Source of the DNA: a virus
IMG/VR virus record: IMGVR_UViG_3300024974_000016
Span: 1 to 25,678 of that record
DNA length: 25,678 nt
Direction: 5' to 3' (one strand)
The translations under genes and the position numbers were made by a program. Under the pieces are notes generated by a model that saw only the letters and a list, made by a program, of their open reading frames with translations, was not told the DNA's origin and did not search any database. Below are positions 1 to 25,678 of the stretch, piece by piece. Numbering within the stretch: the stretch's first letter is position 1; the number at the start of each line of letters is the position of its first letter.

Positions 1-611
1 ATAGATTTTTGTCTAATGCCTTCCGCCAAACTATTAGATGGAGATAAGCAGTTACAGATTCCGTCGCCCCCATCGCCCTTAAGTATTTTCTCTTTCAATT
101 CCAGTTCAGGATTCTCAGACTTCATGAAAACCCCTAACTTCTGATTATATTGTTTCACATTAGGATACTTCTGTAATTGTCGGAAGTCCCCGTCCGTACT
201 AACAATAACAACTGGTTCATGAGCTGATAACCGTGGAGCCAATGTTCCGATAATATCATCACATTCAGCACCTTCGATTTCCAATAGTTTATATGGAAAA
301 TAGTTTTTAATGTCTTGTTTAAGTTCACCTAAAACCTTAAAAACTAGTTCCCAATCAAAATCTGATTGTTCTCGAAGTTTCTTTCTTTTAAATTTATAAA
401 AAGGAAAAACATCTTTCCGCCAATACCTACGTGAGTCACAACAAATAATAACTGACCCATATTCCCGTTTTAGTTTGAAAACACTAGCACGAATCGAGTT
501 CAAGATTAAGTGACGACATAAATCCTCACTTAATACATTGATCTTATTCGCAGCTATTTGTGCTTGTAACCCTGAAATCGCCACTTGCGATAAATCAATT
601 AGGATAGCCAT
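1..611 (-). CDS. rnh: RNase H / 5'-3' exonuclease (T4 Rnh-like), 3' end cut by window
   Basis: This is a FEN1-type metal-dependent nuclease that removes RNA primers and short flaps from lagging-strand fragments in T4-like replication. 203 codons are visible; the C-terminus lies beyond base 1. The motifs run in T4 Rnh order: N-terminal LIDLSQ with D6, CCDSRRYWRKD around residue 59, EGAECDDIIG around 113-121, STDGDFRQLQKYPNVKQ from 138, and KGDGGDG from 178. The acidic residues D6, D59, E116, D118, D119, D140, D142, D180 and D183 match the metal site of the family. The ATG lies one base after the stop of the preceding 70-aa gene (TAA-T-ATG) and has no clear ribosome binding site of its own, so translation is probably coupled. 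It is the last gene visible in the leftward early operon. Confidence 0.93.
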   Translation of the reverse strand, partial: MAILIDLSQVAISGLQAQIAANKINVLSEDLCRHLILNSIRASVFKLKREYGSVIICCDSRRYWRKDVFPFYKFKRKKLREQSDFDWELVFKVLGELKQDIKNYFPYKLLEIEGAECDDIIGTLAPRLSAHEPVVIVSTDGDFRQLQKYPNVKQYNQKLGVFMKSENPELELKEKILKGDGGDGICNCLSPSNSLAEGIRQKS

Positions 612-612
612 A

Positions 613-825
613 TTATTTCTGATATACGTCTATAGTTACATTTTTACCAGTAACGATCACTGATGATGTTGGAAATTCATCAGCAAAAACCTTTCGAATA
701 TTCTCTAAATAACCATTTGCTTTGGATACAGGAAAATTTCCGGTATCAACAGTCACATGCACCACACTATTTTCATCTATTTCAGTTTTACTTAAAACAT
801 TTACTACTACACTATCTATATCCAT
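613..825 (-). CDS. hypothetical small phage protein, 70 aa
   Basis: I do not recognise this protein. It starts MDIDSVVVNVLSK and is predicted soluble, with alternating hydrophobic residues in both halves (VHVTVDTG near 22-29, SSVIVTGKNVTIDVY near 54-68). That suggests a small beta-rich fold with a helix around residues 36-50. The start is supported by a GAGGA sequence 6-7 bases upstream of the ATG. It sits between the 43-codon ORF, which overlaps its first codons, and rnh, which begins one base after its stop. It is therefore part of the tightly packed leftward operon, and a role in DNA metabolism is only guilt by association. Confidence 0.7.
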   Translation of the reverse strand: MDIDSVVVNVLSKTEIDENSVVHVTVDTGNFPVSKANGYLENIRKVFADEFPTSSVIVTGKNVTIDVYQK

Positions 826-943
826 TACATTTCCTCATTTCTCTAACCAAAATCTTTATTTTATTTTTCTGAGATTCAACAAACATATCGTAAAACAAAT
901 TTCCACCGATAGGGGTAGAAGTTATATAAATCTTATCAATCAC
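812..943 (-). CDS. tiny GTG-start ORF, 43 aa
   Basis: This short ORF fills what would otherwise be a 115-base gap in a gapless operon. The GTG start overlaps the stop of the upstream 60-aa gene (GTGA). A GGAG sequence lies 6 bases before the GTG, a good Shine-Dalgarno spacing. The ORF ends in TAG inside the start region of the 70-aa gene. The product begins (M)IDKIYITSTPIGGNLFYDMF and ends in a basic tail. The STPxGG-xx-FYDxF string resembles the coupling motif of large terminase ATPases, but the protein is far too short to be one, so the resemblance may be chance. The ribosome binding site and tight overlaps argue that it is translated. Confidence 0.5.
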   Translation of the reverse strand: MIDKIYITSTPIGGNLFYDMFVESQKNKIKILVREMRKCNGYR

Positions 944-1122
944 GGTATCTCCAGAATCCAATCATTCCAAGTTTCTTCTGGAATAGCATGAAATGATAAC
1001 ACAACTTCTTTAATATGTCTATCCACATCAATATCCTGAAATTCAGTTAAATCTCTATAAGCATCTTCCTCTATAGAAGATTTGATACTTTCATCACCAT
1101 TACGTAATACAAAATCAATCAT
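940..1122 (-). CDS. small acidic protein, paralogue A, 60 aa
   Basis: The function is unknown. The protein is acidic and starts MIDFVLRNGDESI, ending IPEETWNDWILEIP. It is clearly related to the next gene upstream (1119-1301). Both have a hydrophobic start followed by RNGD, an acidic middle containing DV, and a C-terminal IP-(E/Q)-(E/D)-x-W-x-DW-x-LE signature. The ATG overlaps the stop of that gene (ATGA), and a GGGAG lies 9 bases upstream, so the two are translationally coupled. A tandem duplication is the simplest explanation. T4-like phages carry many such small early genes, often host-modulating, but nothing here shows a function. Confidence 0.72.
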   Translation of the reverse strand: MIDFVLRNGDESIKSSIEEDAYRDLTEFQDIDVDRHIKEVVLSFHAIPEETWNDWILEIP

Positions 1123-1301
1123 AATTCAAGCTCCCAATCACCCCACTCATCTTGTGGGATACCATTTTCTTTTAAAACAATACCCTTGAGTTCATCCTTA
1201 ACATCAAGCACAAACATAGACTTCATATCAAGCATAGATTCTTCATGAGCTTCAAATTCTATTACCCTATCACCATTTCGTATAGTAAGTGTAATCATCA
1301 T
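1119..1301 (-). CDS. small acidic protein, paralogue B, 60 aa
   Basis: The function is unknown. This is the second member of the tandem pair with 940-1122, sharing the RNGD motif near the N-terminus and the IPQDEWGDWELEL ending. Two adjacent ATG codons are possible starts. GGGGAG lies 1 base before the first ATG (1301) and 4 bases before the second (1298), so the second is likely the one used and the protein may be 59 residues. The first ATG overlaps the stop of the upstream zinc-ribbon-like gene as ATGA. The two paralogues differ at most positions outside the shared ends, so the duplication is old. Confidence 0.72.
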   Translation of the reverse strand: MMITLTIRNGDRVIEFEAHEESMLDMKSMFVLDVKDELKGIVLKENGIPQDEWGDWELEL

Positions 1302-1483
1302 CTCCCCGTAGAAATTAATCGCATATCACGTTTACTTCCCCATAGTTTTTTACAACTTCTACATTCTGTATACACAAGGACTATGGTAGACGTATTGGTA
1401 TTTCTTGCGCGTACAAATTTGACATTTCCAATACAAACCGGACACAAAGTTTTACCGGTGTCATAAAATTCAAACTCATCCAC
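1298..1483 (-). CDS. small zinc-ribbon-like protein, 61 aa (GTG start)
   Basis: Two CxxC pairs (CPVC near residue 14 and CRSC near residue 42) separated by about 25 residues form a probable four-cysteine zinc ribbon. It is followed by KKLWGSKRDMR, a basic tail that could touch nucleic acid. I chose the GTG at 1483 because AGGAC sits 7-8 bases upstream and the resulting overlap with the previous gene is only 8 bases. The longer version from a GTG at 1534 would overlap that gene by 59 bases and has poor ribosome binding context. Zinc-ribbon micro-proteins are common among phage early genes; no specific role can be assigned. Confidence 0.62.
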   Translation of the reverse strand: MDEFEFYDTGKTLCPVCIGNVKFVRARNTNTSTIVLVYTECRSCKKLWGSKRDMRLISTGR

Positions 1484-1661
1484 AAAGATAGTCCTGTACT
1501 TCGGTGATAACCAATACCCCACCTTCAACCACACCTTTCACAATTCTTCCAGTTGATAGGGTATGTACAATTTGATCAGTTTGTTTTTCTTCATTAATGA
1601 CAAACCCACCAATAAATCTTTCTCTCAATTCTTTCTTTTCTTGTTCTGCTAAGGTAATCAT
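1476..1661 (-). CDS. hypothetical small protein, 61 aa
   Basis: I do not recognise the family. The N-terminal third (residues 1-20, MITLAEQEKKELRER) is charged and helical. The rest (GGFVINEEKQTDQIVHTLSTG ... GVVEGGVLVITEVQDYL) alternates hydrophobic and polar residues and is probably a beta sheet. The ATG overlaps the stop of the topoisomerase medium-subunit gene as ATGA, with GGAG 6 bases upstream. The gene is therefore coupled to gp52 and co-transcribed with it. Confidence 0.68.
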   Translation of the reverse strand: MITLAEQEKKELRERFIGGFVINEEKQTDQIVHTLSTGRIVKGVVEGGVLVITEVQDYLCG

Positions 1662-2965
1662 AGTTTCTCCAATTCTTTAGTATAAATTTGAATGTTTGTT
1701 GTTGCGGCTAATTCATCACGCTCTTTAATAGCATTCTGCAACTGTTCGGTTATCTCAGAAATTTTATCACCAGTTAAGCTCCACATCTGCATGGACAATA
1801 AACTAGTGTCAAAAGAATTTTCATCTAATAATTCAAGCAATTCCAATTTACGAGCGTTCTTGAATTTCTGGGTATTTGCCAAATAGAAGTTTATGAAACG
1901 GATTTTCTCTTTCATAGTGAAAATATCGATGTCATATACCTCTAATAATTTAGTGATACGTTCAGAATACTTATTCAACCTAAATTCAATGAAATAATCA
2001 ATGATCTCAGATGCACTATTGAATTTACGTAATTTACCAGTATCTAACCAACAAGTTAAATTTTCGGTGATGGTAGTTACTAGTTTCAACTTCTCCATCA
2101 GTTCGAATTCAGATAAACTAGAAATAGTTGCTCTTGGTAAATATACATCAATATCAAAACCATCTTCTGTTGAGTTATCGGTATAGTCCTTGATAAACTC
2201 TGATTCAACTAACTTATTAAGTTGCTTCTTAATATCATCAAGATACATACCAACAGGTAACTCTGTGATCTTAATTGTAGTAGAATTTATAGATTGAATA
2301 ACCCCACAAATTTGATATTTGTTTTCCCCAACCAATTCAACCGATCCTTTAAATCCATTGAAATATGGAAGCAAGGCAATTTTCTTCTTTTTACCACTTA
2401 ATTTAGCTTTGATATAATCAGAAATTTCTTTAGGGTTTCTAGCTAAAATTTTAGATGCAAAACCTGTACCAATACCCTCAGAGCTATTTAACAAAATCCC
2501 TGGAAGAATTGGGATGAAATAGTTAGGTTCAATTTTAGTGTCATCATCATATAAGTATTCTAGGATAATATCATCATCTTTCTTAAAATATTTCCTAAAG
2601 TTAGGTGATAAATGTGTAAAGATATATCTATGTGCCGCAGGGACAGGGTTTAATCTAGAACCAAATTGACCTATAGGAGAAAGCAGATTTATATTATTAG
2701 AACCAACAAATGTCTGAGCTAATGTACAAACAACTCCTCCTACAGAAACTTCACCATGATGATATGCCATTTCACATGCAGTTAGGGATGCCAACTGAGC
2801 AACCTTGTATTCTTTTACGATATTCTTAATTACACAGGTATTGAGAATTTTCCTCTGTGTAATTTTCAACCCATCAATTAAATTAGGGATGGATCTTTCA
2901 TTATCGTAATTAGAATACTCCTTATATTGAGTTTCGAAAAAATTATTTAATGTTAGAGTTTTCAT
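1658..2965 (-). CDS. gp52: DNA topoisomerase II medium subunit (T4 gp52-like)
   Basis: This is the DNA breakage-reunion subunit (GyrA/ParC type) of the phage type II topoisomerase, which relaxes and decatenates phage DNA and supports origin-dependent replication. At 435 residues it is close to T4 gp52. It opens with the family start, NERSIPNLIDGLKITQRKIL (winged-helix region). The catalytic tyrosine is Y114 in AAHRYIFTHLS, just after GQFGSR at 99-104. The tower and coiled-coil segments follow (residues about 330-435, with long charged helices). As in T4, there is no GyrA-like beta-pinwheel C-terminal domain. The gene starts one base after the stop of the large subunit (TAA-T-ATG), so the two subunits are made from the same message in similar amounts. 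Confidence 0.95.
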   Translation of the reverse strand: MKTLTLNNFFETQYKEYSNYDNERSIPNLIDGLKITQRKILNTCVIKNIVKEYKVAQLASLTACEMAYHHGEVSVGGVVCTLAQTFVGSNNINLLSPIGQFGSRLNPVPAAHRYIFTHLSPNFRKYFKKDDDIILEYLYDDDTKIEPNYFIPILPGILLNSSEGIGTGFASKILARNPKEISDYIKAKLSGKKKKIALLPYFNGFKGSVELVGENKYQICGVIQSINSTTIKITELPVGMYLDDIKKQLNKLVESEFIKDYTDNSTEDGFDIDVYLPRATISSLSEFELMEKLKLVTTITENLTCWLDTGKLRKFNSASEIIDYFIEFRLNKYSERITKLLEVYDIDIFTMKEKIRFINFYLANTQKFKNARKLELLELLDENSFDTSLLSMQMWSLTGDKISEITEQLQNAIKERDELAATTNIQIYTKELEKL

Positions 2966-2966
2966 A

Positions 2967-4895
2967 TTATCCTCGAATGTTTAACCATTCCTTACGTTTA
3001 TCAGCAGAACCGGAATCTTTCGAGAATTGTAACATAAACAACTCGCCATCAGACGAGGATTCAGTTTTAACAAGCTCCAAATTAGTATCTAGATTACTTA
3101 AATACTCTTTCCATTCTGCGCTAGAACTTGTACCCAACCCTTTAAAGTAACGGCTTTCATATTTTTCATTTTTATGTTCAATCTTCCAATTCTCGAAAGA
3201 TTCCAAGTCATAAAAACTTAACACACCCTTTTTATATTTAATCTTGACGATAGGGGTATTGAGGATGTAGATAACCCCTAGATCAAGCAATTCAGGCCAA
3301 AATTTATAAAACATGTTTAACAATAAACCACGGATTGAATAGCCGTCCCTATCTTGGTCGGTGGATAATATAATTTTAGAAAACCTAATATCTGTAATAC
3401 TAGTAACTGGAGTATCAAATTGAAGACCAGTCACCGTTAATAAATTCTTAAATTCTTTATTATCTAGAACTTCCTTAATGGTTAATGGATAAACATTGAT
3501 AGGCTTACCTCTCAACGGGAATACCCCCATAGTTGATGGGTCTCTACCAGATAAAACTCCAGTTGCTGCCGATAATCCTTCGGTAATAAATAAAATTGCT
3601 TTAGACCTATCCTTAGAAGACGCATCATAAAAATTATCAACTTTCTTTGGATCAGTTTTATCTAAGTGTTTATTAGCCTTTCGCAAATCAGCCATCAACT
3701 GAGCTTTTTCTTTAGCTTGTACCCAATCTAAAATAGATTGGACAATTTCAGTCTTAAGAATATTCTTGATAAATTTATCATTAACTTCCCAACTAGATTT
3801 CCACTCAGAAGATGGACTAATCATGTTTTCTTTAGTTTGAGAACTAAATCTAGGTCTATTGACTGTGCCAAAAATAAAAACTTTAAGGTGATTTTTAATA
3901 TCAGATGGTTTTACATCTACTTTATGCTTTTTCTTGAAATGCTCTCGCAGTTTATTAACAATCTGTGAGGTAACATAATCAACATGTGTTCCACCCTGAT
4001 ATGTTTCTACAGAGTTAATAAATGATATTTGTTCAAAGCCATCAGATGATGCAATACCAATATTCCATGAATCATTAGTGTCTACAACAAAATCATCAGT
4101 GTAGAGTGAAATATAATCATCGAATGATTTGATTGCAACCTTTTCCTCATCGAAATAAAATTTAATACCTAAGTTATTAGCCGCAGCATCTATAACCTTT
4201 TTATAAATTTTATTCGAGTGTTCTGTATCCATACCAGACATTTTAAAAAATTCATAATCTGGAGTGAATGTGATCTTTGTACCGTTCTTTGTGCTAGAAG
4301 TTATTTTAGGTTCAGAACGTTCTCTCATCCCATCATAATATTCCTGCTTAAACAATTTTGTACCATCACAGGATTCTACTTTAAATCTAGTAGATAGAAC
4401 ATTTGTTAGAGTAGAACCTACACCGTTTGTCCCAATCAAGGATTGATCTTCATCATCATTGAAGTTAGAACCCGCCCTCAAATTAGAGAATACAGTTTCG
4501 GCAATGTAAGTTCCAGTATCAGGATGAATTTTAACTGGAATACCTCTACCATTATCCTGTACCGTAATGGAACCATCAGGGCCAATATCAACTTTAATGG
4601 TATTTAAAGTTTCAGGAGCACGTTTACCTTCATCTATTGAATTATCTAATATTTCTGAAAATATTTTAATAAACGCAGGGATGTACTGAATATCTCTCTT
4701 TTCCATTTTAGATGAATTAGCATTGAATACCCACTCATTAAACGTTTGGAGGGATACTGAGCCTGCATACATTCCGGTTCTTGCTCTAATATGTGATATT
4801 TCATCTAAAACTTTATATGTGTTTTCTATCTTATTCATAGACTTCTTGTTAATTTCTTCCGTTTTATTCTCTTCTTGGGTGAAAAATCTTTCCAT
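2967..4895 (-). CDS. gp39: DNA topoisomerase II large subunit, unsplit (T4 gp39+gp60 equivalent)
   Basis: This is the ATPase and TOPRIM subunit (GyrB/ParE type) of the phage topoisomerase, 642 residues. GHKL ATPase motifs: EILDN (E81, N85), DNGRGIP (114-120) and GTNGVGS (155-161). The QTK loop follows (353-355), then the TOPRIM glutamate E439 in TEGLSA, DQDRDG (513-518) and RYFKGLGT (582-589). In T4 the last part is a separate gene (60) containing a translational bypass; here it is one continuous frame. The usual EGDSA motif reads EGLSA, so the conserved aspartate is replaced by leucine. The ATG at 4895 has no ribosome binding site. An ATG at residue 20 (4838), just before NKIENTYKVLDEISHIR where family similarity begins, is an alternative start. 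The gene lies directly upstream of gp52. Confidence 0.94.
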   Translation of the reverse strand: MERFFTQEENKTEEINKKSMNKIENTYKVLDEISHIRARTGMYAGSVSLQTFNEWVFNANSSKMEKRDIQYIPAFIKIFSEILDNSIDEGKRAPETLNTIKVDIGPDGSITVQDNGRGIPVKIHPDTGTYIAETVFSNLRAGSNFNDDEDQSLIGTNGVGSTLTNVLSTRFKVESCDGTKLFKQEYYDGMRERSEPKITSSTKNGTKITFTPDYEFFKMSGMDTEHSNKIYKKVIDAAANNLGIKFYFDEEKVAIKSFDDYISLYTDDFVVDTNDSWNIGIASSDGFEQISFINSVETYQGGTHVDYVTSQIVNKLREHFKKKHKVDVKPSDIKNHLKVFIFGTVNRPRFSSQTKENMISPSSEWKSSWEVNDKFIKNILKTEIVQSILDWVQAKEKAQLMADLRKANKHLDKTDPKKVDNFYDASSKDRSKAILFITEGLSAATGVLSGRDPSTMGVFPLRGKPINVYPLTIKEVLDNKEFKNLLTVTGLQFDTPVTSITDIRFSKIILSTDQDRDGYSIRGLLLNMFYKFWPELLDLGVIYILNTPIVKIKYKKGVLSFYDLESFENWKIEHKNEKYESRYFKGLGTSSSAEWKEYLSNLDTNLELVKTESSSDGELFMLQFSKDSGSADKRKEWLNIRG

Positions 4896-4910
4896 AAATT
4901 AAAAACATAG

Positions 4911-5417
4911 TTACCAGTTTGATGGAGAATCTGGAAACCTATCCCGTACATCAATAATAGGAGTTTCAATATAGTATACATCAAACCCATTAAACACCCG
5001 ACAGAAATTCGGTTCATCTTTATATACATAATTCTCAGGATAACCCAATACAGTATCAGCTAGAATATCATAGTAAATATACGCCCTAGACCCCACCAAT
5101 TCATCATCAGTTTTACAGTGAGATATATCATCCCAAATAATAGCCCAATTAGAATTCACATTCTCTGAAATATTAGGGTGTCTTTCCAATGTATCCTCAA
5201 TAACCTTAATCAAATCATGATCAAGGATACCAGAGTTACCTAAACCTCTTGGGGATCCAGAATACCAACTTGGACGAAACTGTGTTGCTAAATCAATATA
5301 AAACTTAACATCTTCCTCAGTTAACCCAGAAATAATGTTTGTTGTGCTTGCATCAAGATCACCCTCATAGGAGCGAATATGAAGTTGGTATCCAGCAGGA
5401 ATATTTTGTAAATGCAT
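4911..5417 (-). CDS. hypothetical phage protein, 168 aa
   Basis: I cannot assign a family. The protein is acidic and soluble, rich in aromatic residues, and begins MHLQNIPAGYQLHIRSYEGD. The sequence GLTEEDVKFYIDLATQF (residues about 31-47) is a probable helix. A glycine/serine/proline-rich stretch follows (SGSPRGLGNSG), and the C-terminal half has many tyrosines. No catalytic motif or membrane segment is visible. It sits between the promoter-proximal 66-aa gene and the topoisomerase large subunit, with only a few bases separating each. It is therefore expressed early with the topoisomerase. The ATG has no strong Shine-Dalgarno sequence and is two bases from the previous stop, so re-initiation is likely. 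Confidence 0.72.
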   Translation of the reverse strand: MHLQNIPAGYQLHIRSYEGDLDASTTNIISGLTEEDVKFYIDLATQFRPSWYSGSPRGLGNSGILDHDLIKVIEDTLERHPNISENVNSNWAIIWDDISHCKTDDELVGSRAYIYYDILADTVLGYPENYVYKDEPNFCRVFNGFDVYYIETPIIDVRDRFPDSPSNW

Positions 5418-5419
5418 AA

Positions 5420-5620
5420 TTATAATGTCTTAAAGAAGTTTTCACCAAACTGTTGCTGTAACGCAATAACCAACAGTTCACCTAAGTATTTTTCTAGGTT
5501 TCCTTCACCACTTAGAGCTCTAGTATCAACTAACACTTCTGTTGGAATAACCACTCTGAAATGTGCTTCATTTCTAAGTGTATTCAGGTTAAGTTTTGTT
5601 TCAATATCGTAAATTTTCAT
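5420..5620 (-). CDS. hypothetical small protein, 66 aa, first gene of topoisomerase operon
   Basis: The protein starts MKIYDIETKLNLNTLRNEAHFRV and probably has mixed alpha/beta structure with no membrane segment; the family is not recognised. The frame extends upstream to an ATG at 5647 (MAFLLFGNI...), but I reject that start. The strong promoter at 5652-5680 should begin transcription near 5645, inside or after that codon, and the ATG at 5620 has TTTGGAAA about 6 bases upstream. The ORF ends 2 bases before the 168-aa gene. As the promoter-proximal gene it should be made early and abundantly. Confidence 0.68.
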   Translation of the reverse strand: MKIYDIETKLNLNTLRNEAHFRVVIPTEVLVDTRALSGEGNLEKYLGELLVIALQQQFGENFFKTL

Positions 5621-5639
5621 AATATTTCCAAATAATAAA

Positions 5640-5670
5640 AAAGCCATTATAATTATAGCATAATGGCTTT
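5640..5670 (-). terminator. perfect inverted repeat with T-run, probable leftward terminator overlapping a promoter
   Basis: Eleven-base perfect arms (AAAGCCATTAT at 5640-5650, ATAATGGCTTT at 5660-5670) flank a 9-base loop. Read on the minus strand the hairpin ends in GGCTTTTTTATT, a typical rho-independent terminator for transcripts arriving from the small genes at 5684-6634. The right arm lies in the spacer, and the loop holds the -10 box, of the minus-strand promoter at 5652-5680. The same bases could therefore also be an operator. Confidence 0.65.
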
Positions 5671-5680
5671 AATTTGTCAA
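5652..5680 (-). promoter_or_regulatory. consensus sigma70 promoter, minus strand (topoisomerase operon)
   Basis: TTGACA (5680-5675), a 17-bp spacer and TATAAT (5657-5652), preceded by TGC (extended -10). It is a perfect match to consensus, predicting transcription start near 5645. It lies directly after the stop of the 51-aa gene and should drive 5420-5620, the topoisomerase genes and the small genes down to rnh. Confidence 0.88.
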
Positions 5681-5683
5681 GGG

Positions 5684-5839
5684 TTATTTAACCTTTGGGG
5701 TGAATTGTGGTTGTTGTGCCAAATGATCTACAGTTTTATTTACCAAATCTGTATTAGTGGGTGAAACCTTATCCATCTGACGTTGTTTATCTGATGGTGG
5801 AATTTGAGAATACAAATCCCGCATTTTTTTAATATCCAT
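5684..5839 (-). CDS. hypothetical small protein, 51 aa
   Basis: A short ORF with a very strong ribosome binding site: AAGGAG about 8 bases before the ATG at 5839. The product begins MDIKKMRDLYSQIPPSDKQRQ and continues VSPTNTDLVNKTVDHLAQQP. It is hydrophilic and largely helical, probably without a large fold, and I do not recognise it. The stop codon is 3 bases before the -35 box of the next promoter, and the terminator hairpin follows. It is therefore the last gene of the small leftward operon that begins at 6634. Confidence 0.65.
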   Translation of the reverse strand: MDIKKMRDLYSQIPPSDKQRQMDKVSPTNTDLVNKTVDHLAQQPQFTPKVK

Positions 5840-5860
5840 ATATTTTCTCCTTGTTAAAAA

Positions 5861-5998
5861 TTAATCATCTCCATCACCAAAGTCACTCCAACCATCATAC
5901 CAGCTAGAATTGGATCTTCTACCATAAGAAGACCTTGTTGGACGAAGCATCAAATAAATCAAATAGACGCCTAATAAAACAATTAAAAAAGTAATCAT
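5861..5998 (-). CDS. single-pass membrane micro-protein, 45 aa
   Basis: The ATG at 5998 opens MITFLIVLLGVYLIYLMLRP, an N-terminal hydrophobic helix of about 17 residues. Next comes a short basic and serine-rich stretch (TRSSYGRRSNSS), then an acidic, aromatic tail (WYDGWSDFGDGDD) ending in TAA. This is the layout of a small inner-membrane protein. The charge pattern suggests the basic segment stays in the cytoplasm and the helix inserts N-terminus out. It lies 3 bases after the stop of the 62-aa gene and 21 bases before the 51-aa gene. The role is unknown; small phage membrane proteins of this kind include lysis regulators and superinfection-immunity factors. Confidence 0.6.
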   Translation of the reverse strand: MITFLIVLLGVYLIYLMLRPTRSSYGRRSNSSWYDGWSDFGDGDD

Positions 5999-6001
5999 GA
6001 T

Positions 6002-6190
6002 TTAATACCCGCTAATAATGTTTTTAAGGTTGATATTGGATGACATAAACATTGAATCATCAAAATCAAGATCAGAGAAGGAATTGATCCTATTGGATCG
6101 TTTTACTTGTTTCTTATCTTTCTTTGGTGTAAAATCTTGTTCATCTTGATTATGATTATGATTATCTAATGTAAAATCTTGTTTGCTCAT
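6002..6190 (-). CDS. hypothetical hydrophilic protein, 62 aa, repeated QDFT motif
   Basis: The product is very polar and probably disordered at its N-terminus, with QDFT occurring twice (KQDFTLDNHNHNQDEQDFTPKK). A Lys/Arg cluster (KKDKKQVKRSNR, about 23-34) and an acidic segment (DLDFDDSM) follow, then an NINLKNIISGY end. There is no recognisable ribosome binding site: the region before the ATG is A/T only. It follows the 141-aa gene by 18 bases. The small size, low complexity and weak start leave some doubt, but the surrounding genes are all in the same direction with no other candidate here. Confidence 0.5.
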   Translation of the reverse strand: MSKQDFTLDNHNHNQDEQDFTPKKDKKQVKRSNRINSFSDLDFDDSMFMSSNINLKNIISGY

Positions 6191-6208
6191 GTAAAAATAA
6201 AAATTGTG

Positions 6209-6634
6209 TTAAAATAGCTCGGGATAAACTTCTTGGACGAGTGACGAGGTTAAACCTTTTACTTTCAGGTCTTTCTTCATCATGTTAACAAATACTACTG
6301 CTTCATCTGGCTCAAATGATTCAAGCATCTGTAGAAGTAGAATATCACGTTTCTCTGGGGTTAAAGAGTCAGCAGTTGGATCACCTTTTAAAAATAAATA
6401 TGTTCGTCTGATCTCTGAATCAATACCAGCATATCTAATCCCTGGAAAAGTATCTGGTTTAATATAATTCTTAGGGAACTCTTTTACATAAAAAGTATAA
6501 TTAGGGTTAAAAGTGTACTTTAATACTTCCTTAAAGTAATGGAGGTTGTACTTAGACAAAACCTCTTTTCTTTCTGATCTAGTGGTTACTAGACTAAACT
6601 CATTTAAAATTTCATAAACGTTTTTTGTTGTCAT
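6209..6634 (-). CDS. conserved T4-like phage protein, DUF6433-like, 141 aa
   Basis: The opening MTTKNVYEILNEFSLVTTRSERKEVLSKYNLHYFKEVLKYTFNP has the pattern seen in a conserved family of T4-like phages annotated DUF6433. That pattern is an N-terminal helix, a 'T-K/R-x-E-R' stretch, then L...L.YTF.P. It continues with TADSLTPEKRDILLLQMLESFEPDEAVVFVNMMKKDLKVKGLT near the C-terminus, which in this family is followed by a short end as here (VQEVYPELF). The function is unknown. My assignment rests on memory of the family pattern, not a search. It is the first gene of the leftward block. The ATG lacks a strong Shine-Dalgarno sequence (AAGAT is adjacent), and the message likely starts near 6816. Confidence 0.72.
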   Translation of the reverse strand: MTTKNVYEILNEFSLVTTRSERKEVLSKYNLHYFKEVLKYTFNPNYTFYVKEFPKNYIKPDTFPGIRYAGIDSEIRRTYLFLKGDPTADSLTPEKRDILLLQMLESFEPDEAVVFVNMMKKDLKVKGLTSSLVQEVYPELF

Positions 6635-6660
6635 ATCTTAAAAATAAATGTTGTGAGCGA

Positions 6661-6684
6661 AGCGAACAGCGAGTGCAACGAGCA
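6661..6684. repeat. 24-base GC-rich direct repeat, copy 1
   Basis: Identical over 24 bases to 6887-6910, 226 bases away. It begins AGCGAACAGCGAG and ends CAACGAGCA, and is built from GCGA-like units. It is embedded in A/T-rich DNA. The sequence just before it (TGAGCGAAGCGAA, 6654-6666) is the exact reverse complement of the loop region at 7260-7272. Confidence 0.85.
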
Positions 6685-6822
6685 TGTTCAAGTAATAAAT
6701 CATGTAGTCTTATACCATAGATGAACATTAATGGCTCTAGAGAACATGATGTAGTTATTAATCATGGATCAATTAAATTATAATCTAGTGTTTAATTAAA
6801 CGCTTTAATGATTATATTATAT

Positions 6823-6851
6823 ATGTTATCATAAAAATTTAATTTTGTCAA
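6823..6851 (-). promoter_or_regulatory. probable sigma70 promoter, minus strand
   Basis: TTGACA (6851-6846), a 17-bp A/T-rich spacer and TAACAT (6828-6823; four of six consensus bases, including the key first TA and last T). The predicted start near 6816 would give a leader of about 180 bases, containing GC-rich repeat copy 1, before the ATG at 6634. Confidence 0.55.
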
Positions 6852-6886
6852 TAGATATTTAACATGATTCGTGTGAGCGACGAAGG

Positions 6887-6910
6887 AGCGAACAGCGAGT
6901 GCAACGAGCA
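6887..6910. repeat. 24-base GC-rich direct repeat, copy 2
   Basis: Second copy of the repeat at 6661-6684. Both are preceded by GTGAGCGA-type sequence (6653 and 6873), but copy 2 has a few additional bases (CGAAGG) between that and the identical core. Confidence 0.85.
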
Positions 6911-6960
6911 ATTTTAATCAAACATAGATGCAGTTAAAGAATACTTTTATCATGATTAAA

Positions 6961-6977
6961 TATTGTATCTATTCATG
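6961..6977. repeat. 17-base direct repeat, copy 1 (TATTGTATCTATTCATG)
   Basis: Identical to 7165-7181, 204 bases apart. The last 8 bases, TATTCATG, recur at 7052, 7103 and 7226, and ATTCATGTTAGAT (6971-6983) is repeated at 7227-7239. Confidence 0.8.
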
Positions 6978-7113
6978 TTAGATTTATATCCAACAGGCAT
7001 TAATCAGGCTTAATGTAAACTTTATCATGTTAAACCATAATGGATAACATTTATTCATGATTAATATTACATAGATGAGGTATTAACTAGTATAGATGTT
7101 TGTATTCATGTTG

Positions 7114-7149
7114 ATCCCTACGCTTCGCTTCGGGATACCGCTTCGCGGT
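7114..7149. repeat. double-hairpin module, copy 1
   Basis: Two abutting hairpins. ATCCC (7114-7118) pairs with GGGAT (7132-7136) around a 13-base loop containing CGCTTCGCTT. ACCGC (7137-7141) pairs with GCGGT (7145-7149) around TTC. The same architecture recurs at 7255-7290 with base changes on both sides of the stems. Confidence 0.75.
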
Positions 7150-7164
7150 CACTTTAGGTTTTAT

Positions 7165-7181
7165 TATTGTATCTATTCATG
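7165..7181. repeat. 17-base direct repeat, copy 2
   Basis: Second copy of 6961-6977. Each copy lies among CATAGAT and TATTCATG words, suggesting a longer degenerate unit rather than an isolated duplication. Confidence 0.8.
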
Positions 7182-7254
7182 ATAGGAGTGTTATTATGGG
7201 TTTAATGTAACATAGATATTACTTTTATTCATGTTAGATGAAGTATTAATGTTA

Positions 7255-7290
7255 ATCCATTCGCTTCGCTCATGGATGCTGCTTCGCAGC
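7255..7290. repeat. double-hairpin module, copy 2
   Basis: ATCCAT (7255-7260) pairs with ATGGAT (7272-7277) around an 11-base loop TCGCTTCGCTC. GCTGC (7278-7282) pairs with GCAGC (7286-7290) around TTC. Compared with copy 1, both stems keep pairing despite different bases (C-G to A-T in hairpin 1; several pairs in hairpin 2). Confidence 0.75.
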
Positions 7291-7355
7291 TACCTTATTT
7301 TTTATATTGGATAAGATATTATTTAATTAGTATTAATAGATGCTGGATAAAAGGC

Positions 7356-7391
7356 AAAGTGACACCTATAGAGGTGGTGTCTAAAGTGACA
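7356..7391. repeat. AAAGTGACA direct repeats flanking a small hairpin
   Basis: AAAGTGACA occurs at 7356-7364 and 7383-7391. Between and overlapping them, GACACC (7361-7366) pairs with GGTGTC (7376-7381). This marks the left edge of the higher-GC island, and could be a protein-binding site or the end of an old insertion. Confidence 0.5.
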
Positions 7392-7795
7392 GTAGGTGTT
7401 TAAATTTAACCCATGACTTTTGGCTCTAACCTTACCATATACCTACATCGATTTTTAAGTTCCCGCGTGTCATTGGAACATAAGTCATTCATTGGGTGTT
7501 TTCTAACCGTTACGACCAATCAAACCGTGTCTAGTGGTACTAGGCGATTTAGGCGTCCTGTTAAGGATAGTGATTGGAAGTTGAGTATAGACACTCAGTG
7601 GATGACCTTCTCATGTTTCAGAAAGGATTTTCCAACGGTATTGCAATCGGCCCGTTAACCTTAATTCTATATGTAATGTTACATTATATCATGCTTTCTC
7701 TGAAAAGTCAAGCACTATTTTGTAAATATTTATGTTTTATCTTATTCTATTATATGGGGTTGGATTGGTAGATTTCAACCTAAATATGTTATCAC

Positions 7796-7824
7796 TTGAC
7801 AAATTTATACTTATATAGTATACT
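7796..7824 (+). promoter_or_regulatory. sigma70 promoter, plus strand
   Basis: TTGACA (7796-7801), 17-bp spacer and TATACT (7819-7824). Start is predicted near 7831, giving a 31-base leader before the ATG at 7862. It should drive the three small genes to the terminator at 8750-8796. Confidence 0.85.
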
Positions 7825-7861
7825 TAGGTTTTCGTAAACTTACAGAGAAAGATTATTTATT

Positions 7862-8152
7862 ATGAATGAACCTAAACATTGGGAACAAACTATGACACCA
7901 GATGAAGTTAAGTTTATATGGAGAGAATTTAATAGAATCACGAATAAGGTGGGTTCTGATTGGTATCCAGCATATTCGTGTTGTGGCAATTTTAGAGCTG
8001 CACGAATTTGGAAATCTAGTCAACGACGTAGATATCGTAAACAACAGGATAAAGGTTGTTGCGGGTTTTATGATGTTCTAGTTCATAGGTGGAACTGGGA
8101 GGAGCGTTTAGACTATGATATTTATATGATTGGGTTTAATTATGGGCATTAA
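7862..8152 (+). CDS. hypothetical early protein, 96 aa
   Basis: I do not recognise this protein. The N-terminal part (MNEPKHWEQTMTPDEVKFIWREFNRITNKVG) is helical. The middle contains two cysteine pairs, SCCGNFRAARIWKSSQRRR and KGCCGFYDVLVHRW, around a strongly basic cluster RRRYRKQQ (residues about 55-62). Paired cysteines with a basic patch could bind a metal and nucleic acid, but no named fold matches. It is the first gene after the promoter at 7796-7824, and a purine-rich AGAGAAAGA lies about 10 bases before the ATG. The stop is 10 bases before the next start. Confidence 0.68.
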   Translation: MNEPKHWEQTMTPDEVKFIWREFNRITNKVGSDWYPAYSCCGNFRAARIWKSSQRRRYRKQQDKGCCGFYDVLVHRWNWEERLDYDIYMIGFNYGH

Positions 8153-8162
8153 GGTGGATAAT

Positions 8163-8405
8163 ATGCAATTAGCCAAAACAAATGGTAAATATATACTAGT
8201 AAGATGCATTCTTCCTATTCAAATGGTTACGGTCGGTTCTTCTTGGATGGGTTCATCTGGTAGCATTGTAACAGTTGACTCTATAGAAGATGGATGGATA
8301 ACCCATAAATGGGGTGATAATGAATCCCATACTAAGGATAACTTCTCATTTCAGTGTAGATATTCACTTATAGTAGAGCCTGCTGTTGACCTATGGGAAC
8401 CCTAA
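8163..8405 (+). CDS. hypothetical early protein, 80 aa
   Basis: I chose the ATG at 8163 because AAGGTGG lies 5 bases upstream; longer versions starting at 8130 would overlap the previous gene and lack such a site. The product begins MQLAKTNGKYILVRCILP and contains VGSSWMGSSGSIVTVDSIEDGWITHKWGDNESH. That run of short beta strands suggests a small SH3-like or beta-barrel fold. It ends PAVDLWEP. The family is unknown. It overlaps nothing of note and is followed 19 bases later by the TTG start of the next gene in the same operon. Confidence 0.65.
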   Translation: MQLAKTNGKYILVRCILPIQMVTVGSSWMGSSGSIVTVDSIEDGWITHKWGDNESHTKDNFSFQCRYSLIVEPAVDLWEP

Positions 8406-8424
8406 AAATTTTGGAGTAATAAAT

Positions 8425-8691
8425 TTGCCTACATATCAATTTAAAAATAAACAAACCGAAGAAATTATTGAAAAAATCATGAAAATTTCTGAACTAGATC
8501 AATTTAAACAAGATAACCCTGATCTAGAAGTTTTTATCGGAACTGCTCCGGTTTTTGGTGATCCTGTTAGATTGGGAATAACTAAGCCTCCAGCAGATTT
8601 TCAAAAGGGAGTGATCGACCGGATTGCTAACTCTGTTCCGGGCAATCGTATTAAAGAAATTACAAAATTTCAGACTCCACGTGAATGGTGA
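8425..8691 (+). CDS. FmdB-like conserved phage protein lacking the zinc cysteines, 88 aa (TTG start)
   Basis: With a TTG start at 8425, preceded by TTTTGGAGT with 7 bases spacing, the product begins MPTYQFKNKQTEEIIEKIMKI. This is the characteristic MPTY(D/E)(F/Y) start of FmdB-type zinc-ribbon proteins and their T4-like phage relatives. It continues ELDQFKQDNPDLEVFIGTAPVFGDPVRLGITKPPADFQKGVIDRI, also typical of the phage group (DNP, then GDPVRLG-x-x-KP). No cysteine is present, so the zinc ribbon itself is lost. Starting 39 bases earlier at another TTG would add 13 residues without homology or ribosome binding site. The role is unknown. It is the last gene before a terminator. Confidence 0.72.
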   Translation: MPTYQFKNKQTEEIIEKIMKISELDQFKQDNPDLEVFIGTAPVFGDPVRLGITKPPADFQKGVIDRIANSVPGNRIKEITKFQTPREW

Positions 8692-8694
8692 TAA

Positions 8695-8707
8695 CATAAA
8701 TACTTTT
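8695..8707 (+). promoter_or_regulatory. CATAAATACTTTT element, possible late-type promoter (copy 1)
   Basis: Identical 13-base element at 11890-11902; each lies at or just after the stop codon ending a short-gene operon. CATAAATA differs by one base from the T4 late consensus TATAAATA. Weak evidence alone; the repetition is the argument. Confidence 0.3.
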
Positions 8708-8749
8708 GTATCAATTACTAATGTAATAACATGATTTTTATTCTCAAGT

Positions 8750-8796
8750 AACCCCTATAAACCTCGTTATGGTTCTAGTAACCAGCGGGGTTTTTT
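8750..8796 (+). terminator. rho-independent terminator after the 7862-8691 operon
   Basis: AACCCC (8750-8755) pairs with GGGGTT (8787-8792), followed by a run of six T (8791-8796). The intervening bases can fold further through AACC/GGTT pairings (8760-8783). It separates the small-gene operon from the PhoH-family gene. Confidence 0.75.
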
Positions 8797-8822
8797 ACTT
8801 TTCAACTACCTAAAAGGAATTT

Positions 8823-9545
8823 ATGATTAAGCCTCCAAAAGCTCAAAAGAACAAAAAGAAAGTGGCGACCAACAAAGTTTCTACTCTGAATTTTGAACTG
8901 CAAAAAATTTACCCAAAAACGGAGAATCAAGAGAAAACTTTTGAGTTATATAATCAAGGTAAAAATTTAGTGTTGTACGGCTCGGCTGGTGCAGGTAAAT
9001 CCTATCTCAGTCTATTTTTAGGGTTAAAAGATCTATTACACAATTCATATTATAATAAAATCGTTATTATTAGGTCTGCTGTTCCATCAAGGGACATTGG
9101 GTTCCTCCCAGGAAATGAAAAGGAAAAGATGGCAGTATATGAAGCTCCGTATCGAGCCATTGTTAGTGATCTTTTTGGTAGGGATGATGCGTATGAGATA
9201 TTAAAACAAAAGGATTATATCCAATTTGAATCCTCCTCATTCCTACGGGGTATGACTTACTCAAATTCTTTGATCTTTGTGGACGAAATTGAGAACTTTT
9301 CTTACTCAGAGCTGAACACTATTTTATCCAGATTAGGTGATGGGTCAAGAATTATTCTCGCAGGTGATATTAAACAGTGTGATTTTAATTCTAGACGGGA
9401 AACCTCCTGTATGCCAGAATTATTACAAATTGCAGGGGAAATGGGTGAGGAATATTTTGGAGTAGTAGAATTTACTATCGAAGATTGTGTAAGGAGTGGT
9501 TTTGCTAAAGCTTATTTACAAGCAAAAGAAAAATTGAAATTGTAG
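8823..9545 (+). CDS. phoH: PhoH-family P-loop ATPase
   Basis: A 240-residue protein of the PhoH ATPase family, related to the N-terminal half of superfamily 1 helicases and common in T4-like and marine phages. Walker A is GSAGAGKS (53-60) after a beta strand KNLVLYG. IIRSAVPSRDIGFLPG (about 82-97) is the second family signature. Walker B is SLIFVDEIEN (149-158, D154/E155 region). ILAGDIKQCDF (178-188) is the motif III sensor, with an arginine at the end (CVRSGFAKAYL). An N-terminal extension of about 35 residues is lysine-rich. AAAAGGA lies 5-6 bases before the ATG. Its exact function in phages is not established; RNA- or phosphate-stress-linked roles have been suggested for the family. A 13-base late-promoter-like element lies at 8695-8707 upstream. 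Confidence 0.9.
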   Translation: MIKPPKAQKNKKKVATNKVSTLNFELQKIYPKTENQEKTFELYNQGKNLVLYGSAGAGKSYLSLFLGLKDLLHNSYYNKIVIIRSAVPSRDIGFLPGNEKEKMAVYEAPYRAIVSDLFGRDDAYEILKQKDYIQFESSSFLRGMTYSNSLIFVDEIENFSYSELNTILSRLGDGSRIILAGDIKQCDFNSRRETSCMPELLQIAGEMGEEYFGVVEFTIEDCVRSGFAKAYLQAKEKLKL

Positions 9546-9574
9546 TTGACAAAACGTAATTTCTATTATATACT
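9546..9574 (+). promoter_or_regulatory. sigma70 promoter abutting a start codon (leaderless)
   Basis: TTGACA (9546-9551), 17-bp spacer and TATACT (9569-9574). The ATG at 9581 begins 6 bases after the -10 box, exactly where transcription should start. It begins directly at the stop of the PhoH-family gene. Confidence 0.85.
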
Positions 9575-9580
9575 ATTTCT

Positions 9581-10252
9581 ATGTTTACACACGCTTCTGT
9601 TCCTCCATTAATTGAATACCCTAGAGTCAGCATCAATGATAAACGTCATTATGATACTCCAAAGGGTAAATATCCTTCTATAACAACTATTTTAAGCTCT
9701 ACTGCTGATAAAACTTGGTTAGAGGAATGGAGGAACAGAGTCGGTGAAGCAGAAGCAAATAGAATAACCAGAAATTCATCTAACCGAGGCACAACCCTTC
9801 ATCTATTATGTGAATATTACTTAAATAATTTTACCTTGCCTAAAGTTAGATGGGATGCATTGGAACTATTCTATTCAATAAAACCACTATTGAATAGAAT
9901 AGATAATATACATCATTTAGAGGGGTGTCTTTTCAGTGAAAGATTAAAATTGGCCGGTACGGTAGATTGCGTTGCGGAGTTCGATGGAGTTTTGTCTATA
10001 ATAGACTTCAAGACTTCACGTAAACAAAAAACAGAGGAGCAAATTTATTCATATTTGTTGCAAGAGACTTTTTATTCTATAGCGTATTATGAATTATCAT
10101 CTATTTCAATAAAACAACTTGTTACTATAATGGCAGTAGAAGATTCCCCTCCATTATTATTTGTGAAAAAGATTACACCAGAATATATTAGGGAATTGAT
10201 ATTACTGCGAAATAGATTTTTTCTCGAAAATCCATCCAGCATTAATTCCTGA
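9581..10252 (+). CDS. PD-(D/E)XK exonuclease (RecB/Cas4-like), T4-like phage type
   Basis: A 223-residue nuclease. The sequence RHYDTPKGKYPSITTILS (about 22-39) and RGTTLHLLCEYYL (69-81) are the N-terminal signature of phage RecB-like exonucleases. The PD-(D/E)XK core follows: LAGTVDCVAEFDG (125-137; D129), then IDFKTSRK (141-148; D142 and K144), with QIYSYLLQE (164 region) as the QxxxY helix. It probably processes DNA ends during recombination or host DNA breakdown. The start codon has no ribosome binding site; the promoter at 9546-9574 places the transcript start on the ATG. The last 17 codons overlap, antisense, the 3' end of the homing endonuclease gene, so the C-terminal tail may have been altered by that insertion. 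Confidence 0.85.
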   Translation: MFTHASVPPLIEYPRVSINDKRHYDTPKGKYPSITTILSSTADKTWLEEWRNRVGEAEANRITRNSSNRGTTLHLLCEYYLNNFTLPKVRWDALELFYSIKPLLNRIDNIHHLEGCLFSERLKLAGTVDCVAEFDGVLSIIDFKTSRKQKTEEQIYSYLLQETFYSIAYYELSSISIKQLVTIMAVEDSPPLLFVKKITPEYIRELILLRNRFFLENPSSINS

Positions 10253-11068
10253 GCTTGTTGCTATTCCCTTTTTAGAATATGAAACCGCTGATTTATAGTT
10301 CAGTCCATTATCTGAACAAAACTGTTTTAAGTTTGTTATTGATAATAAATTGCCATCTGGGTCTGTAATATGCCAATCCGCACTTTTGGTTTTTGTGTTG
10401 TTAATGGCGGTTAATGGTTGAGGTTTCCATAATTTACCTTTTGATATATTATCCTTTTGTGATTGGGTTCTAATTTTTCCTGTTATAGCATTAACCCGTT
10501 TTTTAATATGTTCTATTGATTGTGGTTTATCCTTTTTTGCTTTTCCTATACTTATTTTATGTGCTGTGGATTTAGGTTTCTTTTTTAGGGACGCTGAAAT
10601 ATTATTGCGTTGTTCTAATGTTCTCTTTTGATCTTTTAGCGAATTTGAAATTTTCTCATTGTGTTCGTTGGAATTATTTTTACCAAATCTTGCATTATTT
10701 TTCCCATTTTGGTCCCTACCAAAATACCCATTTACTGTTGCGTATGACATATTAACGAATAATGGATTTTTTACCACATTAAAAATTTTATGTAGATGTA
10801 ATTCTTTATACATAGCTTCAGATTTTGTGTAATGGTATCTAATTATGTCTATTTTAAAGGCATCTATATTATATTTTAGTTCATGTTTCCATACTTTTTT
10901 ATATTTTTTAGAAGAAACTGATCCCATATAACCTTTTGAAATTTTGTCTATAGTTGTTGAACCTATATAATTTGTTTGAATTATATTTGAATTTCCATTT
11001 TTCGGTTCTAATGCAGTGCCGTTATAGTGAATAATATAAACTACATATTTTTTATCTAATTTGACCAT
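10202..11068 (-). CDS. GIY-YIG homing endonuclease with NUMOD-like DNA-binding repeats
   Basis: A 288-residue free-standing mobile endonuclease. The GIY-YIG nuclease domain occupies residues about 8-110: VVYI at 9-12 stands for GIY, YIGS at 34-37 for YIG, and E84/E89 in SEAMYKELHLH lie where the catalytic glutamate is expected. NUMOD3-like repeats follow (GKNNARFGKNNS at about 122-133, then several K/S/I-rich helices to about 215). A C-terminal module contains DPDGNLLSITNLKQFCSDNGL and ends GINAGWIFEKK, the typical end of phage homing endonucleases. AAAGGG lies 9 bases upstream. Its orientation opposes its neighbours. Its 3' end overlaps the exonuclease gene by 51 bases, marking it as an intruder between two early genes. 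Confidence 0.9.
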   Translation of the reverse strand: MVKLDKKYVVYIIHYNGTALEPKNGNSNIIQTNYIGSTTIDKISKGYMGSVSSKKYKKVWKHELKYNIDAFKIDIIRYHYTKSEAMYKELHLHKIFNVVKNPLFVNMSYATVNGYFGRDQNGKNNARFGKNNSNEHNEKISNSLKDQKRTLEQRNNISASLKKKPKSTAHKISIGKAKKDKPQSIEHIKKRVNAITGKIRTQSQKDNISKGKLWKPQPLTAINNTKTKSADWHITDPDGNLLSITNLKQFCSDNGLNYKSAVSYSKKGIATSSGINAGWIFEKKSISQ

Positions 11069-11109
11069 TGTTAATACCCTTTAAGTTGTGAATAAACTTA
11101 TATATGCTA

Positions 11110-11138
11110 TTGACACTGTTTAAATTGTGTGATATAAT
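11110..11138 (+). promoter_or_regulatory. consensus sigma70 promoter, plus strand
   Basis: TTGACA (11110-11115), 17-bp spacer ending GTGTGA, and TATAAT (11133-11138), with an extended -10 TGA. Start is predicted near 11145, giving a 34-base leader before the ATG at 11179. Confidence 0.88.
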
Positions 11139-11178
11139 TAAAATGTAGTTTATATTATTTACATATAGGAACAATATT

Positions 11179-11535
11179 ATGGAACGCGAGTTAATTGAAG
11201 ATACAAAGGACTTCATTGAATCCTATTTTTCCTTAAGAGAATGTGAAGTTTCTTGTGGTAATAAGTATGAATGCTTTAATCACTGGTATGGTGAATGGGG
11301 ATATTTAGCTTATGATGATCTAGATAGCAGCATGTGTGGAGGTAGACCTTGGTCGAGATGTTGGTGTAGTAATGATACTGATGTATTAGCTGCATCCATC
11401 TATAATAGAATGGGTGAATTAGAAAAGTCACAACCAAAAATAGTTGAACCAAAAAATTATTCTGAGTTATTGGAGCGCATTATACATTCACAGGTACGCT
11501 TAGGTCTAAATGAAGATGGTGTTGGGAAATTATGA
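11179..11535 (+). CDS. hypothetical cysteine-rich early protein, 118 aa
   Basis: I do not recognise the family. The N-terminus (MERELIEDTKDFIESYFSL) is a helix. Residues about 20-68 hold seven cysteines with many aromatic residues (ECEVSCGNKYECFNHWYGEWGY ... CGGRPWSRCWCSND), consistent with a small metal-binding domain. A C-terminal helix (NYSELLERIIHSQVRLGL) follows. It has its own strong promoter, and an AGGAA about 9 bases before the ATG. The next gene overlaps its last codon (ATGATT at 11532), so the two are coupled. Early, strongly expressed, cysteine-rich phage proteins often act on host enzymes, but that is inference. Confidence 0.7.
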   Translation: MERELIEDTKDFIESYFSLRECEVSCGNKYECFNHWYGEWGYLAYDDLDSSMCGGRPWSRCWCSNDTDVLAASIYNRMGELEKSQPKIVEPKNYSELLERIIHSQVRLGLNEDGVGKL

Positions 11536-11747
11536 TTAAGTATGTATTACACCCTGGGTGGGTTAGAAGTAAATGCGATAATGATATCCATTATATTCAT
11601 CAAGATCATCAGTTGATCTTGTATAATGTGGATCCATCAGTTTGTTGTGTATTTGGGGATTTATTTGCAGAGTATATTGAATCTAATGTGGAACATTTGT
11701 ATCCACATTATCATGGATGGTATAGACTATGGTATGACGAAAATTAA
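11532..11747 (+). CDS. hypothetical small protein, 71 aa
   Basis: The function is unknown. It is rich in aromatic residues and histidine: MIKYVLHPGWVRSKCDNDIHYIHQDHQLILYN, then SVCCVFGDLFAEYIES and HLYPHYHGWYRLWYDEN. Eight histidines and three cysteines leave metal binding possible, though no fixed pattern is evident. The ATG overlaps the stop of the 118-aa gene, and TTGGGAAA lies a few bases upstream inside that gene. It shares the transcript from the 11110-11138 promoter. Confidence 0.66.
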   Translation: MIKYVLHPGWVRSKCDNDIHYIHQDHQLILYNVDPSVCCVFGDLFAEYIESNVEHLYPHYHGWYRLWYDEN

Positions 11748-11792
11748 TTGAAAGATACTAAAGAATTTAGTGAGAATGTTAAAGGAAGGGAA

Positions 11793-11894
11793 ATGCCTAA
11801 AGAAGAAATGATTAAAGAGACACATATCTTATTAGATAGGATTGAAGCAAACATTCAATTTATCGTTGAAGATATAAAGAAAAAGAAAGCATAA
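11793..11894 (+). CDS. tiny helical protein, 33 aa
   Basis: The ATG is preceded by AAGGAAGGG with about 3 bases spacing. The product is MPKEEMIKETHILLDRIEAN followed by IQFIVEDIKKKKA. It is one amphipathic helix with hydrophobic residues at heptad-like positions, so it may form a coiled coil. An in-frame TTG at 11748, directly after the previous stop, would give 48 residues but lacks a good ribosome binding site. No homologue is known to me. It is the last gene of the 11110 operon, followed by a late-promoter-like element overlapping its stop. Confidence 0.5.
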   Translation: MPKEEMIKETHILLDRIEANIQFIVEDIKKKKA

Positions 11895-11902
11895 ATACTT
11901 TT
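11890..11902 (+). promoter_or_regulatory. CATAAATACTTTT element, possible late-type promoter (copy 2)
   Basis: Second copy of the 13-base element at 8695-8707. Here it overlaps the stop of the 33-aa gene and lies about 45 bases upstream of the sigma70 promoter of the transglycosylase gene. Confidence 0.3.
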
Positions 11903-11935
11903 TTGAAGTTTATACCATGTATGTTCAAAAAGTGC

Positions 11936-11964
11936 TTGACAAAAATCATTTTATCAAGTATACT
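11936..11964 (+). promoter_or_regulatory. sigma70 promoter of the transglycosylase gene
   Basis: TTGACA (11936-11941), 17-bp spacer ending TCAAG, and TATACT (11959-11964). Start is predicted near 11971, giving an unusually long leader of about 120 bases before the ATG at 12091. Confidence 0.87.
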
Positions 11965-11970
11965 ATTACT

Positions 11971-12090
11971 ATTCGCATAGCTTAATGGTAATGCGGATAC
12001 CAACTTAAACAGATTAGAAGCTTTTCTAAAATCCCAGAAAAAGTCCTAATTTCAACAATTAGACGGAAACGCCTGAAAGGAGAAAGACCG
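11971..12090 (+). ncRNA. structured 5' leader with three hairpins and one alternative pairing
   Basis: Hairpin 1: CGCAT (11974-11978) with ATGCG (11991-11995). An alternative pairing, GGTA (11987-11990) with TACC (11998-12001), would exclude it. Hairpin 2: TTAGAA (12014-12019) with TTCTAA (12024-12029), loop GCTT. Hairpin 3: CTAATT (12046-12051) with AATTAG (12057-12062). AAAGGAG follows near the ATG. All other leaders in the window are short, so this one is exceptional. It matches no riboswitch class I know. Confidence 0.45.
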
Positions 12091-12693
12091 ATGCATTCTT
12101 GTATCCAGAAAGCGATAATTCTTGCAGTCCTGGTGTCAGTGCCAACAGTAAGTTTCGCAAAAGAAAAAAACAAAGAATCAATACGATTGTATCCACAACA
12201 TAATATCTCTGCTGTTCATAAACCAATTAATGCCATGAAAGCCAAGGCAATTGTCTACTACATTGTGGATGAATATAAAGTCCCGGAAGCTAAGGCAAAA
12301 TTTATAGTTAATGAAGCTATTAAACATGGTACTAATACTGGTATTAGTCCAGAATTAGTTTTAGCAGTTATTGGTGTTGAATCATCTTTTAAAGAGAAAG
12401 CGGTAAGTTCGCATGGAGCCAGGGGCTTGATGCAAGTGCTTGCTTCTTCCCATAAAGAGAAGGTTAAAAGTATTGGTGGAGTTAGATCATTATATAACCC
12501 TAGTAAGAACATCCTTCTTGGGTGTAATATTCTAGCTGAGTATAAAGATGCCAGTGATGGAAATTTAAGAAGAACTTTGTTGCGTTATAATGGGAGTTTG
12601 GGTAATCGAAGATCCAAATACCCAGATAAAGTGATGGCAGAACTGCGTGACATTAAACGTGCTTCTACCCAATTAGCGTTAGCTCAAAATTGA
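12091..12693 (+). CDS. secreted lytic transglycosylase (SLT domain)
   Basis: A 200-residue peptidoglycan-cleaving enzyme. A Sec signal peptide is clear: a short N-region with lysine (MHSCIQK), hydrophobic core AIILAVLVSVPTV, and cleavage probably after SFA (residue 23). The goose-type/SLT catalytic domain runs from about 85: SPELVLAVIGVESSF with catalytic E97, then GARGLMQV (109-116), NPSKNILLGCNILAEY (136-151) and LLRYNGS (163-169) in family order. AAAGGAG about 9 bases upstream supports the start. The signal peptide sends it to the periplasm without a holin, unlike tail lysozymes. Its own strong sigma70 promoter suggests expression from the start of infection. Possible roles are lysis or making room for envelope-spanning phage functions. 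Confidence 0.86.
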   Translation: MHSCIQKAIILAVLVSVPTVSFAKEKNKESIRLYPQHNISAVHKPINAMKAKAIVYYIVDEYKVPEAKAKFIVNEAIKHGTNTGISPELVLAVIGVESSFKEKAVSSHGARGLMQVLASSHKEKVKSIGGVRSLYNPSKNILLGCNILAEYKDASDGNLRRTLLRYNGSLGNRRSKYPDKVMAELRDIKRASTQLALAQN

Positions 12694-12704
12694 CGAGGTA
12701 ATAA

Positions 12705-12932
12705 ATGTGTGATAATTATGATGAGATTCAAAGGTTTTCAAGTATTATCTTTGAACGAGTGAAAAGGGGTAATCTTGATTACTTAGACAGTATTGTATCC
12801 TATTGTGAAGAACATGCAATTGAAGTTGATACAATTGTAGATTTAATCTCACCATCATTAAAAGCTGAGATTGAACAAGAAGCTCTTAGTTTGAGATTGA
12901 TTACGTCAACAACACAACGCTTGACAATTTAA
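12705..12932 (+). CDS. gp33: late transcription co-activator (T4 gp33-like)
   Basis: A 75-residue protein whose core aligns with T4 gp33. YLDSIVSYCEEHAIEVDTIV (about 26-45), then DLISPSLKAEIEQEALSLRLI, corresponds to the gp33 helices YLEATTAFLEENSIPE... and ...SGIIEKIQSEAIDENLL. gp33 binds the beta-flap of host RNA polymerase and connects it to the sliding clamp, activating late promoters together with gp55. The N-terminus is shorter than in T4, and the short hydrophobic C-terminal end that contacts the clamp in T4 appears to be TSTTQRLTI here. GAGGT lies 5-6 bases before the ATG. The gene is followed at once by gp59, whose -35 box overlaps its last codons. Confidence 0.78.
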   Translation: MCDNYDEIQRFSSIIFERVKRGNLDYLDSIVSYCEEHAIEVDTIVDLISPSLKAEIEQEALSLRLITSTTQRLTI

Positions 12933-12949
12933 CAAAGTTGTGATATAAT
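12921..12949 (+). promoter_or_regulatory. consensus sigma70 promoter abutting the gp59 start (leaderless)
   Basis: TTGACA (12921-12926), 17-bp spacer ending GTTGTGA, TATAAT (12944-12949), extended -10 TGA. The ATG of gp59 at 12956 is 6 bases after the -10 box, exactly the expected +1. The -35 box lies inside the last codons of gp33. Confidence 0.88.
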
Positions 12950-12955
12950 GTTCCG

Positions 12956-13561
12956 ATGATTACTGCTTATACAACATGTTGCCTCTACAGGGCATTGAAA
13001 CTTCATTTTACCTCTGATTATGATTTTTTTCAGTATCACGGTAAAATTAAATACACAGTGGCTCAATTCACTGGTAATTCACATAAATTTGTCTATGAAA
13101 AGTTAGCAAAGAAGTATGAGAACGAATCTACAATAACGGATTTCTTCATTGCTAACTTTTTAGAAAATCCTAATGTTTGGGTTCAAGATTTGGGTAATCA
13201 AGAATCTCACGAAAATTATATTGACTTTCTCCGTAGAAAGCAGTCATTGAAATACATTTTCCAAAAAGATTTAGATTTCATTTTTGATGACATTCATTAT
13301 AAAAATGGTGATATTCTCAAAAGTAAATCAGGGGAGTATCCAGAATTGCTGCTATATACTATCAGTAAGGAAATAAATCTGGAAACTTTAGTGATTCTAA
13401 ATAATTTTACAGGGATCGTAACTAAATGGGATACAAAAATAAGTGATGATATAATTTGGCCTATTTTTAGGGCTAAACTCTTAAAATACAGACCATTTTT
13501 AAATTATGATGACTCTGATTTTCGTTCTATCTTTAAGGAATATATAAAGATAATTCGTTAA
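12956..13561 (+). CDS. gp59: helicase-loading protein (T4 gp59-like)
   Basis: This 201-residue homologue of T4 gp59 loads the gp41 replicative helicase onto gp32-covered forks and coordinates polymerase at D-loops. Family features: an N-terminal all-helical HMG-like part, RALKLHFTSDYDFFQYHGKI (about 12-31), matching T4 KLYLMIKQHMNGKYDVIKYN. FVYEKLAKKYENESTITDFF and ANFLENPNVWVQDL (about 45-79) correspond to T4 FFQKLSEKYKLKEL ... SNLVANQDAWIGDI. YIDFLRRKQSLKYIFQKDL and the late KLLKYRPFLN (about 174-183) match as well. There is no Shine-Dalgarno sequence; the promoter puts +1 at the ATG. Its place between gp33 and gp32 matches their functional partnership. Confidence 0.88.
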   Translation: MITAYTTCCLYRALKLHFTSDYDFFQYHGKIKYTVAQFTGNSHKFVYEKLAKKYENESTITDFFIANFLENPNVWVQDLGNQESHENYIDFLRRKQSLKYIFQKDLDFIFDDIHYKNGDILKSKSGEYPELLLYTISKEINLETLVILNNFTGIVTKWDTKISDDIIWPIFRAKLLKYRPFLNYDDSDFRSIFKEYIKIIR

Positions 13562-13625
13562 ATTCTTTGGTCGCATAGAATTAAAATAATGTGATAAATA
13601 AAACTGTCGAAAATGAGTGTAAACT

Positions 13626-13671
13626 ATTGTAGATAAAATTGTAAATAAATTGTTAATAAGGTGTAAATAAT
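13626..13671 (+). promoter_or_regulatory. four tandem 11-12 nt repeats in the gp32 leader, candidate autoregulatory operator
   Basis: Units: ATTGTAGATAAA (13626-13637), ATTGTAAATAA (13638-13648), ATTGTTAATAAG (13649-13660) and GTGTAAATAAT (13661-13671). They run up to the ATG and include the AAGGTG ribosome binding site. The sequence is A/U-rich and cannot fold. T4 gp32 is known to repress its own translation by coating an unstructured leader; this region looks suited for that. Confidence 0.5.
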
Positions 13672-14589
13672 ATGGATTTTAGTAAATTAAAGAAATCATC
13701 TAACCTAGAAAAACTAACCAAAGCAGTTGAAGCTATGTCCGCTGGTGGTGGTGATCGAAATGATGACTCTAATGAATATTGGAAGTTGAGCGTTGATAAA
13801 AGTGGAAATGGATTTGCGATCATAAGATTCCTACCTACTCCTCCACAAGATATTGAAGCTGATGGGTTACCTTGGGTTAAATACTTTGATCATGGGTTCC
13901 AAGGTCCTGGTGGTTGGTATATTGAGAAATCTCTAACTACTTTAGGTCAAGAAGATCCAGTTAGTGCGTATAATTCGGAATTATGGTCAACTGGTCTGGA
14001 ATCGAATAAGGAAATTGCAAGGAAGCAAAAACGTAGATTACATTATGTAGCTAATATCTACGTTGTAAAGGATTCAAAGAATCCAGAGAATGAAGGTAGA
14101 TGTTTCAAATATATTTTTGGAAAGAAGATATTTGAAAAAATTACCGGTGCAATGAATCCTCAATTCGAAGATGAACAAGCATTTGATCCATTTGATTTGT
14201 GGAATGGTGCAAACTTCAAATTGAAGGTTAAAAAGGTGGATGGTTATCCAAGCTATGAGTCTTCTGAATTTGAGTCACCTGCTCCATTGTTTGAAGATGA
14301 TGCTAAATTGGAAAAGATTTGGAAACAAGAATATTCCTTGTTGGAAATTCTAAATCCAAAGAACTTCAAATCGTATGCTGAATTGGATACACGTTTAAAG
14401 AGAGTATTGGGTTTAACTGCTACTCCTAAGAACAAAACCGCAGAAGAGTATACCACCAGTGCATTTGGTAATACCGAAACCAAAGCACCGCAAACGGTAA
14501 GTTCAGCTAAGTCCGAACCAAAGGAAGATCTGCCATTTGACATGGATGACGATGAAATGAGCTACTTTGCAAGTCTAGTTGACGAGTAA
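13672..14589 (+). CDS. gp32: single-stranded DNA-binding protein (T4 gp32-like)
   Basis: This 305-residue SSB coats ssDNA in replication, recombination and repair, and recruits gp59. The N-terminal cooperativity segment has the basic LAST-type motif KLKKSSN (5-11). The OB core shows EYWKLSVDKSGNGFAIIRFLP (35-55), WVKYFDHGF (68-76), GGWYIEKSL, HYVANIYVVKDSKNPENEG (124-142) and FKYIFGKKIFEKI, all matching T4. The zinc site is lost: H74 remains but the T4 cysteines (C77, C87, C90) are replaced, and the CPVC segment reads EDPVSAYN. The C-terminus is acidic (DMDDDEMSYFASLVDE), as needed for partner binding. AAGGTG precedes the ATG, and a strong terminator follows. Confidence 0.94.
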   Translation: MDFSKLKKSSNLEKLTKAVEAMSAGGGDRNDDSNEYWKLSVDKSGNGFAIIRFLPTPPQDIEADGLPWVKYFDHGFQGPGGWYIEKSLTTLGQEDPVSAYNSELWSTGLESNKEIARKQKRRLHYVANIYVVKDSKNPENEGRCFKYIFGKKIFEKITGAMNPQFEDEQAFDPFDLWNGANFKLKVKKVDGYPSYESSEFESPAPLFEDDAKLEKIWKQEYSLLEILNPKNFKSYAELDTRLKRVLGLTATPKNKTAEEYTTSAFGNTETKAPQTVSSAKSEPKEDLPFDMDDDEMSYFASLVDE

Positions 14590-14603
14590 ATAACTCATAA
14601 AGG

Positions 14604-14629
14604 AAAGGGAGCGCAATGCTCCCTTTTTT
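14604..14629 (+). terminator. rho-independent terminator after gp32
   Basis: AAAGGGAGC (14604-14612), loop GCAAT and GCTCCCTTT (14618-14626), then T-rich sequence. It sits between the convergent gp32 and tape-measure-like genes and may also weakly stop transcripts from the other side. Confidence 0.9.
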
Positions 14630-14632
14630 ATT

Positions 14633-16663
14633 TTACCACATCCACATATTATCCATTGTAGTTTGTAGTTGTATAGGATCATCAAAGTTTCTTACATTAG
14701 GTATTTGTAATGGTTGATAGTGTGGGCTTTTATTTCCAGTATCACTTTTAGCTGCCTGTGGAGCCGCTGGAGCCGCGATGATGATTGGTGCTTGGGTAGT
14801 ATTAGGGTTAGGTCTCTCAACGCCTGGAGCCGGTATAGGTGGCATATCTTTAACCCCTTGCATAGATTTATCAATAGGAGTTAAATCTGGATCATCACGC
14901 ATAACAGAGAATACTGAACCTTTAGATACAATTTTGTTTAGGTTGTTTAAATGCCCTCTTCTTCGTTCATCATGTGATCTCCAATCAAAATGTGCTCCAG
15001 ATTTCAGTGTATCCTGTCCATATGCCCATTTGATATATCCTTGACCTAGTAACTTAGCTGCAACTTCTGGGTCTATATTTTCATTCTCCATGAAGCTACC
15101 AACGTTATATTTTCCGCTCAATAATTCTTGTTTTGAAAATTCTGCCATTGTGTTTAGAGAATCTTGACCTTGAACCATGCCTCCATTTTTATCTATTAAC
15201 CCTTTCTCCGATAATTCAGCATACAAAGCTTTTTTCCTATCACCTTGCCAACTAAAGAACCCCATGTTTGATTTACCATTGGCGGCGTCTTTATGGTTCC
15301 CGAAGATAGTTTTTGCATTGAAACTGTTTTCTCTACCCACTTCTGCCGTCAAGGCTTTCGCTTGATTTTCACTGAACCCTGCTTTTAAGAATGAATTGTA
15401 GACTTTAACCATCATGTCATCTTTTTGATTAAGCTTTCCCTTTGGAGTGAATACTGACATTGGAGAAGTGAACCAATCTTTAACTTTACTCCATGTACTT
15501 TTTTCTTCTCCTTGTTGTTGGGTAGGAGCCGCTTCTGATTCTCCGCCTAAAAGACCTAAGAATCCAGCCGCAGCAGGTAGTGCTGCTATCCCATTTGCTA
15601 GATTAAACTTCCCAGATTTTTCCTCGTCTGTGTACTCTGAAATCAATTGTGATGGAGCATATGAATCTGAGCTACCCCCTTCATAAATTCTAGATAAACG
15701 ATTCGCCCTATCAAGGTCTCCTGATATATCATCTGATGTAAAGCGCTCTACCATTCTTCCAGTATCTCTAGAAATTGATCTAGTTGTCTCATCAATATTT
15801 TTTACAGATTCATATATTTTTTCTAATATATCTCTGGCACAACAAGCCCCTTCTTCTCCGTCTCTTTTTTCATGTGCAATTGCGGGGTTGAAGTATCCAT
15901 CCCCAACATCATTATTTGATTCGATAGATGATCTTACTGGTGACAAATTGCCAACTGGAGCTTGTGATTGTTCCGGTTTATCTGCATTAGCCACCACTGG
16001 AGTTTTATCTCCTCCACCAAAAAGTGAAGACAATAAGGCCAATTTACCAAAGTTTTTTGCTAAATTACCAGAGAATGCTTTACCTGTATCACCAATCCGT
16101 TTACCTAGCCCATTTTTAGCTGCTCCAGCCGCTACTCCTTCTGCCTCCGCTGCTGCTAATTCTTCCTCTGCTAGCAGTTCTGTCGTAGCAGTACGATCTA
16201 CTTCTTGTCTAGCTAATTGTTCTTGTGCTTCACGGTTTTGTTTGGCTCTTTCTTTTCTGGCTTTTCTATTACCAAATACATTCTTTTGTTTCGCCTTTGG
16301 AGCAGGAGGCTTTACTTTTGGCTGTTTACCCGTGAATGGATTAGCTTCTTCCTTGATTTCCCCCTTGGTATTTTTCTTGAACCATTTTTCACCAATTTTA
16401 AATAGACTTCTAACTCCCTTTTGGAATTTGTATCCTACTTTAAACGGTGCTGCTCCTGCCGCAATAGGCGACATAGCTGCCGCTGTTAAGGCTACGTCTA
16501 CTGGGTCTTCTGGGTCGAATATGAAATCTTTGGATAATTGTTTTACATTTTCCGCAGAGAAGAATGAATCATCCTCCTGCTGATTATGTAATTTCTCCAT
16601 CTCTTTAATATCTTGCTCGGTGAATTGACTTGATGGGTTTTCTATTGTTAGTTTATTGCTCAT
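14633..16663 (-). CDS. tape-measure/baseplate-hub-like protein with tail-lysozyme domain
   Basis: A 676-residue virion protein. Residues 55-75 and 205-218 are hydrophobic (LTAAAMSPIAAGAAP, KLALLSSLFGGG), and 356-375 again (NGIAALPAAAGFLGLLGG). Between lie charged, Ala/Glu/Lys-rich helices (130-185), as in tape-measure proteins. Residues about 415-575 resemble the phage tail lysozyme domain: VYNSFLKAGFSENQAKALTAEVGRENSFNAK (E445 probable catalytic residue), then SNMGFFSWQGDRKKAL. The C-terminus is Pro/Ala-rich. It lies directly downstream of gp26-like and the 59-codon ORF, as tape-measure genes follow G/GT chaperones. Thus it may combine the T4 gp29 role with the cell-wall-cutting activity missing from gp5 here. 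AAAGG is about 10 bases upstream of the ATG. Confidence 0.7.
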   Translation of the reverse strand: MSNKLTIENPSSQFTEQDIKEMEKLHNQQEDDSFFSAENVKQLSKDFIFDPEDPVDVALTAAAMSPIAAGAAPFKVGYKFQKGVRSLFKIGEKWFKKNTKGEIKEEANPFTGKQPKVKPPAPKAKQKNVFGNRKARKERAKQNREAQEQLARQEVDRTATTELLAEEELAAAEAEGVAAGAAKNGLGKRIGDTGKAFSGNLAKNFGKLALLSSLFGGGDKTPVVANADKPEQSQAPVGNLSPVRSSIESNNDVGDGYFNPAIAHEKRDGEEGACCARDILEKIYESVKNIDETTRSISRDTGRMVERFTSDDISGDLDRANRLSRIYEGGSSDSYAPSQLISEYTDEEKSGKFNLANGIAALPAAAGFLGLLGGESEAAPTQQQGEEKSTWSKVKDWFTSPMSVFTPKGKLNQKDDMMVKVYNSFLKAGFSENQAKALTAEVGRENSFNAKTIFGNHKDAANGKSNMGFFSWQGDRKKALYAELSEKGLIDKNGGMVQGQDSLNTMAEFSKQELLSGKYNVGSFMENENIDPEVAAKLLGQGYIKWAYGQDTLKSGAHFDWRSHDERRRGHLNNLNKIVSKGSVFSVMRDDPDLTPIDKSMQGVKDMPPIPAPGVERPNPNTTQAPIIIAAPAAPQAAKSDTGNKSPHYQPLQIPNVRNFDDPIQLQTTMDNMWMW

Positions 16664-16668
16664 TTATT

Positions 16669-16848
16669 TTAACCTTTGTTTTGGTTCTGCTTTTCTTTTT
16701 CTTCGCGTAAATGTTGAATCAACAACCCAATATAAATCTCACGTTCCCAGGGGATCATACCATCAAGCTCTGATAAACTATATCCATGATGAGTTTTTAA
16801 CGCAAAATTCATCTTGTAATAGCTTGCCAGAGTTACATTACCGAGCAT
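16669..16848 (-). CDS. 59-codon ORF, probable -1 frameshift extension of gp26-like protein (lambda T-like)
   Basis: The frame reads MLGNVTLASYYKMNFALKTH, then HGYSLSELDGMIPWEREIYI and GLLIQHLREEKEKQ. The YSLSELDGMIPWEREIYIGLL segment resembles the second part of tail assembly chaperone pairs, which often contain a 'L..M.WEE' core. Its ATG overlaps the stop of gp26-like (TAATG), so re-initiation is possible. The nearest Shine-Dalgarno sequence is 22 bases upstream, too far for normal initiation, but is ideally placed to stimulate frameshifting at the T-heptamer (16860-16854). By -1 shift the product is a 298-residue fusion: 237 residues of gp26-like, then Tyr-Leu and these 59. It ends 6 bases before the tape-measure-like gene. 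Confidence 0.72.
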   Translation of the reverse strand: MLGNVTLASYYKMNFALKTHHGYSLSELDGMIPWEREIYIGLLIQHLREEKEKQNQNKG

Positions 16849-17564
16849 TAGGTAAAAAAATCGAATATGTCCTCCACGACAATTTCATGGTTCATTCCAC
16901 ATTTTGTACAATTAATATCAACTTTCTTGATGATTTGTGGTTGATTTTTAAAAAATTGCTCAATCTTATAGAATTGTGTTGGGGTTAATTGTTCAAGATA
17001 TTCTACAACATTCTTGATTGGCATATCCTTGGTATAATAAACATTATCCTTATCATAGATGTACTCTACGTTTTTTGCAATATCCAAGAATAATTTATCT
17101 ATCTCTGGTAATTCTTCTGTCGTAGGAGATTCTAATTTCTCATATGATAACTTTATCCCCTCTTCATCGGAAAATGTGATGGTTGGCTCTACTCCCTTTG
17201 TCACCTCTAAATCAGTTAACAAATTTAAATCATGGTATAAGATATTGCCACATGCCTTACCATTTACCGGATTCTCACATTTATATTTCAGTTCTATTAT
17301 CTCTGATTCTGATCTAGCTCTGAGGTTGTAGAATAGATACTCTGAATCGACTATAGGTAATGTATCTAAATCAACACTGGAGGAAATGACACAGTTGTTG
17401 ATAATCTGTTTCATGGTATCGATCAATTCGACATTATCTTCTGATTCAACTGCCATAGTCAATAGCTTACGTTCCTTGACAACGTAAGGTCTGAATTTAA
17501 TTACTGCTCCAGAAATCGGTAAGATAATGTTATGAACTGGGTAATCATGTTTTGGTAAATGCAT
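16848..17564 (-). CDS. gp26: baseplate protein, T4 gp26 family, with two cysteine pairs
   Basis: A 238-residue member of the T4 baseplate protein family (gp26). The N-terminal pattern HDYPVHNIILPISGAVIKFRPYVVKERKLL (about 6-35) is the family start (short beta strands, then R-P-[FY]-x-V-[KR]-[ED]). LEQLTPTQFYKIEQFFKNQPQI and a final KVDINCTKCGMNHEIVVEDIFDFF close it. Cysteines form two groups (KCENPVNGKACGN around 112-124 and CTKC near 219-222), probably one zinc ribbon. The gene ends in a frameshift site leading to the 59-codon ORF. In T4, gp26 acts in central hub assembly. Here its position and frameshift suggest that this family plays the part of tail-tube chaperone G. The start lacks a close ribosome binding site. 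Confidence 0.83.
   Translation of the reverse strand: MHLPKHDYPVHNIILPISGAVIKFRPYVVKERKLLTMAVESEDNVELIDTMKQIINNCVISSSVDLDTLPIVDSEYLFYNLRARSESEIIELKYKCENPVNGKACGNILYHDLNLLTDLEVTKGVEPTITFSDEEGIKLSYEKLESPTTEELPEIDKLFLDIAKNVEYIYDKDNVYYTKDMPIKNVVEYLEQLTPTQFYKIEQFFKNQPQIIKKVDINCTKCGMNHEIVVEDIFDFFT
16854..16875 (-). other. programmed -1 ribosomal frameshift site (GGAGG - 10 nt - T_TTT_TTT)
   Basis: On the minus strand, GGAGG (16875-16871) is followed by exactly 10 bases and then seven T (16860-16854). In the gp26-like frame these read GAT TTT TTT ACC TAA, so the heptamer has the X_XXY_YYZ register. An upstream Shine-Dalgarno at this distance is the known stimulator in E. coli dnaX. No strong downstream stem was seen. 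Confidence 0.72.
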
Positions 17565-17570
17565 AAAATG

Positions 17571-18401
17571 TTATAGTCCTATTTTTCCTGTTATAGATGA
17601 TACCGTAAACCCAGATAAACCTATGTTTGGTAATATCGAGGCTATTGCTTGTGGGTTATTGCTCTCAATTGCGCCCTTGATAGTATTTATTGCCGCAACC
17701 CCTTTGATGCCTGCTGTAATAAATGGGTCTAGCCCACCTCTACTATAGTCACCATTATTCTCTACCTGACTGAACATATATTCATACTCAGTGTACGCGA
17801 ATGTTACAGACAATGACATAGCTGAATTTTGATCAGTCCATGATAATGAATTCTGATTAATTGCTATTGGAAATGCATCAATCAACTTAACTCGTATAAG
17901 AGGTTCTCCTGTACTGGCATATTGGGCGATATAAATATCCCTCACATATTGGTCTTTATATTTCAAATTGTAGGTGGTTGGTCCAGCGGGAGACCCAGAG
18001 GGGCTTAATTTTTGTTCATATCTCCCAGTTATATCAGTCATCCACCCTAAGAAATAATTTCTAGTTAATTCTATACCTGATCCGTGTGTGTAAAATCCTA
18101 GGTTAATGTCATTATAGCTTGCCATTGTTGGAAACTTTTCAACAACACCATAAATTTTCTGCTGGACAAAACCAAGAGATTCTCCAGGTAGTTCTGCTGA
18201 GTGACAAACGAACCTTGTGTCTAAGTAATCCTTTTTTTGAGAGGAATTTGATATTATCTTACTGCCAATATACACATCAAAATAAGATGTTCTACTCACA
18301 TCAAAGGCTAATAAGTGGGCTAATGCATTTTCATATTTTGTATCTGATGTTTCTGGTCCAGAACCACGAACCGCATCTGATAATATATCTAATACAGACA
18401 T
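17571..18401 (-). CDS. gp54: tail tube initiator / baseplate protein (T4 gp54-like)
   Basis: A 276-residue protein of the tail-tube fold. The segment CHSAELPGESLGFVQQKIYG (67-86) matches the 'LPG...K.YG' element of tube proteins. DINLGFYTHGSGIELTRNYFLGWM (98-121) is the strand-and-helix pair typical of gp19/gp54. EPLIRVKLIDAFPIAINQNSLSWTDQNSAMSLSVTFAYTEYEY (165-207) is the strongly conserved C-terminal part (KL-x-[DG]-x-[YF]P). The length, longer than gp19 (163 residues), and the location among baseplate genes favour gp54, which caps the baseplate hub and starts tube polymerisation. A phage-specific alternative is a second tube-like protein. AAGGAAG is 6-7 bases before the ATG, inside the end of the previous gene. 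Confidence 0.72.
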   Translation of the reverse strand: MSVLDILSDAVRGSGPETSDTKYENALAHLLAFDVSRTSYFDVYIGSKIISNSSQKKDYLDTRFVCHSAELPGESLGFVQQKIYGVVEKFPTMASYNDINLGFYTHGSGIELTRNYFLGWMTDITGRYEQKLSPSGSPAGPTTYNLKYKDQYVRDIYIAQYASTGEPLIRVKLIDAFPIAINQNSLSWTDQNSAMSLSVTFAYTEYEYMFSQVENNGDYSRGGLDPFITAGIKGVAAINTIKGAIESNNPQAIASILPNIGLSGFTVSSITGKIGL

Positions 18402-18402
18402 T

Positions 18403-18921
18403 TTAATCTTCCTTTATTTTTTCTAGTGATTCCTGCCATACCTCTTCTTTTGACATTTTGATAAAATGTTCTAAGGACAATGAGGCAACAAATTCCCATT
18501 CCTCTGGTGGGATTGGTTTAATGGTTGATCTGATATGTGAATATAGATATTGTTTTATACAGGGTTTATATTCACTGAATATTGGAAAATCTCTTAACTG
18601 TTCATAGTTAAGTAAGAATTCTCCGGTGTTATTCTTGAATGATTTTAACTTTTTAAGAAAATTCATTCTTATTTTAGGTGGTAGATAATGTAAATTTAAT
18701 CCAATAAACCCCTTTGAGTTTAATCGTAATACTAGCACAATAGGAAAGGTATCATAATATGGTAATACATCCTTAAGTTTTGGGTCATATTTATAGAGGT
18801 ATAAATTTCCAGACTCAAACTTACTAGATAAAGCAGTTTTGTAGGCTAGTTTACGTAAATTTTTCTTGAACCATTTGACTGATTCAGTTAATGACTCTTT
18901 GCGCCAGTTATAATTATCCAT
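18403..18921 (-). CDS. conserved T4-like phage protein, 172 aa, probable structural or assembly role
   Basis: Function not known. The central sequence GNLYLYKYDPKLKDVLPYYDTFPIVLVLRLNSKGFIGLNLHYLPPKIRMNFL (about 38-89) has a pattern I remember from many T4-like phages: Y-x-P-x-x-K-x-x-LPYYD-x-FP, then GLNLHYLP. The C-terminal half is helical and charged. No catalytic motif is visible. It lies between gp4 and gp54-like, overlapping the gp4 stop by one base (TAATG), so it is surely expressed late with them. Head-tail completion or baseplate assembly is plausible from context, but not shown by the sequence. Confidence 0.72.
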   Translation of the reverse strand: MDNYNWRKESLTESVKWFKKNLRKLAYKTALSSKFESGNLYLYKYDPKLKDVLPYYDTFPIVLVLRLNSKGFIGLNLHYLPPKIRMNFLKKLKSFKNNTGEFLLNYEQLRDFPIFSEYKPCIKQYLYSHIRSTIKPIPPEEWEFVASLSLEHFIKMSKEEVWQESLEKIKED

Positions 18922-19370
18922 TAGAAATTAACATCATTCTCCGTAAGCAAAAGAAATTTCCATCTACGATCCAAGCAATAAGATTTAGCGGCTTTCCATT
19001 TTTCTTGGTTAACTCCCCATGTACAGACTTCATTGATATATTGCTTGGTTATACGTTTCTTAGGTTGGGGTTCTTGCGTCTGATAGTGGGGTTTAATTTC
19101 TATCAGATAAGTTGTAGTCCTACCATCACTGGTTTTCATCCTAGCCAATATATCAGGATAATATGTGTGGTATTTTCCATCTACAGGAGACAAATATGGA
19201 ATTTTAATCTCCTCCGAACTCCATGAAACTACTCCTGGGTTGTCATCCATCCATTTAAATGCTTTAAGTTCCCACGATGACCTTGCTACGATATTCGTAG
19301 GGTCTCCTGCATATTTTTCTGGGTGCTTTGGTATCCACCTTCTGGGTTTGGGGTATCGTTTGTTTGCCAT
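18921..19370 (-). CDS. gp4: head completion protein (T4 gp4-like), TnsA/PD-(D/E)XK nuclease fold
   Basis: A 149-residue protein matching T4 gp4, a head completion protein needed before tails can join and possibly trimming packaged DNA. It begins basic (NKRYPKPRRWIPKHPEKYAGD). NIVARSSWELKAFKWMDDNP (26-45, E34), SSEEIKIPYLSPVDGKYHTYYPDI (51-74, D73) and YLIEIKPHYQT (88-98, E91 and K93) follow. E34, D73, E91 and K93 form the nuclease active site of the TnsA-like fold. It is the first gene of the leftward tail operon and is divergent from gp48. The ATG lacks a Shine-Dalgarno sequence. Confidence 0.9.
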   Translation of the reverse strand: MANKRYPKPRRWIPKHPEKYAGDPTNIVARSSWELKAFKWMDDNPGVVSWSSEEIKIPYLSPVDGKYHTYYPDILARMKTSDGRTTTYLIEIKPHYQTQEPQPKKRITKQYINEVCTWGVNQEKWKAAKSYCLDRRWKFLLLTENDVNF

Positions 19371-19390
19371 GTTTGAAATTTATTTTTCAT

Positions 19391-19413
19391 TATAAATAAT
19401 AATACTATTTATT
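19391..19413. promoter_or_regulatory. divergent T4-late-type promoter boxes between tail operons
   Basis: On the plus strand, TATAAATA (19391-19398) is identical to the T4 late consensus and lies 34 bases before the gp48 ATG. On the minus strand, AATAAATA (19413-19406, one mismatch) points toward gp4. The 62-base intergenic gap has no sigma70 -35 element. With gp33 encoded in the window, gp55/gp33-dependent late transcription is the expected mode. Confidence 0.6.
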
Positions 19414-19432
19414 AACAATAAGTTAACTCAAT

Positions 19433-20371
19433 ATGGCAAAAGAACCGTTACGCGACATCACAAAGAATCAAAATGAAATTCCAATGTATTCTTTTCCCAG
19501 AGATTTAAATACCTCTGCGAAACGGTTACACTCTATATTTTTTACTATATCTGAGCCACAGAAAGCTAATATTTCTACTCAAGCTGGATCTGTGGTGAAT
19601 TACGCAGATAAACTCTCCAGTATTGGTCAATTTTTTTCTGGTACTGCCCTGAAAGATGCTTATAATAGTGTTCTGGAGCCTCCAAATAAAATCCCAAAGG
19701 CTTATGTGTATCTCTATATGCCAGATACAGTTAACGTGAACCAGAATTTAAAGTATTCTGATGTTAGTGTGACGGAATTGTTCTCTACATTGAGTAATAC
19801 AGCAGAATTGTACGAGCGTGGGAGGAATACTGTTAATGGGGATACCCCTTTGTCTACTATTAGTCCATATTCTGCATACATCCCATCAAAAATAAGCAAT
19901 ATGTTAAACCGTGGAGGAACCAAACATCAAAATGATGAAAGGGATGCATTAGTTCTATCAAAAATGGGGTATGCATCTAATCCACAATTAGAGGTGGTAT
20001 TCAAAGGGGTTGGGTTTAGAACTTTTCAATTTGACTTTTTCTTGACTCCATATAATGAGGATGAAGCACAATCGATTCGTGATATTGTGAAGTGTTTTAG
20101 ATACCATTCTGCTCCATCATTGGATGAAAGTGGTATTGGTCGATTCTTTATTTCTCCATCCATGTTTGATATTGAATTGTATTTCAATTCTGCTCCTAAC
20201 CAGAATATCCATAAAATTCTACCCTCTTGTGTTCTGGAAAGTGTTATCGTGGATTATTCTCCATCTGGATGGACAACTTATACAGATGGTATGCCAGTTC
20301 AAACTCGATTGACATTGAGATTCATGGAAGTTGATATTATCACCAAAGAAAAGGTGGAAGAGGGATATTAA
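19433..20371 (+). CDS. gp48: baseplate tail tube cap (T4 gp48-like)
   Basis: A 312-residue protein that should sit on the gp54 ring and start or cap the tail tube. The first 60 residues are polar and variable. The family pattern is clear later: KMGYASNPQLEVVFKGVGFRTFQFDFFLTPYNEDEAQSIRDIVKCFRYHSAPS (about 175-227) is the conserved N-P-x-x-E-x-x-F-x-G-x-x-x-R-x-F-x-[FW] core. ILPSCVLESVIVDYSPSGWTTYTDGMPVQTRLTLRFMEVDIITKE (about 262-306) matches the gp48 C-terminus (CxIxSIxxDxTPNG ... TLExxMREI). It is the first gene of the rightward late operon. The ribosome binding site is weak (TAAG). The next gene overlaps its stop (TAATG). Confidence 0.83.
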   Translation: MAKEPLRDITKNQNEIPMYSFPRDLNTSAKRLHSIFFTISEPQKANISTQAGSVVNYADKLSSIGQFFSGTALKDAYNSVLEPPNKIPKAYVYLYMPDTVNVNQNLKYSDVSVTELFSTLSNTAELYERGRNTVNGDTPLSTISPYSAYIPSKISNMLNRGGTKHQNDERDALVLSKMGYASNPQLEVVFKGVGFRTFQFDFFLTPYNEDEAQSIRDIVKCFRYHSAPSLDESGIGRFFISPSMFDIELYFNSAPNQNIHKILPSCVLESVIVDYSPSGWTTYTDGMPVQTRLTLRFMEVDIITKEKVEEGY

Positions 20372-21021
20372 TGGCTAGTTATTTTACTAAATTCCCAAAG
20401 GTTTTCTATAATAAGAAAATCATTACCGATATTTTAACCCGAATTACTGTAACCGAAAAGTATTCTGATAGATTGTCTGTCTATTACCCATACCACTTGC
20501 AGGAGGGGGATACTCCAGAAATCGTTGCCTCTAAATATTATGGAGATCCAGAAAAACATTGGTTGGTTTTATTGTTCAATAATATTACCGATCCATTCTT
20601 CGATTTCCCTATCTCAGCTAATGAATTCGAGAAATACTTGGATAAGAAATATGCAACAGAGGGAGCAGTCATCAGTAGAACTGGGTCTGAATATGCAAAG
20701 TTGACGGTGAATACAGACCCTATTGGATATAAAGCTATCATCACCACAACAGATAATAATACCGGAGTATCAACTACCGAAGAATTTTATATTGATGAGA
20801 AAGCTTATCTTGGGCAATATGCAGATGCATCGTTTAACTATGCAGATATGACTACTCAGGTAGGAGATATTACCTACACTCAAACTACCCAAGCAATAAC
20901 AATCTATGATTATGAGTCTGATTTAAATGAACAGAAACGGGAAATTAAATTACTTAGAAAAGATTATGTAAATCAAGTTGAAACTGAATTGAAATATTTA
21001 TTGAGAGTGACTTATGAATAA
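20371..21021 (+). CDS. gp53: baseplate wedge protein (T4 gp53-like)
   Basis: A 216-residue wedge subunit. The LysM-like element of gp53 is present: VYYPYHLQEGDTPEIVASKYYGDPEKHWLVLLFNNITDPFFDFPIS (about 37-82). It matches T4 gp53 around 'YIKGSPRPEELANAIYGNPQLYWVLLMCN'. It continues EFEKYLDKKY. The C-terminal segment EQKREIKLLRKDYVNQVETELKYLL (about 186-210) equals T4 'LRQIKIIAKSDINSFMNDLIRIM'. Between lies a beta-rich insertion with threonine repeats (about 95-175), not in T4. gp53 joins neighbouring wedges into the six-fold baseplate. GAGGG lies 6 bases upstream; the ATG overlaps the gp48 stop, and the hub gene start overlaps its end by 8 bases. Confidence 0.88.
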   Translation: MASYFTKFPKVFYNKKIITDILTRITVTEKYSDRLSVYYPYHLQEGDTPEIVASKYYGDPEKHWLVLLFNNITDPFFDFPISANEFEKYLDKKYATEGAVISRTGSEYAKLTVNTDPIGYKAIITTTDNNTGVSTTEEFYIDEKAYLGQYADASFNYADMTTQVGDITYTQTTQAITIYDYESDLNEQKREIKLLRKDYVNQVETELKYLLRVTYE

Positions 21022-22360
21022 AAACGGGTTATTAAATCCATTTGATATAAATATAAAATCTTGTAAGATAGTAACTGCAACTATCCAGTCATTTGAACTG
21101 AAAGATATAGTAGTTGAATTTAATTATTTTGAAGATTTATTTAACAACGCCATTACTGGTAATATCCTAATTTCTGATTCTATGGGGTTTTTGAGTAACC
21201 TCCATTTTCAGGGATACGATTTTCTTATCATGGAATTAGATAAACCTGGATTCGATAACCCTATCCAACACACCTTTCGTATCTCAAATGTATCCTATAG
21301 AAACCGAGTTCATGGCACAAATGAAAACTATCGATTAAATTTTCATTCAGAGGAATGGTTGTTAAATGAGCAATATTTGGTATCTAAATCTTATAAAAAG
21401 GTATTAATCTCAGATATTGTCACTGATATATGTCTTAATACATTGGGTATACCCAAGAATAAGTTATTCGTTGATGCCACCATTGGGTTAAGAGATATTG
21501 TTATACCTAATATAAAACCATTCCAGGCATTGAATTGGTTATGTACGATGGCACTTTCTAGTGGAGAAAAAAGTGTAGGTGCTCCATTCTTTTTCTATGA
21601 GAATAAAGATGAGTTCCATTTTAAATCAATTCTAAATCTATTCAGGCAGGATGTTTATAGAACATATCGTTATGATGAGAAGAATATCAAGCTTGATGGT
21701 GGATACTCTGATATAGGTAAAGATATTGTTAATGTCATGAAATATGAACATATCAGAAATTTTGATAGCCTAACAGCAATTAAGAAAGGAATGTATGCAA
21801 ATGAAACTATTACTGTAGACCCATTACGATTGAAGTTTGGTAGAACCAAATTTGATTATGCAAGTTACAGTAAAGACGCTCCATCATTAGGGGAGTATTC
21901 GTTACCTACCTCCGGAACTAATAGGTTTGGGGATAAACTGAATGAAATCCCGGGATCAGTAAAATTCGTAGTTTCTAATACTGGTCAGAGCGAAAGCGTG
22001 TACATCAAGGATAAACAAGTAACTGTCCATGAAAATAGAATAGAGGAAACTTTATCTAATAGAACCGCCCAGATAATGATATTCACCGCTAATAGGATGA
22101 AATTGATGATCCCAGGAGATTTTCATTTGACAGTTGGTAAGTTAATTGAATTTAATCTACCAGAAACCGTTTACAACAATACCAGTAAAACTAAAGAGTT
22201 AGATAAATTTTATTCAGGTAAATACTTGGTTACAGCAGTTAGACATATTTATGACAGATACGGGAAATTCGTAACCGTGTTGGAAATTTGTAAAGATGCA
22301 GTCAACAACCAGTATGCAGAGTTTGATAATACTTCTCCGGCATGGAAAGGTGTAAAATGA
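21014..22360 (+). CDS. gp27: baseplate hub subunit (gp27-like)
   Basis: A 448-residue protein in the position and with the general pattern of the baseplate hub (T4 gp27, phage Mu gp44, VgrG N-terminus). The N-terminal strand region FELKDIVVEFNYFEDLFNNAITGNILISDSMGFLSNL (about 27-63) is the first hub beta-barrel. The helical segment KPFQALNWLCTMALSSG (167-183) with FFFYENKDEFHFKSILNL follows. The end, NRMKLMIPGDFHLTVGKLIEFNLPE, GKYLVTAVRHIYD and YGKFVTVLEICKD, is the second barrel. The hub trimer adapts three-fold gp5 to the six-fold tube. Identity to T4 gp27 is low, so the name rests on fold pattern and context. The start overlaps gp53; the gp5 start overlaps its stop (ATGA). Confidence 0.8.
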   Translation: MNKNGLLNPFDINIKSCKIVTATIQSFELKDIVVEFNYFEDLFNNAITGNILISDSMGFLSNLHFQGYDFLIMELDKPGFDNPIQHTFRISNVSYRNRVHGTNENYRLNFHSEEWLLNEQYLVSKSYKKVLISDIVTDICLNTLGIPKNKLFVDATIGLRDIVIPNIKPFQALNWLCTMALSSGEKSVGAPFFFYENKDEFHFKSILNLFRQDVYRTYRYDEKNIKLDGGYSDIGKDIVNVMKYEHIRNFDSLTAIKKGMYANETITVDPLRLKFGRTKFDYASYSKDAPSLGEYSLPTSGTNRFGDKLNEIPGSVKFVVSNTGQSESVYIKDKQVTVHENRIEETLSNRTAQIMIFTANRMKLMIPGDFHLTVGKLIEFNLPETVYNNTSKTKELDKFYSGKYLVTAVRHIYDRYGKFVTVLEICKDAVNNQYAEFDNTSPAWKGVK

Positions 22361-23373
22361 GTTCCAATAAAAAACGTAATAATTTTATAGGGTATGATGG
22401 GTTTGTCTGGTGGGTAGGGGTCGTTGAAGATAGAAATGACCCTTTAAACTGTGGTAGATGTAAAGTTAGAATCCAGGGGTTACATTCAGAACACAATACC
22501 TCTGTAAATAAAGAAACGTTACCTTGGGCGCAACCTCTATTTCCAACTAACAATACATTCTCTACACCATCGACTCTTAAAGAAGGGGATATGGTCATGG
22601 GGTTCTTTATGGATGGCCCTGGAGCACAGCATCCAATCATCCTGGGTATGTTTCATGGTATACCAGATGAGGAACCGAATGGTGAAACTGGGTTTAATGA
22701 TCAGAGAACCTCTGATCAATTACAGTCTAGCCCAAAACAGGTTAAGAGTGTCACCTACAATTCTGATGGAACTGGGGCAACTGTTGAGGAATATGATTCT
22801 GCTTTACGGTATCCTTATAGAATCAATGAGCCAACGACTAGTCGCCTTTCTCGAAATGAGAATATAGATCAAACCATAGTTAAAAGTAAAACTGACTCTG
22901 TAGTTAAGGTTAATGGCCCAGATGGAACGGAATCATGGAGCGAACCTGAAACAAAGTATGCCGCTAAGTATCCATACAATCAGGCAACCAGTACAGAATC
23001 TGGACACTATTTCGAACTAGATGACACTCCAGGCGCGGAACGGGTTCACCTATACCACAGGTCAGGGTCATTCACCGAAACGCACCCAGACGGCTCTAAA
23101 GTTGATAAAGTGGTGAAGGATAAGTATACCATTGTCATGAAAGACGACCATGTGTACATCATGGGAGATTGTCAAATTACTGTTCAAGGTAATGCCAACA
23201 TTTATGTCAAGAAAAATTGTGATCTTACAGTAGATGGTGATATGACACAGGAAGTAAAAGGTAATTTGGATGTGACGGTTAAGGGAGACTGGAATACTAC
23301 AGTATCTGGGAGCGTGAATCACGCAAGTTCGGGTGACACGGTAATTAAAGCAAGTAAAATTAAATTAAACTAA
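22357..23373 (+). CDS. gp5: central spike protein gp5, OB-fold plus beta-helix, no lysozyme domain
   Basis: A 338-residue spike. The ATG at 22357 is chosen because AAGGTG lies about 4 bases upstream and it overlaps the hub stop (ATGA); an earlier ATG would add only MERCK. The N-terminal gp5 OB fold is clear: FVWWVGVVEDRNDPLNCGRCKVRIQGLHSE (about 16-45), then LPWAQPLFPTNN, GDMVMGFFMDGPGAQHPIILGMFHG. A Ser/Thr-rich linker follows. The C-terminus is a triple-stranded beta-helix with the repeat VxGxxxxxVxGD (GDCQITVQGNANIYVKKN, DGDMTQEVKGNLDVTVKGDWN), ending in a short tail. The T4 lysozyme domain, normally between the OB fold and helix, is absent. The trimer should pierce the outer membrane. Confidence 0.9.
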   Translation: MSSNKKRNNFIGYDGFVWWVGVVEDRNDPLNCGRCKVRIQGLHSEHNTSVNKETLPWAQPLFPTNNTFSTPSTLKEGDMVMGFFMDGPGAQHPIILGMFHGIPDEEPNGETGFNDQRTSDQLQSSPKQVKSVTYNSDGTGATVEEYDSALRYPYRINEPTTSRLSRNENIDQTIVKSKTDSVVKVNGPDGTESWSEPETKYAAKYPYNQATSTESGHYFELDDTPGAERVHLYHRSGSFTETHPDGSKVDKVVKDKYTIVMKDDHVYIMGDCQITVQGNANIYVKKNCDLTVDGDMTQEVKGNLDVTVKGDWNTTVSGSVNHASSGDTVIKASKIKLN

Positions 23374-23374
23374 T

Positions 23375-23770
23375 ATGGCGATACAAGATTATAGCGGTTA
23401 TAAAGATTTAGACTTAACCTTTAATATTCACCCAGTAAAGAAGGATATTATAACCAATACTGGGGAATTAGCGGTAGTAAAGGCATTGAAGAATTTGCTC
23501 TTAACGAATAGATACGAAAAGCCATTTCAACCTGAATACGGTTCTAATATCAGGAAGATGTTATTTGAACCATTATCTCCTATGATTGCGGCGGCATTGC
23601 GTAAAGAGATTGAGTATGCGATCCGTAACTTTGAACCCAGGGTAGATATAGTTAAAATTGATGTGGAGGAAATACCCTCTTATAATTCATATCAAGTTAC
23701 TATTGAGTTTTACATCGATAACCTAACACAACCATTTACTGCGGATTTTATTTTATCTAGACTTCGCTGA
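23375..23770 (+). CDS. gp25: baseplate wedge protein gp25 (GPW/gp25 family)
   Basis: A 131-residue wedge subunit of the most conserved contractile-tail family (gp25, gpW of P2, TssE). The core DLTFNIHPVKKDIITNTGELAVVKALKNLLLTNRYEKPFQPEYGSNIRKMLFEPLSP (about 13-69) has the invariant pattern 'LLT..GE.PF.P.YG..I...LFE'. It is followed by the helix AALRKEIEYAIRNFEPRVDIVKIDVEE. gp25 initiates sheath polymerisation at the baseplate. The start is one base after the gp5 stop (TAA-T-ATG), with no independent ribosome binding site. A GATAAATA box overlapping its stop may be a late promoter for gp6. Confidence 0.94.
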   Translation: MAIQDYSGYKDLDLTFNIHPVKKDIITNTGELAVVKALKNLLLTNRYEKPFQPEYGSNIRKMLFEPLSPMIAAALRKEIEYAIRNFEPRVDIVKIDVEEIPSYNSYQVTIEFYIDNLTQPFTADFILSRLR

Positions 23771-23776
23771 TAAATA
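23769..23776 (+). promoter_or_regulatory. GATAAATA, possible late promoter before gp6
   Basis: One mismatch to T4 late TATAAATA. It overlaps the gp25 stop and lies 31 bases before the gp6 ATG. The same word occurs at 13593-13600 upstream of gp32. Confidence 0.3.
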
Positions 23777-23807
23777 GAAGAAACCATATTATAATTTAGG
23801 GGACGAC

Positions 23808-25678
23808 ATGGCAGGAGCCAATACAACTATAAATATTGCGGAATTAGATTTTGATCTAATTAAAGCATCATTCAAAGATTATCTACGTAACCAAGATGCG
23901 TTTTCGGATTATAATTTCGAAGGTTCTGTTATTTCTACAGTCTTAGACATCCTGGCATATAACACCCATTACAACGCATATTACTTGAATATGGTTGCAA
24001 ATGAGATGTTCCTAGATACAGCAACAAAACGTAGCTCTGTAGTTTCCCATTCAAAATTGCTAAACTATACTCCAAGATCATATGTTGCACCCAGGGCATT
24101 GGTTAATATCACTTTCACTGGATGTACTGATCCAACACTAACAATTCCAAAATACACTAAATTTTACTCACAAGCTGTAGATGGAGTAAACTATCCATAT
24201 GTGACTTTGACTGAAACTACCGTAAATGTTTCTGGAGGTGTAGCAACATTTACTGGGTTAGAGTTATACCAAGGGCAACCTATCAAGTATTCATACACCG
24301 TAAATGCGTTGACTAACCCTAAATTCGTGTTCAAGTTACCAGACGCAACGGTCGATACTTCAACTCTTGTAGTGAGCGTGTTCCCAAATGCCGTATCTAC
24401 AACGTACAGCGTTTTTGAGCCTATTAGAAACTACCTAACCCTTGACCCCAATACAAACGTTTACTTCTTACAGGAAGCGTTAGACGGCTCCTATGAGGTA
24501 TATTTTGGTGATGGTATACTCGGAGCTAAATTATATGATGGTAATGTCGTGGTTATTGAGTATCTTATCACTAAAGGTTCAGCGTCTAATGGTATATCGT
24601 CATTTACCTTGATGGATGATATTGGAACCTATACATCGTCTACCATCACCGTAACTGAAAATTCTATTGGCGGTCAAGAAAAGGAAACTATTTCCTCTAT
24701 AAAATATTCTGCAAATAAAGCATATGCCTCTCAGAATAGAGCCGTAACTAAGTCGGATTATGTGAGTTTATTACAGAACAATAATTCAATTATTCCTATC
24801 GAAGCCGTTAATGTTTGGGGTGGAGAGGAATTGGAACATCCTGAATATGGTAAAATGTTTATTTGTATTAAACCGCAAAGTGGATACTCTATTACTCAAT
24901 CACAGAAATATAGATTACTGAATGAGGTTATTAAGCCTATTAGTATTATTACTACTATTCCTGTAATAGTGGACCCAGATTACACGTATTTGAAATTTAA
25001 TATTACTGCCTTGTTCAATAAGAATATTTCTGTCTATGATGCAGCACAGTTGAAGGGTATTATCAAAACTAAAGTCATTGAATATGGTAATGAGCATTTA
25101 AATACATTTAATTCTATGTTTGTATTACCAGACTTTATTGTAGCAATTAAAGGAGCAGACCCAGCTATTATAACCCTTGAAATTGATACGATTTTACAGA
25201 AAAAGTTTACTCCTATATTTAATACCTCTAATTCATTCCAGTTAGAATTTGGATATGGCATCGAACGTGGGTCATTGAGTAGCAATTACTTTGATTATAT
25301 TGTACCAGAAACTGCACAAATAATACCAAATTGTAAATTAGAAGAAACTCCTGAATCACTAAACCATGTTGAATCCTTCCAAATTATCACTCCTGGTAGT
25401 GGATACACTAGTATCCCAACCGTTGAAATATTTGGTGATGGGTCTGGGGCTACAGCGGTTGTGGAAGTTACCAATGGAGCAGTTACTGGAATTACCGTAA
25501 CTAAAGCCGGTTCTAGATACACTCAGGCTATTGCCGTGATTTCTGGTGGCGGTGGATCAGGGGCTACTTGTACGGTAGTGTTATCTGGTAATGCTGTACC
25601 GATTCGATCATATTATTACAATAATGGTATTAAAGTTATATTACAAGATAATATTGGCACCGTAAATTATACTACCGG
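23808..25678 (+). CDS. gp6: baseplate wedge protein gp6, 3' end beyond window
   Basis: 623 codons are visible without a stop. gp6 forms the dimeric ring holding the wedges together. The N-terminal pattern FDLIKASFKDYLRNQDAFSDYNFEGSVISTVLDILAYNTHYNAYYLNMVANEMFLDTATKRSSVVSHSKLLNYTPRS (about 15-92) is the conserved gp6/gpJ-type start (T4 'LIEWLNGQNEFLDYDFEGS...LAYNT'). The first third also contains VYFGDGILGAKLYDGNVVVIEYL, the second family signature. Near residues 520-600 there is a Gly/Ser-rich double repeat (SGYTSIPTVEIFGDGSGATA ... GSRYTQ ... GGGGSGATC), not part of T4 gp6. TAGGGGAC lies just before the ATG. Confidence 0.92.
   Translation, partial: MAGANTTINIAELDFDLIKASFKDYLRNQDAFSDYNFEGSVISTVLDILAYNTHYNAYYLNMVANEMFLDTATKRSSVVSHSKLLNYTPRSYVAPRALVNITFTGCTDPTLTIPKYTKFYSQAVDGVNYPYVTLTETTVNVSGGVATFTGLELYQGQPIKYSYTVNALTNPKFVFKLPDATVDTSTLVVSVFPNAVSTTYSVFEPIRNYLTLDPNTNVYFLQEALDGSYEVYFGDGILGAKLYDGNVVVIEYLITKGSASNGISSFTLMDDIGTYTSSTITVTENSIGGQEKETISSIKYSANKAYASQNRAVTKSDYVSLLQNNNSIIPIEAVNVWGGEELEHPEYGKMFICIKPQSGYSITQSQKYRLLNEVIKPISIITTIPVIVDPDYTYLKFNITALFNKNISVYDAAQLKGIIKTKVIEYGNEHLNTFNSMFVLPDFIVAIKGADPAIITLEIDTILQKKFTPIFNTSNSFQLEFGYGIERGSLSSNYFDYIVPETAQIIPNCKLEETPESLNHVESFQIITPGSGYTSIPTVEIFGDGSGATAVVEVTNGAVTGITVTKAGSRYTQAIAVISGGGGSGATCTVVLSGNAVPIRSYYYNNGIKVILQDNIGTVNYTT

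Follow-up and report, generated by a model that had tools for sequence, protein, structure and literature searches.

The stretch of DNA analyzed here (the window), 25,678 bases long, is a virus record from IMG/VR that carries T4-like tail genes, and the features of interest lie on its minus strand. A tail-tube-like protein (17571..18401; phrog_45 tail tube, E 1.3e-26) is encoded directly upstream of ORF1 (16851..17564, or 17564-16848 with its stop codon), whose 238-aa product is a gp26-type protein that matches PF12322 T4_baseplate (E 3.6e-44) and phrog_150 baseplate hub (E 5.9e-44). At the end of ORF1, in the -1 frame, a second ORF of 59 codons (ORF2, 16848-16669) has its own ATG overlapping the ORF1 stop, and its product matches phrog_634, baseplate hub assembly catalyst (E 1.2e-24). 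ORF1 and ORF2 sit between the tail-tube-like gene and a gene for a tape-measure-like protein of 676 aa with a tail lysozyme domain (14633..16663; PF18013 Phage_lysozyme2, E 3.2e-07; phrog_9570 tail length tape measure, E 1.6e-05), the presumed client of the products described below. The initial annotation had placed 6 bases between ORF2 and this gene; the gap is 5 nt, with the -1 stop ending at 16669 and the tape-measure-like ORF beginning at 16663. Elsewhere in the window, a 288-aa ORF on the minus strand (10202-11068) resembles, by eye, a GIY-YIG homing endonuclease.

On the minus strand the 3' end of ORF1 reads GTG GAG GAC ATA TTC GAT TTT TTT ACC TAA TGC. The initial annotation had described the elements of a programmed -1 frameshift in this sequence, and each of them was found where it was said to be. 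A putative slippery heptamer, T_TTT_TTT, is in the 0-frame register (16854..16860), 3 nt ahead of the TAA that ends the short form (16848..16850), and a GGAGG that would serve as a Shine-Dalgarno-like stimulator (16871..16875) is separated from the heptamer by a spacer of exactly 10 nt. ORF2 is read in the -1 frame, and its ATG shares the last A of the stop, as TAATG. In the predicted slip base 16854 would be read twice, and the reading across the junction would be IFDFF-YLMLGNVT..., adding 61 residues past the slip (16672..16854; stop at 16671-16669). These would form a gp51-type C-terminal domain in a long form (TAC-NC) of 298 aa in total, alongside the 238-aa short form (TAC-N).

Relatives of the locus were collected from IMG/VR using gp26 patterns and, independently, using the 59-aa ORF. 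The resulting set comprises 185 loci including the window, 135 of them distinct after near copies were removed, with gp26 identities of about 26-50%. Because these loci are the best-scoring of larger sets, statements about the heptamer refer to that part of the superfamily with at least ~26% identity. Within this range T_TTT_TT[C/T/A] is present in register in 185/185 loci (135/135 distinct), 0-9 nt ahead of the stop, and the T-run and register highlighted in the initial annotation are thereby conserved in every distinct relative. The distance to the stop is 3 nt in 99 and 0 nt in 34 of the 135, and the heptamer ends in C in 69 sequences, in T in 58, and in A in 8. Furthermore, the -1 frame continues into the same gp51-type domain in all 130 relatives with a long enough contig. 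The first Phe codon of the site is TTT in all distinct relatives (background 0.72), and the codon before it always ends in T (AGT, AAT, GAT, TCT, GCT, or ACT). Calculated from each gene's own codon usage, the chance probabilities of these two observations are 10^-20.0 and 10^-29.4, respectively; common descent of the sequences inflates the significance of both. Away from this site, the same genes contain T_TTT_TT[ACT] at 18 of 31,925 in-register positions, and just 9 of 149 other Phe-Phe pairs are encoded by an in-register TTTTTT. Cultured phages also carry the site; for example, T_TTT_TTC is found at the same place in Syn1, P-SSM4, KVP40, phiWae14, and D490, and T_TTT_TTG in Rhizobium phage AF3. 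Rhizobium phage RHph_I1_18 (L189:3640-3735) has T_TTT_TTA 24 nt before the gp26 stop, and its -1 frame also offers a TAATG start.

Similar comparisons were made for the Shine-Dalgarno-like element. A strict 4-mer of this type lies 9-17 nt upstream of the heptamer in 106/135 distinct relatives, rising to 121/135 with looser motifs. Such 4-mers start 12, 13, 14, and 15 nt upstream in 33, 73, 68, and 46 sequences, respectively, where about one is expected at each position. Codon choice points in the same direction: Glu occupies the position four codons before the codon holding the first T of the heptamer in 105/135, and it is encoded by GAG in 70 of these 105 compared with 22.4 expected (the maximum in 200,000 simulations was 46). 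Since the element is enriched at a fixed spacing in the relatives, the comparison identifies the GGAGG of the window as part of a conserved signal. The expectation in the initial annotation that GGAGG would be conserved at 10 nt held for position, with Shine-Dalgarno-like 5-mers always ending 8-10 nt upstream, but the element is present in most relatives rather than all. RNA structure downstream of the heptamer was in no significant excess (mean z -1.05, compared with -0.62 for a control stretch; P 0.10), and it is unsupported as a stimulator. To our knowledge, downstream RNA structure is not required at lambda-type frameshift sites.

Both parts of the predicted fusion are homologous to the gp26/gp51 family of T4, as indicated by PF12322, phrog_150, phrog_634, and a profile of the fusions themselves. 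T4 gp51 consists of a gp26-type domain (PF12322, residues 1-201) followed by a C-terminal domain like the 59-aa ORF. A profile built from 129 predicted fusions gave a gap-free alignment to T4 gp51 through the junction (profile 23-285, E 6.9e-14); the same profile aligned with T4 gp26 just to position 241, which is the junction. All 55 members of the C-terminal-domain alignment match phrog_634. It was also observed that PHROG 150 merges short gp26-type proteins with fusions of the T4 gp51 type, and that 634 matches the separately annotated C-terminal piece.

The AlphaFold2 model of the short form has a mean pLDDT of 94. Its high-confidence matches in a viral structure library were other baseplate hub or hub assembly chaperone proteins, and the tail-assembly chaperone of HK97 (2ob9) was among the better-probability Foldseek matches, as a weak match (0.69, E 1.4). 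Foldseek matched nothing to the model of the C-terminal domain (pLDDT 73). Sequence searches of the PDB returned chance-level matches for the short-form profile and coiled-coil-like chance matches for the C-terminal profile, and no Pfam family covered the C-terminal domain, for which two weak matches were judged to be chance.

The signal, its conservation, the coding that continues across the junction, and the fusion's homology to T4 gp51 can all be read from the sequences themselves, and they make it very probable that one gene gives rise to short and long forms of a tail-assembly chaperone through a -1 frameshift. Most ribosomes would stop at the TAA and release the 238-aa gp26-type protein. 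A minority would be held by pairing of 16S rRNA with the GGAGG while Phe tRNAs in the P and A sites occupy TTT TTT; slipping back by one base, these ribosomes would enter the -1 frame and complete the 298-aa form with its gp51-type C-terminal domain. By analogy with gpG and gpGT of lambda, coating of the tape-measure protein may fall to the short form and recruitment of tail-tube subunits to the long form. We infer the chaperone action, the efficiency of the frameshift, and the ratio of short to long form.

Different explanations of the arrangement were considered. Ribosomes terminating at the TAA could begin translation again at the overlapping ATG, giving a free 59-aa protein of the gp51 type, in which case the T-run would be incidental. 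The TAATG overlap is found in the window, in KVP40, in RHph_I1_18, and in some Ackermannviridae, and database annotators have entered gp51 as a separate small gene. The initial annotation judged such reinitiation to be the weaker explanation, and the relatives bear this out, as an overlap of this type occurs in just 16/135 distinct sequences. Within the first 12 codons of the -1 frame, 94/130 relatives have no ATG and 49/130 have no ATG, GTG, or TTG. The residues right after the slip are conserved (Leu/Phe at index 3, His/Tyr at index 5, and Leu at index 8), and the first ATG, GTG, or TTG is at index 6 or later in 88/129. Conserved residues therefore precede the first possible start, and reinitiation would be unable to produce them. 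The register of the T-run and the choice of codons around it would also be left unexplained, making reinitiation an improbable account of the locus. Some free 59-aa protein may be made in the window besides the fusion, given that a TAATG start is present.

The seven T's in the window might also suggest transcriptional slippage, in which RNA polymerase would insert or omit a base within the run, so that a fraction of the mRNAs encode the fusion in a single frame. However, in 69/135 distinct relatives the site is TTTTTTC, and a run of six T's is short for polymerase slippage. This process needs neither the codon register seen in 135/135 nor a Shine-Dalgarno-like element, and we regard it as highly improbable. 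Homopolymer runs are prone to error, which could point to a recent frameshift mutation or a sequencing error that split a single gene; this is refuted by an identical split, at one and the same position, in 185 loci as well as in cultured phages, and its probability is negligible.

The Ackermannviridae are an exception to the pattern, in that the gp51-type domain is kept in the -1 frame but the T_TTT_TT heptamer is absent. The junction is ATT TTC AT[T/C] TAA in Vi01, SeG, Madison, phiD3, Ag3, and 18 IMG/VR contigs, and other heptamer-less forms occur in VAP7, D495, and 1.244.A. The conserved residues are not preceded by an ATG in the Vi01 and Madison types. A group of these loci (L192, L200, L203, L207-L220, and L224 in our numbering) reads ATT TTC ATT TAA TTTTTGAAATTGATTTA..., where neither an X_XXY_YYZ heptamer nor an in-frame ATG was seen near the junction. 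With the heptamer missing and the first in-frame ATG not reached before about codon 12, the arrangement matches neither TAATG reinitiation nor a canonical tandem slip, and we suggest, tentatively and with considerable doubt, that Vi01, SeG, Madison, and 15 further contigs use some other route.

Earlier work bears on both the proteins and the signal. In a review from 2010, gp26 and gp51 are classed as hub assembly chaperones (PMC3004832). Vladimirov, Gautam & Davidson (2022, Virology 566:9-15) identified the tail-assembly chaperones (TAC-N/TAC-NC) of T4-like phages, as related in PMC10885494 and PMC12846349. The latter (2025) credits that study with poly-T signals for a -1 shift in the TAC-N genes of these phages, and according to PMC10885494 it also found that some T4-like phages do not frameshift but have a short gene and, separately, a fused one. 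A chaperone role for gp26-family proteins is thus not new (Vladimirov et al. 2022; PMC3004832). The proposal in the initial annotation that these proteins are frameshifted tail-assembly chaperones is supported, with the reservations that the role was already known and that T4 itself does without the frameshift, having gp26 and a separate, fused gp51. This kind of frameshift is likewise known for T4-like phages, and the present locus is a well-supported further case; what may be new is the conserved Shine-Dalgarno-like element and the extent of the comparison. A comparison published in 2010 recorded that cyanophage and marine vibriophage gp51 is without the first ~200 residues of T4 gp51 (PMC3037559); on the frameshift reading gp26 would supply those residues, which would explain the oddity. 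We found no description in the open-access literature of a gp26/gp51 frameshift in cyanophages. The long form is missing from the public records examined, which show two separate genes instead. In four database records (L187, L188, L190, and L195) gp51 is given different starts in the -1 frame, some of them inside the conserved domain, and none records a fusion.

The interpretation in the initial annotation, which drew on G/GT of lambda, is largely right. As in lambda, a single gene that precedes the tape-measure gene would yield a short and a long chaperone, with a -1 slip near the end of the first ORF. They differ in that no sequence relation was found between them, the heptamer is T_TTT_TTT here and G_GGA_AAG in lambda, and a Shine-Dalgarno-like stimulator is conserved here. 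That element recalls the -1 frameshift in dnaX of E. coli, where a Shine-Dalgarno-like sequence is located about 10 nt upstream of the heptamer, at a fixed distance as in the present case; the heptamer and the gene are different, and no strong downstream stem-loop was detected here. In phage Adele (Vandenendeviridae), TAC-N contains a conserved GTTTTT close to its end at which a -1 shift takes place (PMC12846349); Adele belongs to a different phage family, and the likeness noted here concerns the arrangement of the shift. In T4, gp26 corresponds to the short form and gp51 to the long form, joined at the same place, but they are encoded by two separate genes on opposite strands with no frameshift. 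Short and fused forms are also separate genes in Acinetobacter phage Stupor, Aeromonas phage 31, RB43, and Proteus phage phiP4-3. In a gp26/gp51 tree, which is unrooted and has long branches, gp51 proteins of the T4 type form one clade (99/96) and the T4-type genes are split from the single-gene lineages (99/97). One superfamily of phages would have two solutions for the same pair of short and long proteins, either a frameshift or separate short and fused genes.
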